NCBI GenBank assembly: GCA_027080995.1
Contig: JALWNT010000029.1
Span: 1-61,652, forward strand
Reading direction: 5' to 3'
DNA length: 61,652 nucleotides
From: Campylobacteraceae bacterium
GTDB taxonomy: Bacteria > Campylobacterota > Campylobacteria > Campylobacterales > Sulfurovaceae
Part shown: positions 1 through 61,652 of the stretch, piece after piece
Numbering within the stretch: the first letter of the stretch is position 1
How the letters are laid out: every line of letters begins with the position of its first letter
Notes under the pieces: generated by a model
Database searches by the model: none
Seen by the model: only the letters and a program-made list of their open reading frames with translations
Told to the model about the DNA's origin: nothing
Position numbers and translations under genes: made by a program

Positions 1-375
1 GCTGATGATCTCCGGGGAGACGCGGTAGCGACGGGAGGCGAGCCTCAGCCAACGGCGGTTTTTCGCCATAAAGCGCCTCCCGAGTGCGACGCTTTCGGCG
101 ATGAGGATTTTGCGTTTGTAGCGGCTCCAGCTGAAGTCGGTGCTTCCTACCTTGTGCCGTCCTTGGTATCGGGCGAGGGTTTCGCTCTGATGTTTCGCCC
201 GTTTCAGCAGGGCGTAGAGACGGGCTTTGTCGAAGCCGTATCTGCTGTGCATCTTTTCGACGAAAGCCCGGGCGGCGGGAAGGCGGGAGTAGTCGACGCT
301 CTTAGCCTGGAGAGGGAGCAGAATAATGAGAAACGAGAAAATAGAAATGAGAAATTTGGGGGCGTTGCTGTGCAA
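1..375 (-). CDS. MltB-like lytic murein transglycosylase, 3' part missing
   Basis: The minus strand reads a hydrophobic N-terminal segment ending near LLPLQAKS, then a region typical of the MltB/SLT_2 family: a helix with AFVEKMHSRYGFDK, a stretch around AKHQSETLARYQG and FSWSRYKRKIL, then RFMAKNRRWLRLASRRYRVS with PEII at the window edge. The family cleaves peptidoglycan glycan strands from the periplasm. The catalytic Glu would lie beyond position 1, so it cannot be checked. No ATG is in frame; TTG at 375 is the only conventional start seen and has no Shine-Dalgarno, so the start is uncertain. The leader overlaps a quasi-repeat tract. It lies downstream of aroC on the same strand. Confidence 0.68.
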   Translation of the reverse strand, partial: MHSNAPKFLISIFSFLIILLPLQAKSVDYSRLPAARAFVEKMHSRYGFDKARLYALLKRAKHQSETLARYQGRHKVGSTDFSWSRYKRKILIAESVALGRRFMAKNRRWLRLASRRYRVSPEIIS

Positions 376-480
376 CGTGATTAAATGGAGGCGGGACTTC
401 AGTCCCGCAATGCAGGGCAGAAGCCTTGCCTCCAATATACTAATATACCAATACACCAATGACGGCGCCAACGGCGCCTT
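319..480. repeat. mosaic intergenic repeat, copy 1
   Basis: Modules in order on the plus strand: a GAGAAACGAGAAA-type array (319-353); hairpin GCGTTGC/GCAACG (362-376); hairpin GCGGGACT/AGTCCCGC (391-408); hairpin GCAGGGC/GCCTTGC (412-429); a CCAATA-type array (432-460); hairpin GGCGCC/GGCGCC (from 464). The same order recurs near 9.1 kb and 19.3 kb. It fills the gap between aroC and the transglycosylase gene. Confidence 0.8.
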
Positions 481-509
481 TGATTTCCCACTCCTCACTC
501 GAGGATTTA

Positions 510-1586
510 TCACTTGCGATAAATCCTCGTCAAGTGCTCCATCTTTCGCCCCAAGTTGAGCAGAGCCATATCGGCGAGGACCAGGGCCATCATCGCTTCG
601 CAGACGACGCTGCCCCGGATGGCGACGCAGGGGTCGTGGCGGCCTTTGAGAGAGAAGGTGACAGGGCGGCCTTCGAGGTCGACGGTCTGCTGCTCCTGAA
701 AGATGGAGGGAGTCGGTTTGAACCAGGTGCGCACGTAGATTTCGTCTCCGTCGCTGATGCCGCCCAGGATACCGCCGCTGTGGTTGCTGGCGAAACCCTC
801 GGGGGTGAGGGGATCGTTGTTTTCGCTCCCTTTGAGCCGGGCGCTCTCGATGCCGCTGCCGATCTCCACCGCTTTGGCGGCGTTGATCCCCATCATCGCT
901 TCGGCGAGAACGGCGTCGAGTTTGTAGTAGAGCGGCTCGCCCCAGCCGGCCGGCACGCCCGTCGCACGGGTCAGGACGACGCCGCCGACGGAGTCGTGGG
1001 CCGCCTTGGCCCGAAGGACCGCCTCCTCCTGGGCCGCTTCCGCTTCGGGATCGAGGGCGTTGAGCGGACTGCGGCGGGCGTGGTCGAAATCGTAGCGTCG
1101 GGCGGCGATGCCGTCGATCTCCAGGATCCCCGCCTCCACGCTGACCCCCAGCTCGGAGAGCATCCGTTTGGCGACGGCGCCGGCGGCGACCCGGGCGGCG
1201 GTCTCCCGTGCGGAGCTTCGTCCGCCGCCGCGGTAGTCCCGGATGCCGTATTTTTGCCAGTAGGTAAAGTCGGCGTGCCCGGGACGAAAGACCCCTTTGA
1301 CGTTCTCGTAATCCCGGCTTTTCTGATCGCCGTTGTAGATCACCATCGCGATGGGGGTTCCGGTGCTTTTCCCTTCGAAAGTCCCCGAAAGGATCTCCAC
1401 CCGATCGGCCTCTTTGCGGGCGGTGGTCAGCGCACTCTGCCCCGGGCGGCGCCGGTCGAGCTCGCTCTGAATGAAGGCTTCGTCGATCGCCAGACCTGCC
1501 GGCAGGCCGTCGAGGATGCAGCCGATGGCCCGGCCGTGGGATTCGCCGAATGTCGTCATCACCAGGCGGCGTCCGAAACTGTTCAT
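510..1586 (-). CDS. aroC: Chorismate synthase
   Basis: Converts 5-enolpyruvylshikimate-3-phosphate to chorismate, the last common step to aromatic amino acids and folate; needs reduced FMN. The 358-aa length is normal for the family. It begins [18 protein letters not shown], the conserved N-terminus with the GESHG motif, followed by [34 protein letters not shown] and the late signature around RHDPC are also present. The start codon at 1586 overlaps the rnc stop by 4 bases, so the genes are translationally coupled. The order rnhA-rnc-aroC is the arrangement known from Helicobacter. Confidence 0.98.
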
Positions 1587-2263
1587 CGCTTTTTCTCCTT
1601 CAGCTTTTTCAGGGCGATTTCGGCGGCTTTCTGCTGGGCGCTCTTTTTGCTGTGCCCTTTGGCGGTGGCGATGGTTTCGCCTCCGAGGAGCACGGCGACT
1701 TCGAACTCTTTGCGGTGGTCGGGGCCGCGGCTGCCCAGGAGCCGGTAGTCGGGGGTGACGCCGTGGCTTGCTTGGGTGAGCTCCTGCAGCGCCGTTTTGT
1801 AATCCCGGCAGAGGGTATCGAGGTCGATGACGGGGTAGGTGCGATCGAGGAGCCGTACGACGATGTCGCGGCTGGTCTCCAGTCCCGCTTCGAGATAGAT
1901 CGCGCCGATGACGGCTTCGAAAGCGTTGGAGAGCAGGGAGGGCTTCTGCCGCCCGTTGTTGTTCTCTTCGGCGGGGGAGAGGTAGATGTATCGGCCCAGG
2001 TCGATGGCGCGGGCGAGGGTCGCGAAGCCGCTTTCGTTGACCAGGGAGGCGCGGATTTTGGAGAGCACCCCCTCGTCCGAATCGGGAAACTTGTGAAAGA
2101 GGAACTCTCCGACGATCAGGTCGAGGACCGCGTCGCCGAGGAATTCTAACCGTTCGTTGTTGTAGGGCTTTTTGTAGCTCTTGTGGGTCAACGCTTCGAC
2201 GATCAGTTTCCGGTCTTGGAAACGGTAGCCGAGCTTCTCTTCCAGCGCCTGAATATTATCCAT
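1583..2263 (-). CDS. rnc: Ribonuclease III
   Basis: Double-strand-specific endoribonuclease that processes rRNA precursors and structured RNA. At 226 aa it has the standard two-domain plan: an N-terminal endonuclease domain with the signature [14 protein letters not shown] (about residues 36-49) and the second acidic cluster in the [13 protein letters not shown] helix, then a C-terminal double-stranded RNA-binding domain ([12 protein letters not shown] to the end). It overlaps rnhA by 8 bases upstream and aroC by 4 bases downstream, indicating one operon. Confidence 0.98.
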
Positions 2264-2705
2264 TGATCGACTCCTTTTGTCGTTCCGCTTCGCGACGGGC
2301 GAGGGTGTCGCAGCGTTCGTTTTCGGGGTGTCCGGCGTGTCCGCGCACCCACTCGGCCCGCACCTGGTGGGGTGCGGAGACTTCGAGATATTCGCGCCAG
2401 AGATCCGGATTTTTCACTTTTTTGAACTCTCGCCGTTTCCAGCCCTCAAGCCACTCGTTGATCGCCTTGGCGACGTAACTGCTGTCGGTCACCACCCGAA
2501 CGCTGCAGGGGCGTTTGAGGAGTTTGAGCCCCTCGATGACGGCACGCAGCTCCATCCGGTTGTTGGTGGTGTGGGGTTCTCCGCCGGCATACTCCCTGCG
2601 ATGTCCCCGATAGTCGAGGATACCCGCGTAGCCTCCGGGGCCGGGATTGCCGAGGCTGGAGCCGTCAGAATAGAGTGTCACCTCGTCGGGGTTGCTGGGG
2701 GGCAA
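2256..2705 (-). CDS. rnhA: Ribonuclease HI
   Basis: Degrades the RNA strand of RNA-DNA hybrids such as primers and R-loops. The 149-aa protein shows the acidic active-site residues in family positions: Asp in [15 protein letters not shown], Glu in [13 protein letters not shown], Asp in [11 protein letters not shown] and the late Asp in [12 protein letters not shown], with [11 protein letters not shown] carrying the conserved His. The ATG at 2705 lies inside the end of the upstream LapB-like gene (41-base overlap). GTG at 2681 would be an alternative start just before the first beta strand. Confidence 0.96.
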
Positions 2706-3699
2706 GTCTCTCCTCCACTTTTACGGTATTGAGGGCCATACAGCCCGGGCAGCGGACGAAAGAGACGGGAAAACTCCGCTTGCATTCGCTGCAGAGATAG
2801 GCGAAATGCAGATCGCCCTTCTCGAAGCCGCTTTTCCGGGCGGCGCAGAGCAGATCGACCGCAAAAAGCCCGCTGGGCGTTTCCGGAGGCTCGGACAACT
2901 CTCCCCGGGCATAAAAGAGAGAGTGCAGGCCGGAATTTTTCGCAATTATATCCAATTGGAGTTGGGCCGGGGGGAGAAACCAGAGGATGTCGAGCAGTTC
3001 ATCCAGGCGCGCGGGATCGAGGCGGGACCAGGCGGCGTCGGTATCGAGACGGAAAAGCTCCTGCAAAATGGGGCGGTACAGCGCCGGCTCTTTCTCAAGC
3101 AGACGCTCCAGCTCTGCGCGTTTGCTCTCTCGGTCGTGTTCCCGGTCGGATTGGATCTGCAGAAAATGCAGATAGGCGCGCAGAGCCGCCGTCTCTTCCC
3201 CCTGGGCTTCTAGGGCATCGAGGGCGTCGCGGGCCTGGGCGTAGCGGTGGAGTTTTTCGTAGAGGAGTTCCAGTTGCATCAGCACGTCGCTACGGCGGGG
3301 ATGGCGGGAGAGAATCTCCAAAAAGATATCCTCCGCCCGCTGCAAAAACCCCGCCCTCAGATAGACCCGTCCGAGATAGATCAGCAGTTCGTCGTCGTCG
3401 CTGTGACGGATCAGATAGAGCAGGATACTGACGGTTTTGTCGTAATTGCCGCTCTGCTCGAAAGCCCGCGCGAGCATCAGCAGAGGCTTGGCCATTCCCT
3501 CTTCGTAGGGGACATTCTCCTCTTCGAGGCTGCACGAAGCGGTGTCGAAGCGCTCGAGAAAGGAGTCGAGACGCTGTTTGAGTTTCTCCCGTCGGTAGAG
3601 ATTCCAGCCGTGGGTCATCAACGCGACGGCCACGGCGATGAGAATGATCAGAACAATACTGAAGACGGGATCGTGATAATTCAGAAGAAGATTGTTCAC
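2665..3699 (-). CDS. LapB/YciM-like TPR membrane protein with C-terminal zinc ribbon
   Basis: One N-terminal membrane helix (SIVLIILIAVAVALMTHGW) is followed by tetratricopeptide-type helical repeats and, near the end, a rubredoxin-like CxxC...CxxC unit (LCSECKRSF, FVRCPGCMA). This is the plan of LapB, which in Enterobacteria controls lipopolysaccharide synthesis; whether it does so here is inference. The frame is open to an ATG at 3831, but GTG at 3699 is preferred: it precedes the membrane helix, a -10-like TATACT lies at 3733-3738 on this strand, and the longer version would cover the promoter region of the divergent gene. It is the probable first gene of the rnhA-rnc-aroC operon. Confidence 0.72.
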   Translation of the reverse strand: MNNLLLNYHDPVFSIVLIILIAVAVALMTHGWNLYRREKLKQRLDSFLERFDTASCSLEEENVPYEEGMAKPLLMLARAFEQSGNYDKTVSILLYLIRHSDDDELLIYLGRVYLRAGFLQRAEDIFLEILSRHPRRSDVLMQLELLYEKLHRYAQARDALDALEAQGEETAALRAYLHFLQIQSDREHDRESKRAELERLLEKEPALYRPILQELFRLDTDAAWSRLDPARLDELLDILWFLPPAQLQLDIIAKNSGLHSLFYARGELSEPPETPSGLFAVDLLCAARKSGFEKGDLHFAYLCSECKRSFPVSFVRCPGCMALNTVKVEERLAPQQPRRGDTLF

Positions 3700-3788
3700 C
3701 GCGCTGTTCTTTGTATCAAAATAGTGGGTTGAAGTATAACGTTTTTTGCACGGAGAAGATGAATGGCCTCTCTTAACCCCCCTTTCGA

Positions 3789-3794
3789 TATAAT
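3789..3794 (+). promoter_or_regulatory. -10-like element for the aminotransferase operon
   Basis: TATAAT lies 66 bases before the ATG at 3860, in the divergent gap with the LapB-like gene. No convincing -35 is seen, which is common for the housekeeping sigma factor of this phylum. Confidence 0.4.
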
Positions 3795-3859
3795 CCCCCG
3801 TATTTAATTCATTTTTATTCAATTTATCCAACGATTTTTATTTCCGAAAGGAAGCTTGA

Positions 3860-4998
3860 ATGCTGCTCTTTACCCCCGGTCCCACTCCTGTCCCCGAATC
3901 GGTCCGCCTGGCGATGGCGGGGCCGACGCTGCACCACCGTACCCCCGAGTTCGAAGCGATTTTCGCCGAAGCGCGGGCGAAGCTCTTCGACCTGATGGCC
4001 ACCGACGAAGTGGTGATGCTCGCTTCCAGCGGCACCGGCGCGATGGAGGCGGCAGTGACCAATCTCTGCCGCCGCAAACTCCTCAACGTCAACGCCGGAA
4101 AGTTCGGCCAGCGTTTCGGGCTCATCGCCCAGGCCCACGGCCTGCCCAACGTCGAAATCGTTCACGACTGGGATACCCCCGCGACGGTCGAAGAGATCCT
4201 CGAAGCGATCGAGGCCGACGACAAGATCGACGCGCTGGCGATCCAGATCAGCGAATCGGCCGGCGGCCTACGCCATCCGGTCGAGGAGATCGCCGCCGCC
4301 GTCAAGGCGAAGCGTCCCGAGATGATGGTGATCGCCGACGGCATCACCGCGGTCGGTGTCGAGCGGATCGATACGACCCACATCGACGCGCTGATCGCCG
4401 GCAGCCAGAAGGCGTTGATGCTGCCTCCCGGCTTGGCGATTCTGGGATTGAGCAATGCGGCGGTGGAGAAGATCGGAAGCGGCAAGGGCTACTACTTCAA
4501 CCTCGCCTCCGAGATCAAGAAACAGCGCCAGAACACCACCGCCTACACGGCGCCCACGACGCTGATCATCGGTCTGCGGGCCATCCTCGAAGAGATCGAA
4601 AAGCGCGGCGGAGCGGGCAAACTCTACTGCGACACCGCCCGTCGGGCCAAGGCGACCCGTTTCGCCCTGGAGGCGCTCGGCTTGCACAGTTACCCCAAAG
4701 CCCCCGCCCGCTCGATGACCACGATCGATGACGCCCAGGCCAACGAGATCCGCAGCCTGCTCAAGAGCGATTTCGGCGTCAACGTTGCCGGAGGGCAGGA
4801 CCATCTCAAAGGCAAAATCTTCCGCATCAATCAGATGGGACTCATCGAGCCCCACGAGATGCTTTGGGTCGTCAACGCCGTGGAGCTCGCTTTGGCCAAG
4901 CTGGGGCGCCGGGCCTTCGACGGGACCGCGGCGAAAGTCTGGAACGAAACCTTCTACAAGACGATGCTCTCCAAAGTGCCCGATCCCGAGGAGTGCGC

Positions 4999-5002
<4 letters not shown>
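3860..5002 (+). CDS. Class V aminotransferase (alanine/serine-glyoxylate type)
   Basis: PLP-dependent fold-type I enzyme of 380 aa. It begins LLFTPGPTPVPESV and has the HHRTPEFEAIF substrate-loop region typical of the alanine-glyoxylate/serine-pyruvate group. The Asp that contacts PLP is in VIADGITAVG, and the Schiff-base Lys is in AGSQKALMLPPG (about residue 184). The strong Shine-Dalgarno GAAAGGAAG precedes the ATG. Members in this phylum are sometimes called soluble hydrogenase subunit, a historical misnomer. Its stop overlaps the GTG of hisZ. The substrate cannot be fixed from sequence; a role in serine or glycine metabolism is a guess. Confidence 0.9.
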
Positions 5003-7100
<2,098 letters not shown>

Positions 7101-7112
<12 letters not shown>

Positions 7113-7302
7113 GGAAAATATAGAAACGAGAAATGAGAAGCCGATTGGCAGCGCTTTGCGTTGTATGATGATTCTTCACTTGTTCCCACCCTCCTCGGTG
7201 GGAACGATAGTATGAATCTCTCTTTGAAAACAGTGGGCTGCCGTCCCGTGAATCCGCCATAGGATATAATTTGATAACAAGTATGCGCAACAAAGGGGAA
7301 CT
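7101..7302. other. Spacer with quasi-repeats and a REP-like palindrome
   Basis: It holds an AGAAACGAGAAATGAGAA-type array (7120-7139) like the one at 319-353, a GCGCTTTGCG segment, a GTTCCCACC...GGTGGGAAC palindrome (about 7182-7205) matching one at 48704-48728, and a -10-like TATAAT at 7265-7270 for the next gene. Confidence 0.6.
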
Positions 7303-7854
7303 ATGAGACTCAAACCGCAACAGACAGGCTACGTAGCGAGCAAAGTGGCCATCGACCTGGCCAACGCCCCTTTCGTCAAGCTTCTCAAGGGCAAAGACGC
7401 GGTGCGTGAAAAGGTCAAAGAGATCATCGACGAAAATCTCAAAGTCGAACGGGCTCTGGATGAAAAGGTCAAAGAGATCATCGAAGAGAATTACGACGAA
7501 ATTGAATTTCAGCACGCCGACGAACGGCAACTCTTTTTTATGATCAAAAAGAAGTTGGCCCCTGAATATGGAGTGATCATCAACTACGACGATCGCTACA
7601 ACGATCTTTCCCACAAGATCCTCGACGAGCTTTACGAAAACTATCTCATCGAGTACGACGTCAACGATAATCAGGTCAAAAACGTGATCTTCAAAGCCTT
7701 CAAAGATTTCGCCGACGCCTACGAAGAGATCGACGACATCGTCTATAACAAGATCCGCAATATGGAGCGCGAAGTCATCCCCGGAAGTCAGGATTACGAA
7801 CTGCTCTATGAGCGGCTCTATCAGGAAGAGTTGCAGCGCAGAGGAATGCTGTGA
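7303..7854 (+). CDS. DUF507 family protein
   Basis: 183-aa protein recognisable as DUF507 by its start (MRLKPQQTGYVASKVAIDL) and its position just before carA, an arrangement common in Campylobacterota. It is rich in Lys, Glu and Asp and largely helical. A near-duplicated segment is visible: KVKEIIDENLKVERALD followed by KVKEIIEENYDE. There is no signal peptide or membrane segment, so it is presumably cytoplasmic. The function of the family is unknown. The Shine-Dalgarno AAAGGGGA is 5 bases upstream. An intrinsic terminator follows the stop. Confidence 0.9.
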   Translation: MRLKPQQTGYVASKVAIDLANAPFVKLLKGKDAVREKVKEIIDENLKVERALDEKVKEIIEENYDEIEFQHADERQLFFMIKKKLAPEYGVIINYDDRYNDLSHKILDELYENYLIEYDVNDNQVKNVIFKAFKDFADAYEEIDDIVYNKIRNMEREVIPGSQDYELLYERLYQEELQRRGML

Positions 7855-7890
7855 AATGTGCTTCGCGTTTCAAGTGAGGAACGTCGGTTT

Positions 7891-7912
7891 GCGTTGCGCT
7901 GCAACGCTTTTT
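7891..7912 (+). terminator. Intrinsic terminator between the DUF507 gene and carA
   Basis: GCGTTGC-GCT-GCAACGC is a perfect 7-bp stem followed directly by TTTTT. The same hairpin recurs as a module of the mosaic repeats (9123, 43220, and degenerate at 362 and 19284). Confidence 0.75.
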
Positions 7913-7936
7913 ATGTATGAGTAAAAAGGGGATCTG

Positions 7937-9058
<1,122 letters not shown>

Positions 9059-9578
9059 CGATCGCACCGTTTGACGGTGCGACTTGATGATGGATTCTAG
9101 ATTCTGGATGTTGGATGTCGGGGCGTTGCGTTGCAACGCTTTCTTTTGGAGGCGGGAATTCATTCCCGCAATGCAGGGCTGAGGCCCTGCCCCCAATGAC
9201 CAATGACGTCGCCGAAGGCGACAGTCCTTGCGACTTGCGACGTGAGGCCCGAAGGGCCGTGCTTGCGACTTATAATTTTTCCTCTTCATTTCTTTTTCTT
9301 TGTTCTCGCGACAAAGAAAAAGGAAACGAAGCAAAGAAAAAGAAAACGCGAAGGACTGACGTCAAATAGAACGTTCCAGTTGAACCCAAAATTTGCATTA
9401 GCCAGCACGCCATCTGCGCCGATCATCAACACATCTGACGCACTTTCTATTGCAAAATTTGGGTTGAATTGAGGATTGTATAGAAAGTAGAGTGGCGCCT
9501 TGTGGCCCCACCAACGAAACTAAAAATCTTGCGACGTGAGGCCCGAAGGGCCGTGCTTGCGACTTGCGACTTCCTATA
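9059..9578. repeat. Repeat-dense spacer, mosaic copy 2
   Basis: No gene is supported in this 520-base gap. In order it holds: hairpin TCGCACCGT/ACGGTGCGA (9062-9082), GGATTCTAGATTCTGG-type array (9091-9118), hairpin GCGTTGC/GCAACGC plus T-rich tract (9123-9146), hairpin GCGGGAAT/ATTCCCGC (9152-9169), hairpin GCAGGGC/GCCCTGC (9173-9190), CCAATGA array, hairpin GTCGCC/GGCGAC (9207-9221), TTGCGAC array, a 36-base perfect direct repeat (9235-9270 and 9529-9564), a TTTCTTTTTCTTTGT/ACAAAGAAAAAGGAAA hairpin (about 9289-9326) and an inverted pair at 9384-9398 and 9451-9465. Confidence 0.8.
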
Positions 9579-9914
9579 TCAAATCAGCCAATTCTCCAAA
9601 TGGCACGCCTCCTCACTGAAAGGGAGGCTTTTCCACCCTTTTCCTTCAAGAAGCATCACTCTGCCGCCGAAATTGCCGGAGGCGTAGCGTTCTTTGTAGA
9701 TGGGGTAGAGTCCCGCCCGAAAGGCACCGAAAAGCTCGGAGAAGTTTTCGGGATGAGTATAGGGGTCGAAATCGAGGGAGTGGATCGCTTTGAGGGTTTC
9801 GCGCAGATTTTCGTCTCGGTGGAGCTTGGGACTCAGCAGATACCAAGCGGGGTAAGAGAGGGGAGGATCTTCCAACAGATCGTAGAGGTAGAGCCGCTCC
9901 TTTTTCACGTGCAA
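9579..9914 (-). CDS. Hypothetical protein downstream of the PiT transporter gene
   Basis: 111-aa protein with no recognised family. It begins MHVKKERLYLYDLLEDPP, is rich in Leu, Tyr and Glu, and has no signal peptide or membrane helix. A segment around PYTHPENFSELFGAFRAG suggests a small globular domain. It follows the transporter gene on the same strand after 49 bases filled by an array and a hairpin, so it may be cotranscribed. It is kept as probably real because the sequence reads as balanced protein and the opposite frames are poor. Confidence 0.5.
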   Translation of the reverse strand: MHVKKERLYLYDLLEDPPLSYPAWYLLSPKLHRDENLRETLKAIHSLDFDPYTHPENFSELFGAFRAGLYPIYKERYASGNFGGRVMLLEGKGWKSLPFSEEACHLENWLI

Positions 9915-9963
9915 AATGCCTCACTGCCTACTGCCCAATGCCGGGATTCGCCTTGCGAATCCC
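9915..9963. repeat. Small mosaic repeat between the transporter and the 111-aa gene
   Basis: An ATGCC-type quasi-array (9916-9942) is followed by the perfect hairpin GGGATTCGC/GCGAATCCC (9943-9963). A related ATGCCCC array lies at 19384-19402. Confidence 0.7.
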
Positions 9964-11547
9964 TTAGAGCATAATCCCTTTGATGATGTAGAAGATCACC
10001 GCGGCGACGATGCCGGCGGCGGGGACGGTGACGATCCAGGCGGCGACGATCTTTCTGACGGCGCTGCGTTTGACGTATTGGGTTTTGTAGACCCGTTTGA
10101 GGGCTTTGGACTCTTTCTTGAGCTCTTTCTCGTAGGCTTCGACGGTTTGGAAGAGTTGGACGATGCGCTCGTAATCCTCCTGACTCTTTTCGCTTTTGCT
10201 CTCCAAATCCTGGAGCTCTTTGCGGGCCGCTTCGAGTTTGATCTTGAGCTCCTCGATCACTTTGCGCTCTTCTTGGATGCGGTGCTCCAGGCGTTGGGTG
10301 CGGTCGATCCATTCGCGCAGGAAGCCGACACCGAAGACCCCGCCCAGGGCGATGTGGGTGGAGCTGACGGGCAAGCCCAGTTGCGAAGCGAGGATCACGG
10401 TCAACGCGGCGGCCAGGGCGATGGAGAAGGCGCGCATCTGGTCGAGCTCGGTGATTTCGCTGCCGACGGTTTTGATCAGTTTGGGGCCGTAGAGGGCGAG
10501 GCCGAGGGAGATGCCCACGGCTCCGATCACCATCACCCAGACCGGAATGGCGGCTTTGGTCGCGACCTCCGCGTGGGCGAGGGCGTCGTAGATCCCCGCC
10601 AGGGGCCCAACAGCGTTGGCGACGTCGTTGGCGCCGTGGGCGAAGCTCAGCAGCGCGGCGGAGAAGATCAAAGGAATTGTGAAGAGGACGTTGACGCTCT
10701 CACGGTCGTTTTCGAGCTTGTGGGCGTATTTGGCGATGGCTTTTTTGACAAAAAGGTAGATGGCGACGGCGCCCAGGAAACCGATGGCGGCGGCCGTGGG
10801 AAAGCCGAGTTTGATCATATGCTTGAGTCCTTTGAGGATCAGGTAGGTGACAAAGGCCCAGCCCATCACCGCCACGTAGATCGGGACCAGCTTCATCGCC
10901 GCCCCTTTGGTGTCCTCTTTGAAGACGATGGTCTTTTTGATGGCGTAGAGGAAGCCCGCGGCGATCAGGCCGCCCAGGATGGGGGAGATGACCCAACTGG
11001 CGGCGATCTTGCCCATCGTGCCCCAGTGGACGATGCCGAAGGTGCCCGCCGCGGCGATCCCGCCGCCCATCACGCCGCCGACGATGGAGTGGGTCGTCGA
11101 GACGGGGGCCTTGAGGTAGGTGGCGATGTTGAGCCAGAGCGCCGCGGCCAGAAGCGCGGCGGTCATCGCCCAGACGAAGTATTCGGGTTGAGCGAAAGCG
11201 GCGGGGTCGATGATCCCTTTTTTGATGGTGCCGGTGACGTCCGCCCCGGCGATCAAAGCTCCCATCGATTCGAAGATCGCGGCGATGACGATCGCCCCCA
11301 TCATCGTCAAGGCCCGGGAGCCGACGGCGGGTCCGACGTTGTTGGCGACGTCGTTGGCCCCGATGTTCATCGCCATATAGGCACCGAAGAGTGCGGCGAC
11401 GGCCAGGAAGGGGTTGCCCGGGATTTTGTTCCAGGTTGCCAGCAGGACTAGAGCCATAAAGATCAGAGAGAGACCGAGCCGCAGAAAGTCGCTTTGACTC
11501 TTCTTGGCCGCCTTTTTCTGCATCTTTTCGAAGGTGTTGATTTCCAT
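9964..11547 (-). CDS. PiT-family inorganic phosphate transporter with C-terminal coiled coil
   Basis: Proton- or sodium-coupled phosphate permease of the inner membrane, 527 aa. The duplicated PiT signature is clear: GANDVANNVGPAVGSRA near residue 63 and GANDVANAVGPLAGIYD in the second half, each with many membrane helices; a PVSSTHIALGG motif is also present. After the last conserved helix an insert of roughly 75 charged residues (about 414-490, heptad-like Leu/Glu/Lys) precedes a final membrane helix. It is divergent from pstS across a 138-base gap with a pho-box-like site, so low- and high-affinity phosphate uptake sit back to back. Confidence 0.93.
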   Translation of the reverse strand: MEINTFEKMQKKAAKKSQSDFLRLGLSLIFMALVLLATWNKIPGNPFLAVAALFGAYMAMNIGANDVANNVGPAVGSRALTMMGAIVIAAIFESMGALIAGADVTGTIKKGIIDPAAFAQPEYFVWAMTAALLAAALWLNIATYLKAPVSTTHSIVGGVMGGGIAAAGTFGIVHWGTMGKIAASWVISPILGGLIAAGFLYAIKKTIVFKEDTKGAAMKLVPIYVAVMGWAFVTYLILKGLKHMIKLGFPTAAAIGFLGAVAIYLFVKKAIAKYAHKLENDRESVNVLFTIPLIFSAALLSFAHGANDVANAVGPLAGIYDALAHAEVATKAAIPVWVMVIGAVGISLGLALYGPKLIKTVGSEITELDQMRAFSIALAAALTVILASQLGLPVSSTHIALGGVFGVGFLREWIDRTQRLEHRIQEERKVIEELKIKLEAARKELQDLESKSEKSQEDYERIVQLFQTVEAYEKELKKESKALKRVYKTQYVKRSAVRKIVAAWIVTVPAAGIVAAVIFYIIKGIML

Positions 11548-11622
11548 AGAGTGTATGCCTTTACCGTGTGGGAATAAAGATAGGTCAATGATAACCGAGT
11601 TCCCGTTAGGGAGACTTGAAAT

Positions 11623-11654
11623 GTTTCCAAGTTGTTACCGCGTTTTTTTATACT
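11623..11654 (+). promoter_or_regulatory. Pho-box-like direct repeat and -10 before pstS
   Basis: GTTTCCAAGTTGTTACC (11623-11639) holds two GTTNC half-sites 11 bases apart, close to the GTTTC-N6-GTTTC form recalled for the Campylobacter PhosR regulon. TATACT (11649-11654) follows 9 bases later as -10. The pair fits activation of pstS by the PhoB-like regulator encoded downstream. Confidence 0.55.
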
Positions 11655-11685
11655 GCCGGGGTAAATCACCCAAAAGGATCAATCG

Positions 11686-12699
11686 ATGACACGCATAAAG
11701 AAGGTTTTGCTTACCGCTGCCGCTGCTGCCGTGGCTCTTGGCTCTGCCAACGCTTTCGAGATCAACGGGCGGGGGGCTTCTTTCCCCGCGCCGGTCTACA
11801 AAAGCTGGGCGGCCGCCTACTACAAAGCCACCGGCAACAAGGTCAATTACACCGCCTCCGGCAGTGGCGACGGCATCAAATCGATCGAGAAGCGCCTGGT
11901 GAATTTCGCCGGAAGCGACAAGCCCCTCAAACCCAGACTTCTGCGCAAGCACAAACTCTATATGTATCCCGCCATCGTCGGCTCCATCGTCCTGGCCTAC
12001 AACCTCCCCGGCGTGGCTGATAATCAGCTCAAATTGAGCGAAAAAGCGATCGCCGCCATCTTCAGCGGTAAAGCCGCCTACTGGGACGATGCCGTCATCG
12101 CCGAAAACAACAAAGCGCTCAAACTCCCCCACCGGCCCATCAATGTCTGCGTCCGCGCCGACGGTTCGGGAACGACTTTTAACTTCACCTACTATCTGAG
12201 CAAGATAGACCCCGCCGACTTCAAGCCCCGCAAAAAGCTCAACTGGCAGGCCAACGTCATCGGCGGCAAAGGAAACGCCGGCGTCACCGCCAACATCCAG
12301 AACAACAAATACTCCATCGGCTACATCGAATACTCCTACAAGCTCAAATCCGGCCTGCCCGCCGCTACGGTAGAGAACCGCGAGCACAAGTGGGTCAAAC
12401 CCACCGTCGAGTCTTTCCAGGATGCGGCCAAATACGCCAGCTGGGACAAGAAAAACGACTTCTACGCCGTGATCGCCTATCCCAAAGGGGCCACCTCCTA
12501 CCCCATCGTCGCCGCCTCCTTTATTCTCCTGCCCCAAGAGAAGGCTCAAACCGACAAAGAGACCAACGCCTTCTATGACTGGGCTTTCCGCAACGGCCAG
12601 AAGATCGCCGCCGATCTGGGCTACGTCGCTCTGCCTGAAGCCACGGTCGAAGAGATCCGGGCCTACTGGAACGAAAAAGGGATCGCGCCTGTGAAATAG
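11686..12699 (+). CDS. pstS: Phosphate ABC transporter, periplasmic binding protein
   Basis: 337-aa secreted protein with a signal peptide ending near GSANAFE. The PstS phosphate-binding loops are visible: GRGASFPAPVYKSWA at the mature N-terminus, YTASGSGDGIKSIE, FAGSDKPL and RADGSGTTFNFTYYL. It delivers phosphate to PstCAB. The Shine-Dalgarno AAAAGGA precedes the ATG. A perfect hairpin and an inverted mosaic repeat separate it from pstC, which would let pstS mRNA accumulate above the permease mRNA. Confidence 0.96.
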   Translation: MTRIKKVLLTAAAAAVALGSANAFEINGRGASFPAPVYKSWAAAYYKATGNKVNYTASGSGDGIKSIEKRLVNFAGSDKPLKPRLLRKHKLYMYPAIVGSIVLAYNLPGVADNQLKLSEKAIAAIFSGKAAYWDDAVIAENNKALKLPHRPINVCVRADGSGTTFNFTYYLSKIDPADFKPRKKLNWQANVIGGKGNAGVTANIQNNKYSIGYIEYSYKLKSGLPAATVENREHKWVKPTVESFQDAAKYASWDKKNDFYAVIAYPKGATSYPIVAASFILLPQEKAQTDKETNAFYDWAFRNGQKIAADLGYVALPEATVEEIRAYWNEKGIAPVK

Positions 12700-12700
12700 G

Positions 12701-12826
12701 GATTGCGCTTTGCGCAATCTTGTTATTGGTATATTGGTGTATTGGTTATTGGGTTAAAAAGCTCCGGCACTTGCTTCAGCGCCGAAGGCGCCCCCTAATA
12801 CACCAATAACCAATATACCAATTACA
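12701..12826. repeat. Hairpin plus inverted mosaic repeat between pstS and pstC
   Basis: Hairpin GATTGCGC-TTT-GCGCAATC (12701-12719) lies 1 base after the pstS stop. Then come a TATTGGTG-type array (12722-12752), a GGCGCCGAAGGCGCC-like hairpin (about 12778-12793) and the inverse CACCAATA-type array (12796-12825). The two arrays can pair over about 25-30 bases into a long stem. Confidence 0.82.
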
Positions 12827-12848
12827 CACCCCCCCTTGTTCCCATTCT

Positions 12849-12869
12849 GTTTCCAAAGCTTTCTATAAT
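12849..12869 (+). promoter_or_regulatory. Possible second phosphate-regulated promoter before pstC
   Basis: GTTTCCAAAGCTTTC (12849-12863) runs directly into TATAAT (12864-12869), 32 bases before the pstC ATG. It resembles the pho-box-like site of pstS, but the distance to the -10 differs. Confidence 0.4.
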
Positions 12870-12900
12870 CCGTCCAAATTTCACGCAACGGGAATCGACT

Positions 12901-13755
12901 ATGTTCAATCGACTCTTTCGCCTCTCCTCCTATACGGCGGCTTTGCTGGTTTTGGTGATCCTGGCGGGGATCTTCGGCGTGCTCTACTATTACGCCCGGG
13001 ATGCCATTCACGATTTCGGTTTTTGGCATTTCATCACCACCTCCACCTGGGAGGTGGGCGAAGACGACGAGGGCGGGGTCTTCGGCGGGCTCATCCCGAT
13101 CCTGGGAACCCTCTTTTCCACCGGGATCGCGATGCTCTTCGCCGTGCCCATCGCGATGGGGATCGCCGTCTTCCTCACCGAGATCGCCACCGAGAAGCTC
13201 AAAGCCCCCGTCGGCATCGCCATCGAGCTGCTGGCGGCCATCCCCAGCATCATCTACGGGATGTGGGGACTCTTTTATTTCGGACCGATGCTTCAGCGCC
13301 TCTTCGGCGGGCAGAGCAATTCGCTCTTGACGGCGGGGCTGGTGCTGGGGATTATGGTCATTCCCTTTATGGCGGCCATCAGCCGCGACGCCATCAACAC
13401 CACCCCCGCCGTCCTCAAAGAGTCGGCCTACGCGATGGGCGCCACCCGCTTCGAGGTGGTCAAGGATGTGATCTTCCCCTACGCCAAGCGGGGGATCATC
13501 GGCTCGATGGTCCTTTCGCTGGGCCGGGCCCTGGGGGAGACGATGGCGGTCGCCTTCGTCATCGGCGGGGTCTTTCGCTTCCCCCACAGCCTCACTCAGC
13601 CGACCATCTCCATCCCGGTCCTGCTGGCCAACAACTTCGCCGAGGCAGGGGATCTGGAGCTGAGCGCGATGTTCTATATGGCGCTGATTCTCTTCGGGAT
13701 CAGCTTCATTACCATCACCATCGCCAAATTCTTCTTCCTCAAGGATCAAAAATGA
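12901..13755 (+). CDS. pstC: Phosphate ABC transporter permease
   Basis: 284-aa inner-membrane subunit with about six helices. PstC features include [29 protein letters not shown] in the first third and the EAA loop around [23 protein letters not shown], which contacts PstB. It forms the channel with PstA. The last four bases overlap the start of pstA (ATGA), showing tight coupling. Confidence 0.96.
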
Positions 13756-14582
13756 ATGCGACCCAGCGACGCCGATTGCTGCTCAATCGGGCGATCTTGA
13801 TCCTCTCCACCGTCGCGGCGGTGATCGGGTTGGTCTTTCTCTTCTGGATCCTGACGACCCTGCTGATCAAGGGCCTCGACAGTATCCATTGGCGGATCTT
13901 CACCCACGACCTGGTGGAAAAAGGGTTGCGCAACCTCATCGTCGGCCAGATGATCCTGGCCGGCGTCGCCTCCCTCATCGGCGTCCCCCTGGGGCTGCTG
14001 GCGGGGATCTACCTGCGCGAATACGGGCTCAACTCCGCCTTTGCCCGCTTCATCCGCAACCTCAGCGATGTGATGATGTCGGCGCCCTCCATCGTCATCG
14101 GGGTCTTCATCTACGGCATCCTCGTCGCCCCCGTGGGCGGCTTCAACGGATGGGCCGGCAGCGTGGCGTTGGCGATTATGATGATCCCCATCGTCGTGAG
14201 CACTACCGACTCGATGCTCTCCCTGGTCCCTCAGGAGCTCAGAGAGGCGGGGATCGCTCTGGGGGCTTCCAAAGCCCAGGTGATCCTCACCATCGTCCTC
14301 AAGGCGGCCAAGATCGGGCTGGTGACGGGAATCCTTCTGGCCTTCGCCCGGGTCGTGGGAGAGACGGCGCCGCTGCTCTTTACCTCGGCCAACAACGACT
14401 ATTTCACCCTCAATATGAATCAGCAGTTCCCCTCATTGACGGTCAGCATCTATCAGTTGGCCACCTTCCCCGACAAGCCCAGCCAGGATCTCGCCTGGGC
14501 CGGGTCGGTGATTTTGACGGCGCTGGTGCTTCTGATCAACCTCACCACCCGCTACATTTTCAGAAAAAGGAAGAGCAAATGA
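13752..14582 (+). CDS. pstA: Phosphate ABC transporter permease
   Basis: 276-aa inner-membrane partner of PstC. The ATG at 13752 overlaps the pstC stop; the open frame extends upstream only inside pstC. Membrane helices are evident ([19 protein letters not shown] and others), and the EAA loop reads [19 protein letters not shown]. The GETAPLLFT segment after it is typical of PstA. Its stop overlaps the pstB start. Confidence 0.96.
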
Positions 14583-15361
14583 ATCTCGCGATGGAGACGA
14601 AGGAGTTTTACTTCACCTACGCCGGAGCCGAAGCCCCGACCCTCAAAGGGATCGATATGCCCATCTATGCCAACAAGGTCACCGCCCTCATCGGCCCCAG
14701 CGGCTGCGGCAAATCGACTTTGCTGCGTTCCTGGAACCGGATCCACGACGTCTATCCCGGCAACAGATACGAAGGGGAGATCCTCCTGTATGACAAGGAG
14801 GGCAACGAAGAGAACATCCTCAGCTACAGCAAAGAGGACGAGTTGATCCGATTGCGCCAGCGGGTGGGGATGATCTTCCAAAAACCCACCCCTTTCCCGA
14901 TGAGCATCTACGACAACATCGCTTACGGCCTACGCTTAGCAGGGATCAAAAACCGCAGCGAACTCGACGGCCGGGTCGAAAAGGCCCTCAAAGGCGCGGC
15001 GATCTGGAACGAGGTCAAAGACCGTCTCAAGCAGAGCGCGATGGGACTCTCGGGCGGCCAGCAGCAGCGGCTCTGCATCGCGCGGGCGGTGGCCCTCAAA
15101 CCCGAGCTGCTCCTTTTTGACGAACCTACCAGCGCCCTGGACCCCATCTCCACAGGAGCCATCGAAGAGTTGGTCACCGAGCTCAAAGAGGAGGTAACCA
15201 TCGCCATCGTCACCCACAATATGCAGCAGGCCAGCCGCGTGAGCGACTACACGGCCTTTATGTATCTGGGAGATCTGATAGAATTTGGCAAAACCGAAAA
15301 GATTTTTGTCAACCCCAAAGAGAAATTGACCGAAGAGTACATCACCGGGAGGTTCGGATAA
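14579..15361 (+). CDS. pstB: Phosphate ABC transporter ATP-binding protein
   Basis: 260-aa ATPase that drives PstCA. Walker A is [10 protein letters not shown], the signature is LSGGQQQR, Walker B is LLLFDEPTS, and the switch His is in VTHNMQQA. The PstB-specific LRSWNRIHD segment follows Walker A, though with Trp where LRCFNRMND is more usual. The ATG at 14579 overlaps the pstA stop; the longer open frame lies in pstA. The TAATG at its end joins it to phoU. Confidence 0.97.
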
Positions 15362-16059
15362 TGCTGAAAAAATACGAAGAGGCCCTCAACAAAATCGTCG
15401 AAGAGGTTTACGCCTTCGGCGAGCTGGACGAAAAGGCCCTGCAACTTATCGCCGAGGGGTTGCAAAAACAGGATACCGCCAGGCTCGAAGAGGCGCGCCG
15501 GCTTCTCAAAGGCAACCACAAGGCCAACGCCAGGATCGATATGAACATCATTACGACGTTGGCGCTTTACGCGCCGGAGGCGTCGGATCTGCGCCGGGTC
15601 GTCGCACTGATCAAGATCGCCAGCGAACTCTCTCGCATCGGCGACTACCTCAAGGCCCACGCCAAAAATCTGCTCAAGCAGATGGCCGGAAGCGAAGAAG
15701 AGGAGGAGGCACAAGAGGCGGACCACGCGATTCGCCCGCTGCTGACCGATACCGCCCGGGCCTTCTATCAGAGCACGGAAACCGCGCTGCATCTGGCGCT
15801 GGAGGCGATCAAAGAGACCGACCCCGACCGCCTTGACAACATCTCCCGGCGCATCAGCGTCGAAGAGAGCAAGTGCGACGATTTCATTTCGATCCTCGAA
15901 AAAAATATGGTCGGCAACATCTGCGCCCACCCCGACGAAGCGGAGGAGCTGGTGGACGAGCTGCATATCCTGCGCAAACTGGAGCGCATCAGCGACCGCA
16001 GCATCAACATCGTCAAACTGGCCCGTTACGCCCTCGAAGGGGGGAAGCTCAAGCTGTGA
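15361..16059 (+). CDS. phoU: Phosphate signalling protein PhoU
   Basis: 232-aa all-helical cytoplasmic protein with the two-fold PhoU repeat. The metal-binding acidic motifs appear as DMNIITTLALYAPEASDLRR in the first half and ERISDRSINIVKLARYA in the second, close to the family E/DxxxD pattern. It links the Pst transporter to the PhoR-type kinase and damps signalling when phosphate is plentiful. The start overlaps the pstB stop (TAATG) and the end overlaps the response regulator GTG, so the whole cluster is one coupled unit. Confidence 0.93.
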   Translation: MLKKYEEALNKIVEEVYAFGELDEKALQLIAEGLQKQDTARLEEARRLLKGNHKANARIDMNIITTLALYAPEASDLRRVVALIKIASELSRIGDYLKAHAKNLLKQMAGSEEEEEAQEADHAIRPLLTDTARAFYQSTETALHLALEAIKETDPDRLDNISRRISVEESKCDDFISILEKNMVGNICAHPDEAEELVDELHILRKLERISDRSINIVKLARYALEGGKLKL

Positions 16060-16733
16060 ATTCCCGTCCGCTGATCCTCATCCTCGAAGACGAAGAGGAT
16101 ATCCTGGAGCTGGAGGAGCTTCATCTGCAAAACGCCGGTTTCGAGACGATGGGTTTCCTCTCGAGTCGGGGAGTGCGCCAGGCGATGGAGGAGGAAGAGG
16201 TGGCTTTGATGGTGGTCGATCGCAACCTTCCCGGGATAGAGGGGAGTGAGTTTGTGGCCAAACTGCGCCGGGAGGGCTTCGATCAGCCGGTGATCTTCGT
16301 CACGGCCAAGGATCGGGACGATGAGGTCGAAGAGGGGTTCATTCGCGGAGGCGACGACTATCTGCGCAAACCTTTCAATATGAACGAGCTGGTCTGGCGG
16401 GTCAAGGCCCTGCTGCGTCGCTCCGGCGAACAGGAAGCGCAGATGCTGCGCCACCGCTCTTTGGTGATGGATCTGCCCGGCCGCAAGGTGGAACGATCGC
16501 AGCAGCCGCTCTCCCTGACCCGATTGGAGTTCGATCTGCTGCGCTATTTCCTCGAAAACCCCGACCGGGTCATCGGCCGCGACGAACTGCTGGAGGAGGT
16601 CTGGCCCGACGGGGAGGATCGGGGAGAGAAGGCGGTCAATGTCGCCGTCAACCGCCTGAAGAAAAAGATCGAAAGCGATCTTGAACCCCCCTATATCGAA
16701 GCGGTGCGGGGCGTGGGGTATCGGCTGTGCTGA
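16056..16733 (+). CDS. PhoB-like two-component response regulator
   Basis: 225-aa OmpR/PhoB-type regulator from GTG at 16056, which overlaps the phoU stop (GTGA). The receiver domain has acidic pocket residues EDEED near position 11-15, phospho-acceptor Asp55 in VVDRNLPG and the conserved Lys in YLRKPF. The C-terminal winged helix carries RLEFDLLRYFLENPDRVIGR and AVNVAVNRLKKKI. Position after pstSCAB-phoU and before a kinase gene makes it the phosphate-starvation regulator, a PhoB/PhosR equivalent, which would bind the pho-box-like site before pstS. Confidence 0.9.
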   Translation: MNSRPLILILEDEEDILELEELHLQNAGFETMGFLSSRGVRQAMEEEEVALMVVDRNLPGIEGSEFVAKLRREGFDQPVIFVTAKDRDDEVEEGFIRGGDDYLRKPFNMNELVWRVKALLRRSGEQEAQMLRHRSLVMDLPGRKVERSQQPLSLTRLEFDLLRYFLENPDRVIGRDELLEEVWPDGEDRGEKAVNVAVNRLKKKIESDLEPPYIEAVRGVGYRLC

Positions 16734-18154
16734 AGCTTTCGCAACTCTTTTTTCGCCGCACCGCCTTGATCCTGACGGGGACCTTCCTCGCCGCGGCGCT
16801 GATGGGCTACTATCTGCTGCGCCAAATGGAGATCGACACCCACGCAAGGATGCTACGCAATCTGCTGACGGTCCTGGAGTACGATCTGCGCTGCCTCCCT
16901 TCCGCCAAAATCCCCACGATTCTGCGTCAAATCCACCGGGATACCGGCGTGCGCATCACCGTCATCGCCCCCGACGGGCGGGTGCTGTACGAAAGCAACC
17001 GCTCCCCTGTCGGGATGGAAAACCACGCCGCGCGCCCCGAAATCCTCGAAGCCAAAGCCCAAGGGTGGGGGGAGGCGGTGCGCCACTCGGCGACTCTGGG
17101 GGTGGACTTGCTCTATGTGGCCCATCGGGACCGGGACCGTTTCGTCCGCGCCGCCTACTCCCTGGCCAGCATCCGGCAGCAGCTGCTTCGGCTCTGGCTC
17201 AAGGCGTTGGGTGTCTTCGCCCTGATCCTGACGGGGATCTTCCTCTTCAGCCTGCGGCTCAACGAACGCATCGGCAAAGAGAGCCGGCGGCTGAGCCGCT
17301 CCCTGGAACAGATGCTGGAGAAAAAATATGACGCCGACATCGCGCCGGTGGAGTGCTGCGCCGAATTTGCCGAGATCCGCAAAATGCTCCAGAAAGTCGC
17401 CAAGAAATTGGCCAAACGCGAACGCCAGAAAGCCAAATACACCCGCAAACTCAAAGCGCTGACTCAACGCCAAAGCGATATCATCAGCGCCATCAGCCAC
17501 GAATTCAAAAACCCCGTCGCCGCGATTATGGGGTATGCGCAGAGCCTGGATGAGATGAAAGATCTCGATCCCGGCTTGCGCCGGCGTTTTTTGGGCAAGA
17601 TCCACGACAACGCCGAAAAGATTTCCCTGATGATCGACCGGCTCGCTCTGGCGATCAAACTCGAAAACCGCTCGTTCAGCCCCAGAAAGAGCCTTTTTGA
17701 GCTCTCCTCCGTTGCCGCGGCGGTGCGTGAGACGCTTTTGCAGAAATATCCCGGTCGAACGATCCGCCTCGACTGCACCCCTATGACGATCGAAGCGGAT
17801 CGGGATATGATCGAGCATGTCCTGCTCAATCTCGTGGAGAACGCCCTCAAATACTCCGAGGAGGAGGTGATCTTGCGCTGTACGCCCGAGCGGCTCGAAG
17901 TGATCGACGAAGGGGAGGGGCTCAGCCCCGAAGATCGGGAGAAGATCACCAAAAAATTCTACCGCGTCGACCGCCTCAGCTGGAACAACTCCATCGGCGT
18001 CGGCCTCTACATCGTCGAATACGTCCTCAAATTGCACGATACGGCCCTCAAGATCGAAAGCCGGGAGGGTAAAGGGTCTGTTTTCTCTTTTTCGTTGAAA
18101 GAGATGCATCCGCGCAGAGAGGATGTCTCGGGTACGCTCCCTCCAAGACAGTGA
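16727..18154 (+). CDS. PhoR-like sensor histidine kinase
   Basis: 475-aa membrane kinase starting at GTG 16727 within the regulator gene. The first membrane helix is near residues 11-31, then a periplasmic sensor domain (about 35-165, including VRITVIAPDGRVLYES), a second helix near LGVFALILTGIFLFSL, a linker with coiled-coil character, the phospho-acceptor His in AISHEFKNPVAAIMGY, and an ATPase domain with N-box LVENALKYSEEE and G-box DEGEGLSPED. It pairs with the preceding regulator. The sizeable periplasmic domain differs from E. coli PhoR, which has almost none. Confidence 0.9.
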   Translation: MLKLSQLFFRRTALILTGTFLAAALMGYYLLRQMEIDTHARMLRNLLTVLEYDLRCLPSAKIPTILRQIHRDTGVRITVIAPDGRVLYESNRSPVGMENHAARPEILEAKAQGWGEAVRHSATLGVDLLYVAHRDRDRFVRAAYSLASIRQQLLRLWLKALGVFALILTGIFLFSLRLNERIGKESRRLSRSLEQMLEKKYDADIAPVECCAEFAEIRKMLQKVAKKLAKRERQKAKYTRKLKALTQRQSDIISAISHEFKNPVAAIMGYAQSLDEMKDLDPGLRRRFLGKIHDNAEKISLMIDRLALAIKLENRSFSPRKSLFELSSVAAAVRETLLQKYPGRTIRLDCTPMTIEADRDMIEHVLLNLVENALKYSEEEVILRCTPERLEVIDEGEGLSPEDREKITKKFYRVDRLSWNNSIGVGLYIVEYVLKLHDTALKIESREGKGSVFSFSLKEMHPRREDVSGTLPPRQ

Positions 18155-18216
18155 GTATTCAGAACCGGTTCATGCTATAGTTCTCGGAAGAAAAAGAGTC
18201 GAAAAGAGAGGGAACG

Positions 18217-19239
18217 ATGTCGGAAAAAAATTTCAAAAAGATTTTTGTGACAGGGGGTGCGGGCTACATCGGTTCGCACACCTGCGTCGAACTGCTCGAA
18301 GCGGGCTACGAAGTGGTCGTCTACGACAACCTCTCCAACGCGAGCCGTGAAGCGCTGCGTCGGGTCGAAGAGATCACGGGAAAGAGCCTGGAGTTCGTCG
18401 AAGGAGATATCCGTGATGCCCGGAGCCTGGAGCGGGCGATAGCCGGCTGCGACGCGGTGATCCACTTCGCCGGGCTCAAAGCGGTGGGCGAATCGGTCGC
18501 CAAACCGCTGGAGTATTACGACAACAACGTCGGCGGGACCGTGACGCTGCTGGAGGTGATGAAAAAGGCGGGGATCGAGACCATCGTCTTCAGCTCATCG
18601 GCGACGGTCTATGGCGACCCCGATTTTTTGCCTTTGACCGAAGAGCACCCTCTGCGGGCGACCAACCCCTACGGCCGGACGAAACTGATGATCGAAGAGA
18701 TCCTGCGCGACCTCTTCGTCGCCGAACCTCACTGGCGCATCGCGATCCTGCGCTACTTCAACCCCGTGGGGGCTCACCCCAGCGGATGTATCGGCGAAGA
18801 CCCCCGGGGGATCCCCAACAACCTGATGCCCTTCATCACCCAGGTCGCCGTGGGAAAACGGGAGCGGCTAAGTGTCTTCGGCGGTGACTACGATACCGCC
18901 GACGGAACGGGTGTGCGCGACTACATCCACGTCGTCGACCTGGCCCGGGGCCATCTCAAAGCCCTCGAAGCGCTCGATCGCCCCCAGTGTGAAGCGATCA
19001 ACCTGGGGACGGGACAGGGCTACAGCGTTTTGGAGATGATCGACGCTTTCGCCGAAGCGTCGGGAAGAGCGATCCCCTACGAGATCGTCGATCGCCGCCC
19101 CGGGGACATCGCCGCCTGTTACGCCGATCCGGGCAAAGCCCAGCGGATCCTGGGATGGAAAGCCCAAAAGGGTTTGAGGGAAATGTGCGAAGACAGTTGG
19201 CGCTGGCAGTCGGGAAATCCGGAGGGATACGGCGGTTAA
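18217..19239 (+). CDS. galE: UDP-glucose 4-epimerase
   Basis: NAD-dependent short-chain dehydrogenase interconverting UDP-glucose and UDP-galactose (or the N-acetyl forms) for surface polysaccharides. It has 340 aa. The Rossmann motif is GGAGYIGSH, the catalytic Ser/Thr region is [11 protein letters not shown] and the Tyr-Lys pair is in [20 protein letters not shown] and [14 protein letters not shown] are standard GalE segments. It has no sugar-gene neighbours. The Shine-Dalgarno GAGAGGGA lies upstream and a -10-like TATAGT is near 18176. The stop codon begins a perfect hairpin. Confidence 0.95.
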
Positions 19240-19257
19240 GGAGCTTCTAGCTCCTTA
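19237..19257 (+). terminator. Hairpin beginning at the galE stop codon
   Basis: TAAGGAGC-TTCTA-GCTCCTTA is a perfect 8-bp inverted repeat whose first three bases are the galE stop. No T-tract follows. Confidence 0.5.
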
Positions 19258-19423
19258 TCCGAGTGAAGAGTGAGAAATTGAGTGGCGTTGCTTTGCATAG
19301 CTTTTTTTCGAAGGCGGGAATTCATTCCCACACTCTTCAGGGCTGAAGTCTTCAACTCCACCTACCGCGCCGAAGGCACACAAAATGCCCCATGCCCAAT
19401 GCCGTCGCCGAAGGCGACTCTCG
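19258..19423. repeat. Mosaic intergenic repeat, copy 3
   Basis: Same module order as at 319-480 and 9087-9221, partly decayed: a GTGAAGAGTGAGAAATTGAG array (19263-19282), GCGTTGC hairpin with long T-run (19284-19309), a decayed GGCGGGAATTCATTCCC hairpin, a decayed TTCAGGGCTGAAG hairpin, an ATGCCCC array (19384-19402) and hairpin GTCGCC/GGCGAC (19403-19417). It separates convergent galE and the helicase gene. Confidence 0.78.
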
Positions 19424-20851
19424 CTAATATCTCCGCTCGTTCCTTCGCTTGTTTCTTCCGCCGTTGCGGTTGTAGTTGCCTCGGCCTCCGCGTTTGTTGT
19501 AGCCGCCGCGGCCGCCGCGGCCCTCTTTGAGACGGGCGAAGAGGCGTTCGATCTCTTCGAGGCTTTTGCCGATGCGGTCGGCTCCCCGGACCGCTTCGTG
19601 CTCCCGGACGATGGTCAGGAGACGGGCGGTGAGGGTCGTGAGGTCAAACTCCTCTTTGAGGGCTTCGATCGTCTCGAAAGCGGAGGCGTCGGCTTTCGTC
19701 TCACGGATGCGGGCGATCAGCTCGTCGTTTTTGCGGGCGTGGAGTTCGCCGATACGCGGGACGATGCGGCTTTCGATCTTGCTGCCGACACTCTTTTGGA
19801 TCCGTTGCAGGGCTCTGAATTCGTGGGGGGAGACGATGGAGATCGCGGTCCCCTCCCGTCCGGCGCGGCCGGTGCGGCCGATGCGGTGGACGTAGCTTTC
19901 GGGATCGAAGGGGAGATGGTAGTTGAAGACGTGGCTGACATCGTTGACGTCCAGACCGCGGGCGGCGACGTCGGTGGCGATGAGGATCTCCGCACCGCCG
20001 TTTTTGAAGGAGCGGATCGTCGCTTCACGTTGGCGCTGGTCCATATCTCCGTGGAGCCCCTTGGCTTCGTAGCCCTGCGCGGCGAGGAAATCCCGCAGCC
20101 GGTCGACCTCTTTTTTCATCCGGCAGAAGATGATGCTCTTTTCGGGGTTTTTGTAGTCCAGCAGGCGCACCAGCGCATCGTCACGCTCGGTTTCGTCGAC
20201 GACGTAGAAGAGTTGGCGGATCTTTTCGTTGGTGACGTTGCCTCCGGTGATGGCGACGGTGGCGGGGTCGCGGAGGATGCTCTGAGCCAGCGCCTTGATC
20301 TCCCGGGACATCGTGGCCGAAAAGAGCAGAGTCTGGCGCTCGTCAGGGAGGTGAGTGAAGATCTCGCGGATGTCGTCTAAAAAGCCCATATCGAGCATTT
20401 CGTCGGCTTCATCGAGGATGACGAAACGGGGAGAGAGGGTGATTTTGCCGCTTTGGAGCAGGTCGATGAGGCGGCCGGGGGTGGCGACGACGACGGAGGC
20501 GTTGGCGACGTGCTGGAGCTGTCGGCTGTAGGAGCTGCCGCCGTAGACGGTGGCGGTGCGGATCCCCAGCGCTTTACCGAAACGGAAGATTTCGTCGCTG
20601 ACCTGGGTGGCGAGTTCCCGGGTGGGGACGATCACCAGCGCTTCGACGCTGCCGTCGCAGCGCAGCTGCTGAAGCATCGGCAGGCCGAAGGCGGCGGTTT
20701 TGCCGGTACCGGTGTGGGCTTGGGCGATGAGGTCGCGCCCCTCTAGGACGAGGGGGATCGCCTCTTTCTGCACGGGGCTGGGCTCACGGAATCCCGCGTC
20801 ACGGATCGCCTGGGCGAGAGGGGGTTTGAAATTAAAATCATCGAAGGTCAT
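19424..20851 (-). CDS. DEAD-box RNA helicase with RGG-rich tail
   Basis: 475-aa ATP-dependent RNA helicase. Visible motifs: Q-motif FREPSPVQKEAIP, motif I AHTGTGKTA, Ia PTRELATQ, motif II DEAD, motif III SAT, motif V ATDVAARGLDV and motif VI HRIGRTGRAG. The tail (about 440-475) is Gly/Arg/Asn-rich with RGGRGGYNKRGGRG repeats, typical of CsdA/RhlE-type enzymes acting on ribosome assembly or mRNA decay, often in the cold. No other RNA-decay gene is adjacent. The start is preceded only by a weak Shine-Dalgarno, which lies in a long inverted repeat. Confidence 0.95.
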   Translation of the reverse strand: MTFDDFNFKPPLAQAIRDAGFREPSPVQKEAIPLVLEGRDLIAQAHTGTGKTAAFGLPMLQQLRCDGSVEALVIVPTRELATQVSDEIFRFGKALGIRTATVYGGSSYSRQLQHVANASVVVATPGRLIDLLQSGKITLSPRFVILDEADEMLDMGFLDDIREIFTHLPDERQTLLFSATMSREIKALAQSILRDPATVAITGGNVTNEKIRQLFYVVDETERDDALVRLLDYKNPEKSIIFCRMKKEVDRLRDFLAAQGYEAKGLHGDMDQRQREATIRSFKNGGAEILIATDVAARGLDVNDVSHVFNYHLPFDPESYVHRIGRTGRAGREGTAISIVSPHEFRALQRIQKSVGSKIESRIVPRIGELHARKNDELIARIRETKADASAFETIEALKEEFDLTTLTARLLTIVREHEAVRGADRIGKSLEEIERLFARLKEGRGGRGGYNKRGGRGNYNRNGGRNKRRNERRY

Positions 20852-20854
20852 AAA

Positions 20855-20922
20855 AATTCGCTTTCACGGCAGGAAGAAACACTATTCGCCTAAAGGCTGA
20901 TTCGCTGCCGGTGGAAAGTGAA
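20855..20922 (-). promoter_or_regulatory. 5' leader hairpin over the helicase ribosome-binding region
   Basis: Left arm ATTCGCTTTCACGGCAG (20855-20871) pairs with CTGCCGGTGGAAAGTGAAT (20904-20922) with two small bulges or mismatches; the loop contains a second small hairpin GCCTAAAGGC. On the mRNA the stem ends 3 bases before the ATG, so it would hide the translation start. Confidence 0.55.
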
Positions 20923-21123
20923 TGGATCGATGGACGATACAGTTCGATACGCGGAGAAACTCAGAAGGCGGATATATAGCTTACCCTGTCGATTGGGTTT
21001 GAGATGGTGTATTGTAGCCGCTTCGCCCGATGAATGCAAATCGAGATAGAAAAAAACGGAAAAGTTTATGCAAATAAAGGAAAATATGGATTATAATTCT
21101 GTGGAAGATAAGCCGAAACGTAG

Positions 21124-21198
21124 TGGTGACCCCTAGGAGACTCGAACTCCTGTGGCCAGGATGAAAACCTGGAATCCTAACCGCTAGATGAAGGGGCC
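21124..21198 (-). tRNA. tRNA-Glu (anticodon UUC)
   Basis: On the minus strand the acceptor GGCCCCT pairs with AGGGGTC (one G-U), followed by discriminator A and encoded CCA. The anticodon arm is CCAGG-TTTTCAT-CCTGG, giving UUC; the T arm carries GAGTTCGAGTCTC. An upstream -10-like TATATAAT on the minus strand (about 21225-21232) is the likely promoter. Confidence 0.96.
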
Positions 21199-21280
21199 GT
21201 GCTGTTGTGTTTCGGATGGCGCAATTATATAGGCGGATTGCTTATATAATTCTTAAATAAAGCAAAACCGGAGTAAAAAA

Positions 21281-21772
21281 ATGAAAAAATCTTTTTCGAT
21301 CCTCTCTCTTCTGCTCATCGGATTATTTTTCACGGGCTGTTTGGAACAAAAAGCGGTTCCTCAAGAGGGGATTTTCGTCGTCTGGAAAAGCCCCGGGATG
21401 AAATATGCGGATCAGGGCTTCTTATATAAAGAGAAGAAACGTCTGCGTCTGGAAATCTATGCCAACGGGCAGGCGGCTCTGCGTCTTACGGTGACGCCGA
21501 CGCAGGTGTGCACGGGGGCACTCTGTCTCAATGCGAAGGAGTTTAACCGACGCTACCTTTCGGCGGAATATCCCGAGCAGATGCTTTGGGAAATTTTGCA
21601 GGGAAAAGAGATTTTCGGAGGCGAAGGATCGACGAAAAGGGCGGAAGGATTTACACAACATATCGAAAAAAAGGGTCACTACGCGATCGACTACTCGGTC
21701 TTAAACGGATCGATAGTTTTTCGCGATAAAATCAACGCTATATCCATCAAAATTCAAAAAGCGGGATCCTGA
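21281..21772 (+). CDS. Hypothetical lipoprotein
   Basis: 163-aa protein with a lipobox (LFFTGC, Cys20) after a short hydrophobic signal, so probably anchored to a membrane by an acylated Cys. The body is mixed alpha/beta with no recognised family; two further Cys lie in [15 protein letters not shown] and could form a disulfide. It lies 4 bases before nfo and is probably cotranscribed. Small lipoproteins next to nfo occur in this phylum, but no function is known. The Shine-Dalgarno CGGAGT and a TATATAAT upstream support the start. Confidence 0.75.
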
Positions 21773-21776
21773 AAGT

Positions 21777-22679
21777 ATGAGTCGAAAATATGTGGGTGCG
21801 CACGTCAGCGCATCGGGAGGGGTGCAGAATGCTCCTCTGAACGCGGCGAAGATCGGCGCGAAAGCCTTCGCCCTTTTTACAAAGAATCAGCGTCAATGGA
21901 GAGCCAAAGCTCTGACGGAGGAGAGCATCGAAGCTTTCCAAAAAAATCTGCAGGAGGCGGGAATCGCTTCCCGTCATGTCCTGCCGCACGACAGTTATTT
22001 GATCAATCTAGGGGCTCCGGAGGAGGAGAAGCTGCTCAAATCCCGAGAAGCTTTCATTGACGAGTTGCAGCGCTGCGAAGCCTTGGGACTGGAAAAACTC
22101 AATTTCCATCCGGGGTCTCATCTGATCAAAATACCCAAAAAAGATCCGGAATACGAGCGCAAACTGGACGAGGCGGAGAGGCGCTGCCTGGATCGGATCG
22201 CCGAATCGATGAACCGCGCCGTCGAAGCGACGCCCGACTCCAAGGTAAAACTGGTCATCGAAAATACCGCCGGGCAGGGGAGCAACCTCGGATACCGTTT
22301 CGAACATCTGGCCTATCTGATCGACCGCGTCGAGGCGAAAGAGCGGGTGGGAGTCTGCCTCGATACCTGCCATACTTTCACCGCCGGCTACGATCTGCGC
22401 ACCCCCGAAGCCTACGAAGAGACGATGAAGGCTTTTGAAGAGATCGTCGGTTTCGAGTATTTGGAGGGGATGCATCTTAACGATTCCAAACCTCCCCTCG
22501 GTTCTCGGGTCGACCGGCATCACAGTCTGGGAAAAGGGGAGTTGGGCTGGGAACCCTTCCGTTTGATCATGAACGATCCGCGCATGGATGATATTCCGTT
22601 GATCCTGGAGACGATCGACGAGGAGCTCTGGCCCGAGGAGATCCGGGCACTCTACGCACTGGAGGGGAAGTTTCCGTGA
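21777..22679 (+). CDS. nfo: Endonuclease IV
   Basis: AP endonuclease of base-excision repair that cuts 5' to abasic sites using three zinc ions. It has 300 aa. Metal-binding segments are all visible: GAHVSASGG near the start, [34 protein letters not shown] and the late ETIDEELW. It is coupled to the lipoprotein gene upstream (4-base gap). Confidence 0.97.
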
Positions 22680-22731
22680 ATTTTCCCAATCCCTGATCCA
22701 CCGAGGAAAAACAGACAAAAGGAGGAGAGAA

Positions 22732-24021
22732 ATGAAAAAAACAAGGCTGTATCGAATCTATTTCGCCGTACTGGCGACCCTGGTGCTCGCCGGATGCGGC
22801 GGCGGAGTGGGAGCGCCGGAGAACGAACCGGTTCAGGGGGGAAAGGTCGTCGTCGATTTCCCCGCCGATACGCTGCGGCAGAAATTGATCGAACAAAAAA
22901 CGCCGGGGGTGGATGCAAACACTACGGTCTTCGGCTACAAAGCCTACAAAATCGTCTACGAAACCGAAGACGAAACGGGAGCCCTCGTCCATGCCTCGGG
23001 TTTGATGGTCGTGCCCACGGATAGGGAGGTGAGAGCTGAGGATGCAAGGAAACTGGCCTACATGCGCCAAAAGGGTTTTTCTCTCGTGAGCGACTCTCAC
23101 GGAACGATCTTCGCGGACAAGGAAGCCCCCACGGCCGTAGCCGAGGCGACACTGGCTCCGGCCGGATCGCCGATACTTTTGAGCGCTCTGGCCGGATTCG
23201 TCACTCTGCAGGCTGATTACATCGGCTTTGGAGCTTCGGCGGACCGGTACCACCCCTATCTGCTCAAACACTCATCGATGGAAGCGACCGTCGATTTCAT
23301 TCATGCCGCGCGAAAATTCGCACAGAAAAACAATATCCCGCTCAACTCCCAGCTCTATCTGACCGGTTACAGTGAGGGCGGCTACGTCGCTTTGGCGGCT
23401 CTGCAGGAGCTGGAGCAGGAGGAGAACGTCACTTTCGCCGCGCCGATGGCGGGGCCTTATATGATGGATCAAATGGCTTTGGGGGTTGTCGCCCAAGACA
23501 AGATTCCGATCCCCTCCTTCATCGCCGACGTCGCCTACTCTTACGCCTTGAGTTATGAACACAACGTCAGTGAATTGTTGCGAGAACCCTACGCTTCCGA
23601 GGCGTCGACGCTCTTTGACGGACGCTATACCCGCCCCCAGATCGATGCGCGACTTCCGAAAGTGACTGAAGAGCTCTTTACCCGATCGGCGATCGACGGA
23701 GTGTTGCGTCAAGATCCCTCCTACTGGTTCTATGGAGCGCTTCAGCTCAACAGTACCGCCTACTGGGCGCCGAAGACGCCTACGCGACTCCTGCAGTGTC
23801 TGGGGGACGATGTGATTCCCTATGCGATGACCGCGGGGACCGTGAATGTGATGAAAAACCTCTTCAAAGCTCCCGACGTAGAAGCCGTTCCCGTCGAAGT
23901 GGCGTATACGGGAGATTCCAATACCACGCTGCGTCTGGGGCATGCCGCCTGCGCCGGGCCCGCTTATCTCGTCGTCACACGGATGATGGCCGAGATCCGC
24001 AAGAAAACCATCGGATATTAA
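22732..24021 (+). CDS. Secreted alpha/beta-hydrolase lipoprotein (lipase/esterase-like)
   Basis: 429-aa protein with lipobox VLAGC (Cys22) followed by a Gly-rich linker, so exported and lipid-anchored. The hydrolase core has the nucleophile elbow GYSEGGY, a candidate Asp in CLGDDVIPY and a candidate His in LRLGHAAC, in the right order for a Ser-Asp-His triad. The KIVYETEDETGALVHASGLMVVP start resembles secretory lipase and PHB-depolymerase-like proteins. The next genes encode a FadL-type porin (10-base gap) and an acyl-CoA ligase, which suggests it releases fatty acids for uptake; this is inference. Confidence 0.83.
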   Translation: MKKTRLYRIYFAVLATLVLAGCGGGVGAPENEPVQGGKVVVDFPADTLRQKLIEQKTPGVDANTTVFGYKAYKIVYETEDETGALVHASGLMVVPTDREVRAEDARKLAYMRQKGFSLVSDSHGTIFADKEAPTAVAEATLAPAGSPILLSALAGFVTLQADYIGFGASADRYHPYLLKHSSMEATVDFIHAARKFAQKNNIPLNSQLYLTGYSEGGYVALAALQELEQEENVTFAAPMAGPYMMDQMALGVVAQDKIPIPSFIADVAYSYALSYEHNVSELLREPYASEASTLFDGRYTRPQIDARLPKVTEELFTRSAIDGVLRQDPSYWFYGALQLNSTAYWAPKTPTRLLQCLGDDVIPYAMTAGTVNVMKNLFKAPDVEAVPVEVAYTGDSNTTLRLGHAACAGPAYLVVTRMMAEIRKKTIGY

Positions 24022-24031
24022 GGGAGAGACG

Positions 24032-25273
24032 ATGCAGAAAAACTGGATAATCGGCAGCATACTTCTTGCCGCGACCCTGGAAGCCGGAGGATACAAAATC
24101 CCGGAACAATCCCTCGACGGAATGGCTCTGGGAGCTGCGCACATCGCCCATACGACCGGAGCAGACAGCGCCTACTACAACCCGGCGAATATGGCTTTTC
24201 TCGATCCGAAGACCCGTTATCTCGAAGGAGCTCTCAACGTGGTACACCTTCCCTCCAACGATTTCGACGGCGTGCAGATTTTCCCGCCCTCGACGGTGGT
24301 TCCGGCCTCGGCCTCTTCGGAGAGGGAGTGGGCGGCTTTTCCGACAATGCAATACGTGCACAGTGCCCAGGGGCGATGGCGCTGGGGAGTGAGCCTGGCG
24401 GCTCCGGCGGGCATGACCAAGCGCTGGAACAGCCCGGTGCAAAAGACCTTCGCGGAAAAGTTCTATCTTTTGACGGCGGAGCTCAACCCGTCGTTGGCTT
24501 ATCGGGTCAGCGACACCTTTGCCGTAGCGGCGGGGTTGCGTCTGCTTTACAGCGAAGGGGAGGTCAACAGCGACGGCGTAGTGAACGGAATCCGGATCGC
24601 GCGTCAAATGAAAGGCGATACGGTAGCGGCCGGTTACAACCTAGCGCTCGCCTGGCATCCGGGATCCGGAGTCGAAGTGGGCGTAACCTACCGCTCCAAG
24701 GTGAAGCTGAACGAGGAGGGGGAAGCCAACCTCTATCTGGGCGGGGTGGGGCGGCAATACCACGCCAAGGTGAGTGTGCCTGTGCCGGCAGCGTTGAACG
24801 TAGGCGTCGCCAAGACCTTTGACGATCGTTTGACCGTTGAGCTGGTCTGGGAGCGCACCTTCTGGTCCGCCTACAAAACTCTGGATTTCCGTTACGATAC
24901 GCCGATACCGCCGGCGCTCGTACCGATTTTCGATGATCCGAAGCTCAAAGATTGGCAAGACAGCGACACTTTCCGACTCGGTCTGACTTACCGGTGGGAT
25001 GAGCGCCTGACTCTGATGGCGGGGTACGCCTACGACGAGACGCCGATTCCCGCCCGGACGCTCAGTTACGAACTTCCCGACAGCGACGGGCATATCTTCA
25101 GTGCGGGTTTCCGGTATCGACAAAACGAGCATCTGGAGTGGGGCCTCGCCGTTCTTTACGACCACAAGACAAAGCGGACGATCGCTCCGGGTGAGAACAT
25201 CAACGGCATTGTCGGCAGCTTCGACAAAGGCGGAGCTTTCCTGACGACGGTGGGCTTTGCGTACCGTTTCTGA
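24032..25273 (+). CDS. FadL/OmpP1-family outer-membrane fatty acid transporter
   Basis: 413 aa with a signal peptide cleaved near LEAGGYK. The mature start (YKIPEQSLDGMALGAAH) and the adjacent YYNPANMAFL are diagnostic of FadL-type 14-strand barrels, whose N-terminal hatch plugs the pore. Alternating hydrophobic strands run to a terminal aromatic residue (FAYRF). It lies 10 bases after the lipase-like gene and just before an acyl-CoA ligase, so likely imports fatty acids or other hydrophobic molecules. Confidence 0.92.
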   Translation: MQKNWIIGSILLAATLEAGGYKIPEQSLDGMALGAAHIAHTTGADSAYYNPANMAFLDPKTRYLEGALNVVHLPSNDFDGVQIFPPSTVVPASASSEREWAAFPTMQYVHSAQGRWRWGVSLAAPAGMTKRWNSPVQKTFAEKFYLLTAELNPSLAYRVSDTFAVAAGLRLLYSEGEVNSDGVVNGIRIARQMKGDTVAAGYNLALAWHPGSGVEVGVTYRSKVKLNEEGEANLYLGGVGRQYHAKVSVPVPAALNVGVAKTFDDRLTVELVWERTFWSAYKTLDFRYDTPIPPALVPIFDDPKLKDWQDSDTFRLGLTYRWDERLTLMAGYAYDETPIPARTLSYELPDSDGHIFSAGFRYRQNEHLEWGLAVLYDHKTKRTIAPGENINGIVGSFDKGGAFLTTVGFAYRF

Positions 25274-25301
25274 TTGCCGAAATTTGAAGATGAGGAGAGA
25301 G

Positions 25302-26864
25302 ATGGGAACCCTGCATTACCGCTTTAACAATTTTTACGAGATGATTCTCTCCCATGCCCGGGCTCATCCCCGGCGCAAAGCGCTCTTTGTGGGAGAGGAG
25401 ACGATCCGTTACGCAGAGCTTCTGAAGCGGGTCGACGCGTTTGCCGGATATCTGCACCGTTGCGGTGTGAAGCCCGACGAACGGGTCGCACTCTTTTTGC
25501 GGAACTCCTGGGAATTCGTGGTGGCGTTTTTGGCGATCAGCAAAGTCGGAGCGATTACGGTTCCGATCAACACCTTTCTCAAATCCGAAGAGCTCAGTTA
25601 CATCCTCGAAGACAGCGGTGCCGTCGTGATGGTTGCCTCGGCGCTTTACGAGAAGACGGTCCACGATTCTCGGGCGCGGGAGACGCTTCGGCGGATCATC
25701 TGGGAGGGTGGTTTGGAGCTATCCGGGCCCGGGAACATCTCTTTCGAGGAGGCGATGAAGAACGGGATGCCGGTCTCTCCTATCATGCGTACCCTTGACG
25801 ATCTGGCGGTCTTTTTCTATACCTCCGGGACCACGGGCAAACCCAAGGGAGCGATGCTTAGTTACAAAAACATTCTCTCCAACGCCGAGTCGGGTTCGCA
25901 ACTCTTTCACATCAACCACCGGGATCGGACCATCGTCTTTTTGCCGATGTTCCATTCCTTTACCTTCTCCATCGGGGTGGTACTGCCTCTGTATGTCGGA
26001 GCGGGGATCGTCATCGTTCCGTCGATCCGCCCCTTTAGCAATATTTTCAAACAGGCACTGCTGAAACGCGTGACGATATTTTTCGGAGTCCCGGACGTCT
26101 ACAATGCCCTGGCCAAAGCCAAACTCCCCTGGTATTTCATGTGGTTCAATCGCATCCGGATCTTCGTCTCCGGTGCGGCGCCTCTGCAGCACAAAACTCT
26201 CGAAGCGATGCGCCGGAAATTCACCCGGGCGAAGATGCTCGAAGGATACGGCCTGAGCGAAAGTTCACCGGCGACTTGTATCAATCCGCTGCATCGGCAA
26301 AAAGAGCGCTCCGTCGGACCGGCCATGCCCGGCTATACGGTCAAGATTGTCGACGAGAATCTCGTCGAAGTCCCCCGGGGAGAAGTCGGTGAGATCATTC
26401 TCAAAGGGGATCACGTCATGCAGGGCTATCTCAACCGTCCCGAGGCGACGGAAGAGACGATTGTCAACGGTTGGCTGCGCACCGGCGACATGGGGTACAT
26501 GGATGAAGACGGTTACCTTTATATCGTCGATCGCAAAAAGGATTTGATCATCTCCAAGGGTATCAACATTTATCCCCGGGAGATCGAAGAGGAGATCGAC
26601 GCTTTTCCCGGGGTCAACGTCAGTGCCGTTGTCGGAGTGCCCGATGAAAAAAACGGAGAAGTCCCCGTCGCCTACATCGAAGCGGAGGAGGGGGCGAAGG
26701 TGGATCTCGATGCCCTCAAACGGCGGCTGAGGGAGCGCTTGGCCAACTACAAGATTCCGAAGCGTTTTCATCTTGTCGAAGCGCTTCCGAAAAATGCGAC
26801 AGGAAAAATTCTCAAGCGTGTTCTCAAGGAAAAACTCAAAAGAGAGGAATCTTCCCGACTCTGA
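25302..26864 (+). CDS. Long-chain acyl-CoA synthetase (FadD-like)
   Basis: 520-aa ANL-superfamily adenylating enzyme. The ATP-binding P-loop is FYTSGTTGKPKGAM; other motifs are LEGYGLSESSP, LRTGDMGYMDEDGYL and the catalytic Lys in KNATGKILKR. It would activate fatty acids taken up by the FadL-type porin. The ATG at 25302 is chosen because GAGGAGAG lies 5 bases before it; the frame is open back to 25257, inside the FadL stop region. No beta-oxidation gene is in the window, so imported acyl chains may go to membrane lipid instead. Confidence 0.9.
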   Translation: MGTLHYRFNNFYEMILSHARAHPRRKALFVGEETIRYAELLKRVDAFAGYLHRCGVKPDERVALFLRNSWEFVVAFLAISKVGAITVPINTFLKSEELSYILEDSGAVVMVASALYEKTVHDSRARETLRRIIWEGGLELSGPGNISFEEAMKNGMPVSPIMRTLDDLAVFFYTSGTTGKPKGAMLSYKNILSNAESGSQLFHINHRDRTIVFLPMFHSFTFSIGVVLPLYVGAGIVIVPSIRPFSNIFKQALLKRVTIFFGVPDVYNALAKAKLPWYFMWFNRIRIFVSGAAPLQHKTLEAMRRKFTRAKMLEGYGLSESSPATCINPLHRQKERSVGPAMPGYTVKIVDENLVEVPRGEVGEIILKGDHVMQGYLNRPEATEETIVNGWLRTGDMGYMDEDGYLYIVDRKKDLIISKGINIYPREIEEEIDAFPGVNVSAVVGVPDEKNGEVPVAYIEAEEGAKVDLDALKRRLRERLANYKIPKRFHLVEALPKNATGKILKRVLKEKLKREESSRL

Positions 26865-27062
26865 ATTGTTCCCGCCGGTTTAGGGAATGTATCAAAGGTC
26901 GGGTAGTTTGTCTTGGAAGCGAGGGGATGACCATTGTCGAAAATTACGTGGAATATGCTAAAATCTTCGACAAATGCACCGTATCCGACCCAAAAGATGT
27001 AAGTGCAGTATGTAAGATAGATTGACGTTTTGGGTCGAAGATCAAGCAGAAAGGTTCTCTTC
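26865..27062. other. ddl upstream region with nested inverted repeats
   Basis: CGACCCAAAA (26986-26995) pairs with TTTTGGGTCG (27028-27037), and ATCTTCGA (26963-26970) with TCGAAGAT (27035-27042). A 32-codon frame (26927-27025) with a GAGGGG before its ATG overlaps these; it is not supported enough to call a gene. Confidence 0.4.
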
Positions 27063-28115
27063 ATGACCCTCGCCATTCTTTTCGGCGGCTCCAGCTACGA
27101 ACATGAAATCAGCATCGTCAGCGCCGTTACGCTCAAAAAAGTCTTCAAGAAGATCACTCCGCTTTTCATATTCGTCGATGCCGAACGGGACTTCTATCTG
27201 ATCGAAGCGGATCGGATGAAGTCCAAAACTTTCGCGTCGGGCGCTTACAAAAAGTCTCCCAAGCTCCTGTTGGAGAAGGGGGGATTCTTTACCGTAGGCG
27301 GCGGCCTGCTTGGCGGGAAGAAAAGAGCCGTCTCTTTCGACGTTCTGCTGAATCTGATTCACGGGCGTGACGGAGAGGACGGCAAAATTGCGGGATTGAT
27401 GGAGTTTTTCGGCGTGCCCTTCATCGGGCCGCGCCTGGAAGCGTCGGTTCTCAGCTACAGCAAGTTCGACACCAAGCTTCTTGCGCAGGGATTGGGGATT
27501 GCTACGCTGGAGTACAGGTTGCTCGTTCGCGGCGGTGAACGACGGGTCGATCTGGACTATCCCTTGATCGTCAAGCCGGTGCATTTGGGCAGCTCCATCG
27601 GCGTTAGCGTCGTGCGCAGTGATGCGGAGCTCGAGTATGCGCTGGATGTGGCTTTCGAATTCGACGAGCAAGTGATCGTCGAGCCCTTCGTCGAGGGGAT
27701 CGCCGAGTACAATCTTGCTGGCTGCAAAACTTCGCTCTGGGAGCTCTCGCTGGTCGAAGAGCCTCAAAAAGAGGAGTTTTTGGACTTCAACAAGAAATAT
27801 ATGGATTTTTCCCGCGATTCCCGAGTCCGTGAAGCGGCGATCGACGCGGCCCTGCGGGAGAAGCTTGAAGCGGCGTTTCGCAAGATTTACGATCCTCTTT
27901 TTCTGGGGAGTCTGATCCGCTGTGACTTTTTTGTTCATAAGGGAGAAGTCTATCTCAACGAGATCAATCCCATCCCCGGCTCCATGGCGCATTATCTTTT
28001 CGACGATTTCGAAGCGATTCTCGAGCGCCTCGCGCAGCATCTCCCCTCCGAGCGCAAAATCCCCATCGACTATCGCTACATCGACTCCATCCAACAGGCG
28101 AAAGGCAAAGCCTAA
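27063..28115 (+). CDS. ddl: D-alanine--D-alanine ligase
   Basis: ATP-grasp enzyme making the D-Ala-D-Ala end of the peptidoglycan stem. From ATG 27063 it has 350 aa and begins TLAILFGGSSYEHEISIVSA, the Ddl N-terminal motif. LIHGRDGEDGKIAGLMEFFGVPFIG, the VKPVHLGSSIGVS segment and LNEINPIPGSM (metal-binding Glu/Asn) follow. The Shine-Dalgarno AGAAAGG supports this start over the longer frame. The family in this phylum has a similar length. A long perfect hairpin follows the stop. Confidence 0.96.
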   Translation: MTLAILFGGSSYEHEISIVSAVTLKKVFKKITPLFIFVDAERDFYLIEADRMKSKTFASGAYKKSPKLLLEKGGFFTVGGGLLGGKKRAVSFDVLLNLIHGRDGEDGKIAGLMEFFGVPFIGPRLEASVLSYSKFDTKLLAQGLGIATLEYRLLVRGGERRVDLDYPLIVKPVHLGSSIGVSVVRSDAELEYALDVAFEFDEQVIVEPFVEGIAEYNLAGCKTSLWELSLVEEPQKEEFLDFNKKYMDFSRDSRVREAAIDAALREKLEAAFRKIYDPLFLGSLIRCDFFVHKGEVYLNEINPIPGSMAHYLFDDFEAILERLAQHLPSERKIPIDYRYIDSIQQAKGKA

Positions 28116-28118
28116 ACG

Positions 28119-28145
28119 CCCATTTTTTCGTCAGGGAAAAATGGG
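28119..28145 (+). terminator. Hairpin after ddl
   Basis: CCCATTTTT (28119-28127) pairs exactly with AAAAATGGG (28137-28145) around a 9-base loop, 3 bases after the ddl stop. It is a probable bidirectional-type terminator. Confidence 0.6.
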
Positions 28146-28209
28146 TTCGTCTTGTGATCTCTCCCGTAAATCCTCCGTTAATTTAAGTTTTTTTATAGCT
28201 ACGCGACCA

Positions 28210-28215
28210 TATAAT
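28210..28215 (+). promoter_or_regulatory. -10-like element before ccoN
   Basis: TATAAT lies 51 bases before the ccoN ATG, followed by a GTTACCGTTAC repeat. It is the best promoter candidate for the oxidase operon. Confidence 0.45.
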
Positions 28216-28265
28216 ATGCCGTTACCGTTACATCGTCGTAACAAAATTTTAATTAGGAGGCTTGT

Positions 28266-29732
28266 ATGCAGTCTAGTGCAGCGCTGGAATACGATTATTC
28301 CGTTGCCAAACTCTACATGTGGACCGCGGTCATTTTCGGTATCGTCGGAATGACCATCGGTGTTCTGATCGCCAGCCAGCTGGCGTTTCCGGAACTCAAC
28401 TATCTTTTCGGTGAGTACGGGACCTTTTCCCGTCTGAGACCCCTGCACACGAACGTGGTGATCTACGGATTTACCGTGAGCGGAATCTTCGCTACGTTCT
28501 ACTACTCCGCACAGCGGGTTCTGAAAGTCTCCATGGGTGAGTCCAAGCTCCTCAACGGACTGGGATACCTTCAGTTCATCCTCTACCTGATCGCTGCGAC
28601 CGGTATGGTCATCAGCGAACTGATGGGGATCACCGCCAGCAAAGAGTATGCACAGATGGAATGGCCTCTGGACGTTCTGATCGTCGTGATCTGGGTCCTC
28701 TGGGGTGTGATCATGTTCGGCCTGATCGGTATGCGCCGTGAAAAAGCCCTCTACATCTCCATGTGGTACTACATCGCCTGTTTCCTCGGTGTGGCGATGC
28801 TCTATCTCTTCAACAACATGGAAGTTCCCACGATCTTCTTCTCCGGCGGTGTAGGTGCCTGGTACCACTCCGTCTCTATGTATGCCGGGACCAACGACGC
28901 GCTGGTCCAGTGGTGGTGGGGACACAATGCGGTCGCTTTCGTTTTCACTGTGCCCATTATCGCCATCATCTACTACTTCCTCCCCAAAGAGTCCGGGCAG
29001 GCGGTTTATTCCTATAAACTCTCTCTGCTCTCTTTCTGGGGCCTGATGTTCGTCTACCTCTGGGCCGGCGGTCACCACCTGCTCTGGTCGACCGTTCCCG
29101 ACTGGATGCAGACGATGGGATCGGTCTTCTCCGTCGTCCTGATCCTCCCCTCCTGGGGTTCGGCGATCAACATGCTGCTGACCATGAAAGGTGAGTGGAA
29201 CCAGCTGACCGAAAACCCCCTGATCAAGTTTATGGTCCTGGCTTCTACCTTCTACATGCTCTCTACGCTCGAAGGTCCGATTCAGGCGGTCAAATCCGTC
29301 AATGCCATCGCCCACTTCACCGACTGGATTCCCGGCCACGTCCACGACGGTGTTCTCGGTTGGGTCGCCTTTATGATCTTCGCCGCGCTGATGCATATGG
29401 CTACCCGCGCCTTCAAGCGCGAGATCTACAGCAAGTCTCTGTTGGAGGCTCAGTTTTGGATCCAGACCACGGGTGTCGTTCTCTACTTCACCTCGATGTG
29501 GATCGCCGGTATCACTCAGGGAATGATGTGGCGTGCGGTTGATGAGTACGGCAACCTGATGTACAGCTTCATCGACACTGTTTCCGTTCTGCATCCCTAC
29601 TATACGATCCGTGCGATCGGCGGCCTGCTCTATCTGATCGGTATGTTCATGTTCGCCTACAACTTCCTGATGACGGCGACGGCTGGACGCAAGCTCGAGC
29701 AGGAGCCTCAGTTCCGCTCCCCTATGGCATAA
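28266..29732 (+). CDS. ccoN: cbb3-type cytochrome c oxidase subunit I
   Basis: Catalytic subunit (488 aa, about 12 helices) reducing oxygen at a haem b3-CuB centre with high affinity. Conserved His-bearing segments are visible: RPLHTNVVIYGF, QWWWGHNAVAF, GGHHLLWSTVPDWMQ and IPGHVHDGVLGWVA. The Shine-Dalgarno TAGGAGG is strong. It heads the operon ccoN-ccoO-ccoQ-ccoP and four accessory genes. This oxidase is the usual terminal oxidase of microaerophilic Campylobacterota. Confidence 0.98.
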   Translation: MQSSAALEYDYSVAKLYMWTAVIFGIVGMTIGVLIASQLAFPELNYLFGEYGTFSRLRPLHTNVVIYGFTVSGIFATFYYSAQRVLKVSMGESKLLNGLGYLQFILYLIAATGMVISELMGITASKEYAQMEWPLDVLIVVIWVLWGVIMFGLIGMRREKALYISMWYYIACFLGVAMLYLFNNMEVPTIFFSGGVGAWYHSVSMYAGTNDALVQWWWGHNAVAFVFTVPIIAIIYYFLPKESGQAVYSYKLSLLSFWGLMFVYLWAGGHHLLWSTVPDWMQTMGSVFSVVLILPSWGSAINMLLTMKGEWNQLTENPLIKFMVLASTFYMLSTLEGPIQAVKSVNAIAHFTDWIPGHVHDGVLGWVAFMIFAALMHMATRAFKREIYSKSLLEAQFWIQTTGVVLYFTSMWIAGITQGMMWRAVDEYGNLMYSFIDTVSVLHPYYTIRAIGGLLYLIGMFMFAYNFLMTATAGRKLEQEPQFRSPMA

Positions 29733-29743
29733 GGAGGTCATAA

Positions 29744-30412
29744 ATGTTTCATTGGTTGGAAAAAAACCCCTTTCTCTTTTCGGTAGGGGTCTTCATCGTC
29801 ATCGCGTTTGCGGGTCTCGTCGAGATCCTGCCCAACTTCGCCGAAGCCTCTCGTCCGATCAAGGGTCTCAAGCCCTACACGGTCTTGCAGCTCGCGGGTA
29901 AAGAGGTCTACAAGAAGGACAACTGCATCGCCTGCCACTCGCAGCTGATTCGTCCTTTCAAGTCCGAGACCGACCGCTACGGCAAATATTCGCTCTCGGG
30001 TGAATACGCCTACGACCGTCCCTTCCTCTGGGGATCCAAGCGTACCGGTCCCGATCTGCACCGCGTCGGAAACTACCGGACACCCGACTGGCATGCGAAC
30101 CATATGTGGAATCCCAAATCGGTCGTTCCCGATTCGATCATGCCCGCTTATAAGCATCAGTTCAAGAACGTAGCCGACCTGGCGACCGCTTACGCGGAAG
30201 CCGTGACCGTCAAAAAAGTCTTCAATACGCCTTACGGCGACGAAATTCAGCCCGGCAAAGCGGCGTTCGAGAAGTACTACAAGACGATTGCACTGCCCGA
30301 AGCGATGAAAATCGCCAAAGCGATGAAGAACAAAGACGTTCTGGCGATGGTCCAGCAGGGCAAGATCCCCGAGGTCGTCGCACTGGTCGCTTATCTCGAG
30401 CGTCTGAAGTAA
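29744..30412 (+). CDS. ccoO: cbb3 oxidase monohaem cytochrome c subunit
   Basis: 222-aa protein with one N-terminal membrane anchor (FLFSVGVFIVIAFAGLVEIL) and one c-type haem site, CIACHSQ, followed by the CcoO-typical RPFKSETDRYGKYS and RTGPDLHRVGNYR segments; a Met ligand candidate lies in DSIMPAYKH. It transfers electrons to CcoN. The AAGGAGG upstream and 11-base gap from ccoN indicate tight cotranscription. Confidence 0.97.
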   Translation: MFHWLEKNPFLFSVGVFIVIAFAGLVEILPNFAEASRPIKGLKPYTVLQLAGKEVYKKDNCIACHSQLIRPFKSETDRYGKYSLSGEYAYDRPFLWGSKRTGPDLHRVGNYRTPDWHANHMWNPKSVVPDSIMPAYKHQFKNVADLATAYAEAVTVKKVFNTPYGDEIQPGKAAFEKYYKTIALPEAMKIAKAMKNKDVLAMVQQGKIPEVVALVAYLERLK

Positions 30413-30422
30413 GGAGTCTGCG

Positions 30423-30635
30423 GTGACATTGACGGAAATGCAGGGGTATGCTTTTTTCTTCCTCACGGTCTTTTTGGTCGTGATCCTCTACGGCTACATC
30501 CTGCATCTCTACCGCAGCGAAAAAAAAGGTGAACGGGATTACGAGAAGTACGGGAAGATGGCACTCGACGACGAGCTGCACGATCGCCCCGTCGAAGCGA
30601 ATCCCAAAGTAACGAACGAAAAGAAGGAGAGTTAA
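30423..30635 (+). CDS. ccoQ: cbb3 oxidase small subunit CcoQ/FixQ
   Basis: 70-aa protein starting at GTG after AAGGAG. A single membrane helix (GYAFFFLTVFLVVILYGYIL) is followed by a charged cytoplasmic tail (YRSEKKGERDYEKYG), the CcoQ plan; the subunit stabilises the oxidase. It lies between ccoO and ccoP as in most species. Its stop is at the ccoP start (TAAATG). Confidence 0.9.
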   Translation: MTLTEMQGYAFFFLTVFLVVILYGYILHLYRSEKKGERDYEKYGKMALDDELHDRPVEANPKVTNEKKES

Positions 30636-31529
30636 ATGAATTCATTCATCGTCAAAGGACTGGTGCTCGCGGGCGTCCTGATCGTGGCGACGCTGGTCGT
30701 GATCAAGCAGATGCACATCGACTTGAGCGACCCGATCAACCTGATCACCTTCCTCGGAGCGATCGCGATCGCGGTCCTGACCTTCGGAGTCGGGGCCAAA
30801 TATATGGCCCAGATGAAGACCGATACCGCCGGCGGAGAGCTCGCCGAAGAGAATTGGGACGGCATCGGCGAATACAAAAACGAACTGCCCGCCGGCTGGG
30901 CTTGGTCGTTCTTCGGTGTAATGGTTTGGGCTGTTTGGTATTTTCTCTGGGGATATCCGCTCAACGCCTACAGCCAGATCGGAGAATACAACAAAGAGGT
31001 CAAAGCCTACAACGCGAAATTCGAAAAGAAATTTGAGGCGGCTGCGAAAGATCCTGCGGTTCTGCGGGATATGGGTGAGTCGATCTTCCTTGTCCAGTGC
31101 GCCCCCTGCCACGGTGAGACTGGTGACGGCCTCTCCGGCAAGGCACAGGATTTCGAGCAGCGGATGAGCAAAAAGCAGGTATTGGCCGTACTCAAGAGCG
31201 GTCAGCATCAGCTGATGTATCCTCTCGGCGCAATGCCTGCGGGACTTGCTTCCGGTCAGCAGGCTGAAGAGGTCGCCGCCTACATCGCCGGCGGTATGAA
31301 GGGCAAAGCTCCCGCCGCATGGGCGACCTGCGCAGGTTGTCACGGACAGGACGGTACAGGCAACGGAGGCACGGCTCCCAACCTGAAGACTTACGACGAG
31401 ACTCTGGTGCAGCATGTACTCAAGCATGGCAAGACCGGTGTCATCGGCCATATGCCCGCCTTCCCCGGCCGCTTCACTCCCATCCAGGAGAAAGCGCTGG
31501 CAGCTTATCTGCAGACACTGAAACAGTAA
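30636..31529 (+). CDS. ccoP: cbb3 oxidase dihaem cytochrome c subunit
   Basis: 297 aa with two N-terminal membrane helices (about 5-22 and 34-54) plus a hydrophobic GWAWSFFGVMVWAVWYFLWG segment, then two cytochrome c domains with CAPCHGETGDG and CAGCHGQDGTG. Met ligands are likely in LGAMPAG and HMPAFPG. It receives electrons from periplasmic cytochromes and passes them to CcoO/CcoN. Confidence 0.97.
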   Translation: MNSFIVKGLVLAGVLIVATLVVIKQMHIDLSDPINLITFLGAIAIAVLTFGVGAKYMAQMKTDTAGGELAEENWDGIGEYKNELPAGWAWSFFGVMVWAVWYFLWGYPLNAYSQIGEYNKEVKAYNAKFEKKFEAAAKDPAVLRDMGESIFLVQCAPCHGETGDGLSGKAQDFEQRMSKKQVLAVLKSGQHQLMYPLGAMPAGLASGQQAEEVAAYIAGGMKGKAPAAWATCAGCHGQDGTGNGGTAPNLKTYDETLVQHVLKHGKTGVIGHMPAFPGRFTPIQEKALAAYLQTLKQ

Positions 31530-31539
31530 GGAGTGAACT

Positions 31540-31812
31540 ATGGCATCTACTGAAAACACGAGCCGGAATATGTGGGGGATCAACGGGATCCTGGGCATGC
31601 TGATTGCGACGGCACTTCTGCTGAGCATCCTCGCCTTCCTCATCACTAGAGCGATCGGAATCGAGCGGGCTCAATCAACACATTACTACGATCCTGCTCC
31701 TCTCTGGAACAGCCTGGATAATGTCAAGATGATCAGCAAAGACAATGCGAAGTTCGCCTTCGTCGATGTCAAGCCTGAGAAAAAAGAAAGCAAGAAAGGG
31801 GAGACAAAATGA
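31540..31812 (+). CDS. DUF4006 family membrane protein
   Basis: 90-aa protein with one membrane helix (GMLIATALLLSILAFLI) and a tail ending in a Lys/Glu-rich stretch (KPEKKESKKGETK). It is recognised as DUF4006, a small family that follows ccoP in Campylobacterota. The strong Shine-Dalgarno TAAGGAG is present. A role in assembly or stability of the oxidase is inferred only from position. The stop overlaps the ATG of the next 33-aa gene. Confidence 0.85.
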   Translation: MASTENTSRNMWGINGILGMLIATALLLSILAFLITRAIGIERAQSTHYYDPAPLWNSLDNVKMISKDNAKFAFVDVKPEKKESKKGETK

Positions 31813-31910
31813 TCAAGATTATGGATAAGGTGCTCGGATTTTTCATGCTGGGTCTTGCAATCCTGACACTCTGGGCCGTTTTGACTCCCAATCACCTCTA
31901 CGTAGGCTGA
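31809..31910 (+). CDS. 33-aa single-helix membrane protein in the oxidase operon
   Basis: A very short reading frame: start ATGA overlaps the DUF4006 stop, and translation gives a Lys-containing N-terminus (MIKIMDKV), a hydrophobic helix (LGFFMLGLAILTLWAVL) and the tail TPNHLYVG. Coupled translation, clean membrane-helix composition and position inside the cco operon support a real product. No family is recognised. It resembles in plan the small oxidase subunits (CcoQ, CydX), an analogy only. Confidence 0.7.
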   Translation: MIKIMDKVLGFFMLGLAILTLWAVLTPNHLYVG

Positions 31911-31917
31911 TCCAGCC

Positions 31918-32523
31918 ATGCTTCACGCAGCAAGGGTCGCCTTGCTCGCGTTTCTTCTGAGTACTTTTTCACTCTCCGCCCACTACCTTCTCAACGATCA
32001 TCTGATTTCACCCAAAGCGGGAGATGTCATCGAAAAAATAGGGACGGAACTGCAGCGCAAAACCGGGATCAACGCTTACGTTATCGCGAGCAACGATCGT
32101 TTGAAAAAGCGGGCGAATCTCTATGATTATGTAAAAAAATACTCGAAGAAACTGCGCGAGCCATGGATCGCCATCGTTTTTCTGCCCAACGACAAGCGGA
32201 TCGGAATACTCGTATCCAACCCTGAGCTCAAAAATTATTATCGCGACGGGGAAGTGAAAAAATTCGCTATCGAGATACTCAGCAGTGCCGACAGCAACAG
32301 CCAACAGTCGAAATACGATGTGGCGATGGTGCAGGCTTATTCGGAATTGGCGGACGAGATAGCCGCGAAAAAGGGTGTAACGCTCAAGAACACCATCAAG
32401 AGTGAAGGGCATTGGTTCCTCACCCTCGTAAACTGGTTGGTCTATTTGGGAGCCGTTTTGGTTTTTTGGGTATATTTCGGCCGACCTCTATATCGAAGGA
32501 TACGCTATGGCAAACAACAGTGA
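31918..32523 (+). CDS. Membrane-anchored TPM-domain-like protein
   Basis: 201 aa: signal-like N-terminus to about residue 21, a soluble domain with KTGINAYVIASNDRLKK and PWIAIVFLPNDKRIGILVSNPELK, then a C-terminal membrane helix (WLVYLGAVLVFWVYFG) and a basic tail. The beta-strand/loop pattern resembles the TPM domain (COG1512), whose members act in the periplasm, some in photosystem or oxidase biogenesis; the match is by eye only. It overlaps fixH by 17 bases, so belongs to the cco operon. Confidence 0.6.
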   Translation: MLHAARVALLAFLLSTFSLSAHYLLNDHLISPKAGDVIEKIGTELQRKTGINAYVIASNDRLKKRANLYDYVKKYSKKLREPWIAIVFLPNDKRIGILVSNPELKNYYRDGEVKKFAIEILSSADSNSQQSKYDVAMVQAYSELADEIAAKKGVTLKNTIKSEGHWFLTLVNWLVYLGAVLVFWVYFGRPLYRRIRYGKQQ

Positions 32524-33058
32524 TCGGGGCAAGTTCTGGCCCTATATGATTTTGGGCTTTCTCGCCATCGGGATTACTCTGGGATATTGGACCGTCAAAC
32601 ATGCCGTGGGCATGCCGGTCCACGAGTCCAACGAATATATGATGAAGTATCAGACGGCCGAAAAAAACGCCAACGAGATTATCGAAGCGCAGCAACGCTT
32701 CGACCGACGATATGACTTGAAACTGGAGGGGATGAAGCTCTCCGACTTCAAACCCATCCATCTCAAGCGCAAACCCGGCCCCATCGTCGCCCTCGGCCCG
32801 GTCAATACCGTCAGCTACAAAATGACCGACAAGGCGGGCAATCCGATAAACGATGCGAACGTGACTCTGCTCGTTACCCGTCCGCAGACGGCGGCCGACG
32901 ATCAGATCTTCAAGAAAATCCCCGGCAAGAACGGCCTTTACACCGTCTCGAACCTCAAACTGAGCAAGCCGGGACGCTACATCCTGCGAGTCCGTGCCCA
33001 GAAGGGTGATGCGGTCAAATTCCAGGATACCGCCGGATACTACAAACCCGCGAAATAG
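32507..33058 (+). CDS. FixH/CcoH-family protein
   Basis: 183 aa with one N-terminal membrane helix (FWPYMILGFLAIGITLGYW) and a periplasmic beta domain. The FixH pattern is visible in VNTVSYKMTDKAGNPINDANVTLLVTR and LSKPGRYILRVRA. FixH proteins help assemble cbb3 oxidase, possibly in copper handling with a CcoI pump, which is not in the window. It is the last gene of the oxidase operon. Confidence 0.83.
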   Translation: MANNSDRGKFWPYMILGFLAIGITLGYWTVKHAVGMPVHESNEYMMKYQTAEKNANEIIEAQQRFDRRYDLKLEGMKLSDFKPIHLKRKPGPIVALGPVNTVSYKMTDKAGNPINDANVTLLVTRPQTAADDQIFKKIPGKNGLYTVSNLKLSKPGRYILRVRAQKGDAVKFQDTAGYYKPAK

Positions 33059-33111
33059 GGCCCAAATACCCTGAGCATCCTATTCCAAATCGAGAAAAAA
33101 ATCTTCCCCTC

Positions 33112-33138
33112 TGTAGGTTTGGCTCCGCCAAACGTCTC
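33112..33138 (+). repeat. REP-like palindrome, copy 1
   Basis: TGTAGGTTTGGC-TCC-GCCAAACGTCTC: the GTTTGGC/GCCAAAC core forms a perfect stem. Other copies are at 37673, 45148, 48757 and 48876. The surrounding spacer 33059-33287 holds nothing else recognised except a weak -10 (TACAAT, near 33250) for the next gene. Confidence 0.7.
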
Positions 33139-33287
33139 AGGGATCTCCAAGAAACTTCCACGCTTCTTTTATCCATAACTACAACATATACACACACCAA
33201 TCGAAATCCGAAACAAAGAATGCGAAGATCGATTTTAAGTCGCTTTGGGCTACAATTTATCGCAATCCCATCACTCAAGGAGAACGA

Positions 33288-34367
33288 ATGAAGAAGACGT
33301 TGTTGAAAATCAGTGCGGTCGCCGCTGCGGCGATGCTGCTCGCTTCGCCCGTGGCTGCAAAAAAGATCCGTTGGAAACTCGCGGAGACCTGGCCCTCCAC
33401 ACTGACTCCTCTGGCTTCCCCTCCGGCCAAACTGGCAGCCTGGATGAAAGAGATGAGCGGTGGGCAGTTCATCATCAAGGTTGAGGGCAAAGAGAAGCAC
33501 AAAGCGCCTCTGGGAATCCTCGACATGGTCAAAGGCGGACAGTTCCAGATGGGCCACAGCGGCTCCTACTACTGGAAGGGCAAAGATATCAATACCGTCT
33601 GGTTCACCACCGTCCCCTTCGGGATGACCCCCTCCGAGCAGTATGCCTGGTTCTACTACGGCAACGGAATGAAATATATGCGGGAAGTCTACGACAAATT
33701 CGGTGTCTACAGCTTCCCCGGCGGCAACACCGGCAACCAGATGGGCGGTTGGTTCCGTAAGCCGATCAACAGCGTCGCCGACCTCAAAGGGCTCAAGATG
33801 CGGATCCCCGGCCTTGCCGGAGAAGTCATGGCCAAGCTGGGAGTCAACGTCACCAACATCCCCGCCGGCGAACTCTACACCTCTCTCGACCGCGGTACGA
33901 TCGACGCTCTGGAGTGGGTCGGGCCCGGAATGGACATCAAAATGGGCTTCCACAAAGTCGCCAAATACTACTACACAGGATGGCATGAACCCGCCAGTGA
34001 AATGCAGTTTTTGGTCAACAAAAAAGCCTTCGACAAACTGCCCAAAAAATATCAGACCATGCTGGTCGTCGGGATGAAGGCCGCGGCGATGGATATGTAC
34101 ATCGAAAACTTCGCCGAGTCGGTCAACGCCTGGCAGAAGATGAAAAAAGAGTACCCCGATATCCAGGTCAAAACCTTCCCTCTGCCTGTCCTCAAAGCAC
34201 TGAAGAAAGCCGCGGACGAAGTCTACGCCAAGTATTCGGCGCAGAATCCCAAATTCAAAGAGATTCATGACGACTATTTCGCTTACATGAAAAAAGCCCG
34301 CCCCTGGTCGATGATGAGCCAGTACTACTATCTTCAGATGAGCAAAGAGCTCGGGCTGGCCAAGTAA
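33288..34367 (+). CDS. TRAP transporter periplasmic binding protein (DctP/TakP type)
   Basis: 359 aa with a signal peptide (about 1-25, ending SPVAAKK). Family features: WKLAETWPSTLTPLASPPAK at the mature start, GQFQMGHSG, ADLKGLKMRIPG with the substrate-contact Arg, GELYTSLDRGTIDALEWVGP and YYTGWHEPAS. The Trp/Arg pattern resembles TakP-like proteins that bind 2-oxo or other carboxylic acids; the substrate is not fixed. It works with the DctQ and DctM genes downstream. A perfect hairpin and a mosaic repeat separate it from dctQ. Confidence 0.92.
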   Translation: MKKTLLKISAVAAAAMLLASPVAAKKIRWKLAETWPSTLTPLASPPAKLAAWMKEMSGGQFIIKVEGKEKHKAPLGILDMVKGGQFQMGHSGSYYWKGKDINTVWFTTVPFGMTPSEQYAWFYYGNGMKYMREVYDKFGVYSFPGGNTGNQMGGWFRKPINSVADLKGLKMRIPGLAGEVMAKLGVNVTNIPAGELYTSLDRGTIDALEWVGPGMDIKMGFHKVAKYYYTGWHEPASEMQFLVNKKAFDKLPKKYQTMLVVGMKAAAMDMYIENFAESVNAWQKMKKEYPDIQVKTFPLPVLKALKKAADEVYAKYSAQNPKFKEIHDDYFAYMKKARPWSMMSQYYYLQMSKELGLAK

Positions 34368-34525
34368 CGATAAGCGCATAGGCGCTTATCGAGTTATTGG
34401 TGTATTGGTGTATTGGTAGATTGGGAGTGACGGTTTCGATGATACGATGCGCTGAAGAAGGTGCGGAATTGGAATTTTTCAGAAAATTCAATAACCAATA
34501 TACCAATAGACCAATAACCCAATCC
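34368..34525. repeat. Hairpin plus inverted mosaic repeat between dctP-like and dctQ-like genes
   Basis: A perfect 10-bp hairpin CGATAAGCGC-ATAG-GCGCTTATCG (34368-34391) begins right after the stop. A TATTGGTG-type array follows (34393-34424), then 64 unique bases, then the inverse CCAATA-type array (34489-34523). The arrays can pair into a long stem. The layout matches that between pstS and pstC. Confidence 0.82.
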
Positions 34526-34536
34526 GAAGGATTGCC

Positions 34537-35076
34537 TTGCTGACCAAACTCGAAAAAATCACCGACAAGATCATCGACGGGGTCGGGTATCTCACCGGGA
34601 TCCTGATGCTCTGGCTGATTCTCAATGTCGCCTGGGACGTGATGATGCGCTACGTCTTTCATGACAGTTCCATCGCGATGCAGGAGCTGGAGTGGCATAC
34701 CTTTTCCGTCATTATGCTCTACGGGACAGGCTATGCCCTGCGGTACAACGCCCACGTGCGGGTCGATTTCCTCTACGATCGGATGAGCCCGAGCAAACAG
34801 GCGTGGATCAATATCCTCGGGACGATCTTTTTCCTCCTGCCGCTGGCGCTGCTGGTGATCTACGGCTCGTGGGATTTCGTGATGGATTCCTACACAACGC
34901 ATGAGATCAGTGAAGACCCGGGCGGATTGACCCACCGCTGGATCATCAAAGCTCAGATCCCCCTGGCGTTTACCTTCCTGATCTTCTGCGCCTTCAACTT
35001 TATGCTGCACAACATCAATATCCTGCGGGGAGCCGAAGCGCCGCTTCCCGAGCCGGAAGAGGAGGTGATCGAATGA
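34537..35076 (+). CDS. TRAP transporter small permease (DctQ type)
   Basis: 179 aa, start TTG after CCGAAGG. Four membrane helices are visible, with DctQ-type segments AMQELEWHTFSVIMLYGTGYALRYNAHVRVDFLYDRMS. The small subunit associates with DctM and the binding protein. The tail is acidic (EPEEEVIE). Its stop overlaps the dctM ATG (ATGA). Confidence 0.92.
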   Translation: MLTKLEKITDKIIDGVGYLTGILMLWLILNVAWDVMMRYVFHDSSIAMQELEWHTFSVIMLYGTGYALRYNAHVRVDFLYDRMSPSKQAWINILGTIFFLLPLALLVIYGSWDFVMDSYTTHEISEDPGGLTHRWIIKAQIPLAFTFLIFCAFNFMLHNINILRGAEAPLPEPEEEVIE

Positions 35077-36416
35077 TCGGCCTGATTATGTTCGGCGCGG
35101 CGCTGTTGCTGCTGATCATCGGTTATCCCGTCGCCTTCACTTTCGGGGCGGTCTCTCTCTATTTCGGGGCCCTGGCGGCGCTTTTCGAGCTGCTGCCCGA
35201 CGGCGGAGTGACGATCGCCGACTGGTGGGACGAATTCCTCTCGATGTTTTCGATGATGCCTTTTCGTATCTATTCCATCATGACCAACAAAATTTTGATG
35301 GCCGTTCCTCTCTTTATCTTTATGGGGATCGTCCTGCAAAAGTCCCAGCTCGCCGAGCGCCTGCTGGAGAGTATGGGGACGCTTTTTGGCAAAGTCCGGG
35401 GCGGGCTGGCGATCTCTACGGTGCTCATCGGAGCGCTGCTGGCAGCGTCGACCGGCGTCGTGGGGGCCTCGGTCGTGGCGATGGGGGTCATCAGCCTGCC
35501 GATCATGCTGCGCCACGGCTACGACAAGCCCCTCTCCACGGGGACGATCTGTGCGGCGGGGACGCTGGGGCAGATCATCCCTCCCTCCATCGTCCTCATC
35601 GTCCTGGCCGACGTCTTCCAGCTTCCTGTCGGCGACCTCTTCAAAGCCGCCGTCTGGCCGGGCATGGCGCTGGTGGGCGTCTACATCCTCTACATCCTGA
35701 TCGTCTCCTTCCTCAAGCCGGAGGTCGCTCCCGCTTTGGAAGCGGAGGAGGGGATGAAGTACGGCGCCAGCGTCAAAAAGGCACTCATCGCCATCATCCC
35801 GCCCCTGACGCTGATCGTTCTGGTCCTGGGCTCCATCTTCGCCGGGATCGCCACCCCGACCGAATCGGCGTCGCTGGGAGCGCTGGGTAGCCTGATCCTC
35901 GCCGCACTCTACGGCAAACTCGACTATCCGATGGTCCGCGACGCTTCTCTCGAGACCGTCAAGACAACCTCGATGGTCTTCGCGATCCTCGTCGGCGCGA
36001 CGGCCTTCTCGATGGTCTTCATCTACAGCGGCGCCGACGAGATCGTCGATCAGTTCATGACGCATCTGCCGGGCGAAAAGTGGGGCTTTTTGATTCTCTC
36101 GATGCTCTTCATCATGTTCCTGGGCTTCTTCATCGACTTTTTCGAGATCTCCTACATCGTCGTACCGATCCTCCTGCCCATCGCCCAGAAGATCGGGATC
36201 GATCCGATGTGGTTCGCCATCCTCATCGCCCTGAACCTCCAAAGCTCCTTCCTCACCCCACCCTTCGGCTTCAGTCTCTTCTACCTCAAAGGAGTCGCCC
36301 CTCCCGAGGTCCGCACGACAGACATCTACCGCGGCGTCGTTCCTTTCATCATCCTCCAGATCCTGGTCCTCGCCAGCATCGTCCTCTTCCCGGGACTCTA
36401 CGGCTTTCACGGATAG
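35073..36416 (+). CDS. TRAP transporter large permease (DctM type)
   Basis: 447-aa polytopic protein with about 12 helices, the ion-coupled transport subunit. Family segments: IGYPVAFTFGAVSLYFG near the N-terminus, VPLFIFMGIVLQKS, STGVVGASVVAMGVISLPIM, IIPPSIVLIVLADV, ATPTESASLGALG and LGFFIDFFEISYI near the end. It completes the three-gene TRAP system. Confidence 0.95.
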   Translation: MIGLIMFGAALLLLIIGYPVAFTFGAVSLYFGALAALFELLPDGGVTIADWWDEFLSMFSMMPFRIYSIMTNKILMAVPLFIFMGIVLQKSQLAERLLESMGTLFGKVRGGLAISTVLIGALLAASTGVVGASVVAMGVISLPIMLRHGYDKPLSTGTICAAGTLGQIIPPSIVLIVLADVFQLPVGDLFKAAVWPGMALVGVYILYILIVSFLKPEVAPALEAEEGMKYGASVKKALIAIIPPLTLIVLVLGSIFAGIATPTESASLGALGSLILAALYGKLDYPMVRDASLETVKTTSMVFAILVGATAFSMVFIYSGADEIVDQFMTHLPGEKWGFLILSMLFIMFLGFFIDFFEISYIVVPILLPIAQKIGIDPMWFAILIALNLQSSFLTPPFGFSLFYLKGVAPPEVRTTDIYRGVVPFIILQILVLASIVLFPGLYGFHG

Positions 36417-36576
36417 CCCTGAGATGCCGGAGTGCATCTTGTAATAAAGAACGAACAGCTTCGGCGTTGGGACTTGTCTACGTTGGCGAAAAAAAACGAA
36501 AAATATTCTATACTTCCGTCGATAATACGGTGAACGAAAACGCCAAAAAATCTCACAGAACCGAAAGGTAGATACT

Positions 36577-37656
36577 ATGCAAAAACAGGTCGAAGATATT
36601 TTGAAAAGGATTCCCTATCCGGGATTTCCGAAAGGAATCGTGGAGTACGGTTTTGTCCGGGAAACGACGGTAGCGGAAGGAGGGACGAGGATTCTTCTGG
36701 AGATCCCCTCCACCTCCGAGCAGGTCGCCGAACAACTGCGCCTAGAGATCGACAAACGGCTGGAAGCCGCGGGAATCGCACTAGAGTCGCTGGAGATCCG
36801 CCAGCCTCCCAAACCCCGCCAGACCAGCTCCGACGGGCGCAACGCCCTGCCCAATGTCGCCAACTTCGTGATGGTCAGCTCCGGCAAAGGGGGCGTGGGC
36901 AAATCGACCACCACGGTCAACCTCGCCCTGGCCCTGGCGCAGCAGGGCAAACGCGTCGGCCTGCTCGATACCGACATCTACGGCCCCAACATCCCGCGGA
37001 TGATGGGGATCGAAGGGGTGCAGCCGGTCTTTCTGGGCAACAAGATCAAGCCGATTCCCGCCCACGGCCTCAAGGTGATGAGTATGGGATCGCTCATCGC
37101 TCCCGATGCGTCGCTGATCTGGAAGGGGGCGATGGTGACCCAGGCGATCGAGCAGATGCTGGAGGATATCCAGTGGGGAGAGCTGGATGTGCTGATCTTC
37201 GATATGCCTCCGGGGACGGGAGATGCCCAGCTGGCTTTGGCCCAGAATGTGCCCATCACGGCGGGAGTCTGCGTCACGACGCCGCAAAAGATCGCACTGG
37301 ATGATACGATTCGGGCCCTGGATATGTTCAGGCAGCTCCACATCCCCATCGCCGGGATCGTCGAAAATATGAGCGGTTTTATCTGCCCCGAAACGGGCAA
37401 AGAGTATCCGATCTTCGGCAAGGGAACCACTCCCGCTCTGGCGGAGCGCTACGAGACGCAGGTGTTGGCGGAGATCCCGCTGGAGCCGGCGGTGCGAGAG
37501 GGGGGCGATATGGGGATGCCCATCCTCACTCTCGCCCCCGAGTGCGAAACGAGCCGTCGCTACCTTCAGGCGGCGGATCGGCTCTGGGATGCGATGCAGG
37601 CGGTCAATGAGCAAGGCGGCGTCGACAACAGCGCCATCCAGCCGACGATTTTCTAA
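36577..37656 (+). CDS. Mrp/ApbC-family iron-sulfur carrier ATPase
   Basis: 359 aa. An N-terminal MIP18/DUF59-type domain (about 1-80) precedes a P-loop domain with the deviant Walker A SSGKGGVGKSTTTVNLA, switch DTDIYGPNIPRMM, and DVLIFDMPPGTGDAQLAL. Family members carry 4Fe-4S clusters to apoproteins. The usual CxxC is reduced to one Cys (SGFICPETG), a form I believe occurs in related proteins of this phylum. It is followed by convergent moeA-like genes. Confidence 0.92.
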   Translation: MQKQVEDILKRIPYPGFPKGIVEYGFVRETTVAEGGTRILLEIPSTSEQVAEQLRLEIDKRLEAAGIALESLEIRQPPKPRQTSSDGRNALPNVANFVMVSSGKGGVGKSTTTVNLALALAQQGKRVGLLDTDIYGPNIPRMMGIEGVQPVFLGNKIKPIPAHGLKVMSMGSLIAPDASLIWKGAMVTQAIEQMLEDIQWGELDVLIFDMPPGTGDAQLALAQNVPITAGVCVTTPQKIALDDTIRALDMFRQLHIPIAGIVENMSGFICPETGKEYPIFGKGTTPALAERYETQVLAEIPLEPAVREGGDMGMPILTLAPECETSRRYLQAADRLWDAMQAVNEQGGVDNSAIQPTIF

Positions 37657-37672
37657 GGAGAGACCTCAGCCG

Positions 37673-37699
37673 GAGACGTTTGGTGGGGCCAAACCTACA
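37673..37699 (-). repeat. REP-like palindrome, copy 2 (overlaps the moeA-like stop)
   Basis: GACGTTTGGTGGGGCCAAAC core, inverse orientation of the copy at 33112. The TAG stop of the moeA-like gene (37695-37697) is part of the repeat. Confidence 0.7.
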
Positions 37700-38888
37700 G
37701 CGGCCAGACCGTGACGACGTCCCCCGCTTCGGCGCTGCCGTGCTCGGCGTCGATCATCGCCAGGGCGTCGCTTTGGGCGAGGGTCAGGAAGTTGGAGGTT
37801 TGTTGTGATCCCGCGCTTTTTGCGTAGAGCCGCCCCGCTTCGCTATGCAGGCGGACGCGCACGAAATCGATGCGTCCGGTTTTGGAGCGCAGCGGCTCTT
37901 CGGCAATCGCGGTGAGGGTGCGGTTCTCGTAGTCGCTCAACCCCGCCATTTTCCGAACCGAAGGCAGCAAAAAGGCCAGAGCGTTGACCATTAATGCCGC
38001 GGGGTAGCCCGGCAAGCCCAGAAAGCGCTGGCCCTCCCGTGTGCCGAAAATCAGCGGCCGTCCGGGGCGGATATTGGTATGGGTGAAATGGATCGTCAGC
38101 CCCAGCACTTCGGCGATGGTTTTGGTGAAGTCGTATTTGCCCTTCGAGGCGCCGCCGCTGCTAAGGAGAAGATCGTTTTCCCTCAGCGCCGCGTCAAAGA
38201 GGGGAATCATCCGCTCGGGCTCATCCTGCATGATGCCGTAGTAGCGAATCTCGGCATAGGGGGCCAGCAACCCTCTGAGGATGTAGTGGTTGCTGTTGCG
38301 CACTCCCGCACTCTCACGCTCCTCCCAGGGTTCGCGCACCTCGTCTCCCGTGACGACGATGCCGACGCGCACTTTCGGATAGACTCGCACTTGATAGTAA
38401 CCGAGATTGGCCAGCAAGGCGACGGTTTTGGCATCCAGCATCGTGCCGGGGGCCAGGACCTCTTGGCCCTTGGTCACCTCATCCCCTTTGGGGTTGATGA
38501 GATCGCCCTTTTTGGGGGCTTTGAGGATGGTTACCCGATCGCCTTCGACCTTCACATCTTCGATCCGTACGGCGGTGTCGGCCCCTTCGGGCACCAGCGC
38601 GCCCGTCATCGTAAAGACCGCCTCTTGCGGCCCCACCGCGGGGGGTGTAGCGCCGCCTGCGCGGCTTTCGCCGATGATTTTGAGTGTGGCGGGATACTCT
38701 TTGATCGAATCAAACGCGAAAGTGTAGCCGTCGATGGCGCATTTGGCCGCTTCGGGGATATCGAAGCGCGCCGTGATACTTTGAGCCAGGATGCGCCCTT
38801 GTGCATTCTCCAGCGTGACTGTCTCGGGGATGCCGGACGTCACAGACTCCAACAGAGCCGCCTTGGCCTCTTCGTAGGTGCGGGTCAT
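37695..38888 (-). CDS. Molybdopterin molybdenumtransferase (MoeA-like)
   Basis: 397 aa. It inserts molybdate into adenylated molybdopterin. MoeA features: IPEAAKCAIDGYTFAFDS near the N-terminus (usual motif AMDGYA), TGALVPEGADTAVRIED, VGIVVTGDEV, SSGGASKGKYDF and LGLPGYPAALMVNALAF. The ATG at 38888 has a strong AAGGAG 5 bases upstream; the frame is open further, inside the previous gene. It overlaps that gene by 4 bases. It supplies cofactor for enzymes such as the PsrA-like protein. Confidence 0.9.
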   Translation of the reverse strand: MTRTYEEAKAALLESVTSGIPETVTLENAQGRILAQSITARFDIPEAAKCAIDGYTFAFDSIKEYPATLKIIGESRAGGATPPAVGPQEAVFTMTGALVPEGADTAVRIEDVKVEGDRVTILKAPKKGDLINPKGDEVTKGQEVLAPGTMLDAKTVALLANLGYYQVRVYPKVRVGIVVTGDEVREPWEERESAGVRNSNHYILRGLLAPYAEIRYYGIMQDEPERMIPLFDAALRENDLLLSSGGASKGKYDFTKTIAEVLGLTIHFTHTNIRPGRPLIFGTREGQRFLGLPGYPAALMVNALAFLLPSVRKMAGLSDYENRTLTAIAEEPLRSKTGRIDFVRVRLHSEAGRLYAKSAGSQQTSNFLTLAQSDALAMIDAEHGSAEAGDVVTVWPL

Positions 38889-39880
38889 CGGATCTCCTTG
38901 ATCGATTGCAGGAGTCCGCCGTGGGCACGGGCGAGGACCTCCTCCTTGCTCACCTTTTCGCCGATCAAAAAGCGTGGCAGCCAGAGATCGAAGGCCGTCC
39001 ATTTGAAAAAGATCGCCGCCGCCGGCACCGCGGCGACGGGGGTGTCGCCGATCCAGCCCATCGTGAGCATATTGCCCGGCTGGATCGGGTTGCCGCGGAT
39101 GAAATTTTCCACGCCGGCATCTCGCAGCGCTTTGTAGGTTACATCGTCCGGGTCGACGGAGGTGCCGCCTGTCAGGATCACCAGGTCGTATTTGGCGGCA
39201 AAGTCGACGATCTGATCGCGGATGCGCTCCTGATCGTCGGGCAGGATCACCTTCTCGGCGATCTCACACTGCAGTTCGGCCAGTTTGGGGCGGAGCTTGT
39301 CGTAGAATTTGTCCTTGATGCGCCCGTGGTAGACTTCGTTGCCGGTGATGATGAGGCCCGCTTTTTTGGGGGTGAAGGGGATCACTTTGATGATGCCCCC
39401 TTCGGCAATCTTCACCGCCTCTTCCACCTCTGTGCGCGGGGCGGTGAGCGAAATGATTCGCACCCCGGCCAGTTTGTCGCCGGGTGTGACTACGGTGTTG
39501 TTGTAGATCGTGGGGCAGGAGGGCTCACCCACGGAGTTGAAGGCAAAGAGGCGCTCTGCGTCGATCTTGCAGACCCCGTGAGCCGTGGCTTTGATGTCGA
39601 TCTTGCCCTCTTTGGGTTCCGTACCCGCTTCGGTGTTTTCCCCCGCCAGCGCCTTGGCCAGCATCCTGGCGGCATCGTCTTCGTGGATCTCGTCGGCCCC
39701 CAGCTCAAAGACGTAGATGTGGTCTTTGCCTACATCTTTGAGTCGGGAGACATCCTCTTCGCGGATAATGTGCCCCTTTTTGAAAATGCGGCCCTTGAAT
39801 CCTTTGTCAGGGTCGACCGCGGTGATGTCGTGCAGCAGAATCTCTCCCACCGCCTCTTCGACCGGAACGATTTTTGCCAT
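38885..39880 (-). CDS. Molybdopterin-binding (MoaB/Mog-domain) protein
   Basis: 331 aa. The C-terminal half is a MoCF-binding domain: KAGLIITGNEVYHGRIKDKF, LPDDQERIRDQI, VILTGGTSVDPDDVTYKAL, PGNMLTMGWIGDTPVAAVPAAAIF. The N-terminal half (VPVEEAVGEILLHDITAVDP, RGRI-like FKGRIFKKGHIIREEDV) resembles the MoeA-like lead domain of the molybdopterin-binding proteins found beside MoeA in anaerobes. A step in Mo- or W-cofactor handling is likely; it is distinct from the MoeA-like neighbour, with which it is coupled. Confidence 0.85.
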   Translation of the reverse strand: MAKIVPVEEAVGEILLHDITAVDPDKGFKGRIFKKGHIIREEDVSRLKDVGKDHIYVFELGADEIHEDDAARMLAKALAGENTEAGTEPKEGKIDIKATAHGVCKIDAERLFAFNSVGEPSCPTIYNNTVVTPGDKLAGVRIISLTAPRTEVEEAVKIAEGGIIKVIPFTPKKAGLIITGNEVYHGRIKDKFYDKLRPKLAELQCEIAEKVILPDDQERIRDQIVDFAAKYDLVILTGGTSVDPDDVTYKALRDAGVENFIRGNPIQPGNMLTMGWIGDTPVAAVPAAAIFFKWTAFDLWLPRFLIGEKVSKEEVLARAHGGLLQSIKEIR

Positions 39881-39913
39881 CCGTTACTCCTTCTACTGAT
39901 TAGTGGGGAGATT

Positions 39914-40348
39914 TTACGATTTTTCTTCTTTCAGGTAGTTCGCGATGAGCTCCTCGGCATTTTCTCCGTCTCTTTTTCTGACTTTGACTACTTCGATTCC
40001 GCTCAGTTCCAGGGCCTCTTTCATATTGGGGCCGACGGCCCGGCAGAGGATGACGTCGATGTCGTTGAAGTTGCTCAGGTCTTTGCGGTGGAGCTCCACC
40101 TCCTCGGGGGAGTAGGCTTCGACGGCTTCGCCGTGTCGGCCGCGATGCTCTCCGTGGCCGTGTCCGCCTCCGTGGCCGTGCCCTTTTCCGTGACCGGGGT
40201 GCTCCTCTTCGCGGTCGTGGCTGTGGGCGTGAAGATTGGGGCGGGTCTCGACAAAGACGCCCTCTTCGTAGACGGCGAAACGGGGCGCCCGCCCGACACG
40301 GGTGAAGACTCTCGTGCTCTCCGCTTCGATCGGTACGGCTATTTTCAT
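39914..40348 (-). CDS. NifX/NafY-type (dinitrogenase Fe-Mo cofactor-binding) protein with His-rich loop
   Basis: 144 aa. The fold family is seen at both ends: MKIAVPIEAESTRVFTRVGRAPRFAVYEE at the start and VGPNMKEALELSGIEVVK near the end, the pattern of the Nitro_FeMo-Co family. Between them is a run of about 35 residues rich in His, Gly and Glu (HGKGHGHGGGHGHGEHRG), likely a metal-binding loop. No nitrogenase genes are near. The neighbours suggest Mo or Ni handling; that is inference. The gap to the next gene (34 bases) makes cotranscription with the moeA-like genes likely. Confidence 0.85.
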   Translation of the reverse strand: MKIAVPIEAESTRVFTRVGRAPRFAVYEEGVFVETRPNLHAHSHDREEEHPGHGKGHGHGGGHGHGEHRGRHGEAVEAYSPEEVELHRKDLSNFNDIDVILCRAVGPNMKEALELSGIEVVKVRKRDGENAEELIANYLKEEKS

Positions 40349-40380
40349 ACGAAATCCTTTCTGAACCCTTCTGCAAGAGA

Positions 40381-40545
40381 GGTTTCACTCGAGGGCGACA
40401 AAGGAGCGCTTGCCCCAAAGGGGTGCTCGCAGCCTCCATGGCTACGCTTCGCTCCGACCGTTTCGGTTCCGAAGCTACGAAGGACAAGCAGTTGTCCTTC
40501 GCTGACGCTTCTCATTAGCGACTGCCGGAGCTATCGAGTGAAACC
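40381..40545. repeat. 165-base element with 12-bp terminal inverted repeats
   Basis: GGTTTCACTCGA (40381-40392) and TCGAGTGAAACC (40534-40545) are perfect inverses. Inside are hairpins GAGCGCTTGCCCC/GGGGTGCTC-like and GAAGGACAA/TTGTCCTTC. No reading frame is evident. It looks like a small non-autonomous element or extended REP cluster. Confidence 0.6.
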
Positions 40546-40556
40546 GGATACTCTTC

Positions 40557-40656
40557 AGAAAAGTTTTTATAATAATGATTTGCAATATTGATTATAAAAC
40601 TCTTTTCCCGATCTGTCAATCAATCATCTTTTCAAGCGAAAAGTTTTATAATCAGT
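40557..40656. promoter_or_regulatory. AT-rich triple-site region between nifX-like gene and yedF
   Basis: AAAAGTTTTTATAAT (40559-40573), ATTATAAAACTCTTTT (40591-40606) and AAAAGTTTTATAATC (40639-40653) are two direct and one inverted copy of the same motif, in an AT-rich patch of a GC-rich region. They may be binding sites for a repressor controlling the divergent genes. Confidence 0.5.
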
Positions 40657-40756
40657 TCAAAGCCGAAAACTGCGTGGATCGCAGAGACATACAAAGGCTC
40701 GTTTTCTCTCCAATCCTTTTGTATCCCGTCGGCCAATTTTCTTGATGAGGTGAAAA

Positions 40757-41359
40757 ATGACGATCGACTGTTGTGATCTGGCCTGTCCCGAACCGGTGTT
40801 GCGAACCAAAAAGGCGCTGGAAGAGCTCCCGGAGGATTCGATTCTCGAAGTGCTGGTCAACAGTGCTTCTTCCGTTGCCAACGTTCGGCGTTTTGCCGAA
40901 AACCAGGGCTATGAGTGCCGCAGCGAGGAGAGAGAAGAGGGCAAAACCCTCCTGACGATCATCAAAGGCTTCGCTTGCGAAATCGCCGCCCCGGCGCCGG
41001 CGGAGGATCGGGAGCCCTTTTTGAACCGGACGCTCTTTGTCAAAGACGACAAAGTGGGCGAAGGGGAACTGGGGGGGATTCTGATGCAGGGCTTCCTCAA
41101 AGCGGCTTTGGAGTTCGATCGACTCCCTAAAAACATCGTTTTTGTCAACCGGGGGGTCTTTTTGACCACCGATTCGCAAAAACACGGCGAGATCATCGGG
41201 ATTCTCAAAGAGCTGGAAAAACGCGGCGTCAAGATCTACAGTTGCGGTTTGTGTATGAACCATTTCGGCATCGCCCCCGAATCCCTCGCCGTGGGGGAGA
41301 TCGGCAACGCCTACGACACGATGGATATGCTGCTGCATACCGACGTGACGGCCCTGTAA
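40757..41359 (+). CDS. yedF: YedF-family selenium-metabolism protein (TusA-like + DsrE-like)
   Basis: 200 aa. The N-terminal domain is TusA/SirA-like with the reactive Cys in LACPEPVLRTKKAL (Cys10). The C-terminal half is DsrE-like, with FVNRGVFLTTDSQ and a Cys pair in IYSCGLCMNHFGI. This fusion is the YedF protein that co-occurs with SelA/SelB/SelD and is thought to handle selenium or persulfide. Genes for a second DsrE protein, SelA and SelB follow, which supports the selenium role. The Shine-Dalgarno GAGGTG lies upstream. Confidence 0.92.
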   Translation: MTIDCCDLACPEPVLRTKKALEELPEDSILEVLVNSASSVANVRRFAENQGYECRSEEREEGKTLLTIIKGFACEIAAPAPAEDREPFLNRTLFVKDDKVGEGELGGILMQGFLKAALEFDRLPKNIVFVNRGVFLTTDSQKHGEIIGILKELEKRGVKIYSCGLCMNHFGIAPESLAVGEIGNAYDTMDMLLHTDVTAL

Positions 41360-41375
41360 GAGAAAAGGAAAAACC

Positions 41376-41732
41376 ATGAAAATTCTGATCGTTTTCAACC
41401 ACCAACCCTACGACGGCAGCGATGTCGCCTACAACGGACTGCGCCTGGCCAAAAACCTCCACGAACGGGGAGAAGAGCTGCGGATCTTCCTGATGAACGA
41501 CTCGGTCGATCTGGCCCGGGAGTGCAACCGCAAACCCGAAAACTACGACCACGATCTGGTGGCGATGCTCAAGGAGCTCTACCAAGCCGGCGTCGCCCTC
41601 AAAGTCTGCGGCACCTGCCAGGCCCGTTGCGGCCTTTTCAAAAACGAACCCTACTTCGCCCCCGAGATCAAAGGGACGATGAACGATCTGGCCGACTGGG
41701 TGCTGGAGAGTGACCGGATCTTGAGCTTTTAG
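41376..41732 (+). CDS. DsrE/DsrF-like sulfur-relay protein
   Basis: 118 aa. The DsrE fold is indicated by ILIVFNHQPYDGSDVAYNGLRLA at the start and LRIFLMNDSVDLAR. Two Cys-containing segments (KVCGTCQARCGL, three Cys) match the conserved Cys site of the family, which carries persulfide sulfur. It lies 16 bases after yedF and 8 before selA, so probably takes part in selenium or sulfur delivery for selenophosphate or selenocysteine synthesis; this is inference. Confidence 0.85.
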   Translation: MKILIVFNHQPYDGSDVAYNGLRLAKNLHERGEELRIFLMNDSVDLARECNRKPENYDHDLVAMLKELYQAGVALKVCGTCQARCGLFKNEPYFAPEIKGTMNDLADWVLESDRILSF

Positions 41733-41740
41733 GGCCGGTG

Positions 41741-43081
41741 ATGAAAGAGCTCTACCGTCAGATCCCCAAAATCGACCGGCTCCTTGCCGAGGAGGTATTC
41801 AGCGGATGCAACACCGCCTTGTTGACCGAGGCGATCCGGCAGGAGATCGAGCTTCTGCGCGACGCCATCGGCCGAGGAGAGATGCAAGGCATCGACGAGG
41901 AACCCTTGAAAGCGGCGATCCTCCGGCGCTACGGGGAGATGAGCCGCCCTTCGCTGCGTCCCCTGGTCAACGCCACCGGGGTCATCATCCACACCAATCT
42001 GGGGCGCTCCCCCATCGACCCCGAGCTCTTCGAGGAGGCCCGCGCCGTCGCCACGGGGTACTGCAACCTCGAGTACGATCTGGAGGCGGGGCGCCGGGGG
42101 GACCGCTACACCCACACCGCCGGAGCGCTGCGAGAACTCCTGGGTTGCGAAGAGGCCCTGATCGTCAACAACAACGCCGCGGCGGTTTTCCTGATCCTCA
42201 ACACCTTCGCCCAGGGCAAAGAGGCGATAGTCTCCCGGGGAGAGCTGGTGGAGATCGGCGGGAGTTTCCGCATCCCGGAGGTGATGGCGGCCAGCGGGGC
42301 GAAGCTGGTGGAGGTGGGGACCACCAACAAAACCCGCATCGCCGACTACGAAGCGGCGATCGGCGAGGAGACGGCGATGCTGATGAAAGTGCACAAATCC
42401 AACTACGCCATCGAAGGCTTCAGCGCCGAGGCGACGATGGAGGAGATCTCGGCCCTGGCGCGTGAACGGGGGGTGATCGACTATTACGATCTGGGAAGCG
42501 CCTATTTGCCGGAACTCCCCTGGGGGCTGGGGGCGGCGGAGCCCTCTTTGCCAAAGATTTTGCGCGATCCCCCATCGCTGCTCAGCTTTAGCGGCGACAA
42601 GCTCTTCGGCGGGGTGCAAGCAGGCATCATCCTGGGGCGCAAACCCCTCATCGACCGGCTCAAAAAGAATCAGATCCTGCGGATGTTCCGGGTCGACAAG
42701 GTGACGCTGGCGCTGCTGGAGCGGACGGTGCTGGCCTACCGCCGGGGGGAGACGGAGAAGATCCCCGTCCTGCGGATGCTCTTTGCCACGCCTGAGCAGC
42801 TGCGAAACCGGGCCGAGGCGCTGAGAAAACGCCTGTCGATCCCGGCGGAGATCCTGGATTCGCAGACCTACGTCGGCGGCGGCACGATGCCCAACCGGAA
42901 GATCCCCACTGTCGTCCTGGCGCTGGAGGGGGATCCTCAAACATTGGAAGCCGCCTTCCGGGCGCGCAGGATCATCGGACGGATCGAAAACGACTGTTTC
43001 GTGCTGGATATGCGGACGGTGGAGGAGAAGGATTTCGCTCAGATTGTCGAGGCGGCGGAGGAGATATTTGATGGTCATTAG
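41741..43081 (+). CDS. selA: L-seryl-tRNA(Sec) selenium transferase
   Basis: 446-aa PLP enzyme that converts Ser-tRNA(Sec) to Sec-tRNA(Sec). SelA features: RPSLRPLVNATGVIIHTNLGRSP, EYDLEAGRRGDRY, VNNNAAAVFLILNTFA, KVHKSNYAIEGF and the PLP Lys in FSGDKLFGGVQAG. ATG at 41741 is preferred to the GTG one codon earlier. It is followed by selB; the substrate tRNA gene is at 49.7 kb. selD is not in the window. Confidence 0.97.
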   Translation: MKELYRQIPKIDRLLAEEVFSGCNTALLTEAIRQEIELLRDAIGRGEMQGIDEEPLKAAILRRYGEMSRPSLRPLVNATGVIIHTNLGRSPIDPELFEEARAVATGYCNLEYDLEAGRRGDRYTHTAGALRELLGCEEALIVNNNAAAVFLILNTFAQGKEAIVSRGELVEIGGSFRIPEVMAASGAKLVEVGTTNKTRIADYEAAIGEETAMLMKVHKSNYAIEGFSAEATMEEISALARERGVIDYYDLGSAYLPELPWGLGAAEPSLPKILRDPPSLLSFSGDKLFGGVQAGIILGRKPLIDRLKKNQILRMFRVDKVTLALLERTVLAYRRGETEKIPVLRMLFATPEQLRNRAEALRKRLSIPAEILDSQTYVGGGTMPNRKIPTVVLALEGDPQTLEAAFRARRIIGRIENDCFVLDMRTVEEKDFAQIVEAAEEIFDGH

Positions 43082-43309
43082 TCATTGGAGAAAACGTGCT
43101 AAGTGCTACGTGCTAAGTGCTACGAGAAGTTGTGGCGCCGTTATTGGTGTATTGGTGTATCGGTGTATCGGGGCTGTTCTTCGTCGTTTGTCGTTCGTCG
43201 TTTGTCGTTTGAACAAAAGCGTTGCTAAGCAACGCAAACCGAAATTCTCCATTCTCCATTCTCCATTCTCCATTAAAAAACTACCCACTCATCTCTCAGG
43301 CGGTCCCGT
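43082..43309. repeat. Five repeat arrays between selA and selB
   Basis: In order: GTGCTAAGTGCTAC array (43097-43123), TATTGGTG array (43141-43171), TCGTTTGTCGTTCG array (43180-43210), hairpin GCGTTGC-TAA-GCAACGC (about 43220-43236) and CATTCTC array (43243-43275). No gene is supported in this 228-base gap. It is the densest example of the mosaic repeats. Confidence 0.85.
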
Positions 43310-45139
<1,830 letters not shown>

Positions 45140-45147
45140 AGGCAAGG

Positions 45148-45173
45148 GTAGGTTTGGCCCCGCCAAACGTCTC
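45148..45173 (+). repeat. REP-like palindrome, copy 3
   Basis: GTAGGTTTGGCCCCGCCAAACG core, 8 bases after the selB stop, same orientation as the copy at 33112. Confidence 0.72.
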
Positions 45174-45260
45174 TGTCTACGATATTTACTTGGTGGGGTA
45201 ATAAATTGGCAAGATCGCTATAATGCGGCTTATGATTTTTATAAACGATGAAGGGACCGG

Positions 45261-46460
45261 ATGCAGGAGCTCTTTTATGTCGGCTTGATCTTTGTGCTGG
45301 GCGCCTTTATGAAATGGGTCAGCTACAAGTTCAAGCTGCTCAACGTGGTCGGGTATCTGATTTTAGGGTTTTTTATCGGTCCGCATATGCTCAACATCGT
45401 TCCTCAGTCTTTCATCGACAACAGCCATATCATCATCGACATCTCCCTCTCTCTGATCGCCGTACTGGTGGGGGCCAATCTCAAGTATGAGGTGCTTTGG
45501 AGCGTCTGGAAGCAGATCGCCGTCATCTCCATTTTTGAAGCGCTCTTTACCTTCGTATTGATGGGCAGCGTCCTTTACAGTATGTTTTATATGTTCGACT
45601 TCGGCCTCTCGACCCACTATCGTCTGGCGGTCTCCCTGCTCTTCGGGGCGCTGGCTTCGGCGACGGCCCCCGCGACGATACTGGCGGTCATTCACGAGCT
45701 CAAGGTCAAAAGCCGCTTCAGCGCCTTTTTGCTGGGGGTCGTCGCCGCGGACAACGCCATCACTCTCGTTCTTTTCAGTTTTGTCCTGATTGTCGCGGGA
45801 GTCAGTATGGAGACGACCACGCATGCTCTCGATCAGTATGTGCGGGTGATTCCCACGATTTTTTTCACCGTGGTCGTCGGGGCCGTCGGTGCGGCGATCT
45901 CGGAAGGGATCGATCGGGTCTTTCGCAACCACCGAAGCATCAAAACCACCTCAACGCTGGGGATGATCTTTATCGTCTACAGTGTGAGCGACTATTTCGG
46001 ATTGGAGCCGCTGCTTGCCTCTTTGGCGATGGGGGTTGTCCTCTCCAACATTTCGACACGCGACTTCTATCTGGTCAAACGGGAGTTCGATTTCCACCTC
46101 AAAGACATTATCTTTATGCTCTTTTTTACCCTCTCGGCTATGCATCTGGATATCCGTTTCGTTCTGAGTATGCCGATGGTCGTGCTTACCTATATCCTCG
46201 TTCGTTTTGTCGGCAAGGTCTCCGGGGTCTGGATCGGCGGATGGGTGTCACACTCTTCCGATGAGGTGCGAAAATATCTGGGATTGGCGCTCTTTCCTCA
46301 GGCGGGCATCGCGATCGGGCTGGCGCTCTCGTTGCAGGAGCAAGCCGGTTTCGGGATTATGGCGCCGCTGATGCTCAATGTCATTATCGCCACTACGATG
46401 GTCCACGAACTTTTAGGCCCCTTTTTGACCAAATACGCTCTGGAGCGAAGCGGCAAATAG
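45261..46460 (+). CDS. Cation:proton antiporter (CPA2/Kef-like)
   Basis: 399-aa protein with about 12-13 membrane helices. The family core is visible in LILGFFIGPHMLNIVP, GANLKYEVLW, LLFGALASATAPATILAV and LGVVAADNAITLVLFSF, where the AD/N pair corresponds to the ion-binding residues of CPA2 exchangers. No regulatory nucleotide-binding domain is attached. A sodium- or potassium-proton exchange role is likely. -10-like TATAAT lies near 45220. Confidence 0.9.
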   Translation: MQELFYVGLIFVLGAFMKWVSYKFKLLNVVGYLILGFFIGPHMLNIVPQSFIDNSHIIIDISLSLIAVLVGANLKYEVLWSVWKQIAVISIFEALFTFVLMGSVLYSMFYMFDFGLSTHYRLAVSLLFGALASATAPATILAVIHELKVKSRFSAFLLGVVAADNAITLVLFSFVLIVAGVSMETTTHALDQYVRVIPTIFFTVVVGAVGAAISEGIDRVFRNHRSIKTTSTLGMIFIVYSVSDYFGLEPLLASLAMGVVLSNISTRDFYLVKREFDFHLKDIIFMLFFTLSAMHLDIRFVLSMPMVVLTYILVRFVGKVSGVWIGGWVSHSSDEVRKYLGLALFPQAGIAIGLALSLQEQAGFGIMAPLMLNVIIATTMVHELLGPFLTKYALERSGK

Positions 46461-46465
46461 AGAGG

Positions 46466-46483
46466 AGCGCTCCATTGGGAGCG
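46466..46483. terminator. Hairpin between the antiporter and the dihaem lipoprotein gene
   Basis: GCGCTCC/GGGAGCG-type stem (within 46466-46483) lies just after the antiporter stop, between convergent genes; a decayed REP-like palindrome (46497-46521) follows. Confidence 0.5.
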
Positions 46484-46520
46484 AGGGGAGAGAGTGTTGT
46501 GGGTTCGGTCCCGCCACACG

Positions 46521-47255
46521 TTACTGCTTTCGCTGCTGCAGGATCCAGCGGGAGATTCCTTCGAGCTGTCGGGGGCTCAAGCCTTTGTAGGCGCGCATAG
46601 GGGTATGGTATTTCGGCCAGGCTCCGCGGCTTCCTTCAGTGATGGCTTTTTCGATCTTTTTGAGGCCTTCCTCCTTGTTCTTCGCATATTTCCGGGCGAT
46701 TTCATCGAAGCCGGGAGCGAGTCTGCCTCTGCCCTGGATGTGGCAGAGCCGGCAGTCCCGGGTCTCGAGGACCTGCTGCCAGGCGGGGAGGCGGGCGAGG
46801 CGGTTGCGCTCTTTCATCGCCGCCAGCATCGCCATCTGGTCGTAGCGGTCGTAGATCGCAGCGGCCACCGCCCGGGCCTGTACGGGGGTGATCTGCCCCT
46901 TGAGAGAGGGCATTACACCGTAGAGCTTGAGGCTGGCGGGATCACAGTAGGATTTTTTGCGGGAGGGGTGTATGACATAATCGGAAACAAAATCGATGAA
47001 TTTCGCCCGCAGTGCCGAGGGGTCGTCGCTTTTCATCCGATCTTTGAGGTGGACGGTGACGGTATAGAGCGGAGGCGCCTTCTCGTCGTCGCTGGTTTTG
47101 GGGGGCATATCGAGATTGTGGCAGCGGGCACAGACCCGGTGGAGGAGTGCATCCACCTGGGCAGGGGAGGGGGCGGCTTCGTGATTTTTCTTTTCGCCGG
47201 AGCAGTTGTTGAGGCCGAGAAGGATGAAAATAAGGAGAGGAAGATATTTAATCAT
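46521..47255 (-). CDS. Dihaem cytochrome c lipoprotein
   Basis: 244 aa. A signal with lipobox (LNNC, Cys18) anchors it. Two haem c sites are CARCHN (Cys42-His46) and CRLCHI in the second half; two later Met residues (GVMPSLKG and HTPMRAYKG) are candidate axial ligands. Each half looks like a small cytochrome c domain. It probably shuttles electrons in the periplasm, perhaps to the cbb3 oxidase; the partner is unknown. It lies tail-to-tail with the antiporter gene. Confidence 0.88.
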   Translation of the reverse strand: MIKYLPLLIFILLGLNNCSGEKKNHEAAPSPAQVDALLHRVCARCHNLDMPPKTSDDEKAPPLYTVTVHLKDRMKSDDPSALRAKFIDFVSDYVIHPSRKKSYCDPASLKLYGVMPSLKGQITPVQARAVAAAIYDRYDQMAMLAAMKERNRLARLPAWQQVLETRDCRLCHIQGRGRLAPGFDEIARKYAKNKEEGLKKIEKAITEGSRGAWPKYHTPMRAYKGLSPRQLEGISRWILQQRKQ

Positions 47256-47303
47256 TTTATAGCCTTATGATATGAATAAGTTGATGAAATTATACTCCCC
47301 CGT

Positions 47304-48044
47304 TCAAACGAGAAGGCTGTAGAGCATCTTCGCCCCCAGCAGATAGAGGATCAGGGCCATCACTTTTTTGATCTGGCTCTGTCGGAGATGGAAATGCATC
47401 AGATAGTTGCCCAGATAGCCTCCGGCGATGGAGGCGGCGGCGATGCAAAGCAGCAGCACCCAATCCAGCGGTACATAGCTGGCGTAGGTAAAGAAAGAAC
47501 CCAGGGCCGAAAAAGGAACGACGAAGCTGACGGCGACGGCCACTTTGCGGGGTTCGAAGCCCAGGAGGATCAGCAGGGGGATCAGCAGATTGCCCCCGCC
47601 CACCCCCAGGAGGCCCGCGACGAGTCCCACGCCGCTGCCGACGTCGAAGAGCAGCCCTTTGCGCGTCAGGTGGGTGATCGCCTTTTTTTTGCCGAACATC
47701 ATCATCGTCGCGCTGTAGAAGAGCAGCAGCATAAAGAGCGTCTTGACGAGGGTTTCGTCGATGTAGCGGCTCAGCCACGCTCCCAACGGGGCAAAGAGGA
47801 GCATCCCGGCCGCCAGGGGCCAGACGAAAGCGTAGTCGACCGCCTTTCGGCGGACATTCATCACGCTGGAGGTGATGGTGGTGGTCGCCCCGGCGAAGAG
47901 CCCCACCGCTTTGGCGACGGTAAAATCGAGGCCGAGGAAGTGCAGCACAGGGATCAGGGCGATTCCTGACCCGGCCCCTCCCATCGAAAAGAGGGCCGAG
48001 AAGCCAAAGGCCAAAAAAGTATAGAGCAGATAGTCACCGGTCAA
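47304..48044 (-). CDS. TauE/SafE-family membrane exporter
   Basis: 246 aa with seven to eight membrane helices and the TauE repeat: SMGGAGSGIALIPVLHFLGLD in the first half and LLGVGGGNLLIPLLILLG in the second. Starts at TTG with AAGGA upstream. The family exports sulfite, sulfoacetate or related anions, which would fit the sulfur-oxidising context, but the substrate is not shown. It is followed by the dihaem lipoprotein gene (48-base gap). Confidence 0.88.
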   Translation of the reverse strand: MTGDYLLYTFLAFGFSALFSMGGAGSGIALIPVLHFLGLDFTVAKAVGLFAGATTTITSSVMNVRRKAVDYAFVWPLAAGMLLFAPLGAWLSRYIDETLVKTLFMLLLFYSATMMMFGKKKAITHLTRKGLLFDVGSGVGLVAGLLGVGGGNLLIPLLILLGFEPRKVAVAVSFVVPFSALGSFFTYASYVPLDWVLLLCIAAASIAGGYLGNYLMHFHLRQSQIKKVMALILYLLGAKMLYSLLV

Positions 48045-48131
48045 AAGGATTCCTTATCGGATAAATAAGGATATACTATAGAAAGTGGAGTAAAATTCTC
48101 CTGATTAAATGAGATGAAAAAGGAGTCAAAA

Positions 48132-48653
48132 ATGAAAGAGATCACGATGGAGACCAAAGTTTCCGAATTGCTGAACGACTATCCGGGGATGAAAGAGACG
48201 CTCATCGCCATCAACCCCAAATTCAAAAAGCTCAACAATCCCGTTCTGCGCCGCACCCTGGCCAAGGTCGCCAGCGTCAAGCAGGCGGCGATCGTCGGGG
48301 GGATGGATCCCCTGGAGCTCCTCAACCGCCTGCGAGAATCGATCGGGCAGCCGCCGGTGGATGCGGCGGGAGAGATGCTCAAGGCGGAAGAAGCGCAGGA
48401 GAAACCCGCCTGGGTTGCAGGAGAGCCCCAAGCGACCCTGGATGCCAACGCCCTGCTGGATGCCCAGAAAAATCCCCTCGCCGAAGCCAACCTGGCCCTC
48501 AGAAAGATCGGCGAAGGGGAATTCATCGCCCTGCGCTCCGACTTCAAACCCGAGCCGCTCATCGAAGAGTTCAAAAAAGCGGGGCGAGAGGTCTACTGCG
48601 AGCAGAAGGGGGAGAATGAGTTCGTCACTTACGTGAGAAAACAGGGGGAGTGA
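48132..48653 (+). CDS. DUF1858 + DUF2249 protein
   Basis: 173 aa. The N-terminal part (MKEITMETKVSELLNDYPG to LLNRLRESIG) is a DUF1858 helical domain found in hybrid-cluster-associated and NO-stress proteins; the C-terminal part (NPLAEANLALRKIGEGEFIALRSDFKPEPLIEEF) is a DUF2249 TusA-like domain but lacks the TusA Cys. The ATG at 48132 is preferred over 48114 because AAAGGAG lies 8 bases before it. It is divergent from the TauE gene. Function unknown; a redox or sulfur-transfer role is a guess. Confidence 0.8.
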   Translation: MKEITMETKVSELLNDYPGMKETLIAINPKFKKLNNPVLRRTLAKVASVKQAAIVGGMDPLELLNRLRESIGQPPVDAAGEMLKAEEAQEKPAWVAGEPQATLDANALLDAQKNPLAEANLALRKIGEGEFIALRSDFKPEPLIEEFKKAGREVYCEQKGENEFVTYVRKQGE

Positions 48654-48964
48654 TTGAGGATTGAGGATTGAGAATGGAGAATTCCGGGATCATCCTCTTC
48701 TCTCGTTCCCACCATCTTGGTGGGAACGCATATTCCAAGGCAAGATCGACCGTCGATGTAGGTTTGACCGTGTCAAACGTCACAGGGGATGTGCTTGCGT
48801 ATGTTTGAACATTTTTTGGAGATGTGGACCGGAATTAACCATTTGATCGTTTCTGAGTGATGAATCGTTATCGGGGACGTTTGGCGGGGCCAAACCTACC
48901 TGGTCTATCTTTACAAAAATAATGTATTTTGCTATAAGCATGTAAAGCATAAAAGAGGAGGGGT
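48654..48964. repeat. Repeat-rich spacer before the toxin-antitoxin pair
   Basis: It contains a GATTGAGGATTGAGAATGG array (48652-48678), palindrome CGTTCCCACC/GGTGGGAACG (48704-48728), REP-like copy 4 (48757-48783, plus) and copy 5 (48876-48900, minus) facing each other, and an AT-rich promoter-like stretch (48905-48950). No gene is seen. Confidence 0.75.
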
Positions 48965-49216
48965 ATGATGAAAAAAGCAGTGAATTTACGACTCGAAGAG
49001 CGAATCATCGTGCTGCTCAATGGCCTCAGTGAAGAGTTTCATACGACCAAGACTGAGATCGTAGAGAGAGCGATCGAGCGCTTTTCCAACGAAAGCAGGA
49101 AAAAGCACAACCGTCTGATGGATTTCGCCGGAAAACTCGGCGCAAAAGAGGCGGAGAATATGCTCGATGCGATCCGAAAGGACAAAAATTCAAAAGATTT
49201 CTCGCTGGATCTGTAA
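48965..49216 (+). CDS. Ribbon-helix-helix antitoxin (VapB-like)
   Basis: 83 aa. The start MMKKAVNLRLEERIIVLLNGLSEEFHTTKTEIVERAIERF gives the beta-strand and two-helix pattern of a ribbon-helix-helix DNA-binding domain; the Lys/Asp-rich tail would embrace the toxin. The Shine-Dalgarno GAGGAGGGG is strong. Its stop overlaps the toxin ATG (TAATG). Such antitoxins repress their own operon. GC content looks lower than in the flanking genes, which suggests recent acquisition. Confidence 0.82.
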   Translation: MMKKAVNLRLEERIIVLLNGLSEEFHTTKTEIVERAIERFSNESRKKHNRLMDFAGKLGAKEAENMLDAIRKDKNSKDFSLDL

Positions 49217-49614
49217 TGGCGAAACTCCTTCTTGATAGCGATATTCTCATATATTTTTTGAAGGGGAAGCAAGAGATCGTCGAACAGTTCGTCAAGCATC
49301 CCCCGGACGATCTTTTGACTTCTCGTATCAACTATACCGAACTCCTTTACGGTGCGTACAACTCTACCCGTATAGAAAGAAATCTTCAAACGATCCTAGA
49401 ATTTCTGGAAAATTTCGAGATTTTGGAGTTCGACAAAAGGGGTGCGGAGATCTTCGCTGTGGAAAAAGCCCGGTTGAAAAAGAGAGGTACGATCGTTGCC
49501 GATATGGATCTGATGATCGCGTCGATAGCGATCGCGAACGATATCGCTCTGGTGACGAACAATATCAAACATTTCGAGCGTATCAAAGATCTGAGATTGG
49601 TGCAATGGATCTGA
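49216..49614 (+). CDS. PIN-domain toxin (VapC-like)
   Basis: 132 aa. The acidic active site of PIN nucleases is visible: Asp in LLLDSDILIYFLKG, Glu in INYTELLYGA, and Asp residues in ADMDLMIASIA and the late TNNIKHFERI. VapC toxins cut tRNA or rRNA. It is coupled to the antitoxin by a 1-base overlap. It ends 75 bases from the tRNA-Sec gene, the spacer being filled by two short arrays. Confidence 0.88.
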   Translation: MAKLLLDSDILIYFLKGKQEIVEQFVKHPPDDLLTSRINYTELLYGAYNSTRIERNLQTILEFLENFEILEFDKRGAEIFAVEKARLKKRGTIVADMDLMIASIAIANDIALVTNNIKHFERIKDLRLVQWI

Positions 49615-49619
49615 ATAGT

Positions 49620-49688
49620 GGAAAAGAGTTGAACGTTGAACATCGAGCAAAAAACTAACGACTAGCGACTAACGACCAAAGACTAAAC
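49620..49688. repeat. Two quasi-tandem arrays between vapC-like gene and selC
   Basis: GTTGAACGTTGAACATCGA (49628-49646) and a CTAACGACTAGCGACTAACG-type array (49658-49686), with unit length near 7. Confidence 0.7.
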
Positions 49689-49689
49689 C

Positions 49690-49789
49690 TGGCGAGAGGG
49701 TGGAGGAATCGAACCTCCCTCCGGACGGTCATCCGCCCGGACGATCGGGTTTGAAGCCCGCGGTGTCCACCAGGATCACATACCCCCCG
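49690..49789 (-). tRNA. selC: tRNA-Sec (anticodon UCA)
   Basis: On the minus strand: anticodon loop CTTCAAA gives UCA; a long variable arm CCGGGCGG-ATGA-CCGTCCGG; T arm GGAGG-TTCGATT-CCTCC; 3' strand ACCCTCTC, discriminator G and encoded CCA. These identify selenocysteine tRNA. The 5' acceptor strand reads CGGGGGGT, giving two G-U pairs and a terminal C-C mismatch. The D stem GTG(A)TCC/GGACAC has a bulged A, and the anticodon stem has one G-A mismatch. selA and selB are 4.6-8 kb away. Confidence 0.88.
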
Positions 49790-49884
49790 TTTTTTGAATC
49801 GTCATTATACCTGATACGATTTTGTATTTGGGATAAAAAGGGTCAAAAAAGAAAAAGCGCTTCCGGGACTCTTCCCGGTCGCCT

Positions 49885-49947
49885 GAAGAGAAGTTGACAA
49901 ACTTCCGTATGAGCGGACCCCGCTCCTATTTGTCAACTTATCAGGCG
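49885..49947 (-). terminator. Long hairpin at the end of the psr operon
   Basis: AAGTTGACAAA (49891-49901) pairs perfectly with TTTGTCAACTT (49929-49939), extended by CGCCTGA/TCAGGCG outside and GAGCGG/CCGCTC inside. It includes the stop codon of the last gene (49941-49943). Probable terminator or mRNA 3' end protector; no clear T-run. Confidence 0.6.
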
Positions 49948-50273
49948 GGTATGGCGCCGCTGTCGTTGGAGTAGTGCTCCAGATATTCGTAGACATCCTG
50001 AGCGTATTTTTTGCTTGGAATCGGAGGAAGTTTGCCCATTTTGGGGCAGAGTTTCTGGATCTCCGCTTCCATTTTGCCCTCTTTGTAGAGTTTGGCCCAC
50101 TCTTCGAGACTGTGTGCCATCGCGATGCGGGCCGTGGGGATCTGGCATCCGCCGGCACGCATGATCAGTTTGTTGAGAATCTTCTCTCCTTTGCTGGGGT
50201 CCGCCGATCCGGCCGCGCTAAAGAGCGCGAGGCCGAAGGCGACTGCCAGCAGGAGGCGTGAGAGTTGTTTCAT
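49941..50273 (-). CDS. Exported cytochrome-c-like protein lacking a haem motif
   Basis: 110 aa from ATG 50273 with AAAGGAG upstream. A signal peptide (about 1-24, ending AAGSADP) is followed by DPSKGEKILNKLIMRAGGCQIPTARIAMAH, which follows the start of a class I cytochrome c but has a single Cys where CxxCH would be. A second Cys lies in QKLCPKMGKLPPIPSKK. The helical end QDVYEYLEHYSND also fits cytochrome c. It is the last gene after psrABC (16 bases from psrC), so it may serve that complex as a structural or sulfur-binding protein. Confidence 0.72.
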   Translation of the reverse strand: MKQLSRLLLAVAFGLALFSAAGSADPSKGEKILNKLIMRAGGCQIPTARIAMAHSLEEWAKLYKEGKMEAEIQKLCPKMGKLPPIPSKKYAQDVYEYLEHYSNDSGAIPA

Positions 50274-50289
50274 CGTGGTTTTTCTCCTT

Positions 50290-51519
50290 TCAGTGCTCGG
50301 TGTCGGCATCGAGATTGAACAGTTTGGTTCCAATGTAATAGAGCAGGATACAGATGCCCAGGCCGCCCAGAGAGATCATAATCTCGGTGGCGCTGGGAGC
50401 GTAGTGGACCCACTCGGGCGGCAGTTGATATTCACGAACTTTCATCATCTGCAGGGGTTTGAGCTGGGTGTCGTGGACCAGGTCGTAGCGCATAAAGAAG
50501 ATACCGACCATACCGATCAGAGACCCCCAGAACATTCCCGTGACATTCTGGCCTTTGCTCTTGAGGATGATGAGGAAGGGGATCAGCATTCCGAGGAGGA
50601 CTTCCGCCCAGAACGGCCAGGTGGTCAGGATGTGCTCGGCGACGTCGGAACGGCCGGGAACACCCCCGTAGATGGCGGTCATCATTTTCCAGGTTTCGAA
50701 GAACATCAAGATCGCAAGCAGGAGGCCTTGGATCTTGGCCAGTCCGACCAGCATCTTGCGGATGTTATCGGGGAACTTCAGCCGATATCGGAATCCCATC
50801 ATAATGAACGCGAGATAGATCCCGGTGATGAAAGCGGTCAGGATGAAGTAGGTCGGATAGAAGACCCCCTGGGAGATGAGCCGGGTGTTGAGGAAGCCGA
50901 AGACCCCTCCGAGGTTGGAGTGGGCCGCCAGACCGACCAGCAGGCCGATGAGGCCGAAGATCTTGGCCCGTCTCATATCGTGCTTGAGCAAGAAGACGAA
51001 TTCGATGATCATAAAGGTCAGATAGAGCCCGTAGAGGGTTCCCATCCACCAGATCGCCGAGCGCAGGCCCGGAGTGAGGACGTTCCAGATCATCATCCGG
51101 ATCGGGTGGCCGATCTCGAAGGCGATGACGGCGAATCCCGAGAGGATCGTGACGATCGATCCGAAGATCGCCCGTTTGGAGATCACTTCGTAATCCTTGA
51201 AGCCGAAGACATCCCCCAGGGAGCCGACGATACACAATCCCGTCGAGCTGACGACGAAGAAGATGTAGACGGCGATCAGCAGCCCCCAGGGGTGCTCCCG
51301 GGTGACGCCGTAGGCTTCGTGGCCGTGGATCAGGTAGTTGCCGACCCCGATGACGAAGAAGGCCAAAAAAAGCACCGTCAGCAGCGCGATGAAGTTGTTC
51401 ACCGGTGTTTTGGGATAGTTAAGCAGATCCCTCAGCGTGATTTTGTTGTGAGGAATGGTCGCCAGGAACGCTTTCACTTTGGCGACGATCCCTTCGTTCG
51501 TTACAGCTTCAGCCATCAC
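50290..51519 (-). CDS. NrfD/PsrC-type membrane subunit of a molybdoenzyme
   Basis: 409 aa with about nine to ten membrane helices, the quinone-interacting anchor of PsrABC-type complexes. NrfD-family segments include the region IRMMIWNVLTPGLRSAIWWMGTLYGLYLTF and FETWKMMTAIYGG. It passes electrons between menaquinone and the FeS subunit. It is 7 bases downstream of the FeS subunit gene. Confidence 0.93.
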   Translation of the reverse strand: MMAEAVTNEGIVAKVKAFLATIPHNKITLRDLLNYPKTPVNNFIALLTVLFLAFFVIGVGNYLIHGHEAYGVTREHPWGLLIAVYIFFVVSSTGLCIVGSLGDVFGFKDYEVISKRAIFGSIVTILSGFAVIAFEIGHPIRMMIWNVLTPGLRSAIWWMGTLYGLYLTFMIIEFVFLLKHDMRRAKIFGLIGLLVGLAAHSNLGGVFGFLNTRLISQGVFYPTYFILTAFITGIYLAFIMMGFRYRLKFPDNIRKMLVGLAKIQGLLLAILMFFETWKMMTAIYGGVPGRSDVAEHILTTWPFWAEVLLGMLIPFLIILKSKGQNVTGMFWGSLIGMVGIFFMRYDLVHDTQLKPLQMMKVREYQLPPEWVHYAPSATEIMISLGGLGICILLYYIGTKLFNLDADTEH

Positions 51520-51526
51520 AGCCTCC

Positions 51527-52090
51527 TTATGTTAGGTAGAAGAGTTTGGGCTCGGTGCCCAGATTCGCTTTGAGACTGAAGTGGTCCCGGGTCTTGAGCA
51601 GGATGCTGATCTCACTCTCGGGATCATCCAGGTCCCCGAAGGTCCTCACCTTGGTCGGGCAGGTATTCTGACAGGCGGTCGTCGTCAGCCCACGGGCCAG
51701 ACGGGTGTCGGAGCAGAAGGTACATTTGTCGACCGTCACCGTCCGATCGTCCACGTAGCGGGCATCGTAGGGGCAGGCGTTCATGCAGTAGCTGCAGAGG
51801 ATGCACTTGTCGCTGTCGACCCGGACGACGCCGTTCTCGTCGTAATAGGTGGCGTGGGTGGGGCAGACCTCCTCGCAGGGGGCGTTGTCGCACTGCTGGC
51901 ACTGACTGGGCAGGAAACTGCTGGAGCTGATGCTCAGATTGGGCCAGACGCCTTCGATCTCGTTGACTCCGACCCAGATGCGGTGTTTGTCGGCCCCGAG
52001 GAGGACACCGTTCTCCTCTTTACAGGCCACCTCGCAGGCCTTGCAGTTGATGCAGTTTTTATAATCCAAAGCCATTCCGTAACGTGCCAT
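51527..52090 (-). CDS. PsrB-type 4Fe-4S electron-transfer subunit
   Basis: 187 aa with four Cys clusters: CINCKACEVACKEENG, CQQCDNAPCEEVCPTHAT, CILCSYCMNACPYDA and CTFCSDTRLARG...CQNTCPT, matching the four 4Fe-4S ferredoxin subunit of the DMSO reductase family. ATG at 52090 is preferred to GTG 52096 by spacing to GGAAGG. It links the catalytic subunit with the membrane subunit. Confidence 0.95.
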   Translation of the reverse strand: MARYGMALDYKNCINCKACEVACKEENGVLLGADKHRIWVGVNEIEGVWPNLSISSSSFLPSQCQQCDNAPCEEVCPTHATYYDENGVVRVDSDKCILCSYCMNACPYDARYVDDRTVTVDKCTFCSDTRLARGLTTTACQNTCPTKVRTFGDLDDPESEISILLKTRDHFSLKANLGTEPKLFYLT

Positions 52091-52092
52091 GA

Positions 52093-54486
52093 TCACACCT
52101 TCCTTATTTCGACGTTTGTGCTGTGCATGACCGCGGCGCCGAAGACCGGCTCGATGTCATCTTTGAGGATCGCCGCGTCGTTGGCTCCGTTGCCGTAGGC
52201 CAGCTCCAAGCCCTTGCTTTCGCTGCCGAAGCCGTGGAGCATGAAGACCTGGTTGGGAGCGATCTTTTCCGTAGGATAGGCCATCAGCCTGCCTTTGCCG
52301 ACTTCGCTCTTGATTTCGACCATGTCACCGAACTCGATGCCCATCTTTTTGGCGACGCCTTTGTTGATCCAGAGGTAGTTGGTGGGGATCAGGTCTCGCA
52401 ACATGGCGTTGTTGGTCGTGCCGCTCTGGGTGAACTGGGCGTGGCGGCCGGTGATGACGCGGAATTTGCCCTCCGGTACGCTGAACTTCCACTCGTCGTG
52501 CCAGGTCGGCATGGGATCGATCCCCCGGGTCGCGAGATGATCGTATTTGCAGATGACGCGTTTTTTGTCGCCCATCGTGGAGTAGAATCTCCGGTTTTTC
52601 GGATAGTACTGGAACTCGTTGGGGTTGAGCTGCTTGTGGTACTCCTCCATATGGGGGTAGTAGACCCCTTTTTCGTCGAGGATCTCCCACGCTTTGGGGC
52701 CGAAGGCTTTCTCCACGATCTCTTTGTTCTTTTCGTGGACCGGCTTTTCCCAGGCGTCGGCCAGATTCCAGCCGTCCTCTTTGAAGACCTTCTTCTCCCC
52801 GCGCAGTTTGATCTGCTCCTGGAGATCTTTGTCGTACTTTTTGCTGATCTCGAAGAGGGGCTTGGCCAGCTTTTCCGCCAGCTCTTTGTAGATCACTTCG
52901 GGCTCTTTGGTCTCGTAGAGCGGTTTGATGGCCGCTTTGCGCTGGACGATGGCCGGCTCGAGGAAACCGTAGGATTTCACCGGAGAAGTCCGCTCCAGAT
53001 AGCTCGCCTCGGGGAGGATGACGTCGGCGAACATCGCCGTATCGCTGGGCAGGATGTCGATCATGACATTCAGATCCATTTTTTCGAGGAATTTGCGGGT
53101 TTTGGCCGTGTTGGGGACGCTCATCATCGGATTGTGCTTGCGCATAAACATCACCCGGACAGGGTAGGGGTTTTTCCCCTCCAGGATCATATTTCTAAAG
53201 ACGATCCAGGAGCCCGACTTGAGGGTCGGGAAGGCGATCCCCTCGGTGTCGAAGCGCGGCTTGGCCTGGGCGTAGATGGGGGCGTTGACGTATTCGGGCG
53301 GCAGCATGATGGGGTTGCCGTAGATGTAGCCGCCTTTTTTGTCGATGTTGCCGCTGAGTGCCTGGAAGATCGCCATGGCCCGGCGCAGCTGATAGTCGTT
53401 GGGGCTGAAGATGGAGCGGCGGCCCGGATAGTAGACGGGTGCCTCCGCGTTCATAAACTCCCGGGCGATGGTGTAGATATCCTCGGCTTTGATGCCGCAG
53501 ATCGGTTCGGCCCATTCGGGGGTATATTTGTGGGAGAGGATGTGCTGCTTGTACTCTTCGTACCCGACGCCGTACTTTTTCATAAAGGCTTCGTTCTGGA
53601 GATTTTCGTTGAAGACGACCCAGGTCAGAGCCAGGACGAAAGCCAGGTCGGTGCCGGGGTTGACCGGCAGCCATTTGTCGGCTTTGGCGGCGGTGTTGGT
53701 GAAGCGGGGGTCGATGCAGACGGTTTTGATGCCCCGGCCCTTGGTCCGCTTGAACATATCCATCGTATCGGGGGTGATGATCGCTTCGGCCCGGTTGGCG
53801 CCGGAGATGATCAGATAGTCGGAGTGTTCGAAATCGATCTCGGGGTAGACCCCCAGGGTGGCGAAGAAGCCGCCGCCGGCGGTCTCGAGGCAGATGCTCA
53901 CTTCGTCGACGTAGTTGGGGCTGCCCAGTTTCTGGCCGACCAGAGTCTCGAAGCCCTCCTTGGAGAGCCCTTCGCCGTTGCAGTAGCCGATCGTGGAGCG
54001 GTTGTCCTTCTCTTCGTCGAGGATCTGCTTGAGCCCCTTGAAGAGTTTGGTCCCGTTGAGGATGGCGTCGTAGGCCTCTTCCCAGCTGACCCGCTTGTAT
54101 TTGCCCGATCCGCGTTTGCCGATACGGACCATGGGATACTTCAGCCGGTCGGGGTCGTAGGCGGTCTGGATCCCCGCGTTGCCCCGGGGGCAGAGCATAT
54201 TCCGGGATTTGGGAAAATAGGGATTGGGATCGAGTTTGGTGATGATTCCGTTTTCGACCCGGGCGAATCCCGCACATTTGTTGACACACATACCGCAGAG
54301 AAAAGGGATCTCTTCGGCTTTGCCGGTTCCGGTCTTGGTCGTGACGGTTTTGGGCACCCGGGGAGAAGCGCTGGTGGCTTTCTCCTCCTCCGAGAACAGA
54401 GCCGTCGTCCCCGCCATCGTTCCACCGACGACGGTCAGGGCGACACTTCCTTGCAGAAACCTGCGTCTGGAAATTTCTACTTCCAT
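52093..54486 (-). CDS. PsrA/PhsA-like molybdopterin oxidoreductase, catalytic subunit
   Basis: 797 aa, exported by Tat: SRRRFLQGSVALTV near residue 6. One 4Fe-4S site is CGMCVNKCAGF with a later Cys in MLCPRGNAG. The Mo-bis-PGD ligand is probably Cys in EVSICLETAGG, as in polysulfide and thiosulfate reductases, and no in-frame UGA replaces it. Later segments (GRRSIFSPNDYQLRRAM, PSDTAMFADVILPEASYLER, GRHAQFTQSGT) are family typical. Substrate: polysulfide, sulfur or thiosulfate; not decided by sequence. It heads psrABC plus a cytochrome-like gene. AAGGAG lies 9 bases upstream. Confidence 0.93.
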   Translation of the reverse strand: MEVEISRRRFLQGSVALTVVGGTMAGTTALFSEEEKATSASPRVPKTVTTKTGTGKAEEIPFLCGMCVNKCAGFARVENGIITKLDPNPYFPKSRNMLCPRGNAGIQTAYDPDRLKYPMVRIGKRGSGKYKRVSWEEAYDAILNGTKLFKGLKQILDEEKDNRSTIGYCNGEGLSKEGFETLVGQKLGSPNYVDEVSICLETAGGGFFATLGVYPEIDFEHSDYLIISGANRAEAIITPDTMDMFKRTKGRGIKTVCIDPRFTNTAAKADKWLPVNPGTDLAFVLALTWVVFNENLQNEAFMKKYGVGYEEYKQHILSHKYTPEWAEPICGIKAEDIYTIAREFMNAEAPVYYPGRRSIFSPNDYQLRRAMAIFQALSGNIDKKGGYIYGNPIMLPPEYVNAPIYAQAKPRFDTEGIAFPTLKSGSWIVFRNMILEGKNPYPVRVMFMRKHNPMMSVPNTAKTRKFLEKMDLNVMIDILPSDTAMFADVILPEASYLERTSPVKSYGFLEPAIVQRKAAIKPLYETKEPEVIYKELAEKLAKPLFEISKKYDKDLQEQIKLRGEKKVFKEDGWNLADAWEKPVHEKNKEIVEKAFGPKAWEILDEKGVYYPHMEEYHKQLNPNEFQYYPKNRRFYSTMGDKKRVICKYDHLATRGIDPMPTWHDEWKFSVPEGKFRVITGRHAQFTQSGTTNNAMLRDLIPTNYLWINKGVAKKMGIEFGDMVEIKSEVGKGRLMAYPTEKIAPNQVFMLHGFGSESKGLELAYGNGANDAAILKDDIEPVFGAAVMHSTNVEIRKV

Positions 54487-54788
54487 CTGCCATTGCTCCT
54501 TCGCTTTGGATTAATCTTACAAAGTGGAGTAAAATACTCTTATTTATAAGTTTGCATTATATATTACATCGTAAAGTCTTATTGTAAGTTGTTTTTTGTC
54601 AATAAAAAGGGAAAAAATGACGAAAAATAGTTAAAAATCAATTTTTCTATCATCAGATATAAGTAGTTCGAAATTCTGTATTTCTATATTTAAAGAATAT
54701 TTAATAAAAAAATAAGATTTTTTTTAGGATCGTCGACGTTTTCAGGCAACTTGCTTGGCCGCTGATGAACGTTGCCTGGAATGGTAAG
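54487..54788. promoter_or_regulatory. AT-rich upstream region of the psr operon
   Basis: About 200 bases (54540-54735) are strongly AT-rich with A- and T-tracts, in sharp contrast to the GC-rich surroundings. It contains TTTATAAG and TATATTA segments that could be promoter elements for psrA on the minus strand. No gene is seen. Confidence 0.5.
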
Positions 54789-55637
54789 CTAATAAAGGGG
54801 AGAGTTTGGATTGACAAGCAGCCAGGCACAGAAGGCAAATACAATGGCGGCAACGGTACGTTTGACAATGATTCCAATCTGATTGCCGATCTGGCAGGAA
54901 CTGCATTGTCGGTATTTCCGTGCTTCGTATTGGGCGTAGAAGAAATAGGCGATCATCAGAACGATGACGAAAGGAAAAGCGAACTTGTCGAAGGCGTAGA
55001 TCCTGGCTACCGTCTCCTGAGACCAGTGGAAAAGTTTCGCCGCCAAAGGTGTCAGGAGGGAGAGGCCCATCAAAAAGATGATCTTGTCGGTGAAGCTGGT
55101 GATATAGTCTTTGCGGCTGAAAGTGGGGCAGACATCTCCGGTCATCGGCATAAGCCCTTTGCCCGCGAGCGCTTCGAGGACTTTCTCCCGATAGTTTTTA
55201 TCCACTCGATCCAATGGAGTGGCTCCGGCAAGGAAGTCCATCTGCTGCTGGATCAGGGCGGCCAGTTCCCGATCTTCGATTTTGATGCTATGCGGTTTGC
55301 CGTTGCGGTCTTCGTAGAGGAGGCTGATCTTTTCGTAGCGGGGGACGGTCAGTTCGATATCAGGGTAGTAGGAGGTGGTTTCTTTGTGCTCGAAGCGCCC
55401 CTCTTTTTTAAGGATACGGGGATTGATCAGTTCCCAGTAGCTGCCGTCCTCTCTTTTGATAACGACAATATTGAAGGGATGTGCGACCTGCATCGCGCTC
55501 AGGGCATTGAGGCCGTTAGCTTCCATCGTCTCCTCGATATCGCCGAGAAGCCTGGGGAGGCTTTCGTCTTTGAAATCCCGTACGTCGGCACAGGAGAGGA
55601 TACGGTCATCGGGATAGACAACGAGCTCTTTGACCAT
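54789..55637 (-). CDS. Degenerate peptide-deformylase domain fused to membrane helices
   Basis: 282 aa from ATG 55637 (AAAAGGG upstream). Residues 1-140 follow the peptide deformylase fold: NGLNALSAMQVAHPFNIVVI for motif 1, ELINPRILKK, and a C-terminal helix. The metal site is lost: the EGCLS position reads TTSYYPD (88-94), and the HExDH position reads QQQMDF (130-135). Residues about 185-280 carry roughly three membrane helices and a CSSC pair (245-248). It therefore cannot be an ordinary deformylase. It lies between sqr and psrABC on the same strand, suggesting a role in the sulfur module. Confidence 0.78.
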   Translation of the reverse strand: MVKELVVYPDDRILSCADVRDFKDESLPRLLGDIEETMEANGLNALSAMQVAHPFNIVVIKREDGSYWELINPRILKKEGRFEHKETTSYYPDIELTVPRYEKISLLYEDRNGKPHSIKIEDRELAALIQQQMDFLAGATPLDRVDKNYREKVLEALAGKGLMPMTGDVCPTFSRKDYITSFTDKIIFLMGLSLLTPLAAKLFHWSQETVARIYAFDKFAFPFVIVLMIAYFFYAQYEARKYRQCSSCQIGNQIGIIVKRTVAAIVFAFCAWLLVNPNSPLY

Positions 55638-55762
55638 AATAAACCCTTTTAGGAAATACTTTTGTGATCGATCTCCCAAAAGAAGATGGATGACAAAAAT
55701 ATTTATGAAAAATACTTGTGAATCGGGGGATCGAAAGCCCAAGGAGGGCTCTCGGAGGTGAA

Positions 55763-55939
55763 TTAACCGTGGCTCTTTCTGACGACCAGGATCATCTTGA
55801 CGTTGATGATAAGAAAACGGATGAACTGCCAGATCAGGCAGGTCCGAAAAAATTTGACCATCGGAGTGGGTACCATTGTCTCGAAACTGGGCTCGTAAGC
55901 CTGTACGTGTTTAGTAATAGAATGATCGACACTTGCCAT
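55763..55939 (-). CDS. 58-aa amphipathic/membrane protein next to sqr
   Basis: A short frame with AAGGAGAG 4 bases before its ATG. The product begins MASVDHSITKHVQAYEPSF, continues TMVPTPMVKFFRTCLIWQF and ends IRFLIINVKMILVVRKSHG, so about 30 C-terminal residues are hydrophobic with interspersed basic residues, suited to bind a membrane. It lies 22 bases after the sqr stop and was probably cotranscribed. No family is recognised. Confidence 0.72.
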   Translation of the reverse strand: MASVDHSITKHVQAYEPSFETMVPTPMVKFFRTCLIWQFIRFLIINVKMILVVRKSHG

Positions 55940-55961
55940 ATTCTCTCCTTTGCTCTTTTAA

Positions 55962-57434
55962 TTATTCAGGAATCAGGGTCCAGCCCGGATTCAGCTTGGC
56001 TTTATAGATAAACAGGTGATGCAGGATATGCTTGATCCAGTGTCCAGCCAGACCGATCTCACCGAAGGTGTAGTCGAGGTCACGTCCGATGCCGGGATAC
56101 TTGTCGAAATCGGGGACGACAGGATAAACGGTCAGAGCCGCAGCAATTCCATTCGTCAGACTTTTCCCTGCCGAGGCGACACAGGCAGCACCCATTTCCG
56201 CCATAGAGGCTTCGTGCAGATGCGCGGCACTGCCTTCTTTGATGAGGTCGCAGACACTGTGGGCGACGGCTTTACCGATGATTCCGGAGGGCATTCCTGT
56301 TCTCGGGGGCGTGGGGTTGATGGGGGTGCCTTTGGGGCTCTTCATCGGCTTGGAGATCAGGTGCGGGGGAGCGAAGGCGATACCGGCTGCAAAGATGTTC
56401 TTGTAGGTCGGGTTCTGGTAGGTGCGGGGCCAGTCGCTCGCCTTCCACTCTTCGTAGGGCTTGGGGGTGTAGTCGGCATCGACTTTGAGGAAGCCGTTGG
56501 GAGCGAAGATCGTGTCGGTGATGTCGCTGCCGTCTTTACCGTAAGCTTTGAGGCCCACACCGGCGAAGGGAGGAATCAGCATTGCGAAGTCGAACTCCAT
56601 CTCCCCCTCGGTACCGTCGAGCTGCTCGTAGTGGAGCTTGCCCTCTTCGACTTTGCTGACGTGGGCACCGATGGTCCAGTCGATTCCCCGCTCTACATAG
56701 AGAGATTCGGCAAAGATTTTGGAGCTGGCAGCGTATCCTCCGCGCTTGATGTGCAGACCTCCGATTCCGAAGTCACCGAGGAAAGATTCGTTGGAAATCC
56801 ACTCGATGTCAATATTGTCACGAACACCTGCTTTTCGGGCTTCGAAGTCGATGTTGAAGATGTATTCGAAAGCGGCCCCCTGGCAGGTACACATTCCGTG
56901 TCCGGTTCCGACGACGATCTTCTGCTTCTGGCCCTGCTTGGCTTTTTCGAAAACCTTGCGCAGTTCGTTGTTGGCGTGAACGGCGTGGTCGGCGGTACAG
57001 ACGGAGACGGTATTGGGCCCGAGCTGGCCGTTGCCGTCACCAAGGCCGGGAGTGGCGTCAAAGTTGAGTTTGGGGCCGGTGGCGTTGATGAGGTAGTCGT
57101 AGGTGATCTCCTCGGTCTGACCCTCTTTGCCCTGGCCGGTGTACTCGATGGTGATGTAGGGAGTGTCGCTCTCCTCTTTACCCTCGGGATGGATAGAGAC
57201 CGCCTTGGCCTGGCGGTAATCGATCCCCGCTTTGGCGTAGACAGGGGCGAGGGGGAAGACGACCTCTTCCTTTTTCATTTCGCCGACACCCACCCAGATG
57301 TTGGAGGGGATCCAGTTCCAGTTTGCGTTGGGGGTGACGACGACGACTTCGTGCTCGTTGCCGAGCCAGTGTTTGGCGAAGGTGGCCGCGGTATGTCCGG
57401 AAACACCGCCGCCCATAACTACTACTCTAGCCAT
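55962..57434 (-). CDS. sqr: Sulfide:quinone oxidoreductase (SQR/FCSD-like flavoprotein)
   Basis: 490 aa. The FAD-binding start ARVVVMGGGVSGHTAATFAK and the second nucleotide motif are clear. Redox-Cys candidates lie in SVCTADHAVH, GMCTCQGAAFEY and AACVASAGKSL, matching the positions used in SQR. The C-terminal AGHWIKHILHHLFIYKAKL is an amphipathic membrane-binding segment. It oxidises sulfide to sulfur/polysulfide and reduces quinone. Start 57434 is chosen over upstream frame by homology of the FAD motif and AAAGGAT. Which SQR type it is cannot be told by eye. Confidence 0.9.
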   Translation of the reverse strand: MARVVVMGGGVSGHTAATFAKHWLGNEHEVVVVTPNANWNWIPSNIWVGVGEMKKEEVVFPLAPVYAKAGIDYRQAKAVSIHPEGKEESDTPYITIEYTGQGKEGQTEEITYDYLINATGPKLNFDATPGLGDGNGQLGPNTVSVCTADHAVHANNELRKVFEKAKQGQKQKIVVGTGHGMCTCQGAAFEYIFNIDFEARKAGVRDNIDIEWISNESFLGDFGIGGLHIKRGGYAASSKIFAESLYVERGIDWTIGAHVSKVEEGKLHYEQLDGTEGEMEFDFAMLIPPFAGVGLKAYGKDGSDITDTIFAPNGFLKVDADYTPKPYEEWKASDWPRTYQNPTYKNIFAAGIAFAPPHLISKPMKSPKGTPINPTPPRTGMPSGIIGKAVAHSVCDLIKEGSAAHLHEASMAEMGAACVASAGKSLTNGIAAALTVYPVVPDFDKYPGIGRDLDYTFGEIGLAGHWIKHILHHLFIYKAKLNPGWTLIPE

Positions 57435-57628
57435 GCCTATCCTTTCGAATGATTTTTGATTGAGCTTCATTCTACGCAAAACGCCATTAAAGCCAAATTA
57501 AAAGATGAAAAGAATTTACAAGTATTATAAATCTTAAAACAAGTTATAACATTGACTGATAATATACTCTCCTGTTTCGATTCTATGCTAAAATCCTCCG
57601 AACTTTCGATGGCAGAAAAGGAGTGGGA

Positions 57629-59143
57629 ATGCGAAGAATTTTTGTCCTTGTCACACTCTTCGTCCTCCTGCTCCAGGCAGAGCCGGGGGATTTCCAGCGG
57701 GCGATGTCCTCCTCCCCGACCCGGATCAATCCGCTGCTTGCGACCGACAGCGCCAGCGGCGAGATCGCCGCCTGGATCTTCAACGGGCTGCTCAAATTCG
57801 ACCGCAACGGAAGCATCGTCCCCGATCTGGCCGAATCCTGGCGCTTCGAAGACAACCGCACCCTGCGTTTCACGCTGCGCCCGAACGTACGCTGGCAAGA
57901 CGGCGAACCCTTCACGGCGGAGGATGTGAAATTCACCTACGACTGGCTGATGTCGGACAAAGTCGTCACCCCCTACAAGAGCGATTTCAAGTACGTCGAC
58001 CGGGTGGAGGTCCTCGACAACCGCACCGTGCGCGTCCACTACCGCCAACCCTACTTCAAAGCCCTCTCGATCTGGATGACCGGCTTGATCCCCAAGCACC
58101 TCTGGGCCAAAGAGAAAGACCCGATGCGCAGCCCTCTCAACAAACTGCCCGTCGGGACCGGCCCCTACCGGATGACCAAGCCGTTCGGCATCAACGAACG
58201 CATCGTCCTCGTCGCGAACGACCGTTACTACGAGCATCCCCCGTTCATCCGGCGGCAGATCTATCATTATATAGGCGATCCCTCCACGCAGTTTATGATG
58301 CTCAAAGCGGGCAAGCTGGACATCGGAGGCCTCAGCCCCATCCAGCTCGAACGTCAGGTGGACGCAAATTTCCGTCGGCACTACCGGATCTACGAACAGC
58401 CCTCCCATAGCTATACCTATCTGGGCTTCAACCTGCGGGATCCGAAGTTCAAAGACCCGGGGGTGCGTCGGGCCCTCTCTTTGGCCGTCGACCGCAAAGA
58501 GATCATCGATTTGCTCTTTTTCTCCCACGGCCGCCCCTGCTACGGCCCCTTTATGCCCGGGAGCACCGTCTACCCCAAGGCGTTCACACCGGAAAAATAC
58601 GACCCCGCACGGGCGAAAAAACTGCTCGCGGAAGCGGGCTACGACGCGAAACACCCCCTGCGCTTCACTCTCGTGACCAACACCGGCAACGAAACCCGCA
58701 TCAATGCCGCCCAGATCATCCAGCAGCAGCTTCTGCGCATCGGCGTGCGGATGAAGATCCGGACGATGGAGTGGCAAGCCTTTCTCAATACGGTCGTCTT
58801 TCCCCGCAATTTCGAAGCGGTGCTTCTGGGCTGGAGCCTCTCTCTGATCCCCGACGCCTACCCCATCTGGCACAGCGACGGCGACAAAAAGGGAGGCTTC
58901 AACTTCGTCGGCTACCACAACCCCGAAGTGGACCGCCTCATCAAAGAGAGCGAACGCCTCGTAGACCCCGAAGCCTTCGCCGCCCGGTACCGGAAAATCT
59001 TCAAGCTGATCGTCGCCGACCACCCCTACATCTTCCTCTACATCCCCGACTCCATCACCGCCGTCAGCCGGCGCATCGAAGGAGTCAGCCCCTCGATCAT
59101 CGGAATCGAGCATAACTTTATTGATTGGAAAATCAAGGATTGA
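57629..59143 (+). CDS. Peptide/nickel ABC transporter substrate-binding protein (DppA/OppA family)
   Basis: 504 aa with a signal peptide (RRIFVLVTLFVLLLQAEP). Family features include INPLLATDSASGEIAAWIFNGLLKFD, LAESWRFEDNRTLRFTLRPNVRWQDGEPFTAEDVKFTY and PVGTGPYRM. ATG 57629 has AAAAGGAG upstream and is preferred to GTG 57623. No permease or ATPase genes are adjacent. It may serve a distant Opp/Dpp system. The last codons form a hairpin with the sequence just past the stop. Confidence 0.92.
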   Translation: MRRIFVLVTLFVLLLQAEPGDFQRAMSSSPTRINPLLATDSASGEIAAWIFNGLLKFDRNGSIVPDLAESWRFEDNRTLRFTLRPNVRWQDGEPFTAEDVKFTYDWLMSDKVVTPYKSDFKYVDRVEVLDNRTVRVHYRQPYFKALSIWMTGLIPKHLWAKEKDPMRSPLNKLPVGTGPYRMTKPFGINERIVLVANDRYYEHPPFIRRQIYHYIGDPSTQFMMLKAGKLDIGGLSPIQLERQVDANFRRHYRIYEQPSHSYTYLGFNLRDPKFKDPGVRRALSLAVDRKEIIDLLFFSHGRPCYGPFMPGSTVYPKAFTPEKYDPARAKKLLAEAGYDAKHPLRFTLVTNTGNETRINAAQIIQQQLLRIGVRMKIRTMEWQAFLNTVVFPRNFEAVLLGWSLSLIPDAYPIWHSDGDKKGGFNFVGYHNPEVDRLIKESERLVDPEAFAARYRKIFKLIVADHPYIFLYIPDSITAVSRRIEGVSPSIIGIEHNFIDWKIKD

Positions 59144-59272
59144 TTTTCCAGGTTATTGGTGTATTAGTTATTGGTGTATTGGGGAATAGTATTTACTTGG
59201 CACGGTAATAAAAAGAAAGGAAAACAATGAATAAAGATCCCAATAACCAATACACCAATACACCAATAACCA
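59126..59272. repeat. Stop-codon hairpin and inverted array that enters the HAD gene
   Basis: Hairpin TGGAAAATCA-AGGAT-TGATTTTCCA (59126-59150) contains the preceding stop codon. A TATTGGTG-type array (59151-59182) follows, and its inverse CCAATAACCAATACACC array (59239-59270) lies inside the first codons of the HAD gene (start 59227). Confidence 0.8.
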
Positions 59273-59910
59273 TATTGTTCGACCTCGACGGCACGCTCAT
59301 CGACTCCACGGAGGCAATCCTGGAGAGTTTCGCACAGACCTTCGAGCTGCTGGGCGGGGAGGTGCCGGAGGCGGGGAGAATCAAGGAGCAGATCGGCTAT
59401 CCGCTGGCCGATATGTACCGCAACCTCGGGATCGAAGAAGAAAAGGTCGAGGAGTATGTGCACGCCTACAAGGAGCACTATCGGCAGATCCATACCCGCA
59501 AGACGGTGCTGCTGCCGGGGGCGAAAGAGGCGGTGGAGAGGGCCGCGGCCTTCGCTCGACTGGGGATCGTGACGACCAAGACCGGCCGCTACTCCCGGGA
59601 GTTGCTCGAGCATTTCGGCCTGATGAGGTATTTCGACGTGCTCGTCGGCAGCGAGGATGTGCGTCGGCACAAGCCCCATCCCGAGCCGATCCTTCAAGCT
59701 CTGGAGCGGATGGGGGCTTCGAAGGAGGGTGCCTGGATGATCGGCGATACCTGCTTGGATATCCGAGCGGCCCAGGCGGCGGGAGTAGAGCCGCTGGGAC
59801 TCAGCTGCGGCTACGCAGAAGAGAGGGCGCTGCGGGCGTGCGGAGCCCGATGCTTTCCCGATCCGCTCACTGCCGTCGAAAAGATCCGCTCAGCCACAGT
59901 AGACGCCTGA
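59227..59910 (+). CDS. HAD-superfamily phosphatase (phosphoglycolate-phosphatase-like)
   Basis: 227 aa. HAD motifs: I DLDGTLIDS, II in VTTKTGRYS, III Lys in RHKPHPEPIL, IV GDTCLDIRAA. The cap insertion between motif I and II is the helical C1 type, as in Gph. The first 16 codons include NNQYTNTPIT, encoded by a mosaic repeat array, directly before ILFDLDG; with AAAGGAAA 5 bases before the ATG, this start is credible. It may remove phosphoglycolate or another small phosphate ester. Confidence 0.88.
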   Translation: MNKDPNNQYTNTPITILFDLDGTLIDSTEAILESFAQTFELLGGEVPEAGRIKEQIGYPLADMYRNLGIEEEKVEEYVHAYKEHYRQIHTRKTVLLPGAKEAVERAAAFARLGIVTTKTGRYSRELLEHFGLMRYFDVLVGSEDVRRHKPHPEPILQALERMGASKEGAWMIGDTCLDIRAAQAAGVEPLGLSCGYAEERALRACGARCFPDPLTAVEKIRSATVDA

Positions 59911-59973
59911 TTTCAAGGCGCCTTTAAGTTCAGAACATTACAATAGGTCGATTTCCAATATCGAGGAGGTACT

Positions 59974-60537
59974 ATGATCGAGATACGTTGGCACTCCCGT
60001 GCCGGACAGGGGGCCGTCACCGGCGCCAAGGGACTCGGAGACGTCGTCTCCACCACCGGCAAAGAAGTACAGGCATTCGCGCTCTACGGTTCGGCGAAGC
60101 GCGGAGCGGCGATGCGAGCCTACAACCGCATCGACGACGAGCCCATCATCAACCACGAAAAATTTATGCTGCCCGACTACGTCCTGGTCATCGACCCGGC
60201 GTTGGCGTTTACCGACAGGATCACCGAAAACGACAAAGATACCACCCAGTACATCATCACGACGCATTTGAGCAAGGATGAGTTGGTGGCCCAGATCCCC
60301 GAGCTTCAGGACAAAAAAGATCGCGTCCACGTCGTCGACTGCATTCAGATCTCCCTCGACGAGATCGGCCGTGCTATCCCCAACGCTCCGATGCTCGGCG
60401 CGCTGGTCAAAGTCTCGGGAATGTTCGAACTGGACTACTTCCTCGACGCGATGAAACGTGTCCTGGCCAAGTTTCCCCAAAAGATCATCGACGGCAACAT
60501 GCGGGCGATCACCCGCGCCTACAACGAAGTGAAGTAA
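59974..60537 (+). CDS. porC: Pyruvate:acceptor oxidoreductase, gamma subunit
   Basis: 187 aa. The gamma-domain start MIEIRWHSRAGQGAVTGAKGLGDV is typical, as is SAKRGAAMRAYNRIDD. It is one of four chains of the CoA-acylating enzyme that makes pyruvate from acetyl-CoA and CO2 or the reverse, a key step for the reductive TCA cycle in this phylum. AGGAGG precedes the start. The order gamma-delta-alpha is visible here; beta would be expected beyond the end. Confidence 0.93.
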   Translation: MIEIRWHSRAGQGAVTGAKGLGDVVSTTGKEVQAFALYGSAKRGAAMRAYNRIDDEPIINHEKFMLPDYVLVIDPALAFTDRITENDKDTTQYIITTHLSKDELVAQIPELQDKKDRVHVVDCIQISLDEIGRAIPNAPMLGALVKVSGMFELDYFLDAMKRVLAKFPQKIIDGNMRAITRAYNEVK

Positions 60538-60549
60538 GAAAGGATCGAT

Positions 60550-60999
60550 ATGAAAGGTGTATTGGCAACCGACAAACGCGGAGTCCGGGAACTGGGAGCC
60601 GAGGATCTCGTCGGATGGGATGAAGTGACCCAGGGGGTCGTGCTCAACTCTTTCGACCTTGAAGTGGAGAACCCCGCGTTCTCACGCCCCGAAGAGCGTC
60701 CCTACAGCGATTTCAACAGTTACACGGCGACCGTCGCCTCCTGGCGGGTCATCAAGCCGGTCTACAACCGGGACATCTGCATCGACTGCCAGAACTGCTG
60801 GGTCTGGTGCCCCGATACCTCCATCATCTCCCGCGACAAGCAGATGCTGGGGATCGACTACGACCACTGCAAAGGGTGCGGCGTCTGCGTGGAAGTCTGC
60901 CCCACCAACCCCAAGTCCCTGTTGATGTTCGCCGAGGCGGAAGATCAAGAAGCGGCTCTGGCCAAGTGGCCCGAGAAGAAAAAGAAAGAGAAGAAGTAA
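60550..60999 (+). CDS. porD: Pyruvate:acceptor oxidoreductase, delta subunit (2x 4Fe-4S)
   Basis: 149 aa. Two ferredoxin Cys motifs are visible: CIDCQNCWVWCPD and CKGCGVCVEVCPTNP. The N-terminal part (VLATDKRGVRELGAEDLVGW) and Lys-rich tail resemble the PorD chain. It transfers electrons to ferredoxin or flavodoxin. It lies 12 bases after the gamma gene and 9 before alpha. Confidence 0.93.
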   Translation: MKGVLATDKRGVRELGAEDLVGWDEVTQGVVLNSFDLEVENPAFSRPEERPYSDFNSYTATVASWRVIKPVYNRDICIDCQNCWVWCPDTSIISRDKQMLGIDYDHCKGCGVCVEVCPTNPKSLLMFAEAEDQEAALAKWPEKKKKEKK

Positions 61000-61008
61000 A
61001 GGATCGTC

Positions 61009-61652
61009 ATGGCTGAAAAAATGGAATTGCAAGAAGTCGAAGTCTGGGACGGCAACTACGCCGCCGCCCAGGCGCTGCGACAGGCTCAGGTGGACGTCGT
61101 CGCCGCCTACCCCATCACCCCCTCGACGCCGATCGTCGAAACCTACGGAGCCTTCGTGGCCAACGGATACGTCGACGGTGAATTTGTCATGGTCGAGTCC
61201 GAACATGCGGCGATGTCCGGATGCGTCGGTGCGGCAGCCGCCGGTGGGCGGGTCGCGACCGCGACGAGCTCCCAGGGCTTTATGCTGATGATCGAAGTGC
61301 TCTATCAGGCCTCCGGGATGCGTCTGCCGATCGTGCTCAACGTCGTCAACCGCGCCATCGCCTCGCCTCTGAATGTCCGCGGTGATCACGGCGATATGTA
61401 CGCAGGTCGTGACAGCGGCTGGGTCCAGCTCGACGCCTTCAACGCCCAGGAGGCTTACGACCTCAACCTCTGCGCCTTCAAAATCGGTGAAGACATCAAC
61501 GTCCGCCTTCCGGTGATGGTGCATCAGGACGGTTTCGTCACCTCCCACACGGCGCAAAACATCCATCCTCTGAGTGACGACGAAGCCTACGCTTTCATCG
61601 GCGACTACAAGCCCGTCGATGAGATGCTCGACTTCTCCAAGCCCGTCACCTA
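61009..61652 (+). CDS. porA: Pyruvate:acceptor oxidoreductase, alpha subunit (5' part)
   Basis: First 214 codons only; the gene runs off the window. The alpha-domain features are DGNYAAAQALRQAQVDVVAAYPITPSTPIVE, VESEHAAMSGCVGAAAAGGRVATATSSQGF and HGDMYAGRDSGW, the last with the AR/GRD motif of this family. It binds substrate and thiamine pyrophosphate with the beta chain. Confidence 0.93.
   Translation, partial: MAEKMELQEVEVWDGNYAAAQALRQAQVDVVAAYPITPSTPIVETYGAFVANGYVDGEFVMVESEHAAMSGCVGAAAAGGRVATATSSQGFMLMIEVLYQASGMRLPIVLNVVNRAIASPLNVRGDHGDMYAGRDSGWVQLDAFNAQEAYDLNLCAFKIGEDINVRLPVMVHQDGFVTSHTAQNIHPLSDDEAYAFIGDYKPVDEMLDFSKPVT

What the first reader, a model, noticed from the sequence alone, without database searches (positions are those of the whole stretch)
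319..480. Modular mosaic repeat with the same order of parts at three loci
At 319-480, 9087-9221 and 19263-19417 the same order of parts is seen on the plus strand: short quasi-tandem array, GCGTTGC/GCAACGC hairpin, GGCGGGA..TCCCGCC hairpin, GCAGGGC..GCCCTGC hairpin, CCAAT/CCCAAT-type array, and a GGCGCC or GTCGCC..GGCGAC hairpin. Units in the arrays differ between copies while the hairpins are kept or decay by paired changes. Position is always between genes. This is not a CRISPR, IS or known REP layout; it recalls the heptanucleotide STRR repeats of filamentous cyanobacteria combined with hairpins. Common origin, or a common process that builds such gaps, is inferred.
Basis: partly seen in the sequence, partly recalled or inferred. 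Interest (0 to 1): 0.78.

Follow-up and report, generated by a model that had tools for sequence, protein, structure and literature searches.

The report
Ordered intergenic REP-doublet and heptamer mosaic
The gaps between genes of this Nitratifractor-like bacterium carry dozens of copies of one multi-part DNA element, a fixed sequence of hairpins and 7-8-letter tandem repeats, which is a new relative of the known REP/BIME repeats but has no recognisable transposase of its own.

Summary
Two of the three loci carry the full order; the third (19263-19417) is a decayed copy. It is far from chance: about 19 strong and further weaker copies in the same genome, and tens of copies in each of seven congeners (genus Nitratifractor, Campylobacterota). 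Over 91 doublets the GCGTTGC hairpin lies directly upstream 71 times and never downstream; the CCAAT array lies downstream 39 times and never upstream or inverted. The core is a REPIN/BIME-like pair of inverted REPs (GGAG-tagged palindromes, tags outward, about 3 nt apart), so 'not a known REP layout' is wrong for the core. The composite with heptamer arrays appears new and genus-specific; in other genera the doublet stands alone. Hairpins are kept by paired changes (38 of 41 double changes). Copies sit in tandem and convergent gaps, antisense to tandem genes 48:15, and avoid divergent gaps. No Y1/RAYT gene exists in the genome, and those read in relatives are not REP-flanked. Orthologous copies persist across species, while arrays turn over quickly, changing unit length throughout. 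Best reading: a non-autonomous REPIN-like element dispersed and retained as a unit, with slippage-prone arrays between stable hairpins. Mover and function are not shown.

The parts
321..357 (+). copy 1, left quasi-tandem array (GAAATGA-type)
   Evidence: direct reading
362..378 (+). copy 1, module A hairpin GCGTTGCTGTGCAACGT
387..408 (+). copy 1, module R: GGAG-tagged REP GGAGGCGGGACTTCAGTCCCGC
412..433 (-). copy 1, module r: inverted REP (GGAGGCAAGGCTTCTGCCCTGC on the minus strand)
432..463 (+). copy 1, CCAATATA/CCAATACA 8-nt array
464..478 (+). copy 1, module C hairpin GGCGCC-AAC-GGCGCC
   Evidence: fold
9085..9119 (+). copy 2, left array (GGATTCTAGATTCTGGATGTTGGATG)
9123..9139 (+). copy 2, module A hairpin GCGTTGCGTTGCAACGC
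9148..9169 (+). copy 2, module R (GGAGGCGGGAATTCATTCCCGC)
9173..9194 (-). copy 2, module r (inverted REP)
9192..9207 (+). copy 2, CCAATGA heptamer array
9208..9222 (+). copy 2, module C hairpin GTCGCC-GAA-GGCGAC
19262..19283 (+). copy 3 (decayed), left array
19285..19301 (+). copy 3, module A with broken 3' arm (GCGTTGCTTTGCATAGC)
19310..19331 (+). copy 3, module R (GAAGGCGGGAATTCATTCCCAC)
19336..19349 (+). copy 3, remnant of module r
   Evidence: covariance model 42 bits over 19280-19368
19384..19403 (+). copy 3, CCCAATG array
19404..19418 (+). copy 3, module C hairpin GTCGCC-GAA-GGCGAC
7891..7907 (+). solo module A between genes
   Evidence: orthologous A-like hairpin in G005
43219..43235 (-). 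solo module A between genes
12715..12834 (.). inverted pair of ATTGG / CCAAT arrays around a GCGCCGAAGGCGC hairpin; both arms are 8-mer type here and 7-mer type in relative G005
   Evidence: (I17)
34385..34527 (.). inverted pair of ATTGG / CCAAT 8-mer arrays in a gap

Best explanation
The loci are three copies of one composite intergenic repeat family. Its core is a REPIN/BIME-like doublet: two GGAG-tagged palindromes in inverted, tags-outward order about 3 nt apart. In this genus the doublet is joined on its left to a GCGTTGC hairpin, which carries its own heptamer array, and on its right to a CCAAT-type 7/8-mer array, often followed by a GGCGCC-type hairpin. SHOWN: the order is fixed, the hairpins are held by paired changes, the composite is found essentially only in this genus while the doublet alone occurs in other genera, many sites are orthologous between species, and arrays change unit type while hairpins stay. 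INFERRED: the doublet spreads (or spread) as a non-autonomous hairpin element acting as single-stranded DNA on the strand that reads A-R-r, moved by a factor that is not a resident RAYT. It settles where it does not disturb promoters (tandem and convergent gaps). The arrays are produced and re-homogenised by replication slippage or template switching beside the stable hairpins, seeded from the element edges (..CTCCAAT|GACCAAT; ..GAATT|GAGAATTTCGG).
For: Many copies in the own genome and in relatives. Strict order over 91 doublets. Stand-alone doublets in genera g6 and g7. In 400 kb of G011 (one 2.1-Mb contig) hairpin A carries a left heptamer array and has no GGAG doublet, so the composite looks like two older modules joined. 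Double changes kept:broken R 17:1, r 12:2, A 9:0 (p = 3e-7). One-sided transitions in R and r keep a G.T wobble on the A-to-r strand 55:21 (p = 1e-4), whereas A, about 20 nt away, shows 6:13 (Fisher p = 0.002), so the bias is not a regional mutation bias. Gap choice: antisense 48, sense 15, convergent 16, divergent 2. Arrays: L007 vs L066 differ as 8-mers against 7-mers in register; at window 12700 both inverted arms differ together between G000 and G005; by distinct places G000 has 4 seven-mer against 23 eight-mer loci, G005 11 against 6 (p = 0.001).
Against: No mover is identified: Y1_Tnp is absent from the genome and the RAYT-like genes of G001, G007 and G010 lack the REP, and those of G001 and G010 are flanked by unrelated TIRs. 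No clean insertion into an otherwise identical gap was found; in the 19240 gap G005 lacks the doublet, but the flanking arrays differ too. Orthologous copies are as conserved as, or more conserved than, flanking genes in several pairs (100, 96.6, 96.6 and 90% against about 80%), which a purely selfish, decaying element would not show. The wobble counts are copies, not independent events.
Confidence: 0.6

Rival explanations
1. The composite is a host-functional intergenic element (3'-end stabiliser, attenuator, supercoiling or gyrase/IHF site between genes), kept by selection and not mainly a mobile repeat.
For: Orthologous copies keep copy-specific variants over species whose genes are about 80% identical; hairpins are kept by paired changes; divergent promoter gaps are avoided and copies lie antisense to tandem genes 48:15.
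Against: Whole species of the genus lack it (G003, G004, G012 none; G010 one weak hit); the same gap holds different modules or nothing in close relatives; the pairing constraint in R and r is on the strand that is mostly antisense to transcription; no intrinsic terminator was found at copy 2.
Confidence: 0.25
2. Sequence-driven gap building: replication slippage and template switching at inverted repeats create arrays and hairpins again and again in the same order, with no transposition of a unit.
For: Arrays share unit classes with distant bacteria, and heptamer arrays are known in marine Beggiatoaceae, cyanobacteria and Bacteroidetes (PMC4679880); inverted arms differ together between species; uniform 8- versus 7-mer difference; a hybrid R/r hairpin in L023 looks like a hairpin-mediated deletion.
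Against: The hairpin cores share 18-22 nt sequences between unlinked loci and genera, which slippage cannot create. It can explain the arrays, not the hairpins.
Confidence: 0.1
3. A classical RAYT-driven REPIN system whose RAYT was recently lost from this lineage.
For: Layout equals the REPIN head-head dimer; RAYT-like genes exist in some congeners.
Against: None of G000, G002, G005, G006, G009 (all element-rich, though three are only 75-88% complete) has a Y1 gene while element-poor G003, G010, G011, G012 do; the RAYT-like genes read are not REP-flanked.
Confidence: 0.2
4. Chance resemblance or assembly artefact.
For: Most genomes are MAGs and contigs sometimes end at these gaps.
Against: Covariance-model E-values to 1e-23; conserved order across independent MAGs; arrays and A hairpins also in the single-contig genome G011.
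Confidence: 0.01

Closest known systems
REPINs / REP doublets (Bertels & Rainey 2011, PMC3116915)
   Same: Two REPs in inverted orientation, intergenic, tens of copies, hairpins under paired change
   Different: Tag is GGAG, not GTAG/GTGG; the genome has no RAYT; embedded in an ordered composite with hairpin A and heptamer arrays
GTAG- and CGTC-tagged REP super-families (Di Nocera 2013, PMC3733652)
   Same: Short stem with 4-nt loop, head-head heterodimers, intergenic; CGTC REPs likewise lack a dedicated transposase; Sulfurovum, same family, carries both
   Different: Neither tag; the paper reports only a few REP families regularly tied to other repeats and none as an ordered STRR mosaic
BIMEs of enterobacteria
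   Same: Mosaic of inverted REPs plus other short motifs in a preferred order between genes
   Different: Extra motifs here are a second hairpin family and 7/8-mer tandem arrays
Heptanucleotide STRRs of filamentous cyanobacteria and TAACTGA repeats of marine Beggiatoaceae (PMC4679880)
   Same: 7-nt intergenic tandem arrays; the (GTCATTG)n unit is shared with Nostoc-type plasmids
   Different: Here arrays occupy fixed slots next to specific hairpins and switch between 7- and 8-mers
Small dispersed repeats of Nostoc (Elhai et al. 2008; paper not held, known only from citations and memory)
   Same: Very small mobile modules, as recalled often within heptamer arrays
   Different: Sequence and order could not be compared here

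Membership tests
REPIN | two inverted REPs, tags outward, forming one hairpin | tested here: met
   alignment and consensus fold
REPIN | RAYT encoded in the genome | tested here: not met
   PF01797 absent in own genome (99.95% complete); absent also in element-rich G002, G005, G006, G009
REPIN | RAYT gene flanked by the same REP | tested here: not met
   no such REP within 1.5 kb of RAYT-like genes of G001, G007, G010; G001 and G010 copies carry TIRs instead
REPIN | disperses as a unit | tested here: inconclusive
   stand-alone doublets in other genera but no clean empty site
GTAG-tagged REP | GTAG (or GTGG) at one end of the palindrome | tested here: not met
   5' tag is GGAG in nearly all copies
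CGTC-tagged REP | CGTC at one end | tested here: not met
   a separate CGTC-type family does exist in the window
BIME | mosaic of REPs in alternating orientation with other short motifs, extragenic | tested here: met
BIME | bound by IHF, gyrase or Pol I | not testable with these tools
   needs experiment
heptanucleotide STRR | intergenic tandem arrays of 7-nt units | tested here: met
   114 period-7 arrays vs 1 in shuffles; 125 of 166 arrays of period 7-9 in gaps
heptanucleotide STRR | unit shared with filamentous cyanobacteria | tested here: met
   half of the 26 matching plasmid records are heterocystous cyanobacteria
small dispersed repeats (SDR) of Nostoc | sequence and insertion-site identity with SDR1-5 | not tested
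   paper not held
MITE / IS remnant | terminal inverted repeats with target-site duplication | not tested
   flanks of stand-alone copies were only read by eye
CRISPR | 25-40 nt repeats with unique spacers | tested here: not met
   units are 7-9 nt head to tail

The most novel reading that the evidence does not exclude
Gaps follow a slot grammar that outlives its parts. The order [heptamer array - hairpin A - hairpin slot - CCAAT array - GGCGCC hairpin] is kept while the slot is filled by different, unrelated hairpins: the GGAG doublet in G000 and G008, a GTAGGTTTGGC..CGTC REP dimer in G005 at carA, a GCGGGTGCAGCCCGC hairpin in G011 (L074), nothing in G005 at 19240. Inverted array arms switch unit together. 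This would imply a directional process of gap assembly or targeting (hairpins recruited next to hairpin A or CCAAT arrays, arms copied by template switching) that is, to my knowledge, not described for bacteria.
Probability: 0.18. Interest if true: 0.8.

Novelty: new variant of a known kind. Interest (0 to 1): 0.52.

Why it matters
REP doublets and heptamer arrays have been treated as separate puzzles. Here they form one ordered element in a small-genome bacterium that has no RAYT, with congeners that carry it, lack it or hold different modules in the same gap. That makes two open questions testable: what moves REPs without a resident RAYT, and why bacterial tandem arrays favour 7 nt and are so often found beside hairpins.

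Tried and rejected
RAYT association: searched PF01797 in own genome and 60 genomes of relatives, read flanks; rejected. Known RNA family: Rfam gives only tRNA-Sec and a tRNA. Plasmid origin: composite has no match in 72,556 plasmids. Published sequence: none of four core strings occurs in the 5.39 million papers searched. Terminator reading: no terminator at copy 2 by the simple scan; hairpin A does often carry a T run on its 3' side, but in most tandem gaps that strand is antisense. Intragenomic gene conversion as the reason for similarity: not favoured where orthologues are closer than any own paralogue (L005/L080, L006/L078, L011/L129); weak or reversed in other pairs. Gene calls are my own hexamer-scored ORFs, not a curated annotation. 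Mutation strand bias as the cause of the wobble asymmetry: disfavoured because hairpin A shows the opposite direction.

Full report
WHAT WAS CHECKED. Copies 1 and 2 are complete; copy 3 is a decayed relative: hairpin A has lost one arm, r is a remnant, and the fold is no better than shuffles. The parts are: left array; hairpin A (GCGTTGCnnnGCAACGC); about 9-10 AT-rich nt; R (GGAG + GCGGGACTTCAGTCCCGC); AAT; r (GCAGGGCTGAAGCCCTGC + CTCC); a CCAAT array; hairpin C (GGCGCC or GTCGCC). R and r are inverted relatives of each other with a GGAG tag at both outer ends, so the centre is an inverted REP pair.

COPIES AND ORDER. A blastn of one copy in the own genome gives 31 places. An alignment of 15 copies folds into A, R, r and an outer GGAG/CTCC stem. 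The covariance model built from it finds 19 own-genome hits above 62 bits and further weaker ones; some of the weaker hits are reverse-strand matches to the same palindromes. Gene-gap parsing of 808 kb shows modules in the order A R r C G (G = GATCCGCgAAGCGGATC) or its reverse, and R, r and a CGTC-type REP almost only in gaps. Over 91 doublets from the genus and relatives: A within 50 nt upstream 71, downstream 0; CCAAT array downstream 39, upstream 0, inverted 0; CGCC..GGCG hairpin downstream 39, upstream 5.

TAXON AND DISTRIBUTION. Exact-pattern search of 84,980 genomes returns 25 loci, all from MAGs named Nitratifractor sp. or Campylobacteraceae bacterium. Several are the same records as the genus genomes here (L082 = L129 and L078 = L130, 100% over 3.1 kb), so the window's genus is taken to be Nitratifractor (Sulfurovaceae; lineage). 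Besides the own genome, seven of twelve congeners have 35-74 hits (G001, G002, G005-G009; in G007 only weaker, divergent ones), two have few (G010, G011) and three have none (G003, G004, G012). In genera g6 and g7 the doublet stands alone, with one exception (L067) that has hairpin A upstream. In 400 kb of G011, a single 2.1-Mb contig, hairpin A occurs with its left array but without the GGAG doublet. So the composite looks like a join of two older modules.

CONSTRAINT. In 104 doublets found with a sequence-only profile, double changes keep pairing 38 of 41 times (p = 3e-7). One-sided transitions in R and r preserve a G.T wobble on the A-to-r strand 55 to 21, while hairpin A, about 20 nt away on the same strand, shows 6 to 13. 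This points to the R-r pair being read as a single strand of that polarity. The counts are copies, not independent events, so I treat it as suggestive.

POSITION. Doublets lie in tandem gaps antisense to transcription 48 times and sense 15 (p = 4e-5), in convergent gaps 16 times and in divergent gaps twice. This is the usual REP habit of sparing promoters, with an added orientation bias. Because the constrained strand is mostly antisense, an RNA role of the constrained strand is less likely than a single-stranded-DNA role.

MOVER. The own genome has no Y1 transposase. Across the genus, several element-rich genomes lack it and element-poor ones have it, although three of the former are incomplete. 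RAYT-like genes of G001 and G010 are bounded by AGGGGTCAGGTGA-type inverted repeats and none of those read in the genus has the GGAG REP nearby; this matches the TIR-associated class that Di Nocera separates from REP-associated ones (PMC3733652). The known CGTC REPs also lack a transposase (same paper).

TIME AND TURNOVER. Many sites are orthologous between species with genes 77-92% identical. Element identity is often above gene identity (100, 96.6, 96.6, 90%) and copy-specific variants are kept in several pairs; in two pairs identity falls off smoothly into the flanking genes, which suggests local exchange between species. Yet gaps change module content quickly: at carA the nearest relative G005 carries a GTAGGTTTGGC..CGTC dimer instead, G009 a different hairpin, and five species with a co-directional next gene lack the GGAG doublet. 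At aroC and at 19240, modules come and go.

ARRAYS. Period 7 dominates (114 arrays vs 1 expected; period 8: 30 vs 1). Units switch: G000 favours CCAATAYA 8-mers, G005 CCAATGA 7-mers. In L007 vs L066 the CCAAT units differ in register (8-mers vs 7-mers) while the hairpins stay. At 12700 the array left of the hairpin and its inverted partner on the right are both 8-mer in G000 and both 7-mer in G005. Template switching between inverted arms, or replacement of the whole module, would do this.

VERDICT. A real, apparently undescribed, genus-specific composite of known kinds: REPIN/BIME-like doublet plus a second hairpin family plus heptamer STRRs in strict order. Mobility in trans is inferred, the mover is unknown, and a retained host function is the main rival.

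Noticed in passing
window 33108-33141, 37670-37703, 45147-45183, 46499-46524, 48758-48783, 48864-48900: A second REP family, GTAGGTTTGGC[C/T]CCGCCAAACGTC, with GTAG at one end and CGTC at the other; it fills the carA gap of G005 as an inverted dimer in place of the GGAG doublet.
   Followed up: partly
window 9279-9364: An ~82-nt dispersed repeat (TTTCTTTTTCTTTGTTCTCGCGACAAAGAAAAAGGAAACG...), about 90-99% identical in dozens of copies over the genus, lying just right of composite copy 2 and in the same order at some G008 loci.
   Followed up: no
window 49694-49788 (minus) and ORFs 41738-43081, 43310-45139: Selenocysteine tRNA gene (Rfam RF01852); the ORF at 41738 reads LVNATGVIIHTN, which recalls SelA, so a sel cluster may lie here.
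   Followed up: no
L062 vs L063 (G008, G001); L005 vs L080 (G000, G009): Intergenic mosaic 97-100% identical between species whose genes are about 80% identical, with identity falling off on both sides: looks like short-tract interspecies recombination centred on the mosaic.
   Followed up: partly
window 9059-9914 and orthologues: The gene next to carA is inverted in G000, G005, G008 and G009, and the gap then holds a mosaic; in G001, G002, G006, G010 and G011 it is co-directional and the gap lacks the GGAG doublet.
   Followed up: partly
L023 1119-1155: Hybrid hairpin TGGAGGCGGGACTTCAGTCCTGAAGCCCTGCCTCCA, as if R and r had fused by deletion within the doublet.
   Followed up: no

What the first reader, a model, noticed from the sequence alone, without database searches (positions are those of the whole stretch)
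43082..43277. Four different arrays packed between selA and selB
Within 195 bases there are four arrays with distinct units (GTGCTAA/GTGCTAC, TATTGGTG, TCGTTTG/TCGTTCG, CATTCTC) and one GCGTTGC hairpin. Units are internally near-perfect, unlike neutral spacer DNA, which implies recent growth. Having different units side by side argues against simple slippage of one seed and for a process that repeatedly starts new arrays.
Basis: partly seen in the sequence, partly recalled or inferred. Interest (0 to 1): 0.68.

Follow-up and report, generated by a model that had tools for sequence, protein, structure and literature searches.

The report
Hairpin-anchored four-copy heptamer arrays between genes
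The spacer between two selenium genes is built from short seven- or eight-letter repeats, each present about four times and set next to small hairpins, and the same building kit recurs across this bacterium and its relatives; such heptamer repeats are known in other bacteria, but the fixed copy number, fixed direction and fixed distance from a hairpin are unusual and could show how they form.

Summary
In detail: four arrays and a GCGTTGC hairpin fill the 228-bp selA-selB spacer; 0 of 2000 letter shuffles give one such array. The reading changes. The arrays belong to a genome-wide system: 93 period-7/8 arrays in a 398.5-kb sample, with pieces of this spacer at 47 places in the genome. Three of the four arrays have counterparts at the same place in relatives with 79-94% SelB identity, copy number kept, so near-perfect units do not mean recent birth; only GTGCTAA is private. 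New findings: spans cluster at 30-32 bp (four units plus 2-4 nt); same-unit arrays keep one phase although flanks are unrelated; the G-rich strand reads from the gene into the spacer whatever the gene direction; a 7-3-7 terminator-like hairpin carries a variable-unit array, most often 8 nt away (29 of 36 hairpins against 111 of 1560 control points). Best mechanism (inferred): 7-nt slippage and template switching at hairpins, equilibrium near four copies. No Y1 transposase or RVT_1 reverse transcriptase was found in this genome. Heptamer arrays as such are known; this is a new variant.

The parts
41738..43081 (+). selA (L-seryl-tRNA(Sec) selenium transferase), left flank
   Evidence: ORF; TIGR00474 E 7e-161
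43074..43087 (+). two copies GTCATTA GTCATTG overlapping the selA stop codon
   Evidence: sequence; G009 has a longer GTCATTA/GTCACTG/GTCGTTG/GTCATTG run at the same place
43094..43124 (+). array GTGCTAA/GTGCTAC, about 4 copies; private to this genome among the relatives compared
43142..43171 (+). 8-mer array TATTGGTG (3.75 copies); same place in G006, G001, G008, G009 with 3.5-3.8 copies
43183..43211 (+). array GTCGTTT/GTCGTTC (4.1 copies); counterpart in G008; starts 7 nt from the hairpin when read away from it on the - strand
43219..43235 (-). 7-3-7 hairpin followed on the - strand by TTTTGTTC (terminator-like); covaries in 5 orthologs
43236..43243 (+). 8-nt linker AAACCGAA between hairpin and array (family form about WWACCRAA)
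43244..43274 (+). array ATTCTCC (4.4 copies, ends on ATT both sides) in the hairpin slot
43281..43287 (+). single CTACCCA; array of 4.3 copies at the same place in G006
43310..45139 (+). selB (selenocysteine-specific elongation factor), right flank
   Evidence: ORF; TIGR00475 E 1e-87
320..490 (-). another copy of the composite (array, hairpin, paired GGGACT/AGGGC hairpins, TATTGGTR array, GGCGCC hairpin)
9070..9270 (-). another composite with ATCCAAC-like, GTCATTG and AGTCGCA arrays
34395..34523 (.). inverted pair of TATTGGTR arrays; both arms are GTCATTG-type in G001 and G008
48652..48682 (+). array GATTGAG, counterparts in G001 and G008
49654..49687 (+). array ACTAACG beside the selenocysteine tRNA gene, counterpart in G008, degraded in G001

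Best explanation
The spacer is one instance of a genus-wide kit in which tandem arrays of a 7-nt (sometimes 8-nt) unit, about four copies and about 31 bp long, sit beside short hairpins between genes. SHOWN: the arrays, the clustering of their length, the preferred phase within a unit family, the polarity (G-rich strand reading from the gene into the spacer), the preferred offset (mode 8 nt) from one 7-3-7 hairpin family, free assortment of units and hairpins, and persistence of arrays at the same place across species with unit changes shared by neighbouring units. INFERRED: a polymerase held up at a hairpin slips back by 7 nt and re-anneals on a 2-3-nt core, adding or removing units until an equilibrium near four copies; now and then it switches template to an array elsewhere and imports another unit, which spreads the dictionary. 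The hairpins are kept paired by terminator function, by inverted-copy correction, or both. The selA-selB copy has no gene-specific role that I could detect.
For: Density: 116 arrays in 398.5 kb (93 of period 7 or 8) against 1 in a Markov control; G011 85 in 400 kb (68) against 2. Length: exact period-7 match runs in the own sample number 11, 5, 4, then 15 at 23-25, then 3 (bins 14-16, 17-19, 20-22, 23-25, 26+), control 0. Phase: start or end phase non-uniform in 7 of 7 unit families with at least 10 arrays, p 0.012 to 2e-8 for the better end (families with fewer than 6 arrays were not listed). Flanks of same-unit arrays rarely alike (0-9% of pairs outside, 4-20% inside). Polarity: own 36 of 49, p 0.0016; G011 43 of 48 (2 ties dropped), p 4e-8, in all four gene arrangements; 80 loci of other phyla 48 of 63, p 3.5e-5. 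Hairpin slot: 29 of 36 hairpins have an array 0-14 nt away against 111 of 1560 random noncoding points; 15 of 33 offsets exactly 8; all period 7; 31 of 33 C-rich read away from the hairpin. Terminator-like hairpin after the G-strand array 39 of 205, after the C-strand 10 of 205, p 1e-5, random 41 of 2080. Unit spread at constant length: G006 ATTCTCA x3 then ATTCTCC where the window has ATTCTCC x4; paired AGTCACC units in G001; paired TATCGG units in the window. No Y1_Tnp and no RVT_1 match in this genome.
Against: 103 of 205 arrays have no hairpin of 6 or more pairs within 20 nt. Slippage at random local seeds should not give the same unit in the same phase in unrelated flanks, so import from elsewhere must be added. 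A simple slippage equilibrium need not give so sharp a length peak; G011 has arrays of 15 and 27.5 copies, and arrays in other phyla spread more widely. On a Nostoc plasmid only 1 of 5 usable arrays obeyed the polarity. Why G-rich rather than C-rich strands should be extended is not explained.
Confidence: 0.45

Rival explanations
1. Small mobile elements: hairpin-plus-array or array-hairpin-hairpin-array composites are non-autonomous elements of the REPIN or cyanobacterial SDR type that transposed between spacers, carrying the arrays along.
For: Pieces of the spacer match 47 places in the genome; a composite with fixed order of parts and a central inverted hairpin pair occurs 12 times in the own sample, two of them as half matches; hairpin covaries.
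Against: No Y1_Tnp or RVT_1 match in a genome given as 99.95% complete; same-unit arrays mostly have unrelated flanks; the same hairpin carries different units; G011 has arrays and the polarity but 0 copies of the central module in its sample.
Confidence: 0.25
2. Functional transcription boundary: the G-strand array plus hairpin plus T tract is an inward-facing intrinsic terminator module that insulates neighbouring genes, and the array length is held by selection (for example as an RNA spacer or binding track).
For: G-strand arrays lead into terminator-like hairpins more often than C-strand arrays (39 against 10 of 205); polarity is inward at both edges; stem kept by two-sided changes.
Against: The unit sequence varies freely, so no sequence-specific binding; relatives G010, G012 and G007 have selA-selB gaps of 6-33 nt and no array; the whole spacer RNA is no more stable than shuffles (z -0.15); about four in five G-strand arrays have no such hairpin downstream.
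Confidence: 0.15
3. Plain slippage of chance seeds, the generic long-simple-sequence-repeat process, with no special relation to hairpins.
For: Heptamers are the commonest long repeat class in many bacteria (stated in PMC4679880 and PMC4692102, passages read); CTACCCA one copy to 4.3 copies at one place.
Against: Preferred phase in unrelated flanks, preferred offset from hairpins, polarity, shared dictionary.
Confidence: 0.1
4. Assembly artefact of short-read genomes.
For: The window genome is in 127 contigs.
Against: The same features are in G011, a single 2.1-Mb contig, and in several independent relatives.
Confidence: 0.02

Closest known systems
Heptanucleotide long simple sequence repeats of bacterial spacers (Mrazek 2007, read only as cited in PMC4679880 and PMC4692102)
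   Same: Tandem 7-mers, mostly between genes, several units per genome, slippage proposed, 7 nt linked to the polymerase contact length
   Different: Those passages mention no copy-number peak, fixed phase, inward G-rich polarity, or fixed distance to a hairpin; I read passages only
Cyanobacterial STRR heptamers and SDR hairpin elements (Mazel 1990, Elhai 2008; both recalled, not found in the library)
   Same: As recalled: heptamer arrays interleaved with 20-odd-nt hairpins that covary; nested composites
   Different: Different lineage and, as far as I can tell, different sequences; here one hairpin family has an array slot at 8 nt; on 150 kb of a Nostoc plasmid I found only 8 intergenic arrays and no inward polarity (1 of 5)
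TAACTGA repeats of Beggiatoaceae (PMC4679880, abstract and passages read)
   Same: Intergenic heptamer arrays of few copies, patchy across phyla
   Different: One unit only, mostly just upstream of start codons; here many units, at both gene starts and ends, with mirror polarity
GGGAATC / GGGGA(C/T)T heptamers of Xanthomonas and Nostoc (PMC4692102, abstract and passages read)
   Same: G-rich heptamers between genes, some in inverted pairs, sites conserved between species with sequence and length variation
   Different: G-quadruplex units; no hairpin slot described in the passages read
REPINs / RAYT (PMC3116915, abstract and passages read)
   Same: Dispersed inverted hairpin pairs between genes
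   Different: No Y1 transposase in this genome; heptamer arrays are not described as part of REPINs in the passages read

Membership tests
Bacterial heptanucleotide simple sequence repeats | tandem units of 5-11 nt longer than chance, 7 nt commonest | tested here: met
   116 against 1 control arrays, 72 of period 7; match runs above 16 only at periods 7 and 8 among periods 5-11
Bacterial heptanucleotide simple sequence repeats | length change between strains | not tested
   only one genome per species held; between species copy number is mostly kept, with one change from 1 to 4.3 copies
Cyanobacterial STRR/SDR | heptamers together with small covarying hairpins | tested here: met
   (resemblance to a recalled description only)
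Cyanobacterial STRR/SDR | same element sequences / cyanobacterial lineage | not tested
   SDR sequences not at hand; 79 ATTCTCC arrays of other phyla show no GCGTTGC scaffold by eye
REPIN | RAYT (Y1_Tnp) in the genome | tested here: not met
   0 matches in G000, 99.95% complete; present in 18 of 31 genomes searched
REPIN | inverted pair of conserved hairpins as dispersed unit | tested here: inconclusive
   central inverted pair: 12 in own sample (two as half matches), 0 in G011 sample
TAACTGA repeats | unit TAACTGA, forward and upstream of start codons | tested here: not met
   a query starting with TAACTGA x3 gave matches starting at its position 16 or later, carried by the ATTCTCC part; arrays at both gene ends with mirror polarity
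Intrinsic terminators | G+C-rich stem followed by a T run | tested here: met
   43235-43219 on the - strand, TTTTGTTC; enriched after G-strand arrays
Intrinsic terminators | transcripts end there | not testable with these tools
   needs RNA data

The most novel reading that the evidence does not exclude
The roughly 31-bp arrays are written as discrete cassettes by a hairpin-guided process with a 7-nt step: the hairpin sets where and in which direction the cassette is laid down (8 nt from the stem, G-rich strand towards it), while the unit is copied from a small circulating dictionary. That would be a DNA-writing activity beside hairpins needing no transposase and no reverse transcriptase of the families searched, and it would explain why heptamer arrays recur in many phyla.
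Probability: 0.15. Interest if true: 0.85.

Novelty: new variant of a known kind. Interest (0 to 1): 0.52.

Why it matters
Why bacterial spacers favour 7-nt tandem repeats has been open since at least 2007. A lineage in which arrays have a preferred length, phase, direction and distance from a hairpin turns that into a testable mechanism, and gives orthologous sites where array birth, unit replacement and inter-arm correction can be watched. The polarity also seems to hold in array-bearing loci of other phyla, so it may be a general rule.

Tried and rejected
Transposase or reverse-transcriptase driven spread: PF01797 and PF00078 searched in 31 genomes, none in this genome. One large palindromic element with matching arms: arrays match inverted sequence in their own spacer only slightly more than in other spacers (own 6 of 53 against 6.8% null; G011 7 of 52 against 5.3%), although single spacers show matched arms (34395-34523). 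A structured RNA over the whole spacer: z -0.15; no Rfam family there. BLAST of plasmids: one search gave only short weak matches, none (probably the low-complexity filter). Nostoc plasmid as a yardstick: 150 of 303.6 kb read, too few arrays, and 1 of 5 against the polarity rule. Paper searches for the genus name with repeats and for long simple sequence repeats gave nothing on this genus in the rows listed; novelty claims rest only.

Limits: gene ends come from a simple longest-ORF rule (100 aa), arrays in one spacer are not independent, own-genome stretches came from contigs noticed through ATTCTCC or SelB-related matches, while the G011 stretches were evenly spaced.

Full report
WHERE IT LIES. 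The window is a whole contig of an unnamed 1.97-Mb genome in 127 contigs. The spacer 43082-43309 lies between selA and selB; a selenocysteine tRNA is at 49694-49788. The genus is most likely Nitratifractor (Campylobacterota): relative G011 is a single contig of 2,101,285 bases, the size I recall for N. salsuginis DSM 16511; this name comes from no call.

OBSERVATION. All four arrays and the hairpin are there. Shuffles of the spacer give no such array in 2000 letter shuffles.

NOT LOCAL. The own sample (window plus 18 stretches, 398,508 bases) holds 116 arrays of period 4-14 against 1 in a Markov control: 72 of period 7, 21 of period 8. An evenly spaced 400-kb sample of G011 holds 85 against 2, 62 of period 7. 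The window sequence 43127-43290 matches 47 places in its own genome, itself included, and many in relatives.

ORTHOLOGOUS SPACERS. Relatives with SelB identity 94, 91, 83, 79, 77 and 72% have 158-458 nt between the aligned ends of selA and selB, filled with arrays and hairpins; the eight more distant genomes compared have 0-54 nt and none. The TATTGGTG array keeps 3.5-3.8 copies in five genomes. The slot after the hairpin holds ATTCTCC (window), ATTCTCA then ATTCTCC (G006), and ATTCACC with variants (G001, G008, G009), always 4.1-4.6 copies. Near selA the unit differs: GTGCTAA/C in the window, GTGAGGA in G006, G001 and G008, GGATTTT in G011. CTACCCA is single in the window and 4.3 copies in G006. 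In the spacer at 34380-34530 both inverted arms are TATTGGTG-like in the window, G006 and G009, and both are GTCATTG-like in G001 and G008. So arrays persist while their units change together, and some arrays come and go.

LENGTH AND PHASE. Exact period-7 match runs in the own sample show a separate peak at 23-25 matches (15 runs), that is spans of 30-32 bp; periods 5, 6, 9, 10 and 11 give nothing above 16. G011 shows 11 runs of 20-25 and five longer, including the two long arrays. In other-phyla loci the peak is not so sharp. Within a unit family the first and last bases fall on preferred positions, although 60-nt flanks of same-unit arrays are mostly unlike.

POLARITY. Noncoding arrays in the left half of a spacer are G-rich on the + strand and in the right half C-rich: own 20 and 16 against 7 and 6; G011 26 and 17 against 3 and 2, two ties dropped; arrays in spacers over 700 nt were left out; seen for tandem, convergent and divergent genes. 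In 80 loci fetched from other phyla by ATTCTCC x3, the other heptamer arrays follow it 48 of 63 and the ATTCTCC arrays themselves 27 of 36. A Nostoc plasmid did not (1 of 5).

HAIRPIN SLOT. Among 36 GCRTYRC 7-3-7 hairpins in genus sequence, 29 have a heptamer array starting within 14 nt of the stem against 111 of 1560 random noncoding points; the offset is exactly 8 in 15 of 33 cases, copies run from 2.6 to 5.6 with 29 of 33 between 3.3 and 4.6, and the unit varies: ATTCTCC, ATTCTTC, ATTTCTC, ATTCCTC, ACTCCTC, ATCCAAA, ACTATTC, ACTGCTC, ATTTTTC. The hairpin finder required pairing (one mismatch allowed), so covariation was counted only on the five selA-selB orthologs chosen by position: 35 of 35 cells paired, three of seven pairs changed on both sides (28 of 500 shuffles reach that), covariation score reached by 4 of 500. 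On the strand where the array is G-rich the hairpin tends to be followed by T-rich sequence: a terminator-like hairpin follows 39 of 205 G-strand and 10 of 205 C-strand arrays. Of 205 arrays, 102 have a 6-bp or longer hairpin within 20 nt on at least one side, against 65 of 520 control places.

MECHANISM. A stalled polymerase slipping back 7 nt at hairpins, with a length equilibrium near four units and occasional template switching to arrays elsewhere, fits length, step, unit spread and preferred offset. Phase conservation in unrelated flanks needs the template-switch part. Mobile-element spread would explain the composites, but not the free assortment of units and hairpins, nor the absence of the two enzyme families searched. 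A terminator function for the hairpins is compatible with either and is suggested by the T tracts. None of this was tested by experiment.

KNOWN OR NEW. Heptamer arrays between genes are known in cyanobacteria, Xanthomonas and Beggiatoaceae (PMC4692102 and PMC4679880, abstracts and passages read); the first also cites a heptamer in Helicobacter pylori. Small hairpins among heptamers are recalled from cyanobacterial SDRs. The preferred length, phase, polarity and hairpin offset were not in the passages I read.

Noticed in passing
window 40377-40547: A 171-bp dispersed element with inverted ends (about GGTTTCACTCGA ... TCGAGTGAAACC), two further full copies at 88-89% identity and partial copies in the own sample: MITE-like.
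   Followed up: partly
window 9277-9363: An 87-bp partly self-complementary element with four further near-full copies at 90-93% in the own sample and many at 90-99% in G001, G006 and G009; looks recently active.
   Followed up: partly
window 9385-9475: Inverted pair AACCCAAAATTTGCA ... TGCAAAATTTGGGTT about 50 nt apart between two AGTCGCA-type arrays, another possible miniature element.
   Followed up: no
L134, L135, L139, L140 (orthologs of window 34380 and 48640): Relatives carry an insert with sequence like GTCATTCCGGACTTGATCCGGAATCCAGAG and TCTGAAAAA ends in spacers where the window has none.
   Followed up: no
L013 (G009 selB): SelB of G009 is reported with one in-frame TGA in its match; sequencing error, frameshift or recoding not examined.
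   Followed up: no
L052:13307-13412 and L054:4201-4393 (G011): Two very long perfect heptamer arrays (about 15 and 27.5 copies) in the single-contig relative, outliers from the four-copy mode.
   Followed up: no
outer ends of many arrays, e.g. L067:16500-16570, L073:16140-16215, L074:12389-12460: Arrays often start directly after the 3' arm of a long perfect palindrome of unique sequence next to a gene end, several with a CCTTTG-like loop (17 of 61 outer hairpins at offset 0), as if the gene edge had been copied back inverted.
   Followed up: partly
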